Below are positions 1 through 64,000 of a stretch of 64,000 nt of DNA, piece by piece (positions within the stretch are counted from its first letter, which is position 1; every line of letters starts with the position of its first letter). A program made the translations under genes and the position numbers. Origin of the DNA: Halopseudomonas pachastrellae (GTDB taxonomy: Bacteria > Pseudomonadota > Gammaproteobacteria > Pseudomonadales > Pseudomonadaceae). Under the pieces are notes generated by a model. It did not search any database, was not told the DNA's origin, and was given only the letters and a program-made list of their open reading frames with translations. The stretch is taken from positions 62,001 through 126,000 of the forward strand of contig NZ_FOUD01000013.1 in the NCBI RefSeq assembly GCF_900114765.1, in the 5' to 3' direction.

Positions 1-124
1 GGCGACGGGCCAGGCGGGCCTCCAGCACGCTGGAGAACAGCGGGTTCATCTCACGGGTGCTCAATGGCTCATCCCCAGCCCCGTTGTCGACATACACCAG
101 CTGATCACGTTGTTCGATGGACAT
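1..124 (-). CDS. 5' end of a gene running off the left edge; possible Tat-exported PhoX-like protein
   Basis: Reading leftwards from an ATG at 124 gives about 41 residues (MSIEQRDQLVYVDNG, then NPLFSSVLEARLARR) before the window ends. A GAGAGGAAGGAA stretch just upstream is a strong ribosome binding site. The pattern 'NPxFxxVLxxRLxRR' resembles the N terminus of PhoX/DUF839 phosphatases, where the twin arginine begins a Tat signal; that part lies outside the window, so the identity is a guess. It is read in the same direction as the hybrid kinase behind it, 168 bp away. Confidence 0.5.
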   Translation of the reverse strand, partial: MSIEQRDQLVYVDNGAGDEPLSTREMNPLFSSVLEARLARR

Positions 125-292
125 CGATTCCTTCCTCTCAGGTTTTTGGTTTGTTGTAAAAACCCAAACAGGATGGCGAGCAAAAATGACAGCACGACCC
201 GAAAGCCATGAAGCTTTTATGGTGGTTGGCAGACATTGGGGTGACAGGCAGATAACAGGCGCGAACGCTTCTTTAACGCAGGCCGAAGACGG

Positions 293-2032
293 TCAGCGAC
301 GCGGGGAAAGCAAGGTATCCAGTGAAGCGCGCAGCTTGCCCGCCTTGATCGGCTTGTTGAGCACCGAAACGCCCAGCGCACGCGCGCCCTGGCGACAATC
401 TTCGGTACGATCGGCGGTAATCATCAGCGCAGGCAGGTCCTCACCAAATTGCGCACGCAACGCCGCCAGCGCCTGAAGCCCCGTGCGGCCGCCGTCCAGA
501 TGGTAGTCGACCAGCGCCAGATCCGGCGCTCGCCCCTGCAGGCAACTTAGCGCCTGCTCATGGTCTGCGGCGGTCAGCACATCGGCGCCCCACTGCTGCA
601 GCAGGCCCTGCATGCTCTGCAGCACCATCTGCTCGTTATCGATCACCAACAGACGGCGCCCCTGCAACGGCACCGCCAAGTGCGCGCCCAGACTACTGCG
701 CTGCTGCGTGGCCAGCGGCTGCCGGGCCAAAGGCACACGCACGCTGAACACAGAACCGCGCCCAAGCCGCGAGCGCACCTGTACCTCGACCTTGAGCAGG
801 CGCGAGATGCGCTCGACAATCGCCAGCCCCAGCCCTACGCCGCGACGTTGCCCGGGGCGGCCGATGTCGAGCTGGTTGAACTCCTGAAAAATCTGCCGAA
901 AGTGCGCCCGGTCAATACCGCGCCCGGTATCCCACACCTCAATCCACAGATCCCTGCCACGCCGCCGGCAGCCCACCAGAACGCCACCGCACTCGGTATA
1001 GCGAATGGCGTTGCTGATGAAGTTGCGCAGAATGCGGCTCAAAAGACGAAAGTCCGTGTGCACAGCGTGCGCGCAGGTACGACCGCGCAGGCTCACGCCA
1101 GCAGCTTCGGCCACACTGCCAAACTCGCTCAGTAACGGCTGCAGCAACTCATTTACGCTGCAATCGCTGTACTCGGGCTTAAGGTTGGGCTGATCCAGAC
1201 GCGAGATATCCAGCAGGTCACTGAGCATATCCTCCGCACTTTCCAGCGCCGTGTGTGACCGTTCCACCAACAGCCGTGCGCTATCGGGCAAGGCAACATC
1301 GCCCAGGGTGGCCATTAGCAGGCGCGCCGCATTCAGCGGTTGCAGCAGGTCGTGGCTGGCGGCAGCGAGGTAACGATCCTTACTGCGGTTGGCCTGCTCG
1401 GCGGCATCGCGCGCCTTACGTAGCTCACCCTGGGTACGCTCGTGCTCGATGATCTCGTAGCGCAGGCTTTCGTTCAGCCCCTCCAGCTCATGAGTGCGCT
1501 GTTGCACCCGCTGCTCCAGCTCATCGTTAAGTTGCTGCATGGCCAGCTGCGCCTGCTTGCGCTCGGTCACGTCGGCCACAAAGGCCTCGATCACGTGGTC
1601 GTTGGCATCGGGGCGCAGCAGAATATTCATGCGCACGTCCATCACAGAGCCGTCGGCCCGCGCGAGCCGGGTCTCGTAGCCGGTCAGTTCGCCCTTGCGC
1701 AGCAACTGTTGACGGATACACTGAAACTCAGACTCGCCGCCAATAAAGAACTGCCCACCCAAGGAGCCGCGCGCGGCCACCAGCTCGGCCGCCGACTGGT
1801 AGCCCAGCATGCGCGCCAGCGACCGGTTGGCCGTGCTCAAACCGCTTGCCAGACTGGCCTGAAAGATCCCGTGCACCGCGTTCTCGAACAACCACTTGTA
1901 GCGATTGCGCTCGGCCTCCAGCTCCTCCAGCCGGGCCAGCAGCTCAGGGTAGTAGCTCTTGCGCGAAGACTGCGACCCCAGCCCGAGCAGCCCGGTGAGT
2001 ACATCCCGGCGCGGGTCAGAGGGCCTCGGCAT
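293..2032 (-). CDS. PAS-containing hybrid histidine kinase (ErcS-like) next to ercA
   Basis: A cytoplasmic hybrid sensor kinase of about 579 residues with no membrane segments. A PAS domain lies at roughly residues 45-160, then a coiled coil, a HisKA phosphoacceptor (SHDLLQPLNA, His near 225), an HATPase domain (NFISNAIRYT, DTGRGI, GVGLGLAIV) and a C-terminal receiver with its acceptor Asp in LVDYHLDGG and the conserved Lys in LNKP. P. aeruginosa carries ErcS next to ErcA in its ethanol-oxidation cascade, and this gene overlaps ercA here. I chose the ATG at 2032 because GAGG sits 6 nt upstream; another ATG at 2047 has no good ribosome site. It resembles the kinase at 56616-59192 in the HisKA and receiver parts. 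The signal sensed is unknown. Confidence 0.85.
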   Translation of the reverse strand: MPRPSDPRRDVLTGLLGLGSQSSRKSYYPELLARLEELEAERNRYKWLFENAVHGIFQASLASGLSTANRSLARMLGYQSAAELVAARGSLGGQFFIGGESEFQCIRQQLLRKGELTGYETRLARADGSVMDVRMNILLRPDANDHVIEAFVADVTERKQAQLAMQQLNDELEQRVQQRTHELEGLNESLRYEIIEHERTQGELRKARDAAEQANRSKDRYLAAASHDLLQPLNAARLLMATLGDVALPDSARLLVERSHTALESAEDMLSDLLDISRLDQPNLKPEYSDCSVNELLQPLLSEFGSVAEAAGVSLRGRTCAHAVHTDFRLLSRILRNFISNAIRYTECGGVLVGCRRRGRDLWIEVWDTGRGIDRAHFRQIFQEFNQLDIGRPGQRRGVGLGLAIVERISRLLKVEVQVRSRLGRGSVFSVRVPLARQPLATQQRSSLGAHLAVPLQGRRLLVIDNEQMVLQSMQGLLQQWGADVLTAADHEQALSCLQGRAPDLALVDYHLDGGRTGLQALAALRAQFGEDLPALMITADRTEDCRQGARALGVSVLNKPIKAGKLRASLDTLLSPRR

Positions 2033-3179
2033 AGACGACCTCGACATCCTGCAGACTGGACTCGCGCGGGTTGGTCAGAATGCACGGGTCATCCATCGCG
2101 TGCAGCGACAGGGTGCGCAGATCACTGGTGCTTACCCCGTGCATGCGCAGACTCTGATGGAACCCCATGGCCTGCTTCAGATCGATCAGATGCTGGATCA
2201 GGCGCGCGCGTATCTGCGGTGTGGTCAGCCCGCGGGTGTCGATATCCAGCGCATTGGCGATCACCTTGAAGCGCTCCGGCGCGGCGTCAAAGTTAAAGGC
2301 CACCACGTGTTCAACCAGAATGGCGTTGCACAGCCCGTGCGGCAGGTCGAGAAAGCCACCCAGACTGTGCGACATGGCGTGCACAGCGCCCAGAATGGCA
2401 TTGGAGAAGGCCAGTCCCGCCTGCAGGCTGCCCAGCATGATCTGCTCACGCACGGCCAGGTCCTGCGGGTTGCGCATCATATGGACCAGATTGGCGTTGA
2501 GCAGGCGCATGGCCTCAAGCGCGTGGGCATCGGTCATCGGCCCGCTGCCGGTCGATACAAAAGCCTCAATGGCATGCACCATGGCGTCGATACCGGTGCA
2601 GGCCGACAGAAAGGTGTCCATGGTGGAGGTGGTTTCCGGGTCGATCAGCGACACATCCGGCACCACCGCCTTGCTGATGATCGAGAACTTCACCTTCTCT
2701 TGCTGATCGGAAATGATCACAAACTGGGATACGTCGGCCGAGGTGCCGGCGGTGGTTGGAATGCAGATTAGCGGAGGGATAGGCGCACGAATGGTATCCA
2801 CGCCTTCAAACTCGAGAATGTGGCGATCATGTGCCACCGCAATGCCAATGGCCTTGGCGCAATCAATCGGGCTGCCGCCGCCAATCGCCACAATCACGTT
2901 GCAGCCAGCAGCGCGGTATACCTCAGCGCCGTGCATCACCTCTTCGGTACGCGGGTTGGCCGACACCTGGGTAAAGAGCACGTAGTCGATGCCCTGCGCC
3001 TGCAGGCTCTGCTCCACATCGACTACCCAGCCTGCGGCCTGCACGCCCGGATCAGACACCAGCAACACCTTGCGGGCGCCAAAAGTGGAGGCGTAATTGG
3101 CAACAGTTTTGCGCGATCCGGCGCCGAAAATGATCTCTGGCGTAACAAACTTGCGCAATTGGCTGACATCGTAGGACAT
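2016..3179 (-). CDS. ercA: Iron-containing alcohol dehydrogenase, ErcA
   Basis: A 387-residue group III (iron-type) alcohol dehydrogenase. Visible are the NAD-binding GGGSPIDCAKAI segment, the TAGTSADVSQF segment and the metal-binding histidine region HAMSHSLGGFLDLPHG. In P. aeruginosa ErcA is needed for ethanol growth and acts in signalling rather than bulk oxidation; that role is transferred from the family. Its 3' end overlaps the following hybrid kinase by 17 bp, so the two are probably one operon. The gene is divergent from the NosR-like gene, and the shared promoter region carries one copy of a dyad motif found at other promoters of this regulon. Confidence 0.9.
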   Translation of the reverse strand: MSYDVSQLRKFVTPEIIFGAGSRKTVANYASTFGARKVLLVSDPGVQAAGWVVDVEQSLQAQGIDYVLFTQVSANPRTEEVMHGAEVYRAAGCNVIVAIGGGSPIDCAKAIGIAVAHDRHILEFEGVDTIRAPIPPLICIPTTAGTSADVSQFVIISDQQEKVKFSIISKAVVPDVSLIDPETTSTMDTFLSACTGIDAMVHAIEAFVSTGSGPMTDAHALEAMRLLNANLVHMMRNPQDLAVREQIMLGSLQAGLAFSNAILGAVHAMSHSLGGFLDLPHGLCNAILVEHVVAFNFDAAPERFKVIANALDIDTRGLTTPQIRARLIQHLIDLKQAMGFHQSLRMHGVSTSDLRTLSLHAMDDPCILTNPRESSLQDVEVVYAEAL

Positions 3180-3299
3180 GCTCTGGCATCCGCGTTGTTG
3201 TTTTAATGCTGTGGGCTCGACAGGGCGCTGCAGAGCGGCACAGGCGGTCCCGGCAGACTACCCCAAAGTGGCTCGCTTTATAAGCCGCCCAAGCGCGAA

Positions 3300-3316
3300 C
3301 TAAGACTGAAGTAGCA
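3300..3316 (-). promoter_or_regulatory. Candidate regulon operator, copy A
   Basis: On the minus strand this reads TGCTACTTCAGTCTTAG. Its first twelve bases are identical to the site before the FIST gene at 60416. It lies in the ercA/NosR-like divergent promoter, 121 bp from the ercA start and 81 bp from the other. The dyad TACT-TC-AGT is imperfect in its last base here. Confidence 0.4.
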
Positions 3317-3396
3317 ACGGCTCAGCCCCTAAGTTGCATGGCTCCGCCACCCCACTGCTCGCCAGCATGGAGACACAACAACAAGGATGATTCGCC

Positions 3397-5529
3397 ATGT
3401 CTGTGCGCCGCCAATCGGCCCGCCACCTCCTGCTGGCCTGCCTGCTATCTCTGCTCAGCTCCGCTCTGCATGCCGAGGGCCAGGAGACGGCTGACTGGCA
3501 GACCGCGGTGCAGCAACTGTTTCCCAGTGCCACCCGCCTGGTCGAGAAGCAGGGCTCGCCGCCGGTTTATCAGGCCTTTCAGCTCGACCAGCTGCTCGGC
3601 TATGCCTTTGAATCTACCGACTACTCCAGCCTGCAGGGCTTTTCCGGCAAACCCATTCGGCTGCTGATCGGCATGACGCCGGACGGCAAGCTGACCGGCG
3701 TCAAGGTACAGGAACACCACGAACCGGTGTTTCTGCACGGCCTCGGTGAGCAATCGCTATTTGACTTTACTGATCAATACGCCGGTCGCAATATCGCCAC
3801 CCCCATCGTGGTTGGCAGCATTCACGGCGGCAGTGTCGACGGCTCTGCGGTCGACTACATCGATGGCGTCAGCAAGGCTACCGTTTCGGTGGTGATCCTT
3901 AACGAGACGGTCTTGCAGTCGGCCATGACGGTCGCGCGGGCGCTGCTGCCCGATTTCGCCCAGGGCCCACAAGCCATCGCTCGCCCCGAGCTGTTCGAGC
4001 CGCTCGACTGGCCGCAGTTACGCCAGCGCGGGCTGCTGCAGCATTGGGTGCTTGAGGGCGCGGCAGTCGAAAGCGCTCTGGGCAGCAGCCTGGTGCTGTA
4101 TCCGGGCTTTGCAGCGGATGCCGAGCTGCCGTTCAGCGAGCTGTACTTTGCTTACCTGAACACGCCCATGACCGGGCGCAACCTGCTCGGCGCGGACGCC
4201 TTCGACAACTTGCAGAGCCAGCTGCTGCCGGGCGAGCAGGCCATATTGGTCGTCTCGCGCGGACAATATCCCCATGTGCCGGAGGACTTCATCCCCGCCA
4301 CCGCGCCCAGCCGCATCAACCTGTTGCAGCACGGCAAGGCGATCGAGCTGCACGACATGGACTTCAACAACGGGATGCTGCTGTCGCTGCTGACCTTGCC
4401 AGCGGGTGACTGGCACGCCAACATTTTCCGCATCAAGACCCACGCCGCCTTCAACCCGGTGGACCCGGCCGCACTGCAGCTCAACGTCACCCTGCGTCGC
4501 AACCCGCTCAGCGAGCAGCAAACTCACTTTGAGCAGGCACTGACGCTGGAGCCGGATCTGTTCGAGGTGCAGGCCGTAGACGCTGCTCCGGCACCCAGAC
4601 CGATCTGGTTGCAGATTTGGCAGCAACGGCTCTGGCAGATTGGCGTGCTGCTGGCCTCGCTGACGCTGGTTACCGTGCTGTTTATCCGCCAGCACCGTAT
4701 CAGCCGGCACCCTGAGCGCTTCCATCTGCTGCGTGCCGGCTTCCTGCTGTTCACCCTGTTTTTTATCGGCTTCTACGCCCAGGGCCAGCTCTCGGTAGTC
4801 AATATCTTCACGCTGCTGCTCGCGCTCTGGCACGGCTTTGACATCACCGTTTTTCTGATGGACCCGGTGCTCTTCATCCTCTGGACCTTCACCTTTGTCA
4901 GCCTGTTTCTCTGGGGGCGCGGCCTGTTCTGCGGCTGGCTCTGCCCGTTCGGCGCGCTGCAGGAGATGGTCAGCTGGCTGGCGAAGAAACTGCACCTGCG
5001 CCAGTGGAAAATCAGCGAACGCTGGCACCACCGCCTGCAGTGGCTCAAGTACGGGATTCTGATCGGCCTGATACCGACTGCCTTTTACTCACTGACACTG
5101 GCCGAGCGGCTGGCCGAGGTGGAGCCGTTCAAAACCTCGATAACGCTGGTGTTCGTTCGCAGTTGGCCGTTCGTGCTCTACGCCGTGCTGCTATTGGGCG
5201 TTGGCCTGTTCGTGCACAAGTTCTACTGCCGCTATGTGTGTCCGCTCGGCGCCGGGCTGGCGATCCTCGGCAGGCTGCGGCTGTTCTCCTGGCTGACGCG
5301 CATCAAAGCCTGCGGCCAACCCTGCCAGCACTGCCACAACAAATGCGAGATCGGCGCCATCAAGCGCAGTGGCGCCATCGACTACGACGAGTGCATCCAG
5401 TGCCTGGAATGCATCGTGATTCTGAACAACGAGGATCAGTGCGTGGACGCCATCCGCGCACGCAAGCAGGCCGCGCGAGCCAAGCGCGCCGACAATGTCA
5501 TCGTCAGCGACTGGGCACCCCAGCGCTAA
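3397..5529 (+). CDS. NosR/NirI-type FMN- and [4Fe-4S]-binding membrane protein
   Basis: A 710-residue protein built like NosR. A signal-like hydrophobic N terminus (ending near ALHA) is followed by a periplasmic FMN-binding domain; SKATVS (Thr near 162) fits the covalent flavin attachment site. Five or six membrane helices run from about residue 410 to 630. Two polyferredoxin-type motifs, CGWLCPFG and CRYVCPLG, face the cytoplasm, and Cys-rich ferredoxin motifs (CGQPCQHCHNKC, CIQCLEC) close the C terminus. NosR family members pass electrons to or regulate nitrous oxide reductase, but no nos genes are nearby. The neighbours are ercA and a cupin, so here it may feed electrons to a periplasmic or quinoprotein process; that is inference. 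The start is supported by AAGGA 9 nt upstream. Confidence 0.8.
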   Translation: MSVRRQSARHLLLACLLSLLSSALHAEGQETADWQTAVQQLFPSATRLVEKQGSPPVYQAFQLDQLLGYAFESTDYSSLQGFSGKPIRLLIGMTPDGKLTGVKVQEHHEPVFLHGLGEQSLFDFTDQYAGRNIATPIVVGSIHGGSVDGSAVDYIDGVSKATVSVVILNETVLQSAMTVARALLPDFAQGPQAIARPELFEPLDWPQLRQRGLLQHWVLEGAAVESALGSSLVLYPGFAADAELPFSELYFAYLNTPMTGRNLLGADAFDNLQSQLLPGEQAILVVSRGQYPHVPEDFIPATAPSRINLLQHGKAIELHDMDFNNGMLLSLLTLPAGDWHANIFRIKTHAAFNPVDPAALQLNVTLRRNPLSEQQTHFEQALTLEPDLFEVQAVDAAPAPRPIWLQIWQQRLWQIGVLLASLTLVTVLFIRQHRISRHPERFHLLRAGFLLFTLFFIGFYAQGQLSVVNIFTLLLALWHGFDITVFLMDPVLFILWTFTFVSLFLWGRGLFCGWLCPFGALQEMVSWLAKKLHLRQWKISERWHHRLQWLKYGILIGLIPTAFYSLTLAERLAEVEPFKTSITLVFVRSWPFVLYAVLLLGVGLFVHKFYCRYVCPLGAGLAILGRLRLFSWLTRIKACGQPCQHCHNKCEIGAIKRSGAIDYDECIQCLECIVILNNEDQCVDAIRARKQAARAKRADNVIVSDWAPQR

Positions 5530-5562
5530 ACCAGCAGCACCACAACAACAAAGGACGTCACC

Positions 5563-5991
5563 GTGAAAAATCTGGGCTTAGGTCATATCCAATGGAACCA
5601 ACTACCCGGCTTCGACAACTTCGACTACTGCGTACTGAGTGTCGACCGCCCGAACAAGCTGGTCGATGTGCTGTTCCACTTCCACGAGAACGACCCGATC
5701 GTGCTGCACCGCCACTGCGCGGTAAACCACACCTTTGTGATCAGTGGCGAGCACCGCCTGTTTCACGCCAACGGTGACCTCAAGGAAGTTCGCCCCACCG
5801 GCAGCTATACCATCAGCCAGCCGGACACTACCCCGCACCGCGAATGCGGCGGCGAAGGCGGCACCCTGGTGCTGTTCAGTATTCGCGGCACCGAGGGCGT
5901 CATGTACGAGATTCTGGATGATCAGGAGAACCTGATTGCCGTGCTCGACATGGATACCTTTGCGGCGTTGCACGCAGCAAACGCGTTGTAA
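5563..5991 (+). CDS. Small single-domain cupin protein
   Basis: A 142-residue cytoplasmic protein starting at GTG with AAAGGA upstream. It shows one cupin fold: a first motif with HFHENDPIVLHRHCAVNHTF, a glycine turn, then a second motif around TTPHRECGGEGG. The histidines could hold a metal. It follows the NosR-like gene by 33 bp and probably shares its transcript. The substrate is unknown. ChrR-like sensory cupins are one alternative, but no partner sigma factor is visible. Confidence 0.7.
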   Translation: MKNLGLGHIQWNQLPGFDNFDYCVLSVDRPNKLVDVLFHFHENDPIVLHRHCAVNHTFVISGEHRLFHANGDLKEVRPTGSYTISQPDTTPHRECGGEGGTLVLFSIRGTEGVMYEILDDQENLIAVLDMDTFAALHAANAL

Positions 5992-6077
5992 CACATTGAC
6001 CGGGGCCAGCAGAGCACCGCGCTTGAGCCCTCCCCCGTGGCTGCTAGAATGCTGGCTTTTCAAGGGAGAGAGTCGGC

Positions 6078-6374
6078 ATGCCCGCTAAGCAAGCTCAGGT
6101 CAGCACCACCCACGCCAGCCGTTACATCAAACGGCTGTGCAAGCACTTTGCCCACAAGGTGGAGTCCACCTGGGACGAGCAGCAGGGTGTGACCGACTTT
6201 CCGTTCGGCCGCTGCGTCATGCAGGCCGATGGTGCGCAACTGGCGCTGCACTGCACAGCCGATGATGACACTCAGCTTGAGCGCGTGTGCTGGGTGGTAA
6301 CCGACCACCTGGAGCGCTTCTCGGTGGCGGTGGAGCAAGGCGATGCCTTGAGTGTGGAATGGCAGGCGGCCTGA
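6078..6374 (+). CDS. DUF2218 family protein
   Basis: A 98-residue soluble protein with a clear GGGAGAG ribosome site. The sequence around TTHASRYIKRLCKHFAHKVE and FPFGRCVM matches the DUF2218 family, which often sits beside siderophore or iron genes. That fits the convergent iron-uptake operon that begins just downstream. No biochemical function is established for the family. Confidence 0.75.
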   Translation: MPAKQAQVSTTHASRYIKRLCKHFAHKVESTWDEQQGVTDFPFGRCVMQADGAQLALHCTADDDTQLERVCWVVTDHLERFSVAVEQGDALSVEWQAA

Positions 6375-6383
6375 GCCGCCTGC
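6362..6383 (+). terminator. Hairpin over the DUF2218 stop codon
   Basis: GCAGGCGGC, loop CTGA, GCCGCCTGC forms a perfect 9-bp stem that includes the stop codon of the upstream gene. It lies between convergent genes and is followed by only a short A/T stretch, so it may work as a bidirectional terminator. No long T-run is present. Confidence 0.45.
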
Positions 6384-6401
6384 ACTGTCAAAACCTGAGG
6401 G

Positions 6402-7319
6402 TTATTGACGCGCGCTGGCCTTGATCAGGTTTTCGACGTCATCAATCACTTGCATGGCGGCCAACGGACCACCCACCGACGTCCACAGCGAGCCGTCTAC
6501 CGCTGCCATCTGGCCCGCCTTGACCGCGCCCAGCTGCTGAAATGCCGGCGTATCACGCGCCTGATTCAGTGCCTCGGCGGCCTCACCGGTGCCCGCCAGG
6601 GTGCCCACCACCAGCCAGTCCGCATCCAGCAGATCCAGCGACTCCAGACTCAGGGCCTGTGAATGGGTGAAGCCGGGCTGGCGCTGCTGCTCGGGGCGTA
6701 CAAAGCCCAGCTCCTTGACGATCTGGCTGGCGAAGGAGTCCTCCAGCATGTACACCGGCCCCTTGGGGTTCCAACGCACAATGCTCATGGTCTGGCCCTG
6801 CTCAGCAGCCAGCGCTTCACGCGCCTGCTGTACCCGAGTCTGGTAGCTGGCGGTAAAGGCATCAGCGGCCTCCGGCTCGCCCAGTACGTTGGCGATCAGC
6901 TGCAGGCTGTCCTGCCAGGGCTCGCCCGGTTTGGCCGTTACTACTGTCGGCGCAATGGCGCGATACAGCTCCAGCGTCTCGGGGCGGTCGGTGGCGGTGA
7001 GAATCAGGTCGGGCTGCAGTTCCAGCAGCAACTCGGTGTTAACGTTGCCCAGATCACCAATAATGTCGATCTGCGGCGCACGCTCGCTCAGATAGCCAGG
7101 CACGCCGTTTTGTCCGCGGCCGTTAACCGTGCCAACCGGCGTTTTACCCAACGCCAGCATGGCGTCCAGATCCAGTTCGCTGAGCGCCACAACGCGCTGG
7201 GGTTGATCGGGAACATCGACCGTCTCGCCATAGGCATCGGTCACGCTACGGGCCTGGGCCGGCAGCGCACAAAGCAGCAGGGTCGCTGCGGCAACAAAAC
7301 CCTTGAGCAGATCAGACAT
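6402..7319 (-). CDS. Iron-siderophore ABC transporter, periplasmic binding protein (FecB/FatB type)
   Basis: About 305 residues with a Sec signal peptide (MSDLLKGFVAAATLLLCALPAQA) and a class III periplasmic-binding fold: QPQRVVALSELDLDAMLALG at the N terminus, PDLILTATD midway and TSVGGPLAAMQVIDD near the end. It captures ferric siderophore for the permease pair encoded upstream. I start it at ATG 7319, where AAGGAG is well placed; the upstream in-frame ATG at 7415 would bury the signal peptide. Its first bases overlap the end of the ATPase gene by 8 bp, so it is the last gene of the uptake operon. Confidence 0.88.
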   Translation of the reverse strand: MSDLLKGFVAAATLLLCALPAQARSVTDAYGETVDVPDQPQRVVALSELDLDAMLALGKTPVGTVNGRGQNGVPGYLSERAPQIDIIGDLGNVNTELLLELQPDLILTATDRPETLELYRAIAPTVVTAKPGEPWQDSLQLIANVLGEPEAADAFTASYQTRVQQAREALAAEQGQTMSIVRWNPKGPVYMLEDSFASQIVKELGFVRPEQQRQPGFTHSQALSLESLDLLDADWLVVGTLAGTGEAAEALNQARDTPAFQQLGAVKAGQMAAVDGSLWTSVGGPLAAMQVIDDVENLIKASARQ

Positions 7320-8145
7320 GGGGTAACTCCTTGGGGTGGGTAGGTGAAGCTGCCGCCGCAAGGCGCCGGGGCACAATGACCGGTGCGCCGTCGCCGGGGG
7401 CGGCAAGAATATCAACCTGGGTGTTGTAAAGGCGGTCGATCAGTTGCTTGCTGATGACCTCGCGGGCACTGCCAAAGGCTTGTACCTGACCCTCGGCCAT
7501 GGCGATCAACTGATCGCAATAACGGGCTGCGCAGGCCAGATCGTGCATCACGATCAGTACCGTACGACCATTGGTGGCCATGCTGTGAATGGCTTCCATA
7601 ACCTCGGTCTGGTGGCCGATATCCAGCGCGCTGGTGGGCTCATCAAGTAGCACCATCTCGGTGTTCTGCGCCATGATCATCGCCAGCCAGACACGCTGCA
7701 CCTGTCCGCCAGACAAGTCGTCCACGCTGCGCAGACGCAGCGCCTGCAGCTGCAGCGTGGCAATCGCCTCATCTACCAGCCTGCGATCTTCATCGGTCCA
7801 CTGTCGCAGCCAGCCCTGATGCGGGTGGCGGCCATACTGCACCAGTTGCTCGACGGTAATGCCGCTGGGTACTACCGGGCGCTGCGGCAGATACGCCAGT
7901 TGCCGCGCCAGTGCTCGGGTTGGCAGCCTGCCGAGTGCCTGGCCGCCCAACAGTATCTCGCCGGCCTGGGCCTTTTGCTGCGCAGCCAGCAACTTCAGCA
8001 AGGTCGACTTGCCACAGCCGTTAGGTCCAACCACACCAACCAGGCTGCCCCGTTGCAGCTCGAAAGACACATCCTGCAGGGTTGGCCGCGCGCCATTCTT
8101 ATGGCGATAGGAAAAGCTCAGATCCCGCACTCGCAACAGCGTCAT
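7312..8145 (-). CDS. Iron-siderophore ABC transporter ATPase (FecE/FepC type)
   Basis: A 277-residue ABC ATPase. Walker A is GPNGCGKST (about residue 38), the signature is LSGGQVQR, Walker B is MVLLDEPTSALD, and the switch His is in VMHDLACAARYC. These place it in the FecE/FepC iron-chelate group. The ATG at 8145 overlaps the stop of the permease gene by one base, and the listed TTG one codon earlier is unlikely. It powers import through the two FecCD permeases encoded just upstream. Confidence 0.9.
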   Translation of the reverse strand: MTLLRVRDLSFSYRHKNGARPTLQDVSFELQRGSLVGVVGPNGCGKSTLLKLLAAQQKAQAGEILLGGQALGRLPTRALARQLAYLPQRPVVPSGITVEQLVQYGRHPHQGWLRQWTDEDRRLVDEAIATLQLQALRLRSVDDLSGGQVQRVWLAMIMAQNTEMVLLDEPTSALDIGHQTEVMEAIHSMATNGRTVLIVMHDLACAARYCDQLIAMAEGQVQAFGSAREVISKQLIDRLYNTQVDILAAPGDGAPVIVPRRLAAAASPTHPKELPHV

Positions 8146-9197
8146 CAATCCACCCTCTTTCGATTCTGCAACAGCAATGCCAGCAACAGGACGCCACCCA
8201 GAATGCGTGTCATCAGCCCCGCCGGCATCTCGACCGGATCGGCCAGTACGCGCACCAGGGTGTCAGCCAGCAACAGCAGCAGCGAACCCAGCGCGGCCGC
8301 CAGCCAAACGGGTACGGGCCCTGAACGCAGCAGCCAACTGGCCAGAATGGGCGCGGCCATGCCGACAAAGATCACCGGCCCGCCAATCGCCGCGCCAAGC
8401 CCGGCAATCAGAATCGCCAGCCCCAGCAGCGCCAGCTGCACCGCGACCACCGGCACGCCCAGCCCCTGCGCGGTTGCACTGCCCAAGCGCAATACCGATA
8501 GTGCGCGCAGCAGCAGCGCGACCGGCGGCAGCAACACCAGCAGACAAAGCGCTACAGGCACCACCACGCGGTAACCCTGTCCGGCAAAGTGACCCATGGT
8601 CCACATATAAAGAGCGCTGAGGTGCGCAATCGGCTGCGATGACATGGCAAATTCCGACAGTGCCTGAAACAGCTCGGTCAGCGCGATACCGACCACAATG
8701 AACAGATAGCCCTGCTCGCCCGGTCGCCGGCAAAGGGTGAACAGACAAGCCGCTGCCAGCACCGCCCCCAACGGCGCCGCCCACCAGGGCCAGCTGCCAA
8801 CCGTCAGATACAGCGAGAAAATGACGATGGCCATGGTCGCGCCTTCGTTCACCCCGATCATGTCCGGGGTGGCCAGGCGGTTCTGCACCAGTGTCTGTAC
8901 CAGACAGCCAGACAACCCAAGCGCCGCACCAGCCAGCATCACCGCCAGCACCCGCGGCAGGCGAATCTGAAACAGCATCAGCTCGTGCATGCGCGAGCCC
9001 TGCCCTGCCAGCGTCTGCACTACCTGCGAGGCGTTCATCTGGCCCGAGCCAAGGGTCAACGCGACCACAGCGGTCAACAGCAAGACCAGCATGGCCGACC
9101 CCAGCAGCAAGGTCGCACGGCGATTGAACAGCAATGAGGTGCCACCCAGGCGCAGGCACCAGAAGCCATTGGGCGTTGCACGGGAATGATCAGCCAT
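8145..9197 (-). CDS. Iron-siderophore ABC transporter permease (FecD type)
   Basis: A 350-residue FecCD-family permease with about ten hydrophobic helices. Family signatures include RLPRVLAVMLAGAALGLSGCLVQTLVQNRLATPDMIGVNEGA and GPVIFVGMAAP. GAGG precedes the ATG. It forms a heterodimeric inner-membrane channel with the gene product at 9206-10222, fed by the binding protein and driven by the ATPase. Confidence 0.9.
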   Translation of the reverse strand: MADHSRATPNGFWCLRLGGTSLLFNRRATLLLGSAMLVLLLTAVVALTLGSGQMNASQVVQTLAGQGSRMHELMLFQIRLPRVLAVMLAGAALGLSGCLVQTLVQNRLATPDMIGVNEGATMAIVIFSLYLTVGSWPWWAAPLGAVLAAACLFTLCRRPGEQGYLFIVVGIALTELFQALSEFAMSSQPIAHLSALYMWTMGHFAGQGYRVVVPVALCLLVLLPPVALLLRALSVLRLGSATAQGLGVPVVAVQLALLGLAILIAGLGAAIGGPVIFVGMAAPILASWLLRSGPVPVWLAAALGSLLLLLADTLVRVLADPVEMPAGLMTRILGGVLLLALLLQNRKRVD

Positions 9198-9205
9198 GGG
9201 TAACC

Positions 9206-10222
9206 TCAGCGTTCGGCCAGCAGTGAACGAAAGCCGCCGCGCAGCACTACGACGATCAACACCGGCGCACCGATAGCCGCCAGCAAGGTGCCTACCGGCA
9301 GCTCATAGGGCTGAATCAGCCAGCGCGCCAGCACATCTGCCGCCATCAACAGCAGAGCGCCAGCCAATGCCGAAAATAGCAACTGACGCGGCAGCGACAC
9401 CGACTCGATAACCCGGCCACAGTAAGCCGCAAGAAAGCCGATAAAGCCGATGGGGCCGGCTACCGCAACGGCGCAAGCGGTGAGAATCGATGCGGAGGTC
9501 AACACGCCGGCACGCACCCAGGCGGTCGACACCCCGAGCGCCCGCGCCTGCTGATCGCCCATAGACATCAACTGCAGGCGGCGGCTCAGCAGGGCCGCAA
9601 GCACCAGGGCCGCCAACGCGCCCGGCAGCAACGTACCCAGCGCGCCCATCTGGACCCCGGCAAGCGAACCCAGATTCCAGAAACGGAATTGATCCAGCGC
9701 CACCCGGTCGGCCAGCAGCAGATAGTTGGCGATGCCGCCGAACACCGCCGTCAGCGCCACCCCGGCCAAAATCAGGCGCAGCGGGCTGGCCACGCCCATC
9801 ATGGAAGCCAGCGCCAGCACCACCAGGTTGCCGCATACCGCGCCGATGCCGGCCCAGACCAGATAGCCCGCCGTAGACTCGACCGCAAAAAAGCTGATGC
9901 CTATCACCAGCGCCAGCACGGCCCCTTCATTCACGCCGAGCAGCCCCGGCTCGGCCAACGGGTTGCGCGTTGCCCCTTGCAGCAGGCTGGCCGCCACGGC
10001 GAGTGCCGCACCAATCAACAGCGCCGCCAGGGTGCGCGGCAGGCGCAGGGTATCGACGATCATCGCCAGCTTGTCGTCGGCCACCCGCTGCGGATCACCC
10101 AGCAGATAGCCCGCCACCTCAGGCAACCCATAGGTGCCGGCACCGGTGCCCAGCGACGTCAACGCCAGCAGCACCAGCAACAGCAAGCCGCCACTCAGCA
10201 GGCCCCACTGATGACGCCTCAT
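9206..10222 (-). CDS. Iron-siderophore ABC transporter permease (FecC type)
   Basis: A 338-residue FecCD-family permease. RLPRTLAALLIGAALAVAASLLQGATRNPLAEPGLLGVNEGA and GPIGFIGFLA are the diagnostic stretches. The start overlaps the stop of the MFS gene by ATGA (10219-10222), showing tight co-transcription. It is the partner of the FecD-type permease downstream. Confidence 0.9.
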   Translation of the reverse strand: MRRHQWGLLSGGLLLLVLLALTSLGTGAGTYGLPEVAGYLLGDPQRVADDKLAMIVDTLRLPRTLAALLIGAALAVAASLLQGATRNPLAEPGLLGVNEGAVLALVIGISFFAVESTAGYLVWAGIGAVCGNLVVLALASMMGVASPLRLILAGVALTAVFGGIANYLLLADRVALDQFRFWNLGSLAGVQMGALGTLLPGALAALVLAALLSRRLQLMSMGDQQARALGVSTAWVRAGVLTSASILTACAVAVAGPIGFIGFLAAYCGRVIESVSLPRQLLFSALAGALLLMAADVLARWLIQPYELPVGTLLAAIGAPVLIVVVLRGGFRSLLAER

Positions 10223-11433
10223 GAACGCAGCCCCTCAGCAGCGGCCGGCTGACGCAACCCCAGCACAATCATTACGGTGCCAAACAACGCTATCGCCACC
10301 CCCAGCAACGACAGCAGCGCCAAACTGGAGTAGCCCACCAGCGCGCCATCCGGCGTAGAGGATAGCCAGTAGCCCCCAGCCAGGCTGGCAGCACCAGAGG
10401 CGAGTCCGGCCAGGGTGTTCTGCCAGCCCATGAAGCCAGCCCTTTGCTCGGGGGCGGGAATGCCCGCGGTGATGGTCTGGGCGGCACTGAAACGCGCCGA
10501 ACTGGCAGCCATGAACAGGGGAAAGACCAACATCAGCGGCAACAACATGGCCCCCCAGACAAACCCGATCAGCGTGGCAAACATAAGCAGCAGATTACTG
10601 CCCACCACCGCGACCAGAGTATGACCTCGGTCAATCAAGCGCCCACTGAGCTGCATGGCCGCCATGCTGGCCAGCCCGCCCAGCAGAAACAGCAGCGGGA
10701 TCATTTCCCGCGCCACGCCCAAGTTGAAGCGAAAGTAGCTGGCAAAATGTGGAATCAGCAGACTATGCGCGCCGGCCTGAACACCCACCACCAGCATCGC
10801 CCACAACCAAAGGGGCTCAGCCCGAAAACGCATGCGCCCGCGACGGGTCGCGCGGTGCTCACCCAGCAGCGGAAGCAGCATGGCCACAAGCAGTGTCAAC
10901 AACAAACCAGCGCCACCAATGGCCAGAAATGCCCAACGCCAGGACAACCACTGCGACAGCCCCAACGCCAGTGGCACCACCGCAATGCCGGCCAATGAAA
11001 AGCCCATGGCGACGTAGGCCAGCTGTCGTCCACGCTGGGCAGCCGGCGTTATGTCAACAATGGCCGCCATCAGGGTTGCCCCCATGGGGCCGGCAAACAC
11101 GCCTGACAGGGCGAACAAGCACATCAGCTGAGTACTGGTTTGCACCGCTGCGCAGCTGGCCAGTACCGCAAACCGCAGCGCCGCCAGCGCAACCAGCAGC
11201 GGGCGCCTGGCAAACAGGTCCAGCCATGGCGCGGCCAACCAGCTGGCCAGCGCAGCTGCCAAACCCGCCAGCCCGGCAATATAGCCAGCGTACTGCGGGG
11301 GCATATTCAGGGGAGACGCCAGATCGGCCGCCAGCGGCATCACCATCATGGTGCTGCCAATCGACAGCATGTTGATCAGCATGGCCAGATTCAGTGTCAA
11401 GCGTCCCTTGCCGGTGAGGGGTATGGCAGACAT
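10219..11433 (-). CDS. MFS transporter of the siderophore locus
   Basis: About 404 residues with twelve predicted helices and the MFS loop motif between helices 2 and 3 in weak form (APWLDLFARRPLLVALA). In siderophore loci such proteins either export the siderophore or carry the chelate across the inner membrane. No siderophore synthesis gene is visible, so its direction is undetermined. I start it at the ATG at 11433 with GGAG 8-9 nt upstream, not at 11478. A Fur-like sequence lies about 60 bp upstream, and the gene heads the ABC operon. Confidence 0.82.
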   Translation of the reverse strand: MSAIPLTGKGRLTLNLAMLINMLSIGSTMMVMPLAADLASPLNMPPQYAGYIAGLAGLAAALASWLAAPWLDLFARRPLLVALAALRFAVLASCAAVQTSTQLMCLFALSGVFAGPMGATLMAAIVDITPAAQRGRQLAYVAMGFSLAGIAVVPLALGLSQWLSWRWAFLAIGGAGLLLTLLVAMLLPLLGEHRATRRGRMRFRAEPLWLWAMLVVGVQAGAHSLLIPHFASYFRFNLGVAREMIPLLFLLGGLASMAAMQLSGRLIDRGHTLVAVVGSNLLLMFATLIGFVWGAMLLPLMLVFPLFMAASSARFSAAQTITAGIPAPEQRAGFMGWQNTLAGLASGAASLAGGYWLSSTPDGALVGYSSLALLSLLGVAIALFGTVMIVLGLRQPAAAEGLRS

Positions 11434-11492
11434 GAACAGGCTCCGAACGAGGAAAGCGCTGGATACTAACCAAAGCACACGGCAACTTTCAA

Positions 11493-11511
11493 TAAATGAG
11501 AATTGTTAAGA
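11493..11511 (-). promoter_or_regulatory. Probable Fur box before the MFS-ABC operon
   Basis: The top strand reads aaATGAGAATTGTTAAGaa, which keeps much of the GATAATGATAATCATTATC pattern. It overlaps the 3' end of the AraC gene and lies 60-78 bp before the MFS start, where iron repression of the transport operon would be expected. Confidence 0.5.
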
Positions 11512-12600
11512 AACGCTTTTGTCTCGCCCTCCCAAGCCCGCCACACTCGGCGTGCAGCGCACCGCGCCATCAGCTCGGAGATCCGCATTGCAGAGCTCTC
11601 CGGGCGTGACACCAAAGTGGCGACGGAAGGCGGTGATAAAGTTCGAGGTGTGGTTGTAGCCAGCCAGAAAAGCCGCTTCGCTAACGCTGATCTGCTCTTG
11701 GTGCAGCACGTCGCGCACCTTCTCCAGGCGCCGCCCACGAACATAGTCGGACACCGTCAGTCCGGTGTCGCGGCGAAAATGCCGCTGCAGCGCTCGGGTA
11801 CTCATGGCCGTGGCGCGGGCAGCCGTTTCCACACTCAAGGGCTGATCCAGGTTGGCTTCCAGCCAGGCAATGGCGCGCGCTGTCGGGCCCAGCGGGCGCG
11901 GGGCGCGGACCGGTTCGCATGCCCCCAGCGGCAACTGCTCAATGTGCCGGATAAACCCCCACAGCACCTGATGAGCCAGGTTTTCCGCCTGCAGGCTGCG
12001 CCGCAGCCGGTCGGGCTCGTGGCGCAAGTCCAGCAGCGCCCGACACAGCGCCAGCACCTGTTCATCCGGCTGCCAGGCAATACTTGCCAGGTGCTGTCCA
12101 AGCAGGTGCTGCTCCAGCCTCCGACGCAACGGGTCGTTGCTATCGCCACGGCGCAACCAGTCAGGGTTGAACATCAGTTGCACCTTGCTCAAGTCGCGCT
12201 CGCCCCGCCGAATCTGCCGACGAAACACCGTCAACCGCCGCAGGTTGACTGCCAGCGCCTGGGCGGTGCTGGCGCGCGATTGGCGCTGCGGGTTGACCTT
12301 GAGCACATGCTCGCTGCCGTCGTAGGCAAAGTGCACCTCACCGCTCAGCACAATGGTCAGGATCACCCGGGGCTTAACCGGTGCCGTGGCGACCGCGTCC
12401 GCCAATTCGCGGGTACAGCCAGCCTCCACCTGCAGATTGCCGAAGTTCTCGGAGACAAAACTGCCCTCAACCAGCACCTGACGCTGCACGTCGTTGCGCG
12501 CCACGATCTGCGCGCGCCGCTCACCGCCAACCATCTCCGCAAACAGCACCGCGCGGTCAGTACGTCGCCCGCTGGCCTCCTCCACCTTGCGTTTGCTCAT
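11506..12600 (-). CDS. AraC-family regulator of the siderophore locus
   Basis: A 364-residue regulator. The C-terminal 100 residues hold two helix-turn-helix motifs (LSVETAARATAMSTRALQRHFRRDTG and VSEAAFLAGYNHTSNFITAFRRHFG). The N-terminal 230 residues resemble the ligand-binding part of PchR-type regulators, which sense ferric siderophore. I use the ATG at 12600 (MSKRKVEEASG) rather than the ORF maximum at 12648. It is divergent from the TonB receptor gene, with a Fur box between them, so activation by siderophore and repression by Fur is the likely scheme. Confidence 0.85.
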   Translation of the reverse strand: MSKRKVEEASGRRTDRAVLFAEMVGGERRAQIVARNDVQRQVLVEGSFVSENFGNLQVEAGCTRELADAVATAPVKPRVILTIVLSGEVHFAYDGSEHVLKVNPQRQSRASTAQALAVNLRRLTVFRRQIRRGERDLSKVQLMFNPDWLRRGDSNDPLRRRLEQHLLGQHLASIAWQPDEQVLALCRALLDLRHEPDRLRRSLQAENLAHQVLWGFIRHIEQLPLGACEPVRAPRPLGPTARAIAWLEANLDQPLSVETAARATAMSTRALQRHFRRDTGLTVSDYVRGRRLEKVRDVLHQEQISVSEAAFLAGYNHTSNFITAFRRHFGVTPGELCNADLRADGAVRCTPSVAGLGGRDKSVS

Positions 12601-12689
12601 ACAGCCCTCAATATGCCGCTTATGCATAACTCTCTGGCAGTAACGCATAAGCAGACCACTTATGGCAACGAATACAAAGTCATATTATG

Positions 12690-12708
12690 AATGAGAATCG
12701 CTATCATT
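12690..12708 (+). promoter_or_regulatory. Fur box in the AraC/TonB-receptor divergent promoter
   Basis: AATGAGAATCGCTATCATT is a near-consensus 19-bp Fur site and overlaps the likely -10 region (TATTAT at about 12683). It is 37 bp before the receptor start. This is the best evidence that the locus is iron-regulated. Confidence 0.8.
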
Positions 12709-12745
12709 AATGCGACAAACTGCCACACATCAAAGGAATATCTGC

Positions 12746-14794
12746 ATGTCTGCCGACCTCAACCGCCGTGGTGCGCGCATCCCGCACTATCTCTCTCCGC
12801 TCAGCCTTGCCGTGGCCGTGGCCTTTAGCCCAGTCCTGATGGCCGCTGACGATGACAGCAGTGACGAGTTGGCACTGCCCACCATGCAGGTCTGGGGCAC
12901 CCAGGTATCCAGCTCCTCCGAGTTTCTGTCCGACCAGGACATCTCGATCAAGCAGGCCGACCACCTCTCCGACCTGCTACGCGACATTCCCGGCGTCGAC
13001 GTGGGCGGTACCCATTCTGTTACCCAGCGCATCAATATCCGCGGCCTGAACGAAACCGACCTGGACATCCGCCTGGACGGCGCCAGCCAGTACGCCAGCA
13101 TGTTTCACCACATCGGCAACCTGACCCTGAACCCCGACATCATTCAGATGGCCGACGTGCAGGTAGGCAACAACTCCGTGCGCAGCGCCGCCGTTGGCGG
13201 TTCTGTCAGCTTTGAAACCAAGAACGCGCTGGACCTGTTACGTGCCGGCGAAGACTTCGGCATGCGCGTCTATGGCGGCTACGGCTCAAACGCCTACCAC
13301 CAGGGCTCGGTCACCGCCTATGGCCGCCTGAGCGACAAGGTGGATGCCATGGTCTACGGCTACACCATCGACCGCGACAACTTTGATGACGGCGACGGCC
13401 AGCAGACCTTCGGCAGCGACGGCACCGTCAGCGACATCCTGGTCAAATTCGGCGTGGAGCCATCCTTCGGTCACCGCTTTGAACTCAGCCATGATCACTA
13501 TCGCGACAAGGGCGATTACAGCCCGCGTCCGGACATGGCCGGCAGCGCCAACGCAGGCCTGTCAGGCGACCTGGAACTGCCTACCGAGTACACCCGCGAC
13601 ACCACTTCGCTGCGTTACCAGTACGATGCCGGTGGCAACACCACCGCCAACGCCACGCTGTACCGCAACGCCATGGAGCTGAACCGCGACGAGTCACAGA
13701 TCACAATCCGCTGGCCGGGCAATCGCCTGAGCGACAACACCGCAGAAGCCGAGAACCTGGGCGCCACCCTGGAGCTGACTAGCCTGGCAGAACTGGCCGG
13801 CATGCAGCACGAGGTGACCTACGGCACCCTGTACAACCGCCAGGAGAGCCGCGCCCAATACGGTAATGACCCGTGGATCGACGAGAACGCCATCACCACG
13901 GCCGGCTATGTTGAAGACCGCATCAGCCTGACCGACCGGCTGACCGTGACCCCCGGTGTGCGCTACGACCATTTTGAGCGCAACGCCGAAACCGGCAGCG
14001 ACACCTTTGACGAAGTCACCTGGGCGCTGGGCCTGGAGTTTGCCGTCAACCAGAACCTGACCCTGTTTGCCAGCGCCCGTGAGTTGTTCAAGCCACCGCA
14101 ACTGCTGGAAACCTTCGTGTACTACCAGAACGGCACCATTCTGGCGGATGACATCAAGGCCCAGACTGGTCTCAACAAGGAAATCGGCGCCCGCTACCAG
14201 CAACAGTTTGGCGAGCACCGAATCAACGCCAACCTGACCTTGTTCCAGACCGACCTGGATGACTATTTCGCCAATACCTACGACGGCACGCTGAACAGCG
14301 GCGCAGGCGGTTACATCATCGGCAACAACGGTGATGTGGAAATTGAAGGCTTTGAAGCCAGCGTTGGTTACGGCATTGGTGAGTTCAACTCGCGCCTGAG
14401 CTACGCCAAATCCGATGCCGACAACAAGACCAACAACACCCCCGCGCTGGACTACAACGGCCGCAGCATGGACGTGGGCGACAGCATTGCGCTGAACCTC
14501 AGCTACTACTTCCCGGCCGTGGGCGTAGAAACCGGCTGGAACTCCCAATGGGTACTGACCGAAGACAACGTTATGCCCGGCACGCCGGACAAGGACAGCT
14601 ACAACGTGCACTCGGTCTACGCCCAATGGGTTCCGCCGCAGGCCGACCGTCTGACCCTGACCCTGAGCGTGGACAACCTGTTTGACGAGCAATACTACTC
14701 CCACGCCTCACGCACCGGCGTAGCCCGTGGCTTTGAGCTGGACGACTACGAGCCTGGCCGCAACATCAAGGTCTCGGCTGCCTACCAGTTCTGA
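12746..14794 (+). CDS. TonB-dependent siderophore receptor
   Basis: A 682-residue outer-membrane receptor. The signal peptide runs to about PVLMA-ADD, the plug domain follows (LSDLLRDIPGVDVGGTHSVTQRINIRG), then a 22-strand barrel of alternating aromatic/polar segments. It ends in the outer-membrane terminal signature with a final Phe (VSAAYQF). The ATG at 12746 has AAAGGA upstream; the ATG at 12710 lies directly after the Fur box and lacks a ribosome site. It imports a ferric chelate of unknown identity into the periplasm for the divergent ABC transporter. Confidence 0.88.
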   Translation: MSADLNRRGARIPHYLSPLSLAVAVAFSPVLMAADDDSSDELALPTMQVWGTQVSSSSEFLSDQDISIKQADHLSDLLRDIPGVDVGGTHSVTQRINIRGLNETDLDIRLDGASQYASMFHHIGNLTLNPDIIQMADVQVGNNSVRSAAVGGSVSFETKNALDLLRAGEDFGMRVYGGYGSNAYHQGSVTAYGRLSDKVDAMVYGYTIDRDNFDDGDGQQTFGSDGTVSDILVKFGVEPSFGHRFELSHDHYRDKGDYSPRPDMAGSANAGLSGDLELPTEYTRDTTSLRYQYDAGGNTTANATLYRNAMELNRDESQITIRWPGNRLSDNTAEAENLGATLELTSLAELAGMQHEVTYGTLYNRQESRAQYGNDPWIDENAITTAGYVEDRISLTDRLTVTPGVRYDHFERNAETGSDTFDEVTWALGLEFAVNQNLTLFASARELFKPPQLLETFVYYQNGTILADDIKAQTGLNKEIGARYQQQFGEHRINANLTLFQTDLDDYFANTYDGTLNSGAGGYIIGNNGDVEIEGFEASVGYGIGEFNSRLSYAKSDADNKTNNTPALDYNGRSMDVGDSIALNLSYYFPAVGVETGWNSQWVLTEDNVMPGTPDKDSYNVHSVYAQWVPPQADRLTLTLSVDNLFDEQYYSHASRTGVARGFELDDYEPGRNIKVSAAYQF

Positions 14795-14807
14795 GTCGCA
14801 CCTGATC

Positions 14808-14828
14808 GGCAGGGCGCAATGCCCTGCC
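14808..14828 (+). terminator. Hairpin after the TonB receptor
   Basis: GGCAGGGC, loop GCAAT, GCCCTGCC gives an 8-bp perfect stem 14 bp after the stop codon. There is no T-run, so intrinsic termination is uncertain. Confidence 0.45.
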
Positions 14829-15259
14829 CCACGGCTGTGCAATCAGCGCAGCCCGATTTCCGCGCGCCGGATCGAGCAGCTCCGGCTCGGTTCTGGCCCG
14901 CTGATCCGCCTCAATCTGCGGACCTGGGTCAGCCGCAGCACTGGTATCCACTGTGCACAGGGTATCCTGGAAGACAAAGTTCAACGCCACACCAAAGACG
15001 CCCCCAAGTGCCCTGCACCGCGCCAAGCAGAGCGGTGGCGTTCACGATTCCCAACGCCAGCAGCAACATGGGCAGCGCAGGCAAACGGCCTGGAAATCAA
15101 AACTCAGGGTAGTTGTCAGCGCCATAGAGCCTCCATGGTCAGGTGTATCCTGGTCCCTCATAGCTCTGGAAAATACAGAAACCTTTTGCAGCACCTTGCC
15201 ACACATCAGGCAGAGCCAAGGCGTACAATGGTGGTCCGATTGACTACCTGTGTTGCCTG
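14829..15259. other. Gene-poor gap with a possible decayed coding remnant
   Basis: No complete gene is visible. On the minus strand between about 15115 and 14830, short stretches in different frames (LPMLLLALGIVNATALLG, then GGVFGVALNFVFQDT) look like the end of a 14-helix MFS exporter broken by frameshifts. The likeness is weak and I would not call a pseudogene from it alone. The last 60 bases carry the promoter of the next gene. Confidence 0.3.
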
Positions 15260-16279
15260 ATGACCCTGCTGATAGCCTTTGCTGTCCTTTCCATTTTTGT
15301 CTCTTTTCTCTGCTCCGTTCTGGAAGCTGCCCTGCTGTCGATGACGCCCAGTTTCATTGCCCAGCAAAAGGCCGATAAGCCCAGGCTCTACAACCGCCTG
15401 CGCCACCTGAAAGAAAACGTTGATCAGCCGCTGGCCGCTATTCTGACGCTCAACACCGTCGCCCATACCGTGGGCGCCACCGGTGTTGGTGCACAGGTCA
15501 CCCTGGTGTTTGGCGACGGCTACCTCGGCGTTGCCTCGGCCATCATGACCCTGCTGATTCTGGTGTTGTCGGAAATTTTTCCCAAGACACTGGGCGCTCG
15601 TTACTGGCCCAAACTGGCACCTGCCCTGCCCGCCCTGCTGGGCAGCATGATCACCGTGCTCAAGCCCTTCATCCTGCTGTCTGACCTGGTCACCCGCGGC
15701 TTGGGCGGCAAGGCGCCCGAGCACGATGTGCGCGAGGAGATCAAGGCGTTGGCGCTGCTTGGCCGCGAACTGGACAAGCTGGATGAAGACGAACAGCGCA
15801 TGATCAGCAACGTGCTGGAACTGCACAACATGCGACTGCGCGACATCATGACCCCCCGCACCGTGTGTGAGAGCCTGGCACCGGAGCTGAGCATCAGCGA
15901 AGCGCTGGTCCGAGTGCAGGACAGCCAGTTCTCGCGCTACCCGGTGATCAACGAAGACGAAGCCCCGCTGGGCGTGGTGTTTCGCGTCGACATTCTCGCC
16001 GCCAAGGACCAGAACGCGCCCATCAGCTCGGTGATGAAACCGGTCAAGGTGGCGCAGGATTCACTCAATGTCGAAACCCTGATGGGCCAGATGCTGAGCG
16101 AGCAGCAGCACATGTGCCTGGTCTATGACGAGTTCGGCAGCTGGGGCGGCCTAGTGACCATGGAAGACATCCTGGAAACCCTGATCGGCAAGCCAATTCT
16201 CGACGAAACCGACGACGTCCCCAACATGCGCCGCCTGGCACGCAGGCTGTGGGAACACCGGCTGAAGTCGACCCGCTAG
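15260..16279 (+). CDS. CNNM/CorC-type membrane protein (DUF21 and CBS domains)
   Basis: A 339-residue inner-membrane protein. The DUF21 domain (residues 1-170) has four hydrophobic segments with LSEIFPKTLGARYW, and a CBS pair follows from about 185 (RDIMTPRTVCESL, SRYPVINEDEAPLGVV, LVYDEFGSWGGLVTMEDILETLIG). It lacks the C-terminal CorC/HlyC domain, so it is a short form. Family members are linked to Mg2+/Co2+ efflux or sensing. It stands alone, with a strong terminator directly after it. Confidence 0.85.
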   Translation: MTLLIAFAVLSIFVSFLCSVLEAALLSMTPSFIAQQKADKPRLYNRLRHLKENVDQPLAAILTLNTVAHTVGATGVGAQVTLVFGDGYLGVASAIMTLLILVLSEIFPKTLGARYWPKLAPALPALLGSMITVLKPFILLSDLVTRGLGGKAPEHDVREEIKALALLGRELDKLDEDEQRMISNVLELHNMRLRDIMTPRTVCESLAPELSISEALVRVQDSQFSRYPVINEDEAPLGVVFRVDILAAKDQNAPISSVMKPVKVAQDSLNVETLMGQMLSEQQHMCLVYDEFGSWGGLVTMEDILETLIGKPILDETDDVPNMRRLARRLWEHRLKSTR

Positions 16280-16291
16280 CCACAAAAACAA

Positions 16292-16327
16292 AACCCCGGC
16301 AGCGCCGCTCATGGCGCTGTCGGGGTT
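16292..16327. terminator. Bidirectional rho-independent-type terminator
   Basis: AACCCCGGCAGCGCC pairs with GGCGCTGTCGGGGTT (one G-T wobble) around the loop GCTCAT. It separates the convergent CNNM gene and the carboxylesterase operon. A-rich sequence (CAAAAACAAAA) on the left supplies the T-run for the minus-strand transcript. Confidence 0.8.
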
Positions 16328-16382
16328 GGCCATCTGACCAAAGGGTTGCTTGGCAACCCGTTCGCACGACTCAATAAAACAC

Positions 16383-18407
16383 TTAACGCGGCTCGGCGGT
16401 ACCCGTCACCATACGCGCGGTGCCGTCCGCGCCCATTTCCATCAATGCATCGTTATCCAGCGTGTACGCCGTCCAGCTGATGGCATCCGTGCTGGGGTTG
16501 CCGGTTTTGGCGAAGTTGGTCCACTGCAACATGGTTTCTTCAGCCACCGCCATATCCACCGCGCCATAGCGCATCGACGCATACACATCGGCGGCATCAC
16601 CCTGGCTACCGGTTACACCGTTGCCGTTCAGGTCACCAATAGGCGGACGCTGCCCCTGCGGCGTCAGCACCAGCCCCAGCAGATAGTTCTGCACCATGCC
16701 GGCCGGGTAGTTGAACAGATACGGCAGCTCGCAACCATGGCAGCTGGTCAGCCCCAGCTCCGCCCAGCCCGGCGGCACCCGGCTGAAGCGATAGATGAAC
16801 TGGTCGGACTCATAGCGCGCCGAGCGTTGCTGCAACCAGATCGGCATGGCAGCGCGCAGCGTGGTGTAGTCACCATTGGTCACGCCTGCCATCAGCGGGA
16901 CATCACTGGGCATGCCGTCGAGTACATTCTGGTAGTAGGTTTTGGGCTGATAGTAATAGTCCACGTTGGGGCGATAGGTCTGACGCGGGATGCTGTTGTC
17001 CAGATCCGCCTTGGCCAGCGCCGTCCAGGGCAAGGCGCGCGCCTCTTCCAGGGTGGTGACACCCGCACGTTCGAACAAGGCCTCACCAATGGCCTCAGAT
17101 TCAGCCAGCGAATCACCGGGCGCGCTGGTGGTGTCCAGCGGCGCAAATCCGCTTTGCACGATAGCCTTGTGGAACAGGCCGCTGGCCTGCGGCGAGTTCA
17201 TCAGCGAGTAGACCTTACCGCCCCCGCCGGACTGACCGAAGATGGTCACGTTGTCAGAATCTCCGCCGAAGGCCGCGATATTGTCTCGCACCCATTCCAG
17301 TGCCATGACCAGGTCCATCTGGCCGTAATTGCCCGAGCCGTTGTAGCCGCTTTCTGCGGTCAGCAACGGGTGAGCGATGTAGCCAAACGGCCCAAGACGG
17401 TGGTTGACGGTCACCAGCACCACATCCTTTTCGGTCAAGCCATCGGGGTTGTTGTACTGCTTGGAGTTGGCCGAGAGGATGGCAAAGGAGCCGCCGTGGA
17501 ACCACACCATCACCGGCAGGTTGTCGGCATCCTTGGGCGCGGTAACGTTGAGGTACAGCGAGTCTTCACTCATGCCGCCCTCGTTAACCCCTTCCAGCGT
17601 GTAGTCCTGGGCGGATTGATCAGCCCAGTCCACCGCATCGCGCACGCCCTCCCAGGCTTCAGCAGCCTGCGGTGGCTGCCAGCGCAACTCACCCAGCGGC
17701 GGCTTGGCGTAAGGTACGCCCAGGAACTGCCAGGCATCGGCGCTGGCCTCAAACCCGCGCAAGGTGCCGCCGGTAGTTTCGACCTCAATGCGCGGGCCGC
17801 TGGCACGGGCGAAGTGCGCCTGGGCATCAGCCGCATCGACAATGGCGCGCGGACGCGGGTCGGTATCGGAGAAGGCGCCGGCGGTTTCCAGGTCATCGAC
17901 CAGATCCGTGATCGCCGCAAGAAAATCAGCCGTGCTCTGATCCAGTTCAAGCGCACCGGCTGCCGACACCGCGTCACGAATCTGCGCGGTCAGCTGGATA
18001 CCGTTGTTCAGGTCACCGTCGGCGTCCAGGCTCTGTAGCAGCACCAGAATATTGGCAACTCGCTGGTCGCTGGCATCCACTGCGCCGTCAACAATATCCA
18101 GCGGCGTCAGCACCTCGGCGCCGGATGCACTGCCCAGTTGCAGATCGCCGATGGCGAAGGTCAGCGTCTCACCGGGCTGATAGCTGAACTCGCCATTGTC
18201 GCCCGTGGTGGTCGCAGCAGTGCTGCTGCCACTGTAGTTAAGCCCGGCCACCGGGCTGTCGACAAAGACGCCGCTGGCACTGGCGGTCTCATCATCGCTG
18301 CCGCCACCGCCACCCAGGCAGCCAGCCAACGGCAAGGCAAACGCAGCTATGACCGCCAGGCTCAGACGGCTGCGCCGTCCGTCAAATCGTTTCATTGTGC
18401 TCTGCAT
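16383..18407 (-). CDS. Type B carboxylesterase lipoprotein, paralogue 2
   Basis: A 674-residue exported lipoprotein. The signal peptide ends in the lipobox LAGC followed by a glycine run. An N-terminal domain (about 45-200; FVDSPVAGLNY, GETLTFAIGDLQLG) precedes a type B carboxylesterase/cholinesterase domain from about 205. Seen there are the oxyanion WFHGGSF, EDSLYLNV and the nucleophile elbow GQSGGGGK. The acidic and His residues of the triad cannot be placed by eye. GGGAG precedes the ATG. The gene follows its paralogue by 16 bp, so they are one operon from a tandem duplication. The substrate is unknown. Confidence 0.85.
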   Translation of the reverse strand: MQSTMKRFDGRRSRLSLAVIAAFALPLAGCLGGGGGSDDETASASGVFVDSPVAGLNYSGSSTAATTTGDNGEFSYQPGETLTFAIGDLQLGSASGAEVLTPLDIVDGAVDASDQRVANILVLLQSLDADGDLNNGIQLTAQIRDAVSAAGALELDQSTADFLAAITDLVDDLETAGAFSDTDPRPRAIVDAADAQAHFARASGPRIEVETTGGTLRGFEASADAWQFLGVPYAKPPLGELRWQPPQAAEAWEGVRDAVDWADQSAQDYTLEGVNEGGMSEDSLYLNVTAPKDADNLPVMVWFHGGSFAILSANSKQYNNPDGLTEKDVVLVTVNHRLGPFGYIAHPLLTAESGYNGSGNYGQMDLVMALEWVRDNIAAFGGDSDNVTIFGQSGGGGKVYSLMNSPQASGLFHKAIVQSGFAPLDTTSAPGDSLAESEAIGEALFERAGVTTLEEARALPWTALAKADLDNSIPRQTYRPNVDYYYQPKTYYQNVLDGMPSDVPLMAGVTNGDYTTLRAAMPIWLQQRSARYESDQFIYRFSRVPPGWAELGLTSCHGCELPYLFNYPAGMVQNYLLGLVLTPQGQRPPIGDLNGNGVTGSQGDAADVYASMRYGAVDMAVAEETMLQWTNFAKTGNPSTDAISWTAYTLDNDALMEMGADGTARMVTGTAEPR

Positions 18408-18423
18408 GTCATCGCTCCCTGAA

Positions 18424-20418
18424 TCAGTCTTGCAGTTGGTCAGCCAGGTTGGAGCCGATCTCCGCGCCGCTGCTGAGTTCGACGTATTGCTGGGTCTCAG
18501 CCTGATAAGCCGGATAGGTCACCTCATCGGTGATGCTTGGGTTACCGGTTTTGGCAAAGTTGGTCCAGATGGTCATCATGCGATCGATCACCTCGTCGTC
18601 TGTGGCATCAAACCCGGCAGATGCCATGATGTCCGCAGGGTCGCCGCGCGAGCCGGATACACCGTTACCGTTCAGGTCGCCAATCATCAGCGGTTGATCG
18701 GTAGCCGGGTCCAACACCAGCCCCAACTGGTAATGGGTAACCACGCTATCGGGCATATTGAACAGATAAGCCAGCTCAGCAGCGTGATAGGCCTGCATAC
18801 CACGAGCGCGCCAACCCGCCGGTTGGTGGGCGAACAGCGTTGCGAACATCGGCTGGGCTTTCAGTGGCGCCATCCAGGGAAAAACGTTAATCGCGCTTGC
18901 GGTTGGCTCTTCGGTGTCATTGGTGTTGATGCTGAACATAAAGGGCACATCGTTATCCTGACCGCTCTCGAACAGCGCACGTTCAGAGATCGGCAGGTAG
19001 TGGTTGTCGATGTTGGTGTACTCCAGCCCGGTCGCAGCAGCGGCGACCTCGTTCCAGGGCGCGGCGCGCATCTCGGCCAGCGAATCAACGCCCATGCGCT
19101 GCTGTACGCTCAGGCCAACCGCTTCGCCATCGGCCAACGTGCGAGTGTCCGGCCGCAGGGTGCCACTCTGACTGATCGCGCGATGAAACAACCCGGCGGC
19201 CTGCGGCGAAGCCATCAACGACAGCACCTTGCGCCCACCACCGGACTCGCCAAAGATGGTCACGTTATCCGGGTTGCCACCAAAGGCAGCGATATTGTCC
19301 TGCACCCACTGCAGCGCCATGATCAGGTCCATCTGGCCGTAGTTGCCTGAGCCTTCATACTCGCTCTCAGCACTCAGCTCGGGATGCGCCAGATAACCGA
19401 ACGCACCCAAACGATGGTTGACCGACACCTGCACCACGCCCTTGGTCACCACGGCCTCGGGGTTGTTGAAGGGTTTAGTGTTACTGGTCAGCGCGGTAAA
19501 GCCACCGCCGTGAAACCACACCATGACCGGCAGATTATCGGCATCCTTGGGCGCGGTGACGTTGAGGTACAGCGAATCCTCACTCATGCCACCTTCACCA
19601 AAGCGTTCCAGCGCCGGGTTTTGCGCGGCCTGATCGCTCCAGGCAACAGCATCACGTACGCCCTCCCAGGGCTCAGCCTGCTGCGGAGCACGCCAGCGCA
19701 GCTCGCCCAGCGGCGGCTTGGCGTAGGGGATACCCAAAAACTGCCAGGTATCATCGGTGGCTGCGAAACCGCGCAACTCGCCACCGGTGGTGGACACCAG
19801 ATGGCGCTCGGAGGTGGAGCGCTGAAAGTGCTCCAGCGCATCGCTCGCCACCGCTACAGTGCGTTCACGTGGGTCGGTATCGGAAAAGGCCCCAGCGGCC
19901 TCAAGGTCAGCAATCAGGCCGGCGATGGCTGCGCGAAAGTCCGACGGACTCTGATCAAACTCGATAGTGCCGGCGACCAGAGACACCTCGTCGCGGATCT
20001 GCGGACTGATCTGGATCCCGTTGTTCAGGTTGCCGTCGGCGTCCAGGCTCTGCAGCAGAATCAACTGGTTGAGGACCCGCTGATCGTCTGCGCCGGCAGC
20101 GCCGTCTACCAGATCAAGCGGCGTCAACAGCTGGCCACCCGCCGCGCTGCCAAGCACCAGATTGCCGATAGCAAAGGTCAGGGTTTCACCGCTGCGGTAG
20201 CTGAACTCACCGCCCTCGCCGGTTTTCGATGCGGCAGTCTGGCTGCCCTGGTAATCAAGCCCGGCTACCGGACTATCGACAAAGGTACCGCTCAGCACAT
20301 CATCGTTGCTGCCGCCACCGCCGCCGCCCAGACAGCCGGCCAGAGGCAAGGCGAGAATCGCCAGTGAAGCGCCTAGCCAGGCTGGACGCCCAGCTCGCTT
20401 TGCGAGTGTGAAGGTCAT
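18424..20418 (-). CDS. Type B carboxylesterase lipoprotein, paralogue 1
   Basis: About 664 residues with the same plan as its neighbour: lipobox LAGC plus a glycine run, a conserved N-terminal domain (TFVDSPVAGLDY, GETLTFAIGNLVLG) and a type B carboxylesterase domain with WFHGGGF, EDSLYLNV and GESGGGRK. GGAGAG supports the ATG at 20418 instead of the ORF maximum at 20514. The catalytic-elbow surroundings and the C-terminal third differ clearly from the partner, suggesting different substrates. The upstream leader of about 450 bp carries a palindrome at 20780. Confidence 0.85.
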   Translation of the reverse strand: MTFTLAKRAGRPAWLGASLAILALPLAGCLGGGGGGSNDDVLSGTFVDSPVAGLDYQGSQTAASKTGEGGEFSYRSGETLTFAIGNLVLGSAAGGQLLTPLDLVDGAAGADDQRVLNQLILLQSLDADGNLNNGIQISPQIRDEVSLVAGTIEFDQSPSDFRAAIAGLIADLEAAGAFSDTDPRERTVAVASDALEHFQRSTSERHLVSTTGGELRGFAATDDTWQFLGIPYAKPPLGELRWRAPQQAEPWEGVRDAVAWSDQAAQNPALERFGEGGMSEDSLYLNVTAPKDADNLPVMVWFHGGGFTALTSNTKPFNNPEAVVTKGVVQVSVNHRLGAFGYLAHPELSAESEYEGSGNYGQMDLIMALQWVQDNIAAFGGNPDNVTIFGESGGGRKVLSLMASPQAAGLFHRAISQSGTLRPDTRTLADGEAVGLSVQQRMGVDSLAEMRAAPWNEVAAAATGLEYTNIDNHYLPISERALFESGQDNDVPFMFSINTNDTEEPTASAINVFPWMAPLKAQPMFATLFAHQPAGWRARGMQAYHAAELAYLFNMPDSVVTHYQLGLVLDPATDQPLMIGDLNGNGVSGSRGDPADIMASAGFDATDDEVIDRMMTIWTNFAKTGNPSITDEVTYPAYQAETQQYVELSSGAEIGSNLADQLQD

Positions 20419-20872
20419 ACCGCTCTCCGCGTGTTGTTGTAATTGGGACCCGGCACCGACCGGGGTCGGTAGCGAATCTGACCTGAGCATAGGTAGTGAG
20501 CCACGCAGCAACAACAGCTAAAAAACCACTGAGACAGCACCTTCGAATTGAGCCAAAAAAGAAAAACGACCCATCGGTCACCTGCAAAACCTTTTGGTCA
20601 AAGCAGGCCTAATTAACACACCAAAGTCGGTATAAACGTTCATTCCGCTTATCAAGCCAACCCGTTTCGTCTTGTCCCGAGGTGTGTGCTGAACAATTTA
20701 TGGCGCTCTTTTTTCGTCTGTTCGGAGAACCGCATGGGGAGACAAAAAGCATCGAGTCGTAGGCTTAAAAACGCCGTTATGAATGATCATTCACAATGCT
20801 AATTCCAATAGTGGCAGCACAGAAACGCCTCGGGCGCCATCGCGGCGCCCGAGGGTTAAAGCACAAATCAGA
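20419..20872. other. AT-rich non-coding gap upstream of the esterase operon
   Basis: No gene is visible. The stretch holds the esterase promoter region and is richer in A/T than its surroundings. A perfect 14-bp palindrome at 20780-20793 is the only structured element noticed. Confidence 0.6.
20780..20793. promoter_or_regulatory. Perfect palindrome, possible regulator site
   Basis: TGAATGATCATTCA is a perfect 14-bp dyad of the kind bound by TetR-type repressors. It is 360 bp upstream of the esterase start and 80 bp beyond the end of the KatG fragment. No TetR gene is in the window, so the assignment is tentative. Confidence 0.35.
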
Positions 20873-21638
<766 letters not shown>

Positions 21639-23762
21639 GTGTCAAACTCAGGTAAGTGCCCATACAACCCCGCTGGCCAAGGAACAGCCAACCTTGATTG
21701 GTGGCCCAACCAATTACGTGTCGATCTGTTGAACCAACACTCTGAGCGCTCCAACCCACTGGGTGACGATTTCAACTACGCCGCTGAGTTCAAGAAGATC
21801 AACTATTCAGAACTCAAGGGCGACATCAAGAAGGCCATGACCGACTCCCAAGAGTGGTGGCCGGCTGACTGGGGCAACTACGGTGGCCTCTTCATCCGCA
21901 TGGCTTGGCACAGCGCCGGCACCTACCGCCTGGTTGACGGCCGTGGTGGTGCGGGTCGCGGCCAGCACCGCTTTGCCCCGCTGGGCTCCTGGCCGGACAA
22001 TGCCAACCTGGATAAAAGCCGCCGCCTGCTTTGGCCGGTGAAGCAGAAGTACGGCCAGAAAATCAGCTGGGCCGACCTGTTTGTGCTGGCGGGCAACATT
22101 GCGCTGGAAGCCTCGGGCTTCCGCACCTTTGGCTTCGCGGCCGGCCGCATCGACAGCTGGGAGCCGGACAACGACGTCAACTGGGGTGTAGAAAAAGCCT
22201 GGCTAGAACACCGTAAATCCGAAGCCCTGAAAGACAGCCCTCTGTCGGCCACCGAAATGGGTCTGATCTACGTCAACCCGGAAGGCCCCGAGGCCAGCGG
22301 CGACCCCAAATCCGCCGCCCCCTTTATTCGCGCAACCTTTGGCAATATGGCGATGGACGATGAAGAAATCGTCGCGCTGATTGCCGGCGGCCACACCCTG
22401 GGCAAAACTCACGGCGCGGTGCCTGGCGACATGATCGGTCCGGACCCGGAAGGCGCTCCCATTGAATCCATGGGCCTGGGCTGGACCAGCGGCCAGGGCA
22501 GCGGCGTCGGCAAAGATTCAATCACCTCAGGCCTTGAGGTCATCTGGACGCAAACGCCCACCCAGTGGAGCAACTACTTCTTCGAGAACCTGTTCAAGTA
22601 CGAATGGGTGCAGACTCGCTCGCCGGCTGGCGCCATTCAGTGGGAAGCCAAAGACGCGCCCGAGATCATGCCCGACCCCTTCGACCCGTCGAAGAAGCGC
22701 AAGCCGACCATGCTGACCACCGACCTCACCCTGCGCTTTGACCCGGAGTTCGAGAAGATCTCGCGCAAGTTCCTCAACGATCCGCAGGCCTTCAACGAAG
22801 CCTTTGCCCGCGCCTGGTTCAAGCTGACCCACCGAGACATGGGGCCGAAAGCCCGCTACCTTGGCCCGGAAGTACCGAAGGAAGACCTGATCTGGCAAGA
22901 CCCGCTACCGGCCGCCGGCCCGCTGCCTTCCGCCGCCGACATTGACGATGCCAAGGCCAAGATCGACGAACTGGGCCTCAGCGTTGCCGAGCTGGTGTCG
23001 CTGGGCTGGGCGTCAGCGGCAACCTACCGCAACGGCGACAAGCGGGGCGGTGCCAACGGAGCGCGCATTGCCCTGCACCCGCAACGCGGCTGGGACGTCA
23101 ACAAGGTCGCCGTCGGCGCGCTGACTCAGCTTGAAGGCATCAAGGCTAGCACCAAGCTGTCGCTGGCCGACCTGATCGTGCTGGCCGGTAACCTGGGCGT
23201 CGAGAAGGCCGCCAAGGCCGCAGGCGTGGCCGTCAAGGTGCCGTTCTCGCCAGGTCGGGTAGATGCCCTGCAGGAACAGACCGAGGTACACACCACGGAG
23301 TACCTGAAAGGCGTGGCGGACGGCTTCCGTAACTGGAAAGCCTCCGGCATCGACATCAGCGATGAAGTATTACTGGTCGACAAGGCCCAGCAGCTGAGCC
23401 TGACTGCACCTGAGATGACCGCACTGGTCGGCGGCCTGCGCGTACTGGGCGCCAACTGGGACGGCAGCAGCCACGGCGTGTTCACCGACAAGGTTGGCGT
23501 GCTGAGCACTGACTTCTTCGTCAACGTGCTGGACATGGCCACCGTCTGGAAGCCTAACGGCGAGCACTACGACGGCCTGGACCGCAAGAGCGGCAAGCCG
23601 AAGTTCACCGCCACCCGCGCGGACCTGGTGTTCGGCTCCAACTCCATCCTGCGTGCCTACTCCGAGGTGTACGCCTCCGCAGATGGCAAGGAGAAGCTGG
23701 TCAAGGATTTCGTCGCCGCCTGGACCAAGGTGATGAACCTGGATCGCTTTGATCTGATCTGA
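21639..23762 (+). CDS. katG: Catalase-peroxidase KatG
   Basis: A 707-residue bifunctional heme catalase-peroxidase, cytoplasmic, which removes hydrogen peroxide. The distal site is [12 protein letters not shown] (Arg, Trp, His) and the proximal heme His is in [13 protein letters not shown]. Both tandem peroxidase-like domains are complete, ending in NLDRFDLI. I choose GTG at 21639 because AAGGAG lies 6 nt upstream and the product then begins with the typical [10 protein letters not shown]; the ATG at 21585 would add 18 residues. It is transcribed alone and has a hairpin after its stop. Confidence 0.95.
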
Positions 23763-23785
23763 GCCGATATGCCAACCAGCGGTAA

Positions 23786-23814
23786 CACAGCGCCTTCCTC
23801 GTGAAGGCGCTGTG
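23786..23814. terminator. Hairpin between katG and selC
   Basis: CACAGCGCCTTC, loop CTCGT, GAAGGCGCTGTG is a perfect 12-bp stem. It sits 24 bp after the katG stop and 22 bp beyond the 3' end of the opposing tRNA gene, so it can end both transcripts. No T-run follows. Confidence 0.6.
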
Positions 23815-23835
23815 CATTGCGCAGGAACCACAAAA

Positions 23836-23930
23836 TGGCGGAAGGACATGGGAGTCGAACCCACCAGACACGCGTTGCGCATCTCACCGGAGTTGAAGTC
23901 CGGGCGCCCCACCGGGGACGATGTCCATCC
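23836..23930 (-). tRNA. selC: tRNA-Sec (anticodon TCA)
   Basis: A 95-base tRNA of the oversized selenocysteine type. The 5' end GGATGGACAT pairs with ATGTCCTTCC before GCCA (one T-T mismatch). The anticodon loop is ACTTCAACT with TCA, there is a long variable arm (GAGATGCGCAACGCG) and the T loop contains GGTTCGACTCC. CCA is encoded. It is the adaptor that SelA charges and SelB delivers at UGA, and it lies directly after selB. Confidence 0.95.
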
Positions 23931-23945
23931 ATTGCAGCAGCCGGC

Positions 23946-25805
23946 TCAGCCAGCCACCAGAAAACGTTGCTCGCGCACAAAGCGGGTCACGCCCGCGCGA
24001 TCCAGATACTCCAGTATCTGAATGGTCAGGTTGCGGCCGATGCCCGAGGCATCACGGTACTGGGCCGCATTGAAACTGCCGGACGGCGAGTCTGCCACCA
24101 ACTGCCGCGCTACCGCTACCAACCCTTCCACCTGTGATGGCAGGTAATAACGGTTCGGCGCCACCGCGATCAATTCGCCAGAGCGCTGCATGCGCAGCAA
24201 GAAGGCTTTGAGTGCTACCAGCTCCATCTCCAGCGCGGTCGCCAGCTCACCGACAATCGGCGGGCGCAGGCCGCCGGGCGCCAGTTCGGCGACAACCCGC
24301 GCCAGCAGTTCAGTATCGCCAACCTGCAACTGCGGCTGATGCTCCGGCAGGTGCAGTGCCCATGCAGTGCGCTGCAACCGTCCCTCGGTCTGCCAGCGCT
24401 GCAGCAGTTGCCGCGCCAACGGTAACGGCAGTTGCAGACAGCCGACCAAGCCGATCTGCCCTTCCCCCGGCCCAAGCAACTCGGGGTGCTGTTGGTGCCA
24501 ATCGGCCAGACGTTCGGCCAAATGCTGCCACCGTGCTTCGCAAAATGGCTCCGTAACTGCAACCCGCTGGCCAGCCGCCGCCAGTACGATCAACCCTGCA
24601 TCCGGGAGCAACTGTTCCAGCTGCTCGGCGGGCAAATTCAATTTCAGCGCCAGTTCGGGCAACGCCACCGCGCCCTGCTGCAGCGCTGCGGCCAGCACCT
24701 CACTCGGCGTGCTGGCATTCGACCAGGCAGCCAGCAGCGCCAGCCGCTGCGGCTTGCTGCGACCGCGGCCCACACCCTGCGGATCCAGTACCCGACCGCC
24801 ACCCAGCGTGGTGTTGGCCGCCGGGTCGCGAATGATAAAGCGATCTCCCCAGACCGCAGACACCGGCTGTTCCAGCATCAGCTGCGCCAGCCCCGCGGCC
24901 TCATCCAGCAGCACCACCCGTACCGAATGGATCGCCGTGCCCAGATGCAACTGCAGCACGCCACGGTGCCAATGGCTCTCGGGTAACTGCGTAAGGGAAA
25001 CATCAAGCCGATCACTGAGCGGCAACACCTGCTCGCTCAGCCAGTCGCCGCGCTGGGGCTGGTCTGCCGACACCGCGCCACCCAGATTGAGCGCACAGCG
25101 TTGTCCGGCATGAACCTCGGCAACCTCGCTGGAGGCCCGTTGCAGGCTGCGCACCCGCACCTCCTGCCCATGCAGCCAGAGCTTTTGCCCCACCTGCAGC
25201 CGACCGCTGACCAGCGTGCCGGTCACCACACAGCCCGCCCCGGCAATGCTGAAGCGGCGGTCAATCATGAAGCGCGCCGGGCTGTCGCTTGGCCGCGTCT
25301 CGCGCTGTTCCGCCTGTTGCTGCAGCGCCTGACGCAGCGCGTCAATGCCCTGCCCGCTGGTGCTGGAAACCCGCCATACGTCCGCATTGGCCCAACCCGC
25401 CTCGGCGGCCAGCGCCTGCACCTGCTCGACAACACGCTCGCGCTGAGCGTCGTCCACCAGATCACAACGGCTGATCACCAACCCCAGCTCGCGCACGCCC
25501 AGCAGTTGCAGAATTGCCAGATGCTCGCGGGTCTGCGGCATCACGCCGTCATCGGCCGCTACGACCAGCAGCGCCATATCCACCCCGGCAACCCCCGCCA
25601 GCATGGTGCCGATAAAGCGCTCGTGGCCGGGCACATCGATAAAGCCCAGCGGCTCGCCGGTCTCACTCGGCAACCAGGCAAAGCCCAGCTCGATGGTCAG
25701 CCCGCGGCGCTTTTCTTCGGCCAACCGGTCGGTATCCACTCCGGTCAGGGCATGAATCAGGGTAGTTTTGCCGTGATCAACGTGGCCGGCGGTGGCAATG
25801 ATCAC
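23946..25805 (-). CDS. selB: Selenocysteine-specific elongation factor SelB
   Basis: A 619-residue GTPase that carries Sec-tRNA to UGA codons marked by a SECIS hairpin. The EF-Tu-like part has GHVDHGKTTLIHAL (G1), DVPGHE (G3) and VISRCDLV in place of NKxD. The C-terminal 250 residues are the winged-helix array that binds the mRNA hairpin. The start is GTG at 25805, overlapping the selA stop (GTGA). It is the last protein gene of the operon. Confidence 0.95.
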   Translation of the reverse strand: MIIATAGHVDHGKTTLIHALTGVDTDRLAEEKRRGLTIELGFAWLPSETGEPLGFIDVPGHERFIGTMLAGVAGVDMALLVVAADDGVMPQTREHLAILQLLGVRELGLVISRCDLVDDAQRERVVEQVQALAAEAGWANADVWRVSSTSGQGIDALRQALQQQAEQRETRPSDSPARFMIDRRFSIAGAGCVVTGTLVSGRLQVGQKLWLHGQEVRVRSLQRASSEVAEVHAGQRCALNLGGAVSADQPQRGDWLSEQVLPLSDRLDVSLTQLPESHWHRGVLQLHLGTAIHSVRVVLLDEAAGLAQLMLEQPVSAVWGDRFIIRDPAANTTLGGGRVLDPQGVGRGRSKPQRLALLAAWSNASTPSEVLAAALQQGAVALPELALKLNLPAEQLEQLLPDAGLIVLAAAGQRVAVTEPFCEARWQHLAERLADWHQQHPELLGPGEGQIGLVGCLQLPLPLARQLLQRWQTEGRLQRTAWALHLPEHQPQLQVGDTELLARVVAELAPGGLRPPIVGELATALEMELVALKAFLLRMQRSGELIAVAPNRYYLPSQVEGLVAVARQLVADSPSGSFNAAQYRDASGIGRNLTIQILEYLDRAGVTRFVREQRFLVAG

Positions 25806-27181
25806 GCGTCGCTTTCCAGCGCGGACAGCAACACCTGCGGCTGCTCCAGACAGCGGCAGTCGAGCAGCAGGCTGTCATCGGCAATCCGTCCGATTACCGG
25901 CTGCGGCAGCCGGCGCAGTCGCTCGGCCAACTGCCGCAATGCGCGACTGCGCTCCCGCCGATTGCCGCTGGCGCTGCGCAGCCGCAGGGCCGCGCTGGGC
26001 AGAACGTCCAGCGGCAGTGACCCAGAGCCAATCTGGCTGCTGACCGCGCAAACATCTACCGCAAAGCCGTCCCCCACCCAGCGCTGCAGATCAGGCAGCA
26101 GTGCCGCGCAGGTCTGCTGAATCGACTCGGCACTGCGGGTCAGCAGGCGCAGGGTCGGCACCCGCTGCACCAGCGTGTCCGGGTCGGCGTATAACCGCAG
26201 TACCGCTTCCAGCGCTGCCAGGGTCATCTTGTCGCAGCGCAGCGCGCGCTTGAGCGGGCTTTTGCGAATGCGCGCGATCAGGTCGGCGCGTCCGGCGATG
26301 ATGCCGGCCTGCGGGCCGCCCAGCAGTTTGTCGCCGCTGAAGGTCACCACGTCCACACCTTGCGCCAGCACCTGCGCGACCACTGGCTCAGCCGGCAAAC
26401 CCAATGCCTGCAGATCAATCAGCGAGCCACTGCCCAAGTCCACCGCCAGCGGTACACTGTGCTCGCGGGCAATCGCCGCCAGCTGCGACTCATCCAGCGC
26501 CGTGCTGAAGCCATCAATGCGGTAGTTGCTGGTATGCGCCTTGAGCAGCAGCGCGGTGCGCGGACCCACGGCTTCACTGTAGTCTCGCGGGTGGGTACGG
26601 TTGGTGGCGCCAACCTCGCGCAGCTTGCAGCCGGCGCGGGCCATGATGTCCGGCAGCCGAAAAGAGCCGCCGATCTCGATCAGCTCACCGCGCGACACCA
26701 CTACCTCGCGGCGGTTTGCCAGGGCATTGAGCACCAGCAGCACGGCAGCGGCGTTGTTGTTGACCACGGTCGCGGCCTCGGCGCCGGTCAGACGACAGAT
26801 CCACTGCTCAACGTGATCGTCACGGTCGCCGCGTTGCCCGCTGACGAGATCGAACTCCAGATTGCTCGCCCCGAGCGCGACCGCGTTCATCGCCGCCACC
26901 GCTTCCGGCGGCAACGGCGCGCGGCCGAGATTGGTATGTAGCACGGTCCCGGTCAAGTTCAGCACCGGGCGCATGGAGGGCGCCAGCGTCGCCAGCAGGT
27001 GCTGACGCAGCCAATGCACCAGCGCCTCCTCGTCGCTGATCTGCCCGTCGCGCCACAGCTGCAGCGCGGCACGCACGCCATCGAGCACCAGCGCGCGGCC
27101 GTGATCGGCAATTAGTTGCTGCACCAGCGGCCAGGCCAAAACCCGGTCGACCGCTGGCGGTCGGTTGATGGCGGCCGTCAT
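25802..27181 (-). CDS. selA: L-seryl-tRNA(Sec) selenium transferase SelA
   Basis: A 459-residue PLP enzyme that converts Ser-tRNA(Sec) to Sec-tRNA(Sec) using selenophosphate. The PLP lysine is in TFSGDKLLGGPQAG; the N-terminal tRNA-binding part and NLTGTVLHTNLGRAPLP are typical. Length is normal for the family. It begins 15 bp after the selenoprotein stop and overlaps selB, so translation factors and target are co-transcribed. SelD, which makes selenophosphate, is not in the window. Confidence 0.95.
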   Translation of the reverse strand: MTAAINRPPAVDRVLAWPLVQQLIADHGRALVLDGVRAALQLWRDGQISDEEALVHWLRQHLLATLAPSMRPVLNLTGTVLHTNLGRAPLPPEAVAAMNAVALGASNLEFDLVSGQRGDRDDHVEQWICRLTGAEAATVVNNNAAAVLLVLNALANRREVVVSRGELIEIGGSFRLPDIMARAGCKLREVGATNRTHPRDYSEAVGPRTALLLKAHTSNYRIDGFSTALDESQLAAIAREHSVPLAVDLGSGSLIDLQALGLPAEPVVAQVLAQGVDVVTFSGDKLLGGPQAGIIAGRADLIARIRKSPLKRALRCDKMTLAALEAVLRLYADPDTLVQRVPTLRLLTRSAESIQQTCAALLPDLQRWVGDGFAVDVCAVSSQIGSGSLPLDVLPSAALRLRSASGNRRERSRALRQLAERLRRLPQPVIGRIADDSLLLDCRCLEQPQVLLSALESDA

Positions 27182-27196
27182 GCGGCCACCTGCGGC

Positions 27197-27727
27197 TCAG
27201 TCTGCGTCGCCGCTTTGCAGCAGGCGCAGAATCTCTGCCAGCGCGCCATCGGCAAGCGCGCGCATTTCATCGTCGGTGCGGTCCTGGATCGGATGCGGAA
27301 CAAAGACCATGGCCGGATCAAAGCCAAGGGCCTTCGACTGCAACGCCGCGGCCTGTACAAATTCACTGGAGGCAACCCCTACTCCCGGGATCTGACGCGA
27401 CTCCAGGTCTGCGATGTCATGCATACAGCACGACGTGCAAGACCCTCAGTCGGCCAGACCTTCCACCAGCAGATCCACCTCGGCGGCCATCTGCTGCTTG
27501 AGTTCAGTCGGGGCAATGCGGGTGAAGGTGGGCTTGGCGTAACGCTTCACCTCGATACCCATGTCTGCCAGTTGCTCCTCGATGCGATCGAGAAAGACGT
27601 TGCCGCGCGGCTTGGAGATATCCAGCAGCCCCACCACCTTGCCTTCAAGGCTGGTTGGACGTGCCAGACGCGCGCGTTGGGCCGGCGCGCGTTCTGCGGT
27701 CGGATCAAGCAGTATGTTGTCGGTCAT
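27197..27727 (-). CDS. UGSC selenoprotein with in-frame TGA selenocysteine
   Basis: Read through the TGA at 27446-27448, this is one 176-residue protein. Residues 1-93 end in VEGLAD, Sec is residue 94, and the frame continues as GSCTSCC-MHDIADLES to a normal TGA at 27197. The motif U-G-S-C is that of the UGSC family known from selenoproteome surveys; its function is unknown, but a redox-active Sec/Cys pair is likely. The frame is uninterrupted on both sides, the hairpin after the TGA fits a bacterial SECIS, and selA, selB and selC lie next door. Standard gene finders would split it in two. Its ATG overlaps the stop of the thioredoxin-like gene (ATGA). Confidence 0.9.
27406..27444 (-). promoter_or_regulatory. 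SECIS-like hairpin directly after the Sec codon
   Basis: Starting 12 bases after TGA, GTCGTGC, loop TGTAT, GCATGAC forms a 7-bp stem with one G-T pair (27416-27434). An outer stem GGTCT(T)GC with GCAGACC extends it. The loop G is second in the loop and 20 bases after the UGA, which fits the bacterial SECIS rule of a G among the first two loop bases at 16-37 bases. It would recruit SelB. Confidence 0.75.
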
Positions 27728-29160
27728 GACGTTACCTCACGTGTTACCGGAGACGAGCCAACCGGGCCGGAAGCGGCCCAGCCAGCGATGATGGCGGAAA
27801 ACAGGCCAGCGGTGCCGCCAGCCCGGACAATCAGCAGCCCGCCCGGACGAAACTTGGGCACCTGCTGATCCTTGAAACGTTCAGGAATACCTTCAGCAAT
27901 GCCGCCGGCGCCAGCAACCAGCTCGGCGCCTGGCGCCAACAGCAGGCGTTCCAGCTCTTCACGCAGCCGCTGCTTGGACCAACCCGCGTCGATGAACACC
28001 CGCGCATGCTCAGGCGAGACCACCAGCACCGCGTCACCGGCCATCGCCAGCTTGGCGTGGTCCACCGTGCGTAGCGACAGCGCAAAGGAGCGCGCCAGCG
28101 ATTCCGGGTCACGGGACTTCTGATCAACAATGCCCTGCACCCCCTCGCCGGGGAACAGAGTCACCGCCGAGCGCCCGGCCTCAACACCGCGCTCCTGCGC
28201 CAGCGGCAACCAATCGGCGTCTTCGGCCTCGGCGAAACAGAAACTGTACTTGCCGGGGTTACCCAGGGTAGCCCGATCAATCTCGCCGGGACGGCCGCCG
28301 CCCACGTTACGAATAATCAGCTGCAGCGCGCGGCCGATGGTGGCGTTGGCGCGGTTACCCTGCCCCAGCGCATTGACGCCCGAGTTCATGCCGATGGCGC
28401 GCGCCGCCGGCCCGTTGACCACAATCATCGGGCTGCCGAACATGGTGGTGCAGATCAGCCCGTGCAAGCCGAACTCATCACTCAGCGCTGCCTCCAGCGC
28501 CGCCAGCAGCACCGGCATGTATTCCGGCTTGCAGCCGGCCAGCACCGCGTTGATGGCGACTTTTTCGACGGTCACCGGCACCAGGTCCGGCGGCATCAAC
28601 CCGACCACGTCGTCGGGCTGGCGGCTGGTGCCCTTGAGCATGCGCAGCACCCGCACCGGCGTCGGCGGCACCACCGGCAGACCGTCGCTCCAGCCACGCT
28701 CGAAGCAGGCCTCCATCGGGTCTTCGGCGCTACCCATGTCGATCTCGCGCGACTGCAGGCGGATATTGCCAAAGGCCAGCTCAAGCTCTTCGCTGACGCC
28801 CGGCTCCAGTGTCTTCGAGCCGCAGCCCGGCCGCATCACCGGCAGCGCTTCGCCCAGCTCGGCCAAACCGGTCAGCTGGCGCCAGTCTTCCTTGTGCCAG
28901 CCGTAGGTACGCTCGACCTCTTGGCCGGTCTCAACGCGAATCAGCGTGGGTACAAACTCAATGCCGAGATGGAAGGAGTGTTCGAGGCTCTGATCGTAGA
29001 GAGCAGACGGCAGCTCAGCGGCGTAGTCTGCCGAGTCCTGGGCGTAAACCGTCAGTGGACCGGCCTGGGCGATCTCGGCCAACAGCGGCTCGACCAGTCG
29101 GCAAGTTGGACAATCAGCCTTGGCGACGACAATCAGGCCGTCGGGAAGTGCGGGTTTCAT
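27724..29160 (-). CDS. Thioredoxin-like (CPTC) protein fused to the UGSC partner domain
   Basis: A 478-residue protein in two parts. Residues 1-110 look like a thioredoxin fold with a CPTC active site (AKADCPTCRLV, 17-20) and a cis-Pro-type segment FVPTLIRV. From about residue 130 a larger conserved domain follows, starting WSDGLPVVPPTPVRV and containing TVEKVAINAVLAGCKPEYMP and GMNSGVNALGQGNRANATIG. That domain also accompanies UGSC proteins in other bacteria as far as I recall, with no known activity. I use ATG 29160; the ORF maximum is at 29190. It heads the selenoprotein operon and likely reduces, or is reduced by, the Sec protein. The substrate is unknown. Confidence 0.7.
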   Translation of the reverse strand: MKPALPDGLIVVAKADCPTCRLVEPLLAEIAQAGPLTVYAQDSADYAAELPSALYDQSLEHSFHLGIEFVPTLIRVETGQEVERTYGWHKEDWRQLTGLAELGEALPVMRPGCGSKTLEPGVSEELELAFGNIRLQSREIDMGSAEDPMEACFERGWSDGLPVVPPTPVRVLRMLKGTSRQPDDVVGLMPPDLVPVTVEKVAINAVLAGCKPEYMPVLLAALEAALSDEFGLHGLICTTMFGSPMIVVNGPAARAIGMNSGVNALGQGNRANATIGRALQLIIRNVGGGRPGEIDRATLGNPGKYSFCFAEAEDADWLPLAQERGVEAGRSAVTLFPGEGVQGIVDQKSRDPESLARSFALSLRTVDHAKLAMAGDAVLVVSPEHARVFIDAGWSKQRLREELERLLLAPGAELVAGAGGIAEGIPERFKDQQVPKFRPGGLLIVRAGGTAGLFSAIIAGWAASGPVGSSPVTREVTS

Positions 29161-29287
29161 GGGCAGCCCTTGTGGGGTCTTGTGTCTCAATGAACAGACA
29201 GAATAGGCAGCCTCAGGCCCGCTGCCAACCCGCCATGCCCCGTCATCGGCCTGCTGATTGACCTGCCATCAGCGCAGCCGCAGTCTG

Positions 29288-30310
29288 CTACCAGCGGGCG
29301 TAGTGATCTTCCACCAGCCCCCAGGCATCAGTAATCTGAAGCGTCTCGCCCGGCAGCCGCAGCACCCCGCTGTACTGCCCAAAATGCTGCTTGAAGTTGG
29401 ATGCCAGCAGCAGCGCGTTGAGCTTTTCTTGCCGACTACCGGCCGGTGCAAACTGCAGATCGATCTGGCCATCGGCCGAGCGCAGCTGCCAGGGTGAGAG
29501 TGGCGCGCTGCGATCAAACTGAAAGTCGACCATATCGACCTTGATCAGTTGATCGTCCAGCCACAGGCCGTTCTCGGTAAACCCGGTTTCATTAACGCCT
29601 GCCGCCAGGTTAAAGCCCAGCCGCCGACCATCTGGCAAACGGCAAGACAAACTGCCCCAGTTCCAGAACGTCTCCCGCCGCATAAAACCCGCCGTCCAAT
29701 CCACCGCCGCCAGCGCGTCGATCTGGCGCAAATCAAACTGCTGCCCGTGCCAGCTGACACTACCAGTACAGCAACGCGCCGCCGTCTTGCGAGTAAACAC
29801 CCAGCCGGCATAACCGGCGCGGGTGCAGACGGACAGCGGCTGCTGGCTCGGCGCCTCATTAATCCGCGCGTCAATCCACGTACCACCGGACAGCTCAACC
29901 CTTAGATGGCGTACACCGGGTTCGCTACCCGCATCCACACTGATGCGATTCGCCCCTTTGGCAAACAGCGCCGCTCCGTCGCCCGGACGCGGGTCGATGT
30001 AGGTATTGCGCGCCAGCGGCTGCAGAAAGCTGAACTCGTCAAAGCGCCGGGTGCGCGGATCGAACAGGTACACGAAGGCATTGCTGACCAGCTTGAGATC
30101 GACAATCGCCACGCCAACGATCAGCTCCGGGCTCAGCAGGCTGATGAACTGAAACTGATTGCAGCCAAAGCGTTTGGCCAACTGCGAGCGCGGCTTGTCC
30201 ATCACCGTGCGCAGGTCAAAATCGAGGTAGTTGATCTCCTCAACCCCGTCGGGGAAGAGGCCATAGCTGGGCTGGCCTGCGGCGTTGATCAGGCGGGGTA
30301 AGGCGGGCAT
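29288..30310 (-). CDS. DUF2804 family protein
   Basis: A 340-residue soluble protein. It has the DUF2804 pattern: a start PRLINAAGQPSYGLFPDGVEEINYLDFDL, a middle WTAGFMRRETFWNWGSLS and an end WGLVEDHYARW. Family members look like lipocalin-type beta proteins, and the role is unknown. GAGAG precedes the ATG. It is 127 bp upstream of the selenoprotein operon, same strand, but probably separate. Confidence 0.75.
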   Translation of the reverse strand: MPALPRLINAAGQPSYGLFPDGVEEINYLDFDLRTVMDKPRSQLAKRFGCNQFQFISLLSPELIVGVAIVDLKLVSNAFVYLFDPRTRRFDEFSFLQPLARNTYIDPRPGDGAALFAKGANRISVDAGSEPGVRHLRVELSGGTWIDARINEAPSQQPLSVCTRAGYAGWVFTRKTAARCCTGSVSWHGQQFDLRQIDALAAVDWTAGFMRRETFWNWGSLSCRLPDGRRLGFNLAAGVNETGFTENGLWLDDQLIKVDMVDFQFDRSAPLSPWQLRSADGQIDLQFAPAGSRQEKLNALLLASNFKQHFGQYSGVLRLPGETLQITDAWGLVEDHYARW

Positions 30311-30477
30311 TGGGGTGCTCTCTTGTTATGGGTAGTCGGTGCTCAACGCAGCCCATTCGGCAAATCAGCTGCTGCGTGCCAACCCTATCGCATTGACGGA
30401 AAAGTGCCAGAGCTATCGGTGGTCGGGGAATGGATACTGCGCCAACGCCAGCACGCGACTGGATCCCCGCCTTCGCG

Positions 30478-31779
30478 CACTACTGTCCGGAATAAATTCA
30501 TAGCGGCAGAGCACCCTGCATCCTGGTCCATATCAGCTGACGCCGTTGCCTTCGTTGCAGCAGTTCGTGATCCGTCTCTTTGCGCTGAAACAAGCCTGCT
30601 CTTAGCTCGGTCAGGCAGCAGCGCAACGAGCTTGCTGCTGCTGACCCCGCATGCTGTATCTGCAGCAGCAGATAGGTAATCAAGGCAACAAATATCTGAA
30701 TCCTGACTGCATTTTCACTGCGGCCAAGAAACGTGCGTACGCTCAGGTTTTGCTTCAGCCACTTGAAGAACAACTCGATGCCCCAGCGTGCCTTATAGTT
30801 GGCAGCAATCACGTTGGCTGGCGACACCAGGTCGTTCGTGGCTATGACTAGCGCCGGTCTGCCATCCTCTCGTGCCACCAGGACCCTGCGCAAAGGCGTG
30901 CCGTGGTATTGGTTGATGCGCTTGCCGCCAGGTCGGCGGTTCTTGAAGCTAACCAGGTGGTCGCCCAGTACTTGCGGGTGCTCTGAGCTGTCCTGCGTGT
31001 TGTCAGCCAATACCTGAACACCCGCATTGCTCTTCAGGCGCGTGACAAAGTAGGCCCCCGCGCAGTGAATCTGATACCACCAGTTGTAGTCGCAGTAGCC
31101 CTTGTCGAAGACATAGGTTTGACCTGCCTCAATGGGCGTATTCCGGCCAACGTCGATATCGTTGATGTTGGGCGCGCTAATAAGGCTCTGCACCGGTGTG
31201 TTGCTGCCCGATGCCATGAGCACATGCACCTTCAACCCTTGCGTGCGGTGGTTGTGGTTGTCTCTTGTCCAGTCATCGTAGCCAAGCCCCTTTAGAGGAA
31301 TAGGCGTGGAGTCCAGCAGGTAGAGAAACTCGCCCACCTCCTGCCGCAGGTGACGACTGACCTTGGCCATCAGCAGTTGGCATATGCGCTCAAACAGTGC
31401 TGCCGGGCGCTTCTGGTTGGCATCTGCCAGGGTCGAACGACGAATGCAGCGTGTGCCCAGGTGGTAATGGTGGATCTTCTGACTGTTAAAGCCCGTCTCT
31501 ATTTCCCTGAGGCTGGAGGCGCAAGCAATCTGGGCATAGATCAGAGCGATCATTTGGTCCCAGGATTTAAAGCCTTTGCAGTGCTTGTCTGCATCGAGTT
31601 CGCGCACCTGCTTGTCGAAAACAGGGCGCGGCAAACCTTTCAAAAGATCGGCAAATCGGGTATTTGTGTACACGTTGTAGTCACTGAGTTGTTGAGTCGC
31701 ATCAACGGGTTCTACCCTTCAAACTCAGTGGCTGCAATCCCTCCAGAACTCTCCCCCAAATTTATTCCGGACAGTAGTG
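30478..31779. mobile_element. IS4-family insertion sequence (1302 bp), intact
   Basis: Both ends carry a perfect 21-bp inverted repeat beginning CACTACTGTCCGG. The direct target duplication CGCCTTCGCG flanks it at 30468-30477 and 31780-31789. The ends, the 10-bp duplication and one DDE transposase gene fit an IS4-family element. The target is a REP-like palindrome, and removing the IS and one copy of the duplication restores it. Perfect ends suggest a recent and possibly still mobile insertion. Confidence 0.92.
30498..31673 (-). CDS. IS4-family DDE transposase
   Basis: A 391-residue transposase with an N-terminal DUF4372-type region (TRFADLLKGLPRP) and the RNase-H-like core: first Asp in LLDSTPIPL, second in YVFDKGYCDY, Glu in ARWGIELFFKWLKQ with the YREK-like context of IS4 enzymes. 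The frame is complete and its stop lies at the inner edge of the terminal repeat. It catalyses cut-and-paste movement of the surrounding element. Confidence 0.93.
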   Translation of the reverse strand: MYTNTRFADLLKGLPRPVFDKQVRELDADKHCKGFKSWDQMIALIYAQIACASSLREIETGFNSQKIHHYHLGTRCIRRSTLADANQKRPAALFERICQLLMAKVSRHLRQEVGEFLYLLDSTPIPLKGLGYDDWTRDNHNHRTQGLKVHVLMASGSNTPVQSLISAPNINDIDVGRNTPIEAGQTYVFDKGYCDYNWWYQIHCAGAYFVTRLKSNAGVQVLADNTQDSSEHPQVLGDHLVSFKNRRPGGKRINQYHGTPLRRVLVAREDGRPALVIATNDLVSPANVIAANYKARWGIELFFKWLKQNLSVRTFLGRSENAVRIQIFVALITYLLLQIQHAGSAAASSLRCCLTELRAGLFQRKETDHELLQRRQRRQLIWTRMQGALPL

Positions 31780-31896
31780 CGCCTTCGCGGGGATGACGAG
31801 GTTTATATGGTGGGCATATCTAAAGTGATGCCGCGGAGTTGACCAAACGTAAGCAGGAGTCACAGAAGAGCTCCCACGGTTAATCCAAAAACTTCT

Positions 31897-31926
31897 CGTC
31901 ATCCCCGCGAAGGCGGGGATCCAGTT
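31897..31926 (-). repeat. REP-like palindrome upstream of the GIY-YIG gene
   Basis: CGTCATCCCCGCGAAGG and its mirror GGGGATCCAGT form a hairpin 54 bp before the GIY-YIG start. With the IS-interrupted copy at 30458-30477/31780-31800 in opposite orientation it makes an inverted pair (REPIN). Further relatives are at 36987-37342 and 46353-46383. Confidence 0.85.
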
Positions 31927-31979
31927 ACACGACAGCACCAGCTAACACGGGGCTGCCGTCTTGCCCCAAAGGAGCACCA

Positions 31980-32291
31980 ATGCCCAAACAGCCCTGCGTG
32001 TACATCCTCGCCAGCAAACGCAACGGCACTCTCTACATCGGTGTCACCAGCAACCTGATCAAACGCATCTGGGAGCACAAGAATGACCTGGTGCCGGGCT
32101 TTACCCAGCGCTACCGAATCCACCACCTGGTGTACGTCGAGCAAGCCGCAGACATGCTCTCAGCCATCGCCCGCGAAAAGCAGCTCAAGAAGTGGAACCG
32201 CCGCTGGAAGCTCAACCTGATCGAACAAGCAAACCCCGGCTGGGCCGATCTTTACACCTCTCTCGCTAACCCCGAAGCCGCCTCACCCTAA
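31980..32291 (+). CDS. Small GIY-YIG nuclease-domain protein
   Basis: A 103-residue single-domain protein of the UPF0213/YhbQ-like type. The GIY-YIG signature appears as CVYILASKRNGTLYIGVTSNL, followed by the conserved Arg (KRIWEHK) and the catalytic Glu region (AIAREKQLKKWNRRWK). AAAGGAG precedes the ATG. It probably cuts or binds DNA. It sits directly after a REP-like inverted pair, a possible functional link. Its end overlaps the convergent transporter gene by 9 bp. Confidence 0.85.
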   Translation: MPKQPCVYILASKRNGTLYIGVTSNLIKRIWEHKNDLVPGFTQRYRIHHLVYVEQAADMLSAIAREKQLKKWNRRWKLNLIEQANPGWADLYTSLANPEAASP

Positions 32292-33218
32292 CCACAACAA
32301 ACACAGCGACAAGGTCACCAAGGACCCTAGCGTCGACCACAGCACCGCCCTCGCCACCACCGCAGCCTCACGCCCGTAAAACTCGGCCAGCATGAACGGC
32401 CCGGTGCCTGTTGGCAGCGCACTGAGCAGCAAGGCTGCCTTGGCCCACAGCGGCGGCAAATGAAAGACCCAGGTCGCCAAGCCCCACACCAGCGCCGGTT
32501 GCACGATCAGCTTGATCAACACCAGCGCCCCGGCGCCACCTGCCACGGCGGGCTGTGGGCGGGCCAGAAACAGCCCGAGCGATATCAGCGCACATGGCAC
32601 GGTCGCGTCACCCAGCAACTCAAGAAAGCGCGCCATCGCAATCGGCTGCTCAACGCCGCCCAGGTTCCAGACACCCCCTAACAAGGGCGCGACTACCAGC
32701 GGGTTTTTGGCCAGCGCCAAGGTCACCCGCCCGACTACCCGCAGGGGCGAGCCGGCACGCTGCAGCCCCACCTCCACCAGCACCACCGCGACGGTAAACA
32801 GCACACACACCACGATCAGCGAAGCGATCAAGGCCGGCGCGAGGCCGTCATCCCCCAACACCAGCACACACAGCGGGATACCGATATAACCGGTGTTGGC
32901 ATAGGCCGCGCTCAAGCCATCAATACTGGCGTCAGCCAGCGAGCGCCCACGTAGCCGGTATAGCAGGGTGGCGAAGAACACCGCCAACGAGCCGATGCTG
33001 ATTACCGCGATAAACCCCGGGTGCCAAATCTCATCCAGCGTGGCCGTTGCCGTGGTGTGAAACAGCAGCGCCGGCAAGCAGAGCCAAACCACAAGGCGGT
33101 TCAGCTCAGAGGCCGCCGTCTCGCCCAGGCAGCCAGTGCGGCGACACAGGTAACCGGCCAGAATCAGGGCAAAGATGGGCAGCAACACATTGAGTACGGC
33201 AAGCATCGGAGCAACCAT
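32283..33218 (-). CDS. AEC family transporter
   Basis: A 311-residue inner-membrane protein with about ten helices, of the auxin-efflux-carrier family (LNVLLPIFALILAGYLCRR; NTGYIGIPLCVLVLG; ALPTGTGPFMLAEFYGREA). Bacterial members move organic acids such as malonate or malate. It is divergent from a LysR regulator, the usual arrangement for a regulated carrier. The start could be 33218 or ATG 33206; neither has a strong ribosome site. Confidence 0.85.
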   Translation of the reverse strand: MVAPMLAVLNVLLPIFALILAGYLCRRTGCLGETAASELNRLVVWLCLPALLFHTTATATLDEIWHPGFIAVISIGSLAVFFATLLYRLRGRSLADASIDGLSAAYANTGYIGIPLCVLVLGDDGLAPALIASLIVVCVLFTVAVVLVEVGLQRAGSPLRVVGRVTLALAKNPLVVAPLLGGVWNLGGVEQPIAMARFLELLGDATVPCALISLGLFLARPQPAVAGGAGALVLIKLIVQPALVWGLATWVFHLPPLWAKAALLLSALPTGTGPFMLAEFYGREAAVVARAVLWSTLGSLVTLSLCLLWLG

Positions 33219-33307
33219 AGTTGGAGAAAGGCACCCAGACTAGGGCTGGAAAACAATACCGTCCAATGCTATTTAAACCGCTTATTGATACCAAAAATGG
33301 ATAGACC

Positions 33308-34186
33308 ATGACTCTGCAGCAACTGCGCAGCTTCATCACCTTGACCGAGACCCTTAACTTCAGCCGCGCCGCCGAGCAACTGAACATGACCCAGCCACCG
33401 CTCAGCAGGCAGATCTCGGCGCTGGAAGACAGCGTCGGCACCCCGCTGTTCTGGCGTCATTCACGCAGCGTGGCGCTGACCCCGGCGGGCGTTCAGTTTC
33501 AGCGCGATATCAGCCGACTGCTGACCGACCTGGAACGGGCAGGCGCCTCAGCCCGCGCCGCAGCCCAAGGGGAGCAAGGCGAGCTGCGCATTGCCTTCAC
33601 CATGTACGCCGCCTGGAATCTGTTGCCCGAACTGGTCTCCCGCTTTGCCGAGCACTACCCGGATGTGCGCCTGCGGCTGGAAGAAACCCTGCCAAGGGAT
33701 CTGCAACAGGCGCTGCTCTCTGGCGCGGTAGACGCCGGGCTGGGCTTTCCACTGCCGGTACGTCACAGCCTTGGCTACCAGAGCCTGTATGAAGACAAAC
33801 TATGCGCGGTGCTGCCCGCCAATCACCGCTTGGCGGGCAAGCGCAAAGTGGATGTTGCCGAGCTGGCCGCAGATCCGTTTATCTGCTTCCCCGGCAGCAC
33901 CGCGCCAGCACTGCATGAAGCGGTGATGCAGTGCTGTCACAGCGCAGGCTTTCAGCCGGAAATCAGAGTAGAAACCCATCTGCAGCAGACCATCGTCAAC
34001 CTGGTTGCCAGCGGCCTTGGGGTGGCGCTGGTGCCCGCGTCCATGGCGCGCATGCAGCTCGACGGCAGCGTATTCATTGCCTTAAGCCAACCCAGCCGTA
34101 TTGAACAGGGGCTGTACTGGAATCCAGACAACCCCAACCCCTGCCTGCAACGGCTGCTGGATCAGATCCGCGTAAACGCAGCCTGA
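33308..34186 (+). CDS. LysR-family transcriptional regulator
   Basis: A 292-residue regulator with an N-terminal winged helix (LQQLRSFITLTETLNFSRAAEQLNMTQPPLSRQISALE) and a periplasmic-binding-like effector domain from about residue 90. It is divergent from the AEC transporter across 89 bp and likely controls it. The effector is unknown. Confidence 0.88.
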   Translation: MTLQQLRSFITLTETLNFSRAAEQLNMTQPPLSRQISALEDSVGTPLFWRHSRSVALTPAGVQFQRDISRLLTDLERAGASARAAAQGEQGELRIAFTMYAAWNLLPELVSRFAEHYPDVRLRLEETLPRDLQQALLSGAVDAGLGFPLPVRHSLGYQSLYEDKLCAVLPANHRLAGKRKVDVAELAADPFICFPGSTAPALHEAVMQCCHSAGFQPEIRVETHLQQTIVNLVASGLGVALVPASMARMQLDGSVFIALSQPSRIEQGLYWNPDNPNPCLQRLLDQIRVNAA

Positions 34187-34192
34187 GGCTAC

Positions 34193-35599
34193 CTACTCGG
34201 CAACCACCACCTGATTGCGCCCGCCATGTTTGGCGGCGTACAGCCCCTCATCGGCGCGGCGCATCAACTGCTGATAGTCAGGGTGGCCATTGAAACAGGC
34301 CACGCCCACACTCAACGTTACGTTCAGCGTACGATCCTGCGGCAGGCGGAATACTTCCCGCTCCACGCTGGCGCGCAGTTTCTCGGCAGTGCGCCGCGCA
34401 CCATTGAGGTCAGTGTCGACCAGCAACATCAGAAACTCTTCACCGCCCAGGCGGAACAGGTAATCACCCGCGCGACTGCTGTTAACCAGCACCGTCGCCA
34501 GTTGCTGCAGCACCCGGTCGCCCGCATCGTGGCCACAACTGTCGTTGATGCGCTTGAAGTAGTCGATATCCAGCGCCAGCACCGAGAACGGCGTGCCGTG
34601 TGTACGCGCATGGCTGACCTGACGGTTGAGCACCACCGGCAGGAATTTGCGGTTGAGCAGGCGTGTCAGCACATCACGGCCGGCCTCCAGCGCGTTGTTC
34701 TGCTCGAACAGGTTGTCCAGGTTGAAACGGATCGACTTCACAGTCTCCCGCAGCTCGCGCAGGCGCGCGATGCGCTCTTCGGCGTCACCATCAAACAGCG
34801 GCAGAATCACGTCATCAATCTGCTCCATCGCCTCGATGATCTGCCCCGCCTCACGCGAGCCTTCAAAGGCATGGGCGCCCTTGTGGCGGAACCACAGGCC
34901 AAATTCGGAAGCCAGAATACGCGGCAAATGCGCCCCCGGCTGCCCGACCGCCTGGTCAAACATCAGTTGGTTCTCCCAATCAAACAGGGCTGCCCGCTGG
35001 GTTTCCTTCTCGGCGGAGATGTTCTGCGTTACCGAGAACAACCGGTAGGCTTCTTCATTGCGGGAGTTACGATCGTGGGCGGCTGAGTAAGCGTGGCTCA
35101 TGATCTCCATCGCCAGATCGACCGTATCCGACATCAAGCGCGCCGTATCCAGATGCTCGCGGTCAGACAGTTCACGGTCTTCATGCAGCAGCTCAATGAA
35201 TCGATCTTTCAGGCAGCGCGCGCCGCGCAATACCAGGTGCACAGGAATGTCGATGCGAGCATGCACCTCGCCCACCTTCTTCTGCTCGGCGATGATCCGC
35301 GCCAGCCCGCCCTCCGCCTCGGCATCGAACAGGCCTTCGAGCCAGCGACGCATCGACTGGCTCAACCGGCCCTGCACCTGATCATGGGACAGAAACAGCG
35401 CTGCGGCAGGGTCTGCGAGCATCTCGGAATAAAACTGCTCGGTCAGATCAACAGCATGGCGAGTACAAAAGCTCAGCACAAAACGGCGACTTTTCGCGCT
35501 GAACCGCTGGTTCAACAGACTCCATTCTTGTGACAGCTGCTCGACGGAAAGACGGGGCACGACAGGATACTCATAACAGTGGGGCGCGGATTGTTTCAT
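34193..35599 (-). CDS. Globin-coupled diguanylate cyclase (DosC-like)
   Basis: A 468-residue cytoplasmic enzyme making cyclic di-GMP under control of a heme oxygen sensor. Residues 15-170 form a sensor globin with the proximal His near 113 (VGEVHARIDIPVHLV) and a Tyr near 57 that may contact ligand. A helical middle domain follows. The C terminus is a GGDEF domain with an intact GGEEF (385-389) and an inhibitory RxxD site (RAGD, 376-379) five residues before it. The architecture and length match E. coli DosC. It is convergent with the LysR gene, 6 bp apart. Confidence 0.9.
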   Translation of the reverse strand: MKQSAPHCYEYPVVPRLSVEQLSQEWSLLNQRFSAKSRRFVLSFCTRHAVDLTEQFYSEMLADPAAALFLSHDQVQGRLSQSMRRWLEGLFDAEAEGGLARIIAEQKKVGEVHARIDIPVHLVLRGARCLKDRFIELLHEDRELSDREHLDTARLMSDTVDLAMEIMSHAYSAAHDRNSRNEEAYRLFSVTQNISAEKETQRAALFDWENQLMFDQAVGQPGAHLPRILASEFGLWFRHKGAHAFEGSREAGQIIEAMEQIDDVILPLFDGDAEERIARLRELRETVKSIRFNLDNLFEQNNALEAGRDVLTRLLNRKFLPVVLNRQVSHARTHGTPFSVLALDIDYFKRINDSCGHDAGDRVLQQLATVLVNSSRAGDYLFRLGGEEFLMLLVDTDLNGARRTAEKLRASVEREVFRLPQDRTLNVTLSVGVACFNGHPDYQQLMRRADEGLYAAKHGGRNQVVVAE

Positions 35600-35635
35600 G
35601 CCCCTCGTCCGATGTCATCCAGCCACCAGCGCCAG

Positions 35636-35941
35636 TCAGGCCTGCAATGCCTTCAATAATTGCGCTCGCTCCCAGACACTCAGCAGTTCCAGCGGGTCAG
35701 TGCCGGGGCTGTTCCAGGCCTCCTGGCCAACCACACGGCCGTCGTCCAGCTCGCAACCCAGGCAGTGATGCAACTCACCAGCCTCCTTGAACAGCACAAT
35801 ACGATGCGCATCAATGCAGACGTGTACCGCGCCCGTATCAACGGCATCCCAGCACGCACCACTGTCCAGCCGCAAAACCTTTTGCTCCAGCGCCACATCG
35901 CGGAACAGCTGATACACCTCGCGGGCGCTCACTGCCGTCAT
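35636..35941 (-). CDS. Small DUF7693-like protein
   Basis: A 101-residue soluble protein resembling small Pseudomonas proteins that begin SAREVYQ and end LLSVWERAQLLKALQ. The function is unknown. Its ATG overlaps the stop of the acyl-CoA dehydrogenase-like gene by 4 bp, so the two are co-expressed. Confidence 0.6.
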   Translation of the reverse strand: MTAVSAREVYQLFRDVALEQKVLRLDSGACWDAVDTGAVHVCIDAHRIVLFKEAGELHHCLGCELDDGRVVGQEAWNSPGTDPLELLSVWERAQLLKALQA

Positions 35942-36867
35942 TGCGCGGCCGTCAGGGCCTGCCAGGCCCGCTCACCACGCTTGGCGCCAGCTGCAGCCCA
36001 CATACGTTGCACGGTCTGATCGCGCGCCCAGCGCTGTCCAGCCTCATCATTCGGCTGCTTGGCCCACTCGGCGGTGGCCTGGGTCATCAGCGCCCGCACC
36101 CATTCCGTGGCACCAGCCAGCAGCAGCTGCCCGCGGTTGGCGCTGCCCACCTCAGGCGCGATGCGCTCCAGCAGACTGATGGCGGCCAGCATCTGGCGCA
36201 GCAACGCCTGCGGCCACTCACGGGCACGCCCTTCGCGCAGCAGATAACCCATCAGCGCGGCACTGACGTACAGCTCTTCCAGCGCGCCAAAAGGTCTGGC
36301 GTAATCGCTCCAGCCATCACCCGGCAGCATGGCTGAGGCATCCAGCTGGACATCCTGCAATTGCATACGCGCCGCCGGCAGCTCCGGCATAAAGGCCGCA
36401 GGGTTGCGTGGGCTCATGGTTACGCCGTCCGCCGTGGCCGGCAGGCGCACCACACTGAGGGCGCCGTCTGCCCCGCTGGCACGGCAAACCACAAAATAGG
36501 CTTCACAATGCTCCGGCATGGGCACCCACCCCTTGTTGCCGCTGAGCTGGATACCGCCCGAGGCGTCCGTACGCCAGAGCGTCTGCAGGTCACGCGGGCT
36601 GCGAATACCCTCCTCGCTCAGACTGAAGCCGTGCAGCCCACCGCCCCGTATCTGCGGAAACATCGCCCGCAGCGCGGCTTCATACCCGGCGCTGAACGCC
36701 CAGGCAGCGCGATCCGCCTGACAGCCGCCCATGACCGCCAAGGCCAGCGGCGACGCCTCATCCAGCGGCAACTGGCGCCAGTGGGTCAGCCAGTCATCCA
36801 CGGTTTCCATCGCCGGTACATCCACCGACGCGTTCAGACACCACTGCACAGGGGAAAACGTGCTCAC
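35938..36867 (-). CDS. Acyl-CoA dehydrogenase-like protein
   Basis: About 309 residues with the acyl-CoA dehydrogenase layout in shortened form: LSEEGIRSPRDLQT, a middle beta region (LSGNKGWVPMPEHCEAYFVVC) and a helical C-terminal part. The catalytic Glu cannot be placed with confidence. I start it at GTG 36867 because AGGAG lies 7 nt upstream. The ORF maximum to 37125 reads through the REP array and its extra 86 residues (SPRRRGSSPG, DSRLRGND) are repeat-coded. Role unknown. Confidence 0.7.
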   Translation of the reverse strand: MSTFSPVQWCLNASVDVPAMETVDDWLTHWRQLPLDEASPLALAVMGGCQADRAAWAFSAGYEAALRAMFPQIRGGGLHGFSLSEEGIRSPRDLQTLWRTDASGGIQLSGNKGWVPMPEHCEAYFVVCRASGADGALSVVRLPATADGVTMSPRNPAAFMPELPAARMQLQDVQLDASAMLPGDGWSDYARPFGALEELYVSAALMGYLLREGRAREWPQALLRQMLAAISLLERIAPEVGSANRGQLLLAGATEWVRALMTQATAEWAKQPNDEAGQRWARDQTVQRMWAAAGAKRGERAWQALTAAQ

Positions 36868-36986
36868 CGGACATCTCCTCATACTTCGCATTATTGGCAA
36901 CGCAGCGAGACTAGCATGATGCACCACACTCTGGCGCCCAGAAGCCCCTTGCCAGGCCGCCCGAGGTCCACCCCTACCCACCCGAA

Positions 36987-37342
36987 CGTCATTCCCGCGA
37001 AGGCGGGAATCCAGCGATACATCAACGCCCGGACTGGATCCCCGCCTGCGCGGGGATGACGAGGGTTGGGGGAGCGACGGGAGACTCGCAGACACGGCTA
37101 CCCAAAAAAAAACCAACCCAACCAAACGTCATTCCCGCGGAGGCGGGAATCCAGGGATACGCCAAAGCCCGGACTGGATCCCCGCCTGCGCGGGGATGAC
37201 GAGGATTGGGGAACGACGGGAGACTCGCGGGTGCGGTTATCCAAACCATAACCCACCCCACCCAAACGTCATTCCCGCGGAGGCGGGAATCCAGGGATAC
37301 GCCAAAGCCCAAACTGGATCCCCGCCTGCGCGGGGATGACAG
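36987..37342. repeat. REPIN array: 140-bp unit, about 2.5 copies
   Basis: Three inverted REP pairs begin at 36987, 37127 and 37267, a 140-bp period. Each has CGTCATTCCCGCG-AGGCGG followed after 20 bases by ACTGGATCCCCGCC and its mirror. The spacer carrying GACGGGAGACTCGC is also repeated. Differences between copies are few. It lies between the acyl-CoA dehydrogenase-like gene and the end of pqqH. Confidence 0.92.
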
Positions 37343-37381
37343 AGTAATCGGGGCGGGCCGTTTAGGTTCGACGGGGCCGGA

Positions 37382-39280
37382 TTACAACCACGCTTGACAA
37401 AACGCCAACTCCTCTTCCAGCACCTGCGCCAGATGCGCGGCCTGGCGGAAGCCGTGGCGCTCGTCGGCGAAGGTGACGCAGTGCACCGGCACGCCGTTGT
37501 CGTCCAGCGCGGCTACCATCTGTTCGGTCTGGCTGGGCAACACGACGGCGTCGCGCAGGCCCTGAAAAAAGATCACCGGGGTGCGGATACGTTCGGCCTG
37601 GGCCAGGGGTGAGCGCTCGACGTAGCGCTCTGGCTGGGTGTCGGGGTCGCCGATCAGCCAGTCGATGTAGTCGGCCTCAAACTTGTGGGTCACCGCTCTG
37701 AGCTGCAACGGGTCACTCACGCCATACAGGCTGGCTGCCGCGCGGAAGCGCCCTGCCCCGGCCACCAGCGAGCAGAGTGTGGTGTAACCACCGGCGCTGG
37801 AGCCGCGGATGAATACCTGCGCCGGATTCACCCTACCCTGCTGACTCAGATAGTCGACGGCCGCCAGCACGTCTTCCACATCGGTCACGCCCCAATTGCC
37901 CTGCAGGCGCTGACGATACGGCCTGCCGTACCCGGTACTGCCGCGGTAGTTCAGATCGGCAACGGCAAAGCCGCGCTGGGTCCAGAATTGGATGCGGTTA
38001 TCCAGCACCGGGTAGCAGGCCGAGGTTGGCCCGCCGTGGGTGAAGATCAGCAGCGGCGGCGGTTGACCGAGCTTCTGTGCATGATTGCGCGGCGGATAGA
38101 AAAAGCCGTGGGCGCTCTCGCCGCCCGCGCTCAGATACAGCAGCCGTTCAGGACGGGACAAGTCGGCGACGCCCAGCGTCGTGTCTTCGCCCAGCAGGCG
38201 GGTCAACTCACCCGTCGCCAGCTCAATGCGCAAAATGGCGGCGGTGCAACTGGGCGATGCGCCGATGCAATACAGCGCCTTACCGTCGCTGCACAGGTGC
38301 CGAAAGCGGCTGTAGGCATGCGCCAGCCGCCGCTCTTCGGCGCTGACCGAATGGCGCAACGCCAAATGACCGTACCCGGCCTCGCTCCAGCTCAGCGCCA
38401 TCCAGCCGTCAGTCAACGGCAGCCAGGTGTTGCTGCCCTGTTGCCACGGCGCGGGGGCGTGATCGGCGGCAATCGCCGGCAACTTGCGCGGGCCGTCATC
38501 GGCAAACAGCCACGGCACCCAATAACCACTGCGATCAGACAGGCAGCACAGCTGGCCGCTGGCATCAAAGCGCGGCTGCTGCAGCGCTTCATCCGCCCCG
38601 GCCTGCGACTGCACCTGCGCCACGCTGCCGTCGGCCGCCAGAGTTGCCAGCATCAGCCGGGTGCGGGTCCAGCTCAGGTCGGGGCGATCCCATTCGATCC
38701 AGGCCAGTTGGGTACCGCAGTCGCTGACCTGCGGGCTGTGATAGAAGTCAGCGCCGCTGGCGAGCAGTTGGCGCGAGCCGTCCAGCCCGATGGCGACCAG
38801 CCGGTGCTCCACCCGTCCCGGCAGATGCGCCTCTTCCACCGCCAGCACGCGGCGGCGGGCAAGGTCGGCGCAGAGTCCACCGTAGCGGCATTCCGGGTGT
38901 TGGGTCAGGGGTTCAAGGCGTTGGCCTTCCGGGCATTGCAGATACAGCTGCTGGTCGGCTTCGTTGACGAACACCAGCAGGCAGTCGGGTTCAAACTCGC
39001 CGGGCAGCACGCAGAAGCTGCCGCCGCCGTATTCATACACGCGGCTGCGCACGGAATGGCCTTGGGGGGTAACGGTGCGGGTGACGCCGTCCTGCCAACG
39101 CTGCAGCACGCTGTCACCCTGCTCCGGGCGAAAGGTCAGCCACCAGAGCGCGCCATCGGCGCAGCACAGATCGCTGTAGTCAGCGCTGGCGGCTACCGCC
39201 TGCGCTGCACTGAAGTCGCTCGGCCAACGGCCGGGCGCGGGGTTCTCAGGCCTTGCAGATGATCCTCGAGGTACGTTCAT
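37382..39280 (-). CDS. pqqH: S9 family (prolyl oligopeptidase-like) peptidase of the pqq operon
   Basis: A 632-residue serine peptidase. An N-terminal beta-propeller (about 40-380) is followed by an alpha/beta-hydrolase domain: oxyanion [12 protein letters not shown], nucleophile GSSAGGYTT, Asp in [13 protein letters not shown] and His in DERHGFR. Pseudomonas pqq operons end in such a gene, named pqqH or pqqM. It is not strictly needed for PQQ synthesis and may trim the PqqA peptide. It overlaps pqqE by 35 bp. Confidence 0.88.
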
Positions 39281-40388
39281 TGCGGAAGGTCAACTCCTCT
39301 ATCCCCGGCTGGGGCTGCTCTGCTTCGGCTCTGGCCTGCAGAATCTTGTGATGGTGTGGCGATTTACTGCACACCGGGTCAGCCTGGGTGGCATCGCCCG
39401 TCAGCAAATACGCCTGACAGCGACAGCCGCCAAAGTCCTTCTCCTTCTCGTCGCAGGACCGGCACGGCTCGCTCATCCAATCATAGCCGCGAAAACGGTT
39501 GAAGCCGAACGAGTCATACCAAATATGTGAGAGGCTGTGTTCGGTCACGCTGGGGAAGCTGACCGGCAGCTGCCGCGCGCTGTGGCACGGCAGCGCGGTG
39601 CCGTCTGGCGTGATGGTCAGGAAGATATTGCCCCAGCCATTCATGCAGCCCTTGGGGCGTTCTTCGTAGTAATCGGGGGTGACCAGAATCAGCTTGCACG
39701 GGTTGCCCTGCTCGGCCAGTTTCTCGCGCCACGCATTGGTGACCTGCTCGGCGTGGTCCAGCTGCGCCTTGGTCGGCAGCAGCCCGGCACGGTTGAGGTG
39801 CGCCCAGCCGTAGTACTGACAGGTCGCCAGCTCGACAAAATCGGCCTCCAGCGCCACGCACAGCTCGATGATGCGGTCGATCTGGTCGATGTTGTGCCGA
39901 TGGGTCACGAAGTTGAGCACCATCGGGTAACCGGCCGCCTTGACCGCCCGCGCCATCGCCAGCTTCTGCTCGAACGCCTTGCGCGAGCCGGCCAGCATAT
40001 TGTTGATCTCGGCATCGGAGGCCTGAAAACTGATCTGGATATGATCCAGCCCCGCATCGCGGAACGCCTCGATCTTGGCCTCGGTCAGGCCCATGCCGGA
40101 GGTGATCAGGTTAGTGTAAAAACCCAGCTCGCGCGCCGCGCCGATCAACTCCGGCAAGTCTTCGCGCACCAGCGGCTCGCCACCGGAAAAGCCCAGCTGC
40201 GCCGCTCCCAGCGCCCGCGCCTGGGTGAATACGTCGATCCACTGGGCGGTGCTCAACTCACTCTTGTGGTTGGCAAACTCCAGCGGGTTCGAGCAGTACG
40301 GGCACTGCAGCGGGCAGCGGTAGGTCAGCTCGGCCAGCAGCCACAGTGGTGGCCCCTGTTCAGCGGATGTGGAGCCAGTGTTGAGCAT
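39246..40388 (-). CDS. pqqE: PQQ biosynthesis radical SAM enzyme PqqE
   Basis: About 380 residues. The radical SAM cluster motif is CPLQCPYC near residue 16, and the C-terminal SPASM-type cysteines are in [20 protein letters not shown] and VCSKSPHHH. With PqqD it forms the Glu-Tyr carbon bond in PqqA. I use ATG 40388 ([11 protein letters not shown]), which overlaps pqqD by 29 bp; the ORF maximum at 40436 is too long for the family. Confidence 0.95.
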
Positions 40389-40638
40389 GGGCCACCTCGA
40401 TGAAGGCCAGAACGTCTTCGTCCAGACCAGGCACATTGGGGAAACGTTCGGACAGGGTGTCGATGATGTCAGCGACCGGCCGCTTGCCGTCGACCAGCAA
40501 CAGCACTTCGGCGGCGCTTTCGTTCAGCTTGACCATGCCCTCCGGGTAGAGCAGCACGTGGCTGTTCTGCACCGGTTCCCATTGCAGACGAAAGCCGGGG
40601 CGCAGCACCGGCGTGTTATCACGCACTACCGGGTTCAT
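40360..40638 (-). CDS. pqqD: PqqA-binding chaperone PqqD
   Basis: A 92-residue peptide chaperone that presents PqqA to Pqq[42 protein letters not shown] is the typical RiPP recognition fold. It overlaps pqqC by 4 bp and pqqE by 29 bp. Confidence 0.95.
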
Positions 40639-41387
40639 AGCGCGATCCCCCGATGCCAGGCCTTGTCGGCCGTGACCGTGTGGTACGGCGGGCGCTCCAG
40701 CTCGTAGGCCATGGTCATGGCGTCGAGCATGCTCCAGAGCACGTCCAGTTTGAACTGCAGAATCTCCAGCATGCGCTGCTGCGCCTCCCAGGTGGTGTAG
40801 TGATGCAGGGTGATGCGCAGGCCGTGCTCGACGTCGCGGCGGGCCTCTTTCAGACGCTTGCGGAAATAGTCGTACCCGGTCGGGTCAATCCACGGGTAAT
40901 GCTGCGGCCAACTGTCCAGCCGCGACTGATGAATGTGCGGGGCAAACAGCTCGGTCAGCGACGAACTGGCCGCCTCCTGCCAGCTGGCCCGGCGGGCGAA
41001 GTTGACGTAGGCATCCACCGCAAAGCGCACGCCCGGCAGCACCAGCTCCTGCGACAGCAGCACCTCACGGTCCAGCCCCACGGCCTCGCCCAAGCGCAGC
41101 CAAGCCTCGATGCCACCCTCGCTGCCCGGTTCACCATCGTGGTCGATGATGCGCTGAATCCACTCGCGGCGGGTGTCGCGGTCCGGGCAGTTGGCCAGAA
41201 TCGCCGCGTCCTTCACCGGAATGCAGACCTGATAGTAGAAACGGTTCGCCACCCAACCCTGAATCTGCTCGCGGGTTGCGCTGCCGTCGTACATGGCAAC
41301 GTGGAACGGGTGATGAATGTGGTAGTAGCGGCCCTTGTCGCGCAGGGCCTGCTCGAATTCGGCAATACTCATCGGCTCGCGCTGCAT
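40635..41387 (-). CDS. pqqC: Pyrroloquinoline-quinone synthase PqqC
   Basis: A 250-residue oxidase for the last ring closure and eight-electron oxidation to PQQ, all-helical ([35 protein letters not shown]-like region). TAAGGAGG places the start at ATG 41387, which gives the usual family length; the ORF maximum at 41537 runs over pqqB. Confidence 0.95.
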
Positions 41388-41397
41388 GGCGGCCTCC

Positions 41398-42309
41398 TTA
41401 CAGAACGATCTGCATACCGTCATGGGCGACCTCGATGCCATGCGCCACCAGTTCGGCGCGCTCGGCAGAGTCCTCGTCCAGGATCGGATTGGTGTTGTTG
41501 ATATGAATGAGCACCTTGCGGCTGGCCGGCTGCGCATCCAGCAGCTCGATCATCCCGCCCGGCCCACTCTGCTGCAGGTGGCCCATCTCGCTGCCGAGCT
41601 TGTCGCCCACGCCAGCAAAGGCCATCTCGTCATCGCGCCACAGGGTGCCGTCCACCAGCAGGCAATCGGCATCACGCATGGTCGCCAGCAGCCCGTCATC
41701 CGGCTGGCCCAGGCCCGGTGCGTAAAACAGCACACCGCCGGTATTGCTGTCACGCACCAGCAGGCCGATGTTGTCGCCGGGGTGCGGGTCGTTGCGGTGC
41801 GGCGAATACGGCGGCGCCGCACTGCGCAGCGGAATCGGCAAAAACTCCAGCGCCGGGCAAGCGGGAATACGGAACGGCTCGCCCAGCCCGATCCGACGGC
41901 GCTGCAAACCACCGTTCCAATGGCTCAGCATCGGGAACAGCGGGAAGCCGGTCTGCAGGTCCTCATGGACCATATCGGTACACCAGACCTCGTGCGGGCA
42001 ACCCTCACGCAGGGTCAGCAGCCCGGTCACGTGATCAATCTGGCTGTCCATCAACACAATCGCCCGGATCGCCGTATCACGCATCGCGCGCGCCGGTTGC
42101 AGCACAGGCGTCTGCTCCAGCTGGGTGCGAATGTCGGGGGAAGCGTTGCAGAGAATCCAGTTCACCCCGTCATCCGACAAGGCAATGGAAGATTGGGTAC
42201 GCGCTTTCGCGTTCAGCGTGCCACGGCGCAAGCCGTCGCAGTTGCGGCAGTTACAGTTCCACTGCGGAAAACCACCGCCAGCAGCTGAACCAAGTATCTG
42301 TACATGCAT
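41398..42309 (-). CDS. pqqB: PQQ biosynthesis protein PqqB
   Basis: A 303-residue metallo-beta-lactamase-fold protein ([41 protein letters not shown]). It hydroxylates the PQQ intermediate or assists this step. It stands 56 bp after pqqA and 10 bp before pqqC. Confidence 0.95.
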
Positions 42310-42365
42310 GGGATCTGTCCTCGGCCAGCGTGCCTAAACGCCCCGGAAACCGGGGCGCCCGGTAC

Positions 42366-42437
42366 TCAGCGGTTGGCAAAGTACATGGTGACTTCAAAGC
42401 CAATACGCAGGTCGGTGTAGCTGGGTTTAGTCCACAT
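42366..42437 (-). CDS. pqqA: PQQ precursor peptide PqqA
   Basis: A 23-residue peptide beginning MWTKPSYTDLRIGFEV. The Glu and Tyr that become PQQ are residues 15 and 19 (EVTMY). AGAGGA precedes the ATG. It is the first gene of pqqABCDE-pqqH. Too short for most gene callers. Confidence 0.95.
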   Translation of the reverse strand: MWTKPSYTDLRIGFEVTMYFANR

Positions 42438-42527
42438 GGGTCGATCCTCTTGTTATTGCGTGGGTTTACAGCGTCGGCAGGAACCGACGGACTCAGTTAA
42501 ACACCGGGATCGGGGGGGTACGAATGA

Positions 42528-42540
42528 TACTTTGGGAGTA
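42528..42540. promoter_or_regulatory. Variant dyad before pqqA
   Basis: TACTTTGGGAGTA has the TACT...AGTA arms seen in the regulon dyads but with a 5-base spacer. It is 91 bp upstream of pqqA. It may be a related regulator site or chance. Confidence 0.25.
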
Positions 42541-42630
42541 GATTTGGTCGTGATTTGGTTGGTGTGGGGGGGCTTGTTTTACGCTGCACCACGGCTATCT
42601 TGGTTCCGAAGGACCGAATAGGTAAACCCC

Positions 42631-42861
42631 ATGAAAACCGTTAGCCTCCGCACGTTCGAAGACAACCTCGACCAGCATGCACAGCAAGCGTTAGCCAAGC
42701 ACCTCCCACTCAAGGTAACCAACCCCGAGGGTGACGACTTTGTGGTCGTCAGCGCCGCTGAATGGTCGCAACACCAAGAGACATTGCATGTGTTGCAAAG
42801 CATGGACCTGATGCGGCAGATCGCGACGTCGCTTGAGACTTATCAGCAAAGCCAGGGTTAG
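42631..42861 (+). CDS. Phd/YefM-family antitoxin, apparently without toxin
   Basis: A 76-residue protein with the Phd/YefM DNA-binding fold (TVSLRTFEDNLDQHAQQAL, VTNPEGDDFVVVSAAEWSQHQETL). Such antitoxins repress their own operon and neutralise a RelE/YoeB-type toxin encoded directly downstream. No toxin ORF follows: the next 115 bp are non-coding and the large Hsp70-like gene comes from the other side. It is divergent from pqqA across about 190 bp. Probably a remnant or an orphan antitoxin. Confidence 0.8.
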   Translation: MKTVSLRTFEDNLDQHAQQALAKHLPLKVTNPEGDDFVVVSAAEWSQHQETLHVLQSMDLMRQIATSLETYQQSQG

Positions 42862-42977
42862 GCCCTACTGAAAAGCAAATGCATCAGATCACACACGTTG
42901 AAGGCAATACTTGAGCCGAGGATGAAGCGATGGGCGGAAAGGGAAAAAACTAGAGCCGCAAGCGCATATCAAAAGCC

Positions 42978-45716
42978 TCAGAAGTCACGCGAAGTATCCT
43001 CATCTAAAGCAAAATCAACTGCTATCGGCCCGCTGAGCAAGACCCCATTGTCGTAGAGCGCGTCAAAAACATGCGAAAGGGAAGTATGAACCTCCGATGA
43101 TTTTATACTAGTTTTTTCATCGCAGGGTTTCACTATTGCGACACCGTCTTCCCTCTTATCCAGCCAAAAGCACCCATGCGGTGCAGAGGTATGCATACGA
43201 TGAAACCAGAATATAAATGGAGACAAACATAGAGCCTCGCCAGAAGACTTATCGTATAGCAATGCATAGGAGTCGCTAACACTCTGCCCTGAAGTATATG
43301 CAAATGACTTTATGAATGGGGCATTATCGTTCGCAACCTTAAACAACCCTTCATAACTATCAACACTGAATGGGACCGAGGAACACTCAGCGCTATAGCC
43401 AAACAATTTATTCTCCATAGCTTTCGAGCAAACCCTCACCACAAGCTCGACGTACTCTTGCCAATCAGCATCACGCTCTCCGAGCTTATCATGCTTATGC
43501 TCGTTAAAATCATAAACCGCCTTATTCAACTTAACCGAATTTTCAGGCGAAAATAAATCACCAAACCCACTGGAGAACCGTGCTTTACTCCCTACAATTT
43601 TCAAAGAAGATTCTAACATCGCTTTCAACGGCCCCATGGACCTGTGTTGAAAACCACGCATCAACTTATCTATCGGACCACTCAAGGAAGCTTCCGAAGC
43701 AGCTGTATATGCCATGAACGCCAAGCAGCTCTCAAAGGCTTCGCGCGCCGCAACGGGTATATCCCGCGCTTGAGTCGTACCAAGAAAATTTCTAACAGCA
43801 AAAGCAACAGGAAAAGGCAGTTGAGAGATACACGCGGAAAGTCCTGACCACGCAGATGACTGTTGACGGCGAGTAGTGACCTTGATTTTATTGCTATCAA
43901 GAACGCAAAGCGAAGAATTACTTGTCCCAAAATCAAAACCTACAAAGTGATCGCCAGACTTAATCTCATTAGCATCCGCCGTCATATCAATATGAAAGGA
44001 ACGACCTGTGACCGAATTTTCTTCCGCACCAAACTCCGCATTCGCGACCTTATAAATAAACTTAGGAGTAACAGTCCCGTCTTCCCTAACAACAATTTGA
44101 ACCGTGATAGCACTATCAAAATGCTTGCTATCCCGCGTATTTACTCTCACCTCCTCCACATTATAAGAATCTAAATCATCATCTGAATCCGGACGACTAA
44201 AATAATAATCCAAGTGATGCTTTGGGGACTTACTTAGCTTTATTTTCCACTGAAGTTCTGACTCAAAAAAATGCTTTAACGACTGCGCAGAGGGAACAAG
44301 GTCAGCAGGACCAGCCTTCCCCATATCGATCTTTTCCCCCACAGACCTAAATTTCTTATCCTTAACCAAGCCAGTATCATCAGGATTCAGAAACAATTTA
44401 ATCGGGTTATAAGTTACAGCAACAAACTCACTATCTGTATCGTAATATCGTCTAGCGCACTCAATAGCCAGGCCATTAGCAACCACTTCCTGAAAAGAGT
44501 GACTTATAGGCACAGGCTCTGCATTCTCAAGCTGGTCTGAAAAATCCTTAACAAGCAACTCTTGCAACCACTTTAAATTAGAGGATCCACCAGATATCAG
44601 CGTAACGGAAATCTCTCGATCATTAAGAGCTTCGCTTGAACGATCCAGGACGTTAGAAATCGTCTTCTTCAGTTTTTTGTTCCACACTTCATTGACAAAT
44701 ACAGTTCTCAATTGGTGAGCATAGAATTCGATCTTCACAAACCCAGAGCTAGCAAATGGATCAGCTGGCACATCCACCATTACCTTTTCATAGGCATCAG
44801 AATCCAGCCGCCAATTGCTTATTTTTGAAGAAAGCTCAATTTTGAAACCTTCAGCCGACGCCTCCAATTTTTTGTAATTCTCAATGAAGCTCCTATTTTT
44901 TACACCTAAATCTTCAAGCTTCAGTTCACCGATCAAAACCCTTTGATACTGCGCTATATATCTATCAGCTTCTTTTCTTTTGCCATTATCCAAATTCAGC
45001 TTAATCAAGAAGGTAGCTATTTCCCTATTGACAACAAACCCACCTACCGGCACTGAGTCAGCAGCCAGTGGCTTTGAAGACTTTCCGGATAGACTTATAT
45101 CCCCTTTATTTGTTGACTCAATAACACACGCATCAAAAGTCCCACCGCCAAAATCAACGATAAACGCCACGTGCTTGGAAGCATCTTGCAGTATCGGAAC
45201 ACGACACCCGTAGCGATAATACTGAAATACCGCAAAGGGTTCTGGCAGGAATTCAACTTCTTCGTACCGGTCAAGAATACGACGAATATTATCTCTATAA
45301 TTCGACACCCATCTAGGACTGTAGCCATCCATCTGAAAGCTTAAAGGCTCAGCAACAATAATCTTTGCAGGATGTTTGTAATTAGTAGCCTCAGATCTAG
45401 GAAACCTATCCTCGACATGCTTAAGTACATTATCAAAATAATCCTTAGCTAGATTGTAGGCGTTCCGTGGTTCACCCACATCGACCTCAAACTCTCGACG
45501 ATTCTCTTTTGAGCCACCAGAAACCACTTCACCTAATGCGACTTTAAATTCAGAATTCACGACGCGACCGCCTTCGCGCAGAGCCATCGCCTTAGACCCA
45601 AAAACCAGACCGTCATTTTCCGTATAGCAAAGAGCTGTAGGGATGTATTTTTGCCCATCTATTACTTCGGGTTGAACCGCCTCAACCCAAAGGGTTTTCT
45701 CAATTATCCTTGCCAT
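42978..45716 (-). CDS. Large Hsp70/actin-fold protein with rearranged nucleotide-binding motifs
   Basis: A 912-residue soluble protein, clearly lower in GC than its surroundings. The N terminus begins where an Hsp70 would be after its first phosphate loop (YIPTALCYTENDGLVFGSKAM). Then come phosphate-2 (FIVDFGGGTFDACVI, about 187-199) and the adenosine motif (LISGGSSN, about 374-381). A beta-rich segment covers about 485-575. The phosphate-1 motif VGFDFGTSNSSLCVLDSNKIKV appears only at about 592. A helical and mixed C-terminal part of about 300 residues follows. This order fits a circular permutation of the ATPase or two co-operating half domains. AAGGGAG supports ATG 45716; no phosphate-1 motif is coded upstream. 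Function unknown; such proteins in islands are often defence- or stress-related. Confidence 0.75.
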   Translation of the reverse strand: MARIIEKTLWVEAVQPEVIDGQKYIPTALCYTENDGLVFGSKAMALREGGRVVNSEFKVALGEVVSGGSKENRREFEVDVGEPRNAYNLAKDYFDNVLKHVEDRFPRSEATNYKHPAKIIVAEPLSFQMDGYSPRWVSNYRDNIRRILDRYEEVEFLPEPFAVFQYYRYGCRVPILQDASKHVAFIVDFGGGTFDACVIESTNKGDISLSGKSSKPLAADSVPVGGFVVNREIATFLIKLNLDNGKRKEADRYIAQYQRVLIGELKLEDLGVKNRSFIENYKKLEASAEGFKIELSSKISNWRLDSDAYEKVMVDVPADPFASSGFVKIEFYAHQLRTVFVNEVWNKKLKKTISNVLDRSSEALNDREISVTLISGGSSNLKWLQELLVKDFSDQLENAEPVPISHSFQEVVANGLAIECARRYYDTDSEFVAVTYNPIKLFLNPDDTGLVKDKKFRSVGEKIDMGKAGPADLVPSAQSLKHFFESELQWKIKLSKSPKHHLDYYFSRPDSDDDLDSYNVEEVRVNTRDSKHFDSAITVQIVVREDGTVTPKFIYKVANAEFGAEENSVTGRSFHIDMTADANEIKSGDHFVGFDFGTSNSSLCVLDSNKIKVTTRRQQSSAWSGLSACISQLPFPVAFAVRNFLGTTQARDIPVAAREAFESCLAFMAYTAASEASLSGPIDKLMRGFQHRSMGPLKAMLESSLKIVGSKARFSSGFGDLFSPENSVKLNKAVYDFNEHKHDKLGERDADWQEYVELVVRVCSKAMENKLFGYSAECSSVPFSVDSYEGLFKVANDNAPFIKSFAYTSGQSVSDSYALLYDKSSGEALCLSPFIFWFHRMHTSAPHGCFWLDKREDGVAIVKPCDEKTSIKSSEVHTSLSHVFDALYDNGVLLSGPIAVDFALDEDTSRDF

Positions 45717-46691
45717 CAACCACTCCCTTAGCCTTACTTATTGAAGAAATTTTATTTTAAGAAAACCTCAAAAACCAACGCAGGAATCTAATCAAACCAG
45801 AGCTACATATTTCGCAAAGACAGGCACCCCAATCGTTTTTATAAATACACCTTCATAAGGATCACAAAATAAAAGACATAGCACTTATCAGATAGCGCAC
45901 AGCACTAAGAAACAAGTGTCCATTCGATATAAAATCGGCGATGTGTCGAATGAATCGTTATCGTGATCATGCAGTTCTCACTTTCCTTGGCGTTTCCAAC
46001 GCGTTAGCGCTGCGGCGACATTTTGTGAAGTGCTTCCTACTTTAGCGAAAGGAGGACACACGGCAAGCTGATTTTTGATTAGAGCGCAAACCATCTTGCT
46101 TGCACGGACCCAGGGTCCCCGTTTGCGCGGGCGAGTAGCGCAGATTTATCGGGAAAAAGAGCCACAGGATGTCTGAGGCTCGAAGAGCCGAGTTTTGTGG
46201 CTCCCCGATAAATCGAGCAACGCAGCGAACCCGAAGGGCCGTGTAGTCGGGGTGGCCTAGGGGGTGCAGGGGGAAATGGCCATGCATTTCCCCCTGCTCG
46301 CCGTCAGGGCGAAAAGGTGACGTGAAGTATCTACGTGCGGTGCGGGAGAAACTGGATCCCCGCCTTCGCAGGGATGACGATTAGTCGGAGTGCCGCGAAG
46401 GCGAACCGCAGAGGTGAGCAGTGCACACGTCGCTGAACCAAACCATTCACGTTCGTGCAGATGTCACCACGGGCACGGCATGCCGTGCCCCGCATTGGTC
46501 AGGCCTACCGTGGTTGGGTACTCGGGGCGCGTGGGGCATCAAACAGCAGTGCAGCGGCGTTCATTCAAACCACGCGAGATGGCCAAAGCCGCAGGTAGGA
46601 ACGATCAAAACCGGTCACGTTCGTGCAGATGTCACCACGGGAGATTGGATCAGCAGCGGAGCGATAGAGAACGCCCCACCAAATCCCAAAC
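45717..46691. other. Gene-free end of the AT-rich island with dispersed repeats
   Basis: No gene is supported. The first 250 bases are AT-rich promoter or leader DNA of the Hsp70-like gene. From about 46115 dispersed intergenic repeats follow, then a degenerate REP copy (46353-46383), a palindrome GGGCACGGCATGCCGTGCCC (46472-46491) and a 27-bp direct repeat (46447-46473 and 46615-46641). Open frames here are repeat-coded. Confidence 0.7.
46115..46265 (+). repeat. Dispersed intergenic repeat, copy 1
   Basis: Blocks GCGGGCGAGTAGCGCAG, ATGTCTGAGGCTCG-AGAGCC and CGAGCAACGCAGCGAACCCG recur in the same order on the minus strand at 55920-56125. The two copies differ in the bases between blocks. Such repeats are common between genes in pseudomonads and give spurious ORFs. 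Confidence 0.7.
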
Positions 46692-46718
46692 AAAAAAAGG
46701 CGTGACCGAAGTCACGCC
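46692..46718 (-). terminator. Rho-independent terminator of exaC
   Basis: On the minus strand GGCGTGAC, loop TTCG, GTCACGCC is followed by TTTTTTT. It lies 134 bp after the exaC stop. Confidence 0.9.
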
Positions 46719-46851
46719 AAAGTTTCACGAACAGACTTGCAGAACGAGGGGCATGTTCCCTCAGGGGTAGTACTCAGGGCCGACAACTCACCACCAGCCC
46801 CTAGCGCCCCGGCAGGTGGAGCAACCTGCGCGGGGTTTGCCTGGGTTGGGC

Positions 46852-48372
<1,521 letters not shown>

Positions 48373-48564
48373 TGTTGTTTTCCTCTGAGCGAAGCCTGAC
48401 CCCGCACGGGTCAAGTCATGGTTCGATCTTAGTAACGGCTCCGGGGTGTCTGGTATGCGCCGTTGGCAGGGTTGACGTCGTTATTTAGTAGTAGATTGCC
48501 CGACCAACAACGTTCTCTCAGGCTAGCTGGCAGGCGCCTCGGCCGTGTTGCAGCCGACCAGCGG

Positions 48565-49206
48565 TCAAGCGCTCTGCACCCGCAGCACGCCGGTATCAAT
48601 TGCCAGATGCACCAGTTCGGTCAGCGAGCTGACGTTGAGCTTTTGTTTCAGCACGGTGAGGTTGTTGGAGACGGTCTTGCTGCTGATGCACAGGTTTTCG
48701 GCGATCTGCCGGGGCGGCACGCCGCGGGCGAGCATGACGAAGATCTCGAACTCGCGCTGGGTGACGTCGCGCAGACGCGGATCGAGGCGCTCGTCGCTGC
48801 CGGCGCAGGCCAGCTGGGTGGCGAGGTCCTGCTCTATATAACGGTGACCCTTGAGGCAGCGGCCGACCGCATCGAGCAGCACCTCGGGCGAGGCGTTTTT
48901 GGTGATATAACCCAGCGCACCGGTCGCCAGCGCCTGCCGTACCAACGGCAGTTCATCGTGCATGCTGAAGAACAGGATGCGCAGCAGCGGCCAGCGCTGG
49001 ATCAGCCGCCGGGCGGTTTCGATACCGCTGATGCCGGGCAGGCCAATATCCATCACCACCAGATCGGGCACGCGCTGCTGGGCGGCGGCGATGGCCTCCT
49101 CCCCGCTCTCGACGCCGCGTACCTCGGCCTGACCGAGCATCATCGCCAGCAGGCTGGTGTAGCCCTGGCGCACTACCGCGTGATCGTCCACCAGCAAGAT
49201 GTTCAT
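48565..49206 (-). CDS. eraR: LuxR-type response regulator, EraR-like
   Basis: A 213-residue NarL/FixJ response regulator. The receiver has acceptor Asp in LVVMDIGLPG and Lys in GYITKNAS. The C-terminal helix-turn-helix is VTQREFEIFVMLARGVPPRQIAENLCISSKTVSNNL. Its ATG overlaps the kinase stop (ATGA). The kinase-regulator pair resembles PA1979/PA1980 (EraS/EraR), which turn on ethanol dehydrogenase genes; orthology is inferred from position. Confidence 0.8.
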   Translation of the reverse strand: MNILLVDDHAVVRQGYTSLLAMMLGQAEVRGVESGEEAIAAAQQRVPDLVVMDIGLPGISGIETARRLIQRWPLLRILFFSMHDELPLVRQALATGALGYITKNASPEVLLDAVGRCLKGHRYIEQDLATQLACAGSDERLDPRLRDVTQREFEIFVMLARGVPPRQIAENLCISSKTVSNNLTVLKQKLNVSSLTELVHLAIDTGVLRVQSA

Positions 49207-50480
49207 GCTGCCTGCCTCCATGGAATGCTCAACTCCAGTATCAGCCCGCTCTGCTCGGCGCTGCGCAGTTGCAGCACCGCACCAAGGCAGCGGGCCCGTT
49301 CGTGCATCGAGTGCATGCCGATACCCCAGACGCTGCCCTGCTCCAGCCCGCAGCCATCATCTTCAATACGCACCACCAGTTGATCGCCGACGCAGCCGAG
49401 CCAGATCTGTACCTGCGTGGCGCGAGCGTGGCGGGCGACGTTGTTCAGCGCTTCCTGCACCAGCCGGTAGAGATGCGCGCGGGCATCAGGTGCCAGCTCG
49501 GGCAAGTCCGTGGTCAGCAGCAGGCGGCAGTCGATGCCGTGCTGCACCTGCCATTGTTCGGTCAGTTGGGCCAGCGCCTGCTCCAGCCCAAGGCGCTGCA
49601 GCACCACCGGGTGCAGGTCGCGCACCAGCCCACGAAACCCCTGCTGCAGGCCGTCGCAACTGGCGAGCAGTTGCTGACTCAGCTGCTCAATCTGCTCGGG
49701 CGAGGCGCTGCGGCTGTGCTGCAGCATGAAGGTCTGGGCGCGGATGCCGGTGAGGTACTGACCCAGATCGTCGTGCAGTGCGTGGGCCAGTTGCGTGCGC
49801 TCGTCTTCCTGCACACTGAGCAGCCGCTCGGTCAGGTTCTGGTTGCGCTGCTCTGCCTGCTGCAGGGCGCCGGTCATGGCGTTAAAGCGTTCGGCCAGCT
49901 GATTGAGTTCCGGTTGCTGGCTGGCGGCCAGCCGGGTGCTGAAGCGCCCTGCGGCGACATCATGCAGGCCGCCGAGCAGTTGCTGATAAGCGCGCTGGCC
50001 GCGGCCAAGCGCCCAGTGAATCGCCAGCAGCGAGACCGCCAGCGCGGCGGCAAACACCAGCAGCAGGAGCTGCACCGATTCCCAGATTTCGCCCAGCTCG
50101 TCGTGCGGGTCGGGGGTGATGTGCCACTGGGAGCCGTCGTTGAACGACAGCGTCAGCGGCGGGAAGCGTTCATCCACCGCCGGTTGCAGCCAGCTGACCA
50201 GCCAGCGCGGCACGTCTTCCGCCGTGGTTGCGGGCAGCGCCTCGCCCACGCGACTTATACGCAGGTGGCGCAGGCCGTCGAACTGATGCGGGTCGGGTGA
50301 GGTGGGGCTGCGCGACAGGCCGTCAAACAGTTGCAGCGCCAGGGCGCGGCTGGCGTGCAGCTCGCGCACCAGATCCTTTTCAGCCTGATGCAGCAGCACC
50401 AGCAGCAGGCTAAGCAACATCGCGGCGAAGGCCAGCAGCACACCCGTGTACAGGCGCGCCGCCAGCGGCAGGGTTTTCAT
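49203..50480 (-). CDS. eraS: Membrane histidine kinase, EraS-like
   Basis: A 425-residue NarX-type sensor. Two membrane helices (about 10-30 and 135-155) enclose a periplasmic domain. A HAMP-like segment, a HisKA_3 dimerisation helix with the acceptor His (LAHALHDDLGQYLTGIR) and an HATPase domain (EALNNVARHARA, DDGCGLE) follow. It presumably senses an alcohol-related signal and phosphorylates the regulator encoded next. Confidence 0.82.
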   Translation of the reverse strand: MKTLPLAARLYTGVLLAFAAMLLSLLLVLLHQAEKDLVRELHASRALALQLFDGLSRSPTSPDPHQFDGLRHLRISRVGEALPATTAEDVPRWLVSWLQPAVDERFPPLTLSFNDGSQWHITPDPHDELGEIWESVQLLLLVFAAALAVSLLAIHWALGRGQRAYQQLLGGLHDVAAGRFSTRLAASQQPELNQLAERFNAMTGALQQAEQRNQNLTERLLSVQEDERTQLAHALHDDLGQYLTGIRAQTFMLQHSRSASPEQIEQLSQQLLASCDGLQQGFRGLVRDLHPVVLQRLGLEQALAQLTEQWQVQHGIDCRLLLTTDLPELAPDARAHLYRLVQEALNNVARHARATQVQIWLGCVGDQLVVRIEDDGCGLEQGSVWGIGMHSMHERARCLGAVLQLRSAEQSGLILELSIPWRQAA

Positions 50481-50488
50481 CGGGCTGA

Positions 50489-50926
50489 TCAGCGAACGAC
50501 GAAGGTGCCCTGCATGCCCTTGCTCTCATAGCCCTTCAGATAGAAGGCATAGCGGCCGGGGATCAGCGGGGTAAAGAAAATTTCGGCCTCACCGGCCTCT
50601 TCAAATTCCAGCTCGTGCAGCACGGCGGGTTTGATTTCTACGTCACCTGCCTCGACCTTGCGCAGGTGCACGGTCTTGAAGAAGTCGGGCGCTTGGAAGG
50701 CGTATTCCTTCATACCAGAGGAGATGACCATCAGCTGATACGCCTTGCCGGTTTCCAGCTCGTATTCGCTCTGGCTCATGGCAAAGTCGCTTTCGTCATT
50801 GCCCAGCACCAGATCGGGCAACGGCGTGGTACGACGGGTCAGATCGCCCTCTGCAAACAGGCGGTCGGTACCGATCAGGCAGATCATCATGAGGCTGACA
50901 TGCAGCATGGTGCGAGTGCGCGACAT
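50489..50926 (-). CDS. Periplasmic cupredoxin-like protein
   Basis: A 145-residue exported protein (signal ending near RLFA). The mature part has a cupredoxin-type beta sandwich (YELETGKAYQLMVIS, AEIFFTPLIPGRYAFYLKGYE). The copper ligands His/Cys/Met of blue copper proteins are not in their usual pattern, so it may not bind copper. It is first in the operon with the eraS/eraR-like genes (8 bp gap) and could be their periplasmic partner. Confidence 0.7.
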   Translation of the reverse strand: MSRTRTMLHVSLMMICLIGTDRLFAEGDLTRRTTPLPDLVLGNDESDFAMSQSEYELETGKAYQLMVISSGMKEYAFQAPDFFKTVHLRKVEAGDVEIKPAVLHELEFEEAGEAEIFFTPLIPGRYAFYLKGYESKGMQGTFVVR

Positions 50927-50986
50927 GGGGGCGGTCCTTTTTTTATTGTGTTGTCGCCATGCTAAAGACCCTGCCGAGAGCCGAAA

Positions 50987-51003
50987 TACTACCTTGGTAC
51001 CGG
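50987..51003. promoter_or_regulatory. Candidate regulon operator, copy B
   Basis: TACTACCTTGGTACCGG contains the perfect dyad TACC-TT-GGTA. It lies between the divergent cupredoxin-eraSR operon and the PQQ-associated ABC operon, 61 and 77 bp from their starts. Eleven of the first seventeen positions are shared with copy C in invariant form. Confidence 0.5.
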
Positions 51004-51079
51004 GCGATTGGTACTTTCTTCATATTTCCCCGCCGGTGGGCGGTTTCTATGCTGGGGCCACAACAAAAAGGAGGCCCCG

Positions 51080-52276
51080 ATGCGCCCGCTGCTCACCCAA
51101 ACTGCATTTTTCATGCTCGCCCTGTGCGCGGCCACGTTGGTGGCCCAACGCAGCTACGCCGAGCCGCTGGAGGTGCGCATCGGCTACGTGGCCTGGGCAC
51201 CTGACCCCGGCCCGGTACTGTCGAACGTAATCCCCGAGCCGACCGACGCCGGCCTGCGCGGGGCGGAACTCGCCATCGTCGACAACAACACCACCGGCCG
51301 CTTTCTCAAGCACGACTACCAGTTGCTGACCGCCAGCGAGCCCGAGCTGAGCGCCACGCTCGACGCCGCCCGCGCCCTGCATGCCGACGGCGTGCGGCTG
51401 TTCATCGGCAACCTGCCGGCCAGCGCGCTGAGCACCCTGTCCGCCGAGTTTGGCGACAGCCTGCTGTTCAACGCCGGCAGCTACGACGACGCCCTGCGCA
51501 CCACCCAGTGCCTGCCCAACGTGCTGCACACCCTGCCCAGCCGCGCCATGCTGGCCGATGCACTGGGCCAGTTTCTGCTCAGCCGCAAACTCAAGCGCTG
51601 GCTGCTGATCAGCGGCCCGACCGAAGAGGATCAGGCCTACGCCGCCGCGCTGAAGCGCGCCGCCCAGCGCTACGGCATGCGCATCGTCGCGGAGAAGCAG
51701 TGGAGCTTTGATACCGACCTGCGCCGCGCCGCCCAGGCCGAGGTGCCACTGTTCACCCAGACCGACGAATACGACGTGGTACTGGTGGCCGACGAGCGCG
51801 GCGACTTTGGCGAATACATCCCCTACAACACCTGGTACCCGCGCCCGGTAGCCGGCACCCAGGGCCTGACCCCGGTCGGCTGGCACAAGACCATCGAAAC
51901 CTACGGCGCAGCGCAATTGCAGAAGCGCTTTGAGGCACACGCCGGGCGCTGGATGAACAGCCTGGACTTCGCTTCCTGGCTGGCCGTGCGCTCGATTGGC
52001 GCAGCCGTCACCACCCTCAACAGCACCGACGCCGACGCGATTGCCGCGCTCAGCGTCAGTGACCGGCTGCCGATGGACGGTTTCAAGGGGCGCAAGCTGA
52101 GCTACCGCACCTGGAGCGGCCAGCTGCGCCAGCCGATCGCACTGGTGCAACCACGCGCACTGGTTACGACCTCACCGCAGGACGGCTTCCTGCACCCCGG
52201 CACCGACCTGGACACCCTCGGCTACGACGAGCCCGAGAGCCAGTGCCGTATTGCCGAACACCTGAATAAGAGCTGA
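51080..52276 (+). CDS. ABC-type substrate-binding protein of the PQQ-alcohol system
   Basis: A 398-residue periplasmic protein with a signal peptide (ending near RSYA) and a branched-chain-amino-acid-binding fold. It belongs to the family tied to PQQ-dependent alcohol dehydrogenases (TIGR03863-like). AAGGAGG precedes the ATG at 51080. It opens a four-gene operon with the beta-propeller, ATPase and permease genes. Its ligand is unknown. Confidence 0.82.
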   Translation: MRPLLTQTAFFMLALCAATLVAQRSYAEPLEVRIGYVAWAPDPGPVLSNVIPEPTDAGLRGAELAIVDNNTTGRFLKHDYQLLTASEPELSATLDAARALHADGVRLFIGNLPASALSTLSAEFGDSLLFNAGSYDDALRTTQCLPNVLHTLPSRAMLADALGQFLLSRKLKRWLLISGPTEEDQAYAAALKRAAQRYGMRIVAEKQWSFDTDLRRAAQAEVPLFTQTDEYDVVLVADERGDFGEYIPYNTWYPRPVAGTQGLTPVGWHKTIETYGAAQLQKRFEAHAGRWMNSLDFASWLAVRSIGAAVTTLNSTDADAIAALSVSDRLPMDGFKGRKLSYRTWSGQLRQPIALVQPRALVTTSPQDGFLHPGTDLDTLGYDEPESQCRIAEHLNKS

Positions 52277-52287
52277 TGGAGCTGCCC

Positions 52288-53262
52288 ATGACTACCCTGC
52301 CCTTTCGCAACGCCCTGCTGGCCGCGCTGATTACCGCTGCGAGCACCACCGCTCTGGCCGAGACTGCCTACGTATCGAACGAGAAGGACAACACCATCTC
52401 GGTGATCGACATGAACACGCTGGAGGTCACCGACACGCTGGACGTTGGCATGCGCCCACGCGGCATTTTGCTGTCGAGCGACAACAGCAAGCTGTTCATC
52501 TGTGCCAGCGACTCCGACACCGTGCAGATCATGGATCTGGCAACCCGCCGCATCGTGCAGGAACTGCCCTCCGGCGCTGACCCGGAGCAATTCGCCCTGC
52601 ACCCGAACGACCGCACTCTGTACATCTCCAACGAAGACGACGCGCTGGTAACCGTGGTGGACGTGCCGACCGCCGAGGTACTCGCGCAGATCGACGTGGG
52701 CGTGGAGCCCGAAGGCATGGCGGTCAGCCCGGACGGCAAATGGGCGGTGAACACCAGCGAAACCACCAACATGCTGCACTGGATCGACACCACCACGAAC
52801 GAACTGGTCGACAACACCCTGGTTGACCAGCGCCCGCGTCACGTCGAGTTCAGCCACGACAGCAAAACCATCTGGGCCTCAGCCGAGATCGGCGGCACCG
52901 TTACTGTATTGGACGTGGATTCGCGCGAAGTGAAAAAGGTGCTGACCTTTGAGATCAAGGGCATTCACCCGGACCGAATCCAGCCGGTTGGCGTGCGCCT
53001 GACCCGCGACGGCAAATACGCCTTCGTCGCCCTTGGCCCGGCCAACCACGTGGCGGTGGTCGACGCCAACACCTTTGAAGTACTCGATTACCTGCTGGTT
53101 GGCCGCCGCGTCTGGCACATGGCGTTCAATGGCGACGAAAGTCTGCTGCTGACCACCAACGGCATCAGCGGCGATGTGTCTGTGGTCAACGTCCACGACC
53201 TGGAGGTAGTGAAGTCGATCAAAGTCGGCCGCTTCCCCTGGGGTGTGGTGGTCACGCCCTGA
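52288..53262 (+). CDS. PQQ-associated YVTN beta-propeller protein
   Basis: A 324-residue periplasmic seven-bladed propeller with a signal peptide (to STTALA). YVTN-type repeats recur about every 42 residues (VSNEKDNTISVIDMNT, ISNEDDALVTVVDVPT, and others). The family (TIGR03866-like) is found only in PQQ-alcohol regions. ATG 52288 has GGAG upstream; ATG 52276, overlapping the previous stop, is the alternative. Confidence 0.85.
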   Translation: MTTLPFRNALLAALITAASTTALAETAYVSNEKDNTISVIDMNTLEVTDTLDVGMRPRGILLSSDNSKLFICASDSDTVQIMDLATRRIVQELPSGADPEQFALHPNDRTLYISNEDDALVTVVDVPTAEVLAQIDVGVEPEGMAVSPDGKWAVNTSETTNMLHWIDTTTNELVDNTLVDQRPRHVEFSHDSKTIWASAEIGGTVTVLDVDSREVKKVLTFEIKGIHPDRIQPVGVRLTRDGKYAFVALGPANHVAVVDANTFEVLDYLLVGRRVWHMAFNGDESLLLTTNGISGDVSVVNVHDLEVVKSIKVGRFPWGVVVTP

Positions 53263-53999
53263 TGACTATCGCCGTGCAGCAGGTCAGCTTCGCCTATGGC
53301 GAGCGTGAGGCGCTCAAGCAGGTTGAGTTCAGCTGCCAGCCAGGCTGCCTGAACGCCCTGCTGGGCCCCAACGGCGCAGGCAAGTCCACGCTGGTGGCGC
53401 TGCTCAGTCGACTCTATGCACTGCAGCAAGGCGACATCCTGCTTGACGGTTTATCGATCCGCCAGCACCCACGGGCAGCGCTGCGCCAGCTCGGCGTGGT
53501 GTTTCAGCAGAGCACGCTGGATCTGGATCTGAGCGTACGCCAGAACCTGGCCTACCACGCCGCACTGCACGGGCTGTCGCGGCGCGAGGCCAGGCAACGG
53601 ATCGACGCCGAACTGGCCCGCCAGCAACTCGGCGAGCGTCAGCACGAGCGGGTGCGCGCCCTCAACGGCGGCCACCGCCGCCGGGTCGAGATCGCCCGCG
53701 CGCTGCTGCATCAGCCGCGCATTCTGCTGCTGGATGAAGCCAGCGTGGGGCTGGATCAGGCCAGCCGCCGGGCACTCAATCAGCACGTGCGCGCGCTGTG
53801 CGACGAACAGCAACTGACCGTAATCTGGACCACTCACCTGCTCGATGAGATTCTGCCAAGCGACGCGGTAGTGATGCTTAACCGTGGCCGCGTGGTCGCG
53901 CAGGGGTTGGCGCAAGAGCTGACCAACAGCGCCGAGCAGGAAAGCCTCAGCGATGCCTTCGACCGGCTCAGCCGCAGCGCCGAGGAGCCCAGCCTATGA
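53262..53999 (+). CDS. ABC transporter ATPase of the PQQ-alcohol system
   Basis: A 245-residue ABC ATPase. Walker A is GPNGAGKST, Walker B ILLLDEASVGLD. The signature is LNGGHRRR rather than LSGGQ, a divergence that may be a family trait. The start overlaps the previous stop (TGATG). It drives the permease encoded next. Confidence 0.88.
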   Translation: MTIAVQQVSFAYGEREALKQVEFSCQPGCLNALLGPNGAGKSTLVALLSRLYALQQGDILLDGLSIRQHPRAALRQLGVVFQQSTLDLDLSVRQNLAYHAALHGLSRREARQRIDAELARQQLGERQHERVRALNGGHRRRVEIARALLHQPRILLLDEASVGLDQASRRALNQHVRALCDEQQLTVIWTTHLLDEILPSDAVVMLNRGRVVAQGLAQELTNSAEQESLSDAFDRLSRSAEEPSL

Positions 54000-54787
54000 G
54001 CCTCGCCCAGTATCTGTATTGCCTGCAGGGCGTGATGCAGCGCGAGTGGCTGCGCTTCTTCCAGCAGCGCTCACGCTTTCTCAGCGCGCTGGTACGCCCG
54101 CTGCTGTGGCTCTTGGTATTTGCCGCCGGCTTTCGCGCCGCGCTCGGGGTGTCGATCATCCCGCCTTACAGCACCTACATCACCTACGAGACCTACATCC
54201 TGCCCGGCCTGTGCTGCATGATCCTGCTGTTCAACGGCATGCAGGGCTCGCTGTCGATGGTCTACGACCGGGAAATGGGCAGCATGCGCGTGCTGCTGAT
54301 GAGCCCGCTGCCGCGGCCGTTTCTGCTGCTGTGCAAGTTGCTGGCAACCGCGCTGGTGTCGCTGATTCAGGTGTACGCCTTTCTCGCGATTGCCTGGTGC
54401 TTCGACATTCGCCCGCCGCACTGGGGCCTGCTGGCCGCCGCGCCCGCGCTGCTGCTGGCGGCGCTGCTGCTCAGTTCACTGGGGCTGCTGTTGTCCAACG
54501 GGATTCGTCAGCTGGAGAACTTTGCCGGGGTGATGAACTTCGTCATCTTTCCGCTGTTCTTCCTGTCATCGGCGCTGTATCCGCTGTGGAAGATGCGCGA
54601 ATCAAGCGAGTGGCTGTATTGGCTGTGCGCACTGAACCCGTTCACCCACGCGGTGGAACTGGTGCGCTTTGCGCTGTATCAGCAGTTCAACCTGACCGCG
54701 CTGCTGGTGTGTCTGGGCTTGTGGCTGCTGTTCAGTCTGGCGGCGGTGCTGACCTTCAACCCGCAGCGGGCGGCGGTTCGGGGGTGA
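53996..54787 (+). CDS. ABC-2 type permease of the PQQ-alcohol system
   Basis: A 263-residue inner-membrane ABC-2 permease with six helices (TIGR03861-like; PedC of P. putida is similar). The export-type fold suggests efflux of a toxic alcohol or aldehyde, not import, although an importer-like binding protein lies in the operon. ATGA overlap with the ATPase. Its stop is the first base of a heptamer repeat. Confidence 0.85.
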   Translation: MSLAQYLYCLQGVMQREWLRFFQQRSRFLSALVRPLLWLLVFAAGFRAALGVSIIPPYSTYITYETYILPGLCCMILLFNGMQGSLSMVYDREMGSMRVLLMSPLPRPFLLLCKLLATALVSLIQVYAFLAIAWCFDIRPPHWGLLAAAPALLLAALLLSSLGLLLSNGIRQLENFAGVMNFVIFPLFFLSSALYPLWKMRESSEWLYWLCALNPFTHAVELVRFALYQQFNLTALLVCLGLWLLFSLAAVLTFNPQRAAVRG

Positions 54788-54842
54788 GCTGCAAGCTGCA
54801 AGCTGCAAGCTGCAAGCTGCAAGCTGCAAGCTGCAAGCTGCA
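54787..54842. repeat. Heptanucleotide tandem repeat (AGCTGCA, 8 units)
   Basis: Eight exact 7-bp units begin at the last base of the permease stop codon. A partial inverted relative (GCTTGCAGCTTGCGGC) lies at about 54950-54980, so the two could fold together. Confidence 0.95.
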
Positions 54843-54997
54843 AGCGTAATCAGGATGGGCCGAGCGAAAAGACCGTCAAGTATCTTCACGGCATCTGCGG
54901 CTGCATACTCCTGCAAGCCAGCACATGGCGCAGTTATACGCGGGTTTCGCTTGCAGCTTGCGGCTTAAAGCTTGCAGCTGCCGGGCCAAGCCCGGCC

Positions 54998-55014
54998 TAC
55001 TACTTTAGTACCGG
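54998..55014. promoter_or_regulatory. Candidate regulon operator, copy C
   Basis: TACTACTTTAGTACCGG contains the perfect dyad TACT-TT-AGTA, 119 bp upstream of erbR. It is the closest match to copy B. Confidence 0.5.
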
Positions 55015-55132
55015 TTCGTTGTGCGAATGTATCATTTGCAAGACGCCCCACCGGGGGTGTAATACCAACTGATACCACCGGGCCAGCGTTGCCCGGCATA
55101 ACCGAATACAACAAAAACAGGTTGCCCAAGCC

Positions 55133-55795
55133 ATGTACAAGATACTGATAGCTGATGATCATCCGTTGTTTCGCGAGGCCATCTGCAATGTCATCAGTAG
55201 CGGATTTCCCGGCAGCGAGCTGCTGGAAACCTGCGACCTGGATAGTGCTCTGGCCATAGCCCGGGAACAGGACGACCTGGATTTGATTCTGCTGGATCTG
55301 AACATGCCCGGCATGCACGGCCTTAACGGCCTGATCACGCTGCGCAACGAGTCGCCGTCGATTCCCGTGGTGATCGTCTCCGCCGAGGAAGACAAGCAGG
55401 TAGTGCTGCAGGCCATCACCTACGGCGCGGTCGGCTTTATCACCAAATCCTCGCCGCGCGCCCAGATGACCGAAGCGATCGAGCAGATCCTCGACGGCAA
55501 CGTCTACCTGCCCTCCGACATCATCCGCGCCAACCACACCATCACCCGCCGCAACCCCGAGGAATACCCCATCTCCCCCGAGCTGCTCTACGCCCTCACC
55601 CGCAAGCAACTGCTGGTGCTGGAACGCATGGCCAAGGGCGAGTCCAACAAACAGATCGCCTACCACCTCGACATCGCCGAAACCACGGTGAAAGCGCACG
55701 TGTCAGCGATTCTGCGCAAGTTGAATGTGCATAACCGGGTGCAGGCGATTTTGTCGGCGAGTGATGTGGATTTCAGTGCGTATTTGCGGCGCTGA
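55133..55795 (+). CDS. erbR: LuxR-type response regulator ErbR (AgmR)
   Basis: A 220-residue response regulator that begins [17 protein letters not shown], characteristic of AgmR/ErbR. The receiver Asp is in ILLDLNMPG and the helix-turn-helix in [36 protein letters not shown]. In P. aeruginosa it activates exaBC and the pqq genes. It is monocistronic here, with a possible operator copy upstream. Confidence 0.9.
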
Positions 55796-56615
55796 GCGGG
55801 GCTGACTGCCCCTCCCCTTCTCCCATTCGTAGGGGCGCGGCATGCCGTGCCCGGCATCTTGCGATACATACTCGGATTTGATCATTATCTGCGTCGGCTT
55901 GGCGTCCCTGTTTCGCCTTCTCCGGCGAGCCAAGGTCGGCTGCTTGCCCAGCCCCCCTTAGCGATCCCCCGGGGCACCCGGCTACGCGGCCCTGCGGGTT
56001 CGCTGCGTTGCTCGGTCTGACGGGGGGCGGCAGAACTCGGCTCTGCGAGCCTCAGACATGCTGCCGCCCTTCTTCCCGCCAGCCCTGCGCTACTCGCCCG
56101 CGTAAACGGGAACTGGGGCCGTGCGCACTCGCCCCTCTTCTCCGTAATCAAATCCACACACACGGGACGGTCGAGCTCCCGCTCGACCAGCGAACAGCCG
56201 TGCAACGTCATGGCCGAGTTGGAACTCGGCTTTCTTGGAACGGAAAACCTACCAACGAGGATGAAGTGCGCACGGCCAAAAACCCCCCTTCAAGCTGTCG
56301 AGTAACGCAGGGGACGAGCGATCAGCGGGGCGGACTGTCTGAGGAGCGAAGCGACGAGTTTCCGCCACGCCGCTTGGCACCGAGTAACGCAGAGAAGCCG
56401 AAGGCCAGCTTGGCGGGGCCCAAGCTGGTCGCGACCTTTCTTTTGGTTACGGCTCGATGGCCACACAAAGAAAAGTGACTCGCCAGAAAGGCGAAAGGAA
56501 TCTCGATGAATGCGAGGAAGTGAGCCTGAAATACCAAAGCCGAACACGCATATCGAAGAGACCAAAAAACCAGCAAAGGGCACGATTTGCTGTATTTATC
56601 AGGGCGACCCAAAGA
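55796..56615. repeat. Repeat-filled gap between erbR and the hybrid kinase
   Basis: No gene is supported. Contents are a CGCGGCATGCCGTGCCC palindrome (about 55838), a minus-strand copy of the dispersed repeat (55920-56125), and a segment with GTTGGAACTCGGC (56218) that also occurs near 60585. A block with CAAAGAAAAGTGACTCGCC at 56464 is a well-known type of pseudomonad intergenic repeat. All frames here read the repeats. Confidence 0.75.
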
Positions 56616-59192
56616 TCACCCACTCACCGCCAACAAATGACTCATCGCCGTCTTCAACTTCATCGGCTTCACCGGCTTGTGCAAAATCACATGCCCCAAC
56701 TCCCGCACCTGCAGCTTGAGAGCGTTGCTGTAGTTGGCGGTGATCAGCAGTACCGGCAGCGGTGAGCTGCGGCGGGCGTTGATGCGTTGGACGACGTCGA
56801 CGCCGTTGACGTCGTTGTCGAGGTGGTAGTCGGCGATCAGCAGGTCGGCCTGGGCGTGGAAGTTGTCTACCTGGGCGGCGAGGTCTTCTTCCGAGAGGGC
56901 GGTGATGACATTGCAGCCCCAGCCTTCCAGCAAGGTGCGCATGCCGGCGCAGATGGCGGCGTCGTTATCCAGTACCCAGATGGTGGAGCCCGGCAGGCGT
57001 TCGCCGATCCGCGCGGTGACCGGTTCGTCGTGCACCACGGTCGGTTGCAGACGGCCAAAGGGCACATCGACGCTGAACACCGAGCCCTGTCCTTCGGTCG
57101 AGCGCACGCGAATGCGGTGGCCGAGCATGCGGGCAATCTTGTCGACGATGGCAAGACCCAGGCCCAGACCACGGTCGCGGGTGTTGGCGCTGGGGTTGAC
57201 CCGTTTGAACTCCTGAAAGATCTCCTGCAGTTTGTCTTCCGGGATGCCCATGCCGGTGTCCCAGACTTCGATACGCAGGCCGTGGGCATGGCGACGGCAG
57301 CCAAGCAGGATGCGCCCGGCCGGCGTGTAGCGGATGGCGTTGGTGAGGAAGTTGCGCAGGATGCGCAGCAGCAGCTGGGCGTCGCTGCGCACCACTGCGC
57401 CGCAGGGTACAAAGCTCAGTTGCAGCCCTTCGCTGGCGGCGAGCTGGCGATATTCGTTGGCGAGGTTGTCGAGCAGGCTGTCAAGGCAGAAGGCGTTGAT
57501 ATCCGGCTTGATGACGCCGGCGTCCAGCTTGGAAATATCGACCAGCGTGCCGAGCAGGTTTTCGACGTCTTCCAGCGAATGGCTCACCTGCCGCACCAGT
57601 GACGCGCTGCCCTCCGGCACCTGCTGTTCCAACAGGGCGCCGGTAAACAGCCGCGCGGCGTTGAGCGGCTGCAGCAGGTCGTGGCTGACCGCCGCAAGGA
57701 GCTTGGTTTTCGACAGGTTGGCCTGCTCGGCTTCGCGCTTGGCTTCGCGCAGGCGAGCTTCGGCCTCGGCGCGTTCGCGGATTTCCTGGCGCATCTGGCT
57801 GTTTACTTCGGTCAGCTCCTGGGTGCGCTCCCGCACGCGCTGCTCCAGATGCTGATAGGCCTGATGCAACGCCTCGGAGGTGCGCCGCCGCTCGGTGATA
57901 TCGCGGATCATCACGAATATGCCGACCACCTCGCCGTCGCTGTCGCGGTTTGGCACGTAGGAACGCAGCAGGTAGCGCTGGTGGCCGTCGAGATTGGCCT
58001 CGGCGAATTCAAAGCTGACGCTCTCACCGTTGAAGGCGCGGGCGATATAGGGCTCAAGACGGCTGTACTGCTCGGCGCTGTGCACCCGATGCAGGCTCTG
58101 ACCAAGAATCTCGCCACGGGCCCAGCCGTACCAGTCCTCATACACCTTGTTGGTGAACTGGTAGGTCAGGTCGGCGCCAACGTAGGCGATCAGCGCCGGT
58201 ACGTGGTCGGTAATCAGCCGCACCCAGCGTTCGCTTTCTTCCAGCGCACGGGCGTAGAGGTCACGCTCGGTAATATCAGTGAAGGTGTTGACAAAGCCGC
58301 CGGTGGGCATCGGATGGGTGCGCACTTCCAGCACCCGGCCGTTGCCCAGATGCTGCTCGCAGGTCAGCATCGGCGCGCCTTGCTCAGACTTGCTGTAGGG
58401 CGTGAACAGCTCCAGCTCGCTGTCTTCCATCACCTCGTCGAACGGGCGATGAGCTTCAATTGGTGCCAGCCCGGCCAGCTCCAGGAAGCGGCCGTTCCAG
58501 ACTTCCAGCGCGCCCTCGTCGTTTACCACCGCCACGCCCTGCGACAGGCTGTCGACGGTGCGCTGCAACAGCCGGGTCTTCTGCTCCAGCGCCTTCTCGC
58601 GCCGCGCCTTTTCAGACTGTTTGAGGTCCGTGATATCGGTGTACATGATCACCAGCCCGCCCTCACGGGTCGGCCGCTCACTGACCTGCATCCAGCGCTG
58701 GTCGCGCAGTTGATGCAGCAGGTGGCCGTCGGCGGCAGCATCGGTATCGACGATCAGCCCGGCGCGCAGCGCCATGCGCTTGACCTCGCCGAGCGAGGTG
58801 CCTTCGGTGATGCGCACGTTGGTGCCCTGCCAGAACGCGGCAAAGCGGCGGTTATAAAGCACGATGCGCTTGTTCTCATCGAACAGCACAAAGGCATCGG
58901 GCACGCTTTCGATGGCGTCGATCAGATAGTGGTGCGCCTTCTCGGCGCGGGCGCGCGCATCGCTGAGCAGCCGGTTGCTGGCCTGCAGCTCGGCCATGGT
59001 GTCGTTCAGCGCCTGGGTGCGTTCGCGCACCTGCTCGGCAAGCTCGACCGAGTGCTGAAACGCGGCGTAGCTTTCGGTGCGCTGACTGGAACTGGATTCG
59101 ACCCGCTCGATCAGCGCGGCATTGATGCGTTTGAGTTTGCTGTTCTGCGCGCGCAGCGCTTCCAGCTCGGCCAGCAGCTCTGGATCTTGCAT
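56616..59192 (-). CDS. Multi-PAS hybrid histidine kinase, ErcS'-like
   Basis: About 858 residues, cytoplasmic. A coiled coil at the N terminus is followed by three PAS domains (about 75-440), a second coiled coil, HisKA (AVSHDLLQPLNA), HATPase (NFLTNAIRYT, DTGMGI, GLGLGLAIV) and a receiver (LIADYHLDNDVNG). It matches the plan of PA1976 (ErcS') and resembles the kinase near ercA. I start it at ATG 59192, 8 bp after the FIST stop; the TTG at 59216 is unlikely. FIST and kinase form an operon and probably one sensor unit. Confidence 0.85.
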   Translation of the reverse strand: MQDPELLAELEALRAQNSKLKRINAALIERVESSSSQRTESYAAFQHSVELAEQVRERTQALNDTMAELQASNRLLSDARARAEKAHHYLIDAIESVPDAFVLFDENKRIVLYNRRFAAFWQGTNVRITEGTSLGEVKRMALRAGLIVDTDAAADGHLLHQLRDQRWMQVSERPTREGGLVIMYTDITDLKQSEKARREKALEQKTRLLQRTVDSLSQGVAVVNDEGALEVWNGRFLELAGLAPIEAHRPFDEVMEDSELELFTPYSKSEQGAPMLTCEQHLGNGRVLEVRTHPMPTGGFVNTFTDITERDLYARALEESERWVRLITDHVPALIAYVGADLTYQFTNKVYEDWYGWARGEILGQSLHRVHSAEQYSRLEPYIARAFNGESVSFEFAEANLDGHQRYLLRSYVPNRDSDGEVVGIFVMIRDITERRRTSEALHQAYQHLEQRVRERTQELTEVNSQMRQEIRERAEAEARLREAKREAEQANLSKTKLLAAVSHDLLQPLNAARLFTGALLEQQVPEGSASLVRQVSHSLEDVENLLGTLVDISKLDAGVIKPDINAFCLDSLLDNLANEYRQLAASEGLQLSFVPCGAVVRSDAQLLLRILRNFLTNAIRYTPAGRILLGCRRHAHGLRIEVWDTGMGIPEDKLQEIFQEFKRVNPSANTRDRGLGLGLAIVDKIARMLGHRIRVRSTEGQGSVFSVDVPFGRLQPTVVHDEPVTARIGERLPGSTIWVLDNDAAICAGMRTLLEGWGCNVITALSEEDLAAQVDNFHAQADLLIADYHLDNDVNGVDVVQRINARRSSPLPVLLITANYSNALKLQVRELGHVILHKPVKPMKLKTAMSHLLAVSG

Positions 59193-59199
59193 CGGCAAC

Positions 59200-60378
59200 T
59201 CAACGCGGGAATGCAAAAGCCACCCCAGTGAAGGTCTGGTTAATGTGCATGCCGTTGAACTGCTCGCCGTAGGTGTTGAAACCGATCACCCGGTTGGCGG
59301 CGAGAAACTCGGACATGCGCTGATCCTCACCGCGCAGCTCGGACTCCATGCGCCGCAGGAAGCAGTCGCAGCCGAGGATCAGCACCGGTTCACCGAGACG
59401 CTGACGCAGTTGCTCAAAACGCAGCCGCAGATTCGGCAGCAGCTCGCCGGGTGTCATCGCGGTCAGCACGATGCCGGTATCCACCGCGCAATAGAAGGTC
59501 AGGCTTCGGTCCGGATTGACCCGCTGAATCGAGCGCACGTAGAACTGGTCGCGGATGCGTACCGCCAGGGCATCGAGGGCAAAGTGCTTGCCGCTCAGTT
59601 CATCCACCGGCACGCCGACCAGCCGGGCGTATTCCTCGGCGGCGGGTTCGGCGTTCAATTCCAGCACGGTGCGGGTGCTGCTGTCGGCGTCGGTCACCAC
59701 CAGTTTGCTCTCGGTGGGTTTGAGGTGATGGGTGGTGAACACCTCAAAATCCAGCCAGGTGTTGACCATCACCACCACCGCAGCGCCGGTCACAAAGCGG
59801 CCCTGATAGTAGACGTGGGTGTGGCTCAGGTGATTGTCGTCGCCGGCCGAGCCGCCGAAATGGGGGATGCTGCCAAGCGCCGCGCTGAGAGTGTTGAGTA
59901 CCAGTTCTTCGCGGCTGGACAGGCCATCGAGCAGCGTCAGAGCAAAGGTGTGATCCTTGACTGGCGCCAGATTAACCTGCCGACAGTGACCGAGCATCCG
60001 TTCTACCGCCTGCTGCGCCTCGACCAGGCTGAAGCTGTCCAACGCGCAGATCAGCGTGCAGTCGACCGCAAAGGTACGCAGGTCCAGCCCAACCGCGCTG
60101 ATGCAGCCGCGACCATAGCCCTCGGAGCTGATTTCGCCGGCGGTGGTGCAGCCCAATAACATGACGCCGCCAAAGTGCTGATCCAGCGCGGTCGCCAAAT
60201 GGTCGAGCGGATATTCCGCCGAGCAGAAGAACAGCACGCAGCCCAGATGCGGGTGCAGTAATTGGCGCGCCAGATCCTGCGCCGCAGCGTCCGGGTCGGT
60301 GGCCTCGGTCAGGGCGGTGCGGAAGCAGTCGTCGAGCGGCTGCGTGCTGAAGTCGGTGGTGCCGGGAATACTGTTCAT
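59200..60378 (-). CDS. FIST-domain sensor protein
   Basis: A 392-residue soluble protein with FIST N and FIST C domains (FFCSAEYPLDHLATALDQHFGGVMLLGCTTAGEIS; LILGCDCFLRR; GFNTYGEQFNGMHINQTFTGVAF). FIST proteins bind small ligands and signal to adjoining kinases; here the next gene is the multi-PAS kinase. In P. aeruginosa PA1975 sits beside PA1976 likewise. Confidence 0.88.
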   Translation of the reverse strand: MNSIPGTTDFSTQPLDDCFRTALTEATDPDAAAQDLARQLLHPHLGCVLFFCSAEYPLDHLATALDQHFGGVMLLGCTTAGEISSEGYGRGCISAVGLDLRTFAVDCTLICALDSFSLVEAQQAVERMLGHCRQVNLAPVKDHTFALTLLDGLSSREELVLNTLSAALGSIPHFGGSAGDDNHLSHTHVYYQGRFVTGAAVVVMVNTWLDFEVFTTHHLKPTESKLVVTDADSSTRTVLELNAEPAAEEYARLVGVPVDELSGKHFALDALAVRIRDQFYVRSIQRVNPDRSLTFYCAVDTGIVLTAMTPGELLPNLRLRFEQLRQRLGEPVLILGCDCFLRRMESELRGEDQRMSEFLAANRVIGFNTYGEQFNGMHINQTFTGVAFAFPR

Positions 60379-60415
60379 ACTCCCGATTCTAGAGAGCAGG
60401 CAAGGTACGCCAATA

Positions 60416-60433
60416 TGCTACTTCAGTACTGAA
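60416..60433. promoter_or_regulatory. Candidate regulon operator, copy D
   Basis: TGCTACTTCAGTACTGAA contains the perfect dyad TACT-TC-AGTA. It is 38 bp before the FIST start, a usual promoter position. Shares twelve bases with copy A. Confidence 0.5.
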
Positions 60434-60606
60434 ATGGTAGATCTTGGGGACAACGCGGCGCGGAGCTGGTGGCTGACGGAGAAGCCTTCGGCGTTCTCCA
60501 TCCTAAGGGGTTGAGGTGCGGGGCTGGCGGCGGCCGTAGCGTGGAGAATCGCGCAGCGTTCTCCACCATGAGCCCTGTGGCCAAGTTGGAACTCGGCCGT
60601 CCCAGA

Positions 60607-60641
60607 AACAAAAGCCCCCGCCTGCTTGCACAGGCGGGGGC
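60607..60641 (-). terminator. Rho-independent terminator of the porin gene
   Basis: On the minus strand GCCCCCGCCTG, loop TGCAAG, CAGGCGGGGGC is followed by TTTTGTTT. It begins 19 bp after the porin stop. Confidence 0.92.
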
Positions 60642-60659
60642 CGGTACCACTAAACGCGA

Positions 60660-61826
60660 TTACCAGCTCAGGGCAACACCCAGTGCCACGGAGTCAGTCT
60701 CTTCGATAGTCAGGTTGTTGGTGCGGTCTTCGATTTCGAACTGGTTGTACTCGGCCACCAGCGTCAGGTGCTCGTTGATGCTGTGGAACAGGCCGATAGC
60801 GCGAGTTTCGTAGTCAGCGGCAACGCCCAGGCCGTTGCCGTCGTCTTCAGTCTTGCCGAAGGACAGGGCCAGACGGGTCTTGCCGCCAAAGGTGTAAGAG
60901 CCCTGCATCAGGTAACCGGTGCTGTCGATTTCACGCAGTACCGCTTCACCGGCGTTGTTGGTAAAGAAGGGGTTGATACCTTCGGCGTCAAAACCGGACG
61001 CGGTCAGAGACAGAGCGCCCATCTTCGCCTGGACGCCGTAGCCAAAACCCTGCGAAGTCACGTCATCAACAGTGCTGTCGGTGTTCTTGGAGGTCTGGTA
61101 ACCGGCGTTCACCCAGCTGTAGATGTCGGCGCCAGCCAGATCGAACTGATAGGTGATCTCGGTTTCGAAGCGCGGCGCGTCCTGGTAGTTCTTGCCAACG
61201 GCGGTGTCGTCGCTGGTGTCGACCGGGTCCATGATACCGGCGGCGATGCGCAGGCCGCCCATGACCGGTGAGCGGTAGGTGATCTGAGCGGTCGGGAACG
61301 GGTACGGGTAGCCACTGCCGATGTTGCCGAAGGATACGCCACCACCGTCAACCAGGCCCAGGGTGTCGCTGACCTGACCATAACCGGCGAGCATTTCATC
61401 GAGCAGAATGTTGGAGCGGGCGAACAGGCCGAAGTCTTTACCGACCAGCACTTCACCCCAGTCGCCGCCGATGGTGCCGTAGAACTGACGCACGTCGATG
61501 GCAGTCGCGGTGCCGTTGGTTTCGCTGTCGTTAATGGTGACCCAGAACGAGGAGCGTGCGCCAAGGGTCAGGTCGCCCATATCCTTGCCCATGTTGAAGC
61601 CGATGTAGTTGGGCAGAAAGCCCATCTTGACGCGTGCCTGATCGCGATCCAGATCGTCGTTGATGTTGTCGGTGTCGGTCTGGACGTAGAAGGCATTGAC
61701 GTAGCCGTCAGCGGAGAAGGTGGTGCCGTCTTCGTCGTAAAGGGTGATGGCGGCGGACGCCGGGGCGCTCAGCAGTGCGAGGGCGATGGGGGTCAGCAGG
61801 GTGCAGGCAATCTTGTTCTTGTACAT
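60660..61826 (-). CDS. Gram-negative porin
   Basis: A 388-residue outer-membrane protein with a signal peptide (to APASA) and a 16-strand-type barrel of alternating residues ending in the C-terminal aromatic signature (VALGVALSW). GGAGAG precedes ATG 61826. Substrate selectivity is unknown. Its position beside FIST and pqqF suggests uptake of an alcohol or related carbon source, which is inference. Confidence 0.85.
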   Translation of the reverse strand: MYKNKIACTLLTPIALALLSAPASAAITLYDEDGTTFSADGYVNAFYVQTDTDNINDDLDRDQARVKMGFLPNYIGFNMGKDMGDLTLGARSSFWVTINDSETNGTATAIDVRQFYGTIGGDWGEVLVGKDFGLFARSNILLDEMLAGYGQVSDTLGLVDGGGVSFGNIGSGYPYPFPTAQITYRSPVMGGLRIAAGIMDPVDTSDDTAVGKNYQDAPRFETEITYQFDLAGADIYSWVNAGYQTSKNTDSTVDDVTSQGFGYGVQAKMGALSLTASGFDAEGINPFFTNNAGEAVLREIDSTGYLMQGSYTFGGKTRLALSFGKTEDDGNGLGVAADYETRAIGLFHSINEHLTLVAEYNQFEIEDRTNNLTIEETDSVALGVALSW

Positions 61827-61965
61827 GGTGCTCTCCGATGTAATCAGTGACTGAAGCGTCACGCCGATTATCAGAAAGCCCCCTGCCCGCCCCCATTGAC
61901 CAAGAGCGGCGGTTACATTGCCTTTTGGTGTCTACGACCAAGCGCCAACAATACCCACCTGCGGC

Positions 61966-61983
61966 AGGTTGTATTTACAACCT
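61966..61983. promoter_or_regulatory. Inverted repeat upstream of the porin
   Basis: AGGTTGTATTTACAACCT has 8-bp perfect arms. It is flanked by two smaller palindromes (ACCTGCGGCAGGT and ACCTCCGGAGGT). It could end pqqF transcription or bind a regulator of the porin. Confidence 0.4.
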
Positions 61984-61999
61984 CCGGAGGTATTAGAAA

Positions 62000-64000
62000 T
62001 CAGTCCGCGCCGGCCTGCCGACTCAGCAAACGCCAGCGGGCGCTCTGCGGCAGGCGGCTGACAAAGGCGTTCCAGTGGGCGGCAGTGAGTTCCAGCAGCG
62101 CCTGCTGCTCGGCTGCAAGCTGGTCTTCGCGCTGCCAAACGCAATCCTCCCAGCGCGCTTCAAAGCTGTGCTGCGGATGCTGACGTTGCTGCTCCAGCAA
62201 CTGTGACAGGTGAGTGGTCTGCGCCTGCAACTGATCGGCGGGTAGTGCACTCAGCTCCTGCACACTGGCGGCGAGAAAATCGTCAACCGCCGATTCGATA
62301 CGCCGATGCGACTGATCGGGCGACTGCACCAGCAGCAACAGGCCGGGACGCCCGGCCCGACGATGCAATCGCGCCACCACCCAATACCCCAGCTGTTGCC
62401 GGGTACGCAGCTCGGCGAAGAACGGATCGGCCACGCGGTGATGCAGCAGGCGCCAGCACGCGGCTTCCAGCGGGCTGTCGTCTGCTGCCGGCAGGTAGAG
62501 CAACTGCGCGCGATCAGTATGTTTGCTGCTCACCTCGCTGACCTGAAGTTGCCCGCGCTGCAGTTGCGGCAGCGGGCAACGCCAGGCAAAGGGTTGCATT
62601 AGCTGCGAACACAGGTTGATCAGCAGCTTGGCCAGCCGCGCCTGCTCCGCCTCCGGCCAGCCTTCAGGCTTGAGCCAGATCACCTGCGCCTGCGAGCACA
62701 GCCGCTGCCACAGCGCCTGCGGGTCGCGCAGACGCCGCGCACTGACGGCACGCTCCTGCTCCAGCGTCTGCAGCAGGCGCCAGGCCGGCAACGCATCGTG
62801 CTCCTGCTGCAGCCAGCGCCGGCTGCGGCGTTCAATCAGCGGCAACTGATACGGTGACGGTGGCGTTTGCAGTTGGGTGAGCAGTTCACGCAGGAAGGCA
62901 GGCAGCAGGCTGCTCGGGCCGCTGACATCCAGTACCAGTTGGCCCGGAGCGAGCGACCAGCGCAGGGCAACACCAACACGTTCACCCCATTGCGCCAGCG
63001 CTTCGCCCTGCAACGACCAGGCGGCCTGCAGCCAACGTCGTTCGCTCTGACTGGCCATATCGCCGGGCCAGCACCAGGCCAGCCGCGTGCGCAGCGCACC
63101 GGCCGCTGGCGCAAAGCGCTGCAAACGCAGCCCCGGCACAACAGAAGACCAGGGCAACCCGTCCGGCGCCTCGGCCAGCGGGCCAAGACAAGGCCCAACG
63201 CGCCCGGTCAGATTGGCCGTCGACGCCACCGAGACAGGCAGTGCACGTGCCTGCCATCGAGTCTGCGTGTGTGCGCACAACTCACCACCCAGCAGACGGG
63301 GCAGGCGTTGCAACAACAGGCGGTTATCAGGCCTCAGTTGCCGCAGCAGCCGCTGCCAGTCCTCAGCCTCAAGCGTTGGCAAAGAAGCACCAGCCAGATC
63401 CAGCACCTGCTCGGCGGGCAGGCTCAACAGGCGCTCAGCGTAGCGGCGGCAGCTGTCCAGCATGTCGCCCTGCGGGCCAAGGTCAAAAGCGGTCTGCGCC
63501 AACGCCTGCCGCGCGGCTTGCGGCCATTGGGCCGGGTCCTGCTCACGCATGGCCTGCAACCAGCCATCCAGTTCGGCCAGCAGCAGCTCCGGTTCTACCT
63601 CGGCACCCTTAACCTCCAGGCGCAACAGCGCCTGGCCCCAAGCATCTGCTTCCAACGTCGCCTGCAGCTCATCAAGCAATCCGCGCTCGCGCAGGTAACC
63701 CAGCGCGCCCGCTGGCGCCGGGCTGTTTAACCAGTCACAGAGCCAGCGCGCCGCCGGGCCATACACATCACACTCGCTCAGCGGATACAGCAGCACGCGC
63801 TCTGCCTGACTGCTGCGACCCTGCCAGTCAACTTGGCGCGGCAGGTGCCCCTCGGCAAACAAGGGGAGCGCAAAGGGTTCCGGCGCGCGGCCCGCCAGCA
63901 GCTGATCCGCGCTGCTCTGCGCCAGTGCCAGCAATTGCTCGGATGATTGTGGGCCGTGCAACACCAGCGCCATGCTGCCGGCACGATAGTGAATGGCATG
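62000..64000 (-). CDS. pqqF: PqqF, M16-family peptidase (C-terminal 667 residues; N terminus outside window)
   Basis: The frame is open to the window edge, beginning HAIHYRAGSMALVLHGPQSS, so the HxxEH catalytic domain is cut off. What remains is the inactive-domain half of an insulysin-type peptidase (ADPFFAELRTRQQLGYWVVAR is typical). PqqF, with PqqG, cleaves PqqA to release the linked Glu-Tyr. It is over 19 kb from pqqABCDE, as in other pseudomonads where pqqF is separate. The ATG at 63973 is internal. Confidence 0.85.
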   Translation of the reverse strand, partial: HAIHYRAGSMALVLHGPQSSEQLLALAQSSADQLLAGRAPEPFALPLFAEGHLPRQVDWQGRSSQAERVLLYPLSECDVYGPAARWLCDWLNSPAPAGALGYLRERGLLDELQATLEADAWGQALLRLEVKGAEVEPELLLAELDGWLQAMREQDPAQWPQAARQALAQTAFDLGPQGDMLDSCRRYAERLLSLPAEQVLDLAGASLPTLEAEDWQRLLRQLRPDNRLLLQRLPRLLGGELCAHTQTRWQARALPVSVASTANLTGRVGPCLGPLAEAPDGLPWSSVVPGLRLQRFAPAAGALRTRLAWCWPGDMASQSERRWLQAAWSLQGEALAQWGERVGVALRWSLAPGQLVLDVSGPSSLLPAFLRELLTQLQTPPSPYQLPLIERRSRRWLQQEHDALPAWRLLQTLEQERAVSARRLRDPQALWQRLCSQAQVIWLKPEGWPEAEQARLAKLLINLCSQLMQPFAWRCPLPQLQRGQLQVSEVSSKHTDRAQLLYLPAADDSPLEAACWRLLHHRVADPFFAELRTRQQLGYWVVARLHRRAGRPGLLLLVQSPDQSHRRIESAVDDFLAASVQELSALPADQLQAQTTHLSQLLEQQRQHPQHSFEARWEDCVWQREDQLAAEQQALLELTAAHWNAFVSRLPQSARWRLLSRQAGAD

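Follow-up and report, generated by a model that had tools for sequence, protein, structure and literature searches.

The 64,000-nucleotide stretch of DNA analysed here (the window) carries a minus-strand gene whose reading frame is open for 93 codons, reaches a TGA at 27448-27446 and then continues through GSCTSCC and 75 more residues, so that read-through would give a product of 176 residues. The question was whether this TGA is decoded as selenocysteine (Sec) and, if so, what the product might do together with the protein encoded upstream of it. An earlier note on this DNA had pointed out the open frame and predicted that an ordinary gene caller would split it, and the ORF listing does split it at the TGA. 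The order on the minus strand is partner, UGSC gene, selA, selB and tRNA-Sec (Table 1); the note had placed the Sec-insertion genes directly after the UGSC gene on the same strand, and their identities were borne out by TIGR00474, TIGR00475 and ARAGORN/RF01852. The ORF listing starts the partner at an upstream TTG (488 aa), but the ATG giving 478 aa is probably the better choice, as it fits the start of the thioredoxin domain in most relatives. The operon is preceded on its own strand by a gene for a DUF2804 protein (29288-30310; PF10974, E 8.1e-58), with a transposase-like frame (by eye; 30498-31673) just upstream of that, and a katG-like gene (by eye) also adjoins the operon.

Table 1. Features of the operon, in window coordinates, with the basis for each.
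Feature	Position	Strand	Basis or remark
Partner gene, 478 aa from ATG	27724..29160	minus	N-terminal thioredoxin domain with CPTC, plus core of ~340 residues
Predicted partner thioredoxin domain, residues 1-100, C17-P-T-C20	28861..29160	minus	AF2 model pLDDT 93.8
Partner core domain, residues 140-478	27727..28743	minus	Alignments A1, A3
Predicted UGSC-family selenoprotein, 176 aa, Sec at residue 94	27197..27727	minus	PF24696, NF041046, AF2 pLDDT 92.8
In-frame TGA, predicted to be read as Sec	27446..27448	minus	Kept in genus; TAG and Cys variants in relatives
Putative SECIS-like hairpin, 7 bp, apical GU	27416..27434	minus	Pairing over 81 distinct sequences, plus codon bias
selA	25802..27181	minus	TIGR00474 E 3.8e-171
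selB	23946..25805	minus	TIGR00475 E 1.3e-119; 4 bp overlap with selA
selC (tRNA-Sec, TCA anticodon)	23836..23930	minus	ARAGORN; RF01852 74.7 bits

The read-through product matched both PF24696 (E 2.2e-41, 142.3 bits against a cut-off of 25) and NF041046 (E 3.2e-43, 147.3 bits against 125) over nearly its full length, and by these profiles it is a member of the UGSC family, known from marine metagenomes (PMC2398784). The family is scarce: a survey of 274 genomes from the class and 398 from the phylum gave 3 and 5 carriers, respectively, the window's own included. It was found in 28 of 58 relatives searched, and 27 of these belong to the window's genus, each with one TGA; the genus set comprises 37 genomes, the window's own included, leaving 10 without UGSC. 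The TGA could of course be a true stop, with two small proteins or a decayed gene on either side of it, as the split made by an ordinary gene caller would have it. However, the TGA column was kept in all 27 genus copies and coding conservation continued beyond it, the ratio of synonymous to nonsynonymous pair counts being 1.84 before the TGA, 2.37 after it and 6.26 in the first 16 codons. More widely, the 75 loci that show the Sec site (among L038-L117) have TGA in 72 cases, TAG in two and Cys in one. The TAG codons (L054 and L099, 7284-7286 in each) belong to Blastococcus and Geodermatophilus (Geodermatophilaceae), and in both genomes the anticodon of the tRNA-Sec is CTA (RF01852 64.2 and 65.1 bits; labelled Pyl by ARAGORN). 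UAG-coded Sec in UGSC proteins of Geodermatophilaceae has already been reported in PMC5330540, which cites Mukai 2016. Cys occupies the Sec site in two relatives, L008 (genome G404) and L109 (Elioraea rosea), and tRNA-Sec was not detected in either genome, the best RF01852 matches being tRNA-Ser according to ARAGORN.

Two divergent copies deserve mention. In L003 (581-2209) UGSC is fused to a partner core and has a USSC motif with an in-frame TGA, although a search of this 97%-complete genome turned up no tRNA-Sec. L007 (1513-1800) encodes a relative with CGSC, a TGA at a different place and a frame-split gene beside an open partner core; its genome gave only a tRNA-Ser-type match, and the UGSC gene looks like a decayed copy.

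The codons that follow the TGA point the same way as its conservation. Among the 71 loci with both a UGA and a partner, the Ser codon at Sec+7 is AGT in 60/60 cases, compared with 6.9% of the 1673 partner Ser codons, and where Cys stands at this position its codon is TGT (10/10, against 28% in partners, and 27/27 in the genus); GGT occurs once. Similarly, the Ser codon at Sec+5 is TCG in 65 of 66 cases, against 28.5% in partners. These positions lie in a putative SECIS element, a 7-bp hairpin with GU in the loop that lies just downstream of the UGA. Over 81 distinct sequences (alignment A4, made of 81 of the 88 distinct SECIS windows plus the window's own) 94.0% of the cells were paired, but shuffles gave 93.1%, and covariation was slight, with two pairs changed on both sides (6 of 500 shuffles were as high; 79 of 500 for the score), so the argument for the hairpin rests on the codon bias and not on covariation. 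Decoding of the UGSC TGA as Sec is strongly supported by the sequence comparisons, because the codon is kept throughout the genus, TAG appears together with a tRNA-Sec that matches it, Cys forms occur where tRNA-Sec was not detected, and the hairpin codons are forced. The same observations make a true stop so improbable that we set it aside. The read-through proposed in the earlier note, with Cys homologues and conservation past the TGA as its corollaries, thus held up. The set by which a bacterial selenoprotein is recognised, tRNA-Sec, SelA and SelB, is present in the window's genome.

The note had also suggested that the Sec-insertion genes serve the UGSC protein, as there was no formate dehydrogenase (FDH) nearby. 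Both points were upheld: the window's genome has four matches to the FDH model TIGR01553, none above cut-off, and in the genus selB tracks UGSC, being above cut-off in all 27 UGSC-positive genomes and in one other (G676), and absent from the other 9 of the 37. G676 is 79% complete; its contig breaks off within selA, 582 bases beyond selB, and any UGSC gene there would lie past the edge. The link was looser in relatives from the order (n = 21), where G695 has selB and UGSC, and G703 and G710 have selB without UGSC. That selA, selB and selC serve the UGSC protein is therefore supported, as far as gene content can indicate. In the wider set selA was found in 10, selB in 9 and tRNA-Sec in 7 of 80 loci, many of which end at contig edges, and the cassette form is thus a minority arrangement.

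Three of the 37 genus genomes (G672, G677 and G679) encode an FDH alpha subunit above cut-off and with a TGA, and these same three have two selB genes above cut-off; G664 and G665 have an FDH alpha subunit above cut-off without TGA and without selB. In G677 the two selB genes (L123 5482-7350 and L124 3244-5091) lie one beside FDH and one beside UGSC, as they do in G672 and G679; in G677 there is no selA between UGSC and its selB, and tRNA-Sec is in the FDH region and not in the UGSC region. The UGSC-linked SelB of this genome is 57-60% identical to the UGSC-linked SelBs of L038 and L041 and 39% identical to its own FDH-linked SelB, and in a tree of 15 SelBs it groups with the former (100/100), apart from the latter; this pair comparison covers G677 only. 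The idea that UGSC-linked SelBs form one lineage was dropped, as this tree does not resolve the branching order among the FDH-linked SelB of G677, L042, the group of G657, L040 and G676, and the window's group. With the window's SelB, the FDH-linked SelB of G677 shares 41% identity and the UGSC-linked SelB of G657 39%. Where a cell has two SelBs, each next to a selenoprotein of its own, one could examine whether a SelB is adapted to its particular SECIS.

Conserved adjacency of the partner and UGSC, proposed in the earlier note as a check, was then apparent from the 80 best loci, which were chosen by match among at least 588 relatives and so do not sample the family at random. Of these partner loci, 76 also contain UGSC, and in 71 of the 76 it lies no more than 253 bases downstream of the partner on the same strand; two are divergent (L062, L076) and three further off (L063, L096, L117). 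In the remaining four loci UGSC is elsewhere in the genome (L084, L106, L088) or missing from it (L110). Within the genus, the partner occurs in 26 of the 27 UGSC-positive genomes and in none of the other 10; the sole UGSC-positive genome without it (G671) has a UGSC locus of only 1976 bases. In G690 (L026) the partner gene is broken into two frames that overlap, beside an intact UGSC, through a frameshift or an assembly error. The commonest arrangement is a thioredoxin-core gene upstream of UGSC, but a core without thioredoxin is also found upstream (L005) or downstream (L002, L007, L018), two cores follow one UGSC in tandem in L009 (3-1489), UGSC and core are fused in L003, and L096 has a separate thioredoxin-like gene (by eye). 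Gene calls in GC-rich loci were scored by GC-frame, and neighbours were named by eye.

The partner itself is a two-domain protein. The CPTC site reported in the earlier note sits in residues 1-100, which combine a CxxC motif with a predicted thioredoxin fold, as judged from a PDB thioredoxin profile (E 1.7e-4) and from the AF2 model (VIA Z 9.6, rmsd 2.4, 85 aligned). A CxTC motif is present within the first 60 residues in 67 of 80 relatives (44 CPTC, 12 CATC, 6 CETC, 3 CHTC, 1 CDTC and 1 CQTC), and most of the 13 without it are shortened by the chosen start. For the whole partner there was no Pfam or NCBIfam match at E 0.001, and for a profile of the partner cores no PDB sequence match at E 1. 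When 10 aligned partners were searched at E up to 1, thioredoxin-type matches came up in single members (best E 0.00069), other matches were also confined to single members at E 0.049 or worse, and no Pfam or NCBIfam model of the pyruvoyl proteins GrdE or PrdA was matched by the 10 cores. The core of about 340 residues represents a large family to which no Pfam or NCBIfam model could be assigned: a pattern scan returned at least 592 stretches, of which at least 588 encode relatives. Alignments A1 and A3 (the latter of 50 of the 80 partner references, picked by eye for diversity) show near-invariant Cys and invariant Asp and Arg residues.

Such conservation could mean that the core is the enzyme and that UGSC is a dedicated activator or a subunit delivering redox equivalents or metal. 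The core is the larger of the two and, with the residues just described, strongly conserved, and the tandem cores of L009 share one UGSC. Foldseek also gives a weak resemblance to class I fumarase (prob 0.69 and 0.80). However, the TM is only about 0.2 and hhalign against a single E. coli FumA sequence gave prob 0.4 and 0.2, so that fumarase was rejected as an identification, and the near-invariant Cys residues are lost in the fused L003. On balance we consider it improbable that UGSC plays only this accessory role.

The AF2 model of the window's UGSC, built from 55 sequences (mean pLDDT 92.8), has strands at 31-36, 59-64, 86-92, 115-120 and 139-143 with alternating helices, and Sec94 lies just past the third strand, at the start of helix 95-110. 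The best Foldseek matches, with E 3e-5 and a TM no higher than about 0.5, were flavodoxin-like, and the best 50 of 1924 PDB matches were flavodoxin-like and other Rossmann proteins, with no thioredoxin among the matches listed. VIA similarly returned common Rossmann folds with Z up to 11.4, those listed being flavodoxin-, CheY- and PurE-like; chain H of 8s7v, an MCR activation complex, reached Z 11.1 (rmsd 3.8, 135 aligned), tied with a designed protein and about 1 Z above other Rossmann folds. GrdB is not among the fold matches listed, which tells neither for nor against a kinship. In PMC2398784 and PMC13188914, UGSC is placed with thioredoxin-like folds; the model speaks against this and suggests a Rossmann or flavodoxin-like fold. 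The fold bears on whether UGSC and its partner might be a thiol or peroxide redox pair, UGSC being a thioredoxin- or peroxiredoxin-like antioxidant and the partner its reductant, with no carbon substrate. The UxxC motif, the fused thioredoxin domain and the katG-like neighbour would all suit such a pair. However, it sits badly with the modelled fold, with Sec at a helix start after the third strand, with the lack of a thioredoxin among those best 50 matches and with profile matches that point to GrdB (below), and there is no obvious reason for a simple antioxidant to require a conserved partner core of 340 residues. We therefore regard an antioxidant pair as unlikely, if still a serious competitor.

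The profile matches are to the Sec-containing half of the glycine reductase family. Of the 55 UGSC members, 45 match TIGR01917 (glycine reductase selenoprotein B; best E 8.4e-6) around the Sec, 41 match NF040794 (sarcosine GrdF; best E 1.2e-5), 23 TIGR01918 and 15 GrdH, whereas unrelated NCBIfam families are matched by one or two members each; the members are interrelated, so that the 45 are not independent, and all the GrdB-type matches fall far below the family cut-offs. For the window's protein only TIGR01917 was listed among GrdB/PrdB models, with E 0.0094 for residues 77-151 on profile positions 330-399, and 14.9 bits against a cut-off of 602.2. Five of six further UGSC proteins gave no GrdB-type match, and the sixth, the Cys form L008, matches betaine GrdH (E 0.0013). 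In the reverse direction, two of five PrdB-like selenoproteins list UGSC_fam (E 0.0055 and 0.049) and one lists Pfam UGSC (E 0.094); the Pfam GRDB model is absent among the best 25 of 28 families for UGSC. An hhalign comparison of 61 UGSC with 34 PF07355 proteins (27 with TGA at the motif, 7 with Cys) gave prob 83.8, a score of 43.9 and a pairwise E of 7.9e-6 with the Sec columns aligned; a previous run with only 5 GrdB-like sequences had given prob 12.7. The score was 37.7 when both motifs were masked, compared with at most 23.3 in 40 column shuffles, 15.2 for the reversed alignment and at most 18.9 in 14 unrelated families. These comparisons support a distant homology between UGSC and the Sec half of the glycine, sarcosine, betaine and proline reductase selenoproteins B.

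Some side observations concern these families. A sample of 337 genomes of one class contained PF07355 (GrdB/PrdB-like) matches in 36; a TGA stands at the motif in 27 of the 29 loci L143-L171, giving UPVC, UPAC, UPLC and similar forms, and some of these loci adjoin CoA-transferase- or acyl-CoA dehydrogenase-like genes. DUF116 (PF01976) is weakly matched by 16 of 55 UGSC relatives (best E 0.001).

In the chemistry proposed for D-proline reductase, the Sec of PrdB attacks beside a leaving group, a Se-S bond is formed and a thiol carrier then reduces it. Taken with this chemistry, the UxxC motif, the thioredoxin domain and the conserved partner core suggest a reductase that recharges itself. We tentatively favour, at somewhat less than an even chance, a self-contained cassette for one selenoenzyme in which UGSC and the thioredoxin-core partner make up a two-subunit reductase and selA, selB and selC supply Sec insertion. 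The two proteins would form a complex in which the partner core binds the substrate; the UGSC selenolate would attack an electrophilic carbon or heteroatom beside a leaving group, as proposed for PrdB; Cys97 of the UxxC, which is invariant in alignment A2 (54 of 72 UGSC references of at least 150 bits, picked by eye for diversity), would close a Se-S bond with release of the reduced product; and the fused CPTC thioredoxin would reduce this bond for the next turn. Some relatives have no fused thioredoxin domain, which counts against this reading. While Sec coding, the pairing of the genes, the thioredoxin domain and a distant homology to GrdB are supported by sequences and models, the two-subunit reductase is what we infer from them. 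In addition, the second half of the analogy, in which the partner core would be the counterpart of GrdE or PrdA, finds no support in the sequences, since the 10 cores searched match neither at E up to 1 and no partner core was found in the GrdB-like loci L138-L171.

The neighbouring genes do not decide among reductase, antioxidant and activator. Across the 80 loci, and setting aside the partner, UGSC and antisense frames, metallo-beta-lactamase-like genes cluster nearby in 10 (on the opposite strand) and selB, acyl-CoA-dehydrogenase-like and thiolase genes in 9 each, the rest being scattered, and no shared pathway was found among them. The acyl-CoA dehydrogenase-, enoyl-CoA hydratase- and thiolase-like neighbours of some divergent relatives hint at organic-acid catabolism.

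The earlier note had held that neither protein has a known reaction. This stands in so far as none was found in the UGSC literature searched, but UGSC already has a family name, and its Sec half shows a resemblance to GrdB. The portions of PMC2398784, PMC13188914, PMC5330540 and PMC9312934 available to us contain no UGSC reaction, relation to GrdB or partner sequence, and in the literature found, seen in part, no thioredoxin-core partner or second SelB is described for UGSC. PMC2398784 (2008) does mention a fusion of UGSC to 'Unknown_1', which may correspond to the partner core. Relative to these partly seen sources, what is new is the thioredoxin-core partner, the Rossmann-like fold with its link to GrdB, and the presence of two SelBs in three genomes of the genus. 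A conserved partner together with kinship to the Sec domain of glycine reductase yields a specific, testable enzyme hypothesis for UGSC. A broader proposal, which we advance with more hesitation than the cassette itself, is a new two-component selenoenzyme reductase, distributed over Proteobacteria, Actinomycetota and further phyla. In it a freed GrdB/PrdB-type Sec domain would work with a substrate domain that belongs to a new family and is fused to thioredoxin, and the two would cleave an organic substrate reductively; in some lineages the system would move as a portable cassette that brings its own SelB. If so, a cell could maintain a pair of SelBs to serve two selenoproteins.

Comparison with known systems sets out both sides of this relationship. 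UGSC and the GrdB and PrdB proteins (TIGR01917, NF040794, PF07355 and TIGR04483) have their UxxC in corresponding positions, and in both it precedes a ...GI..V... strand together with an H/F-P-[IL] motif. Unlike GrdB, it lacks the N-terminal GrdB part and falls below the family cut-offs and, unlike the subunits of glycine and proline reductase, it has a partner with no GrdE or PrdA match; because of these differences we take UGSC to be a distant relative of GrdB and not a member of that family. The partner, for its part, resembles thioredoxin in residues 1-100 with their CPTC, and differs from it in being fused to a large core.
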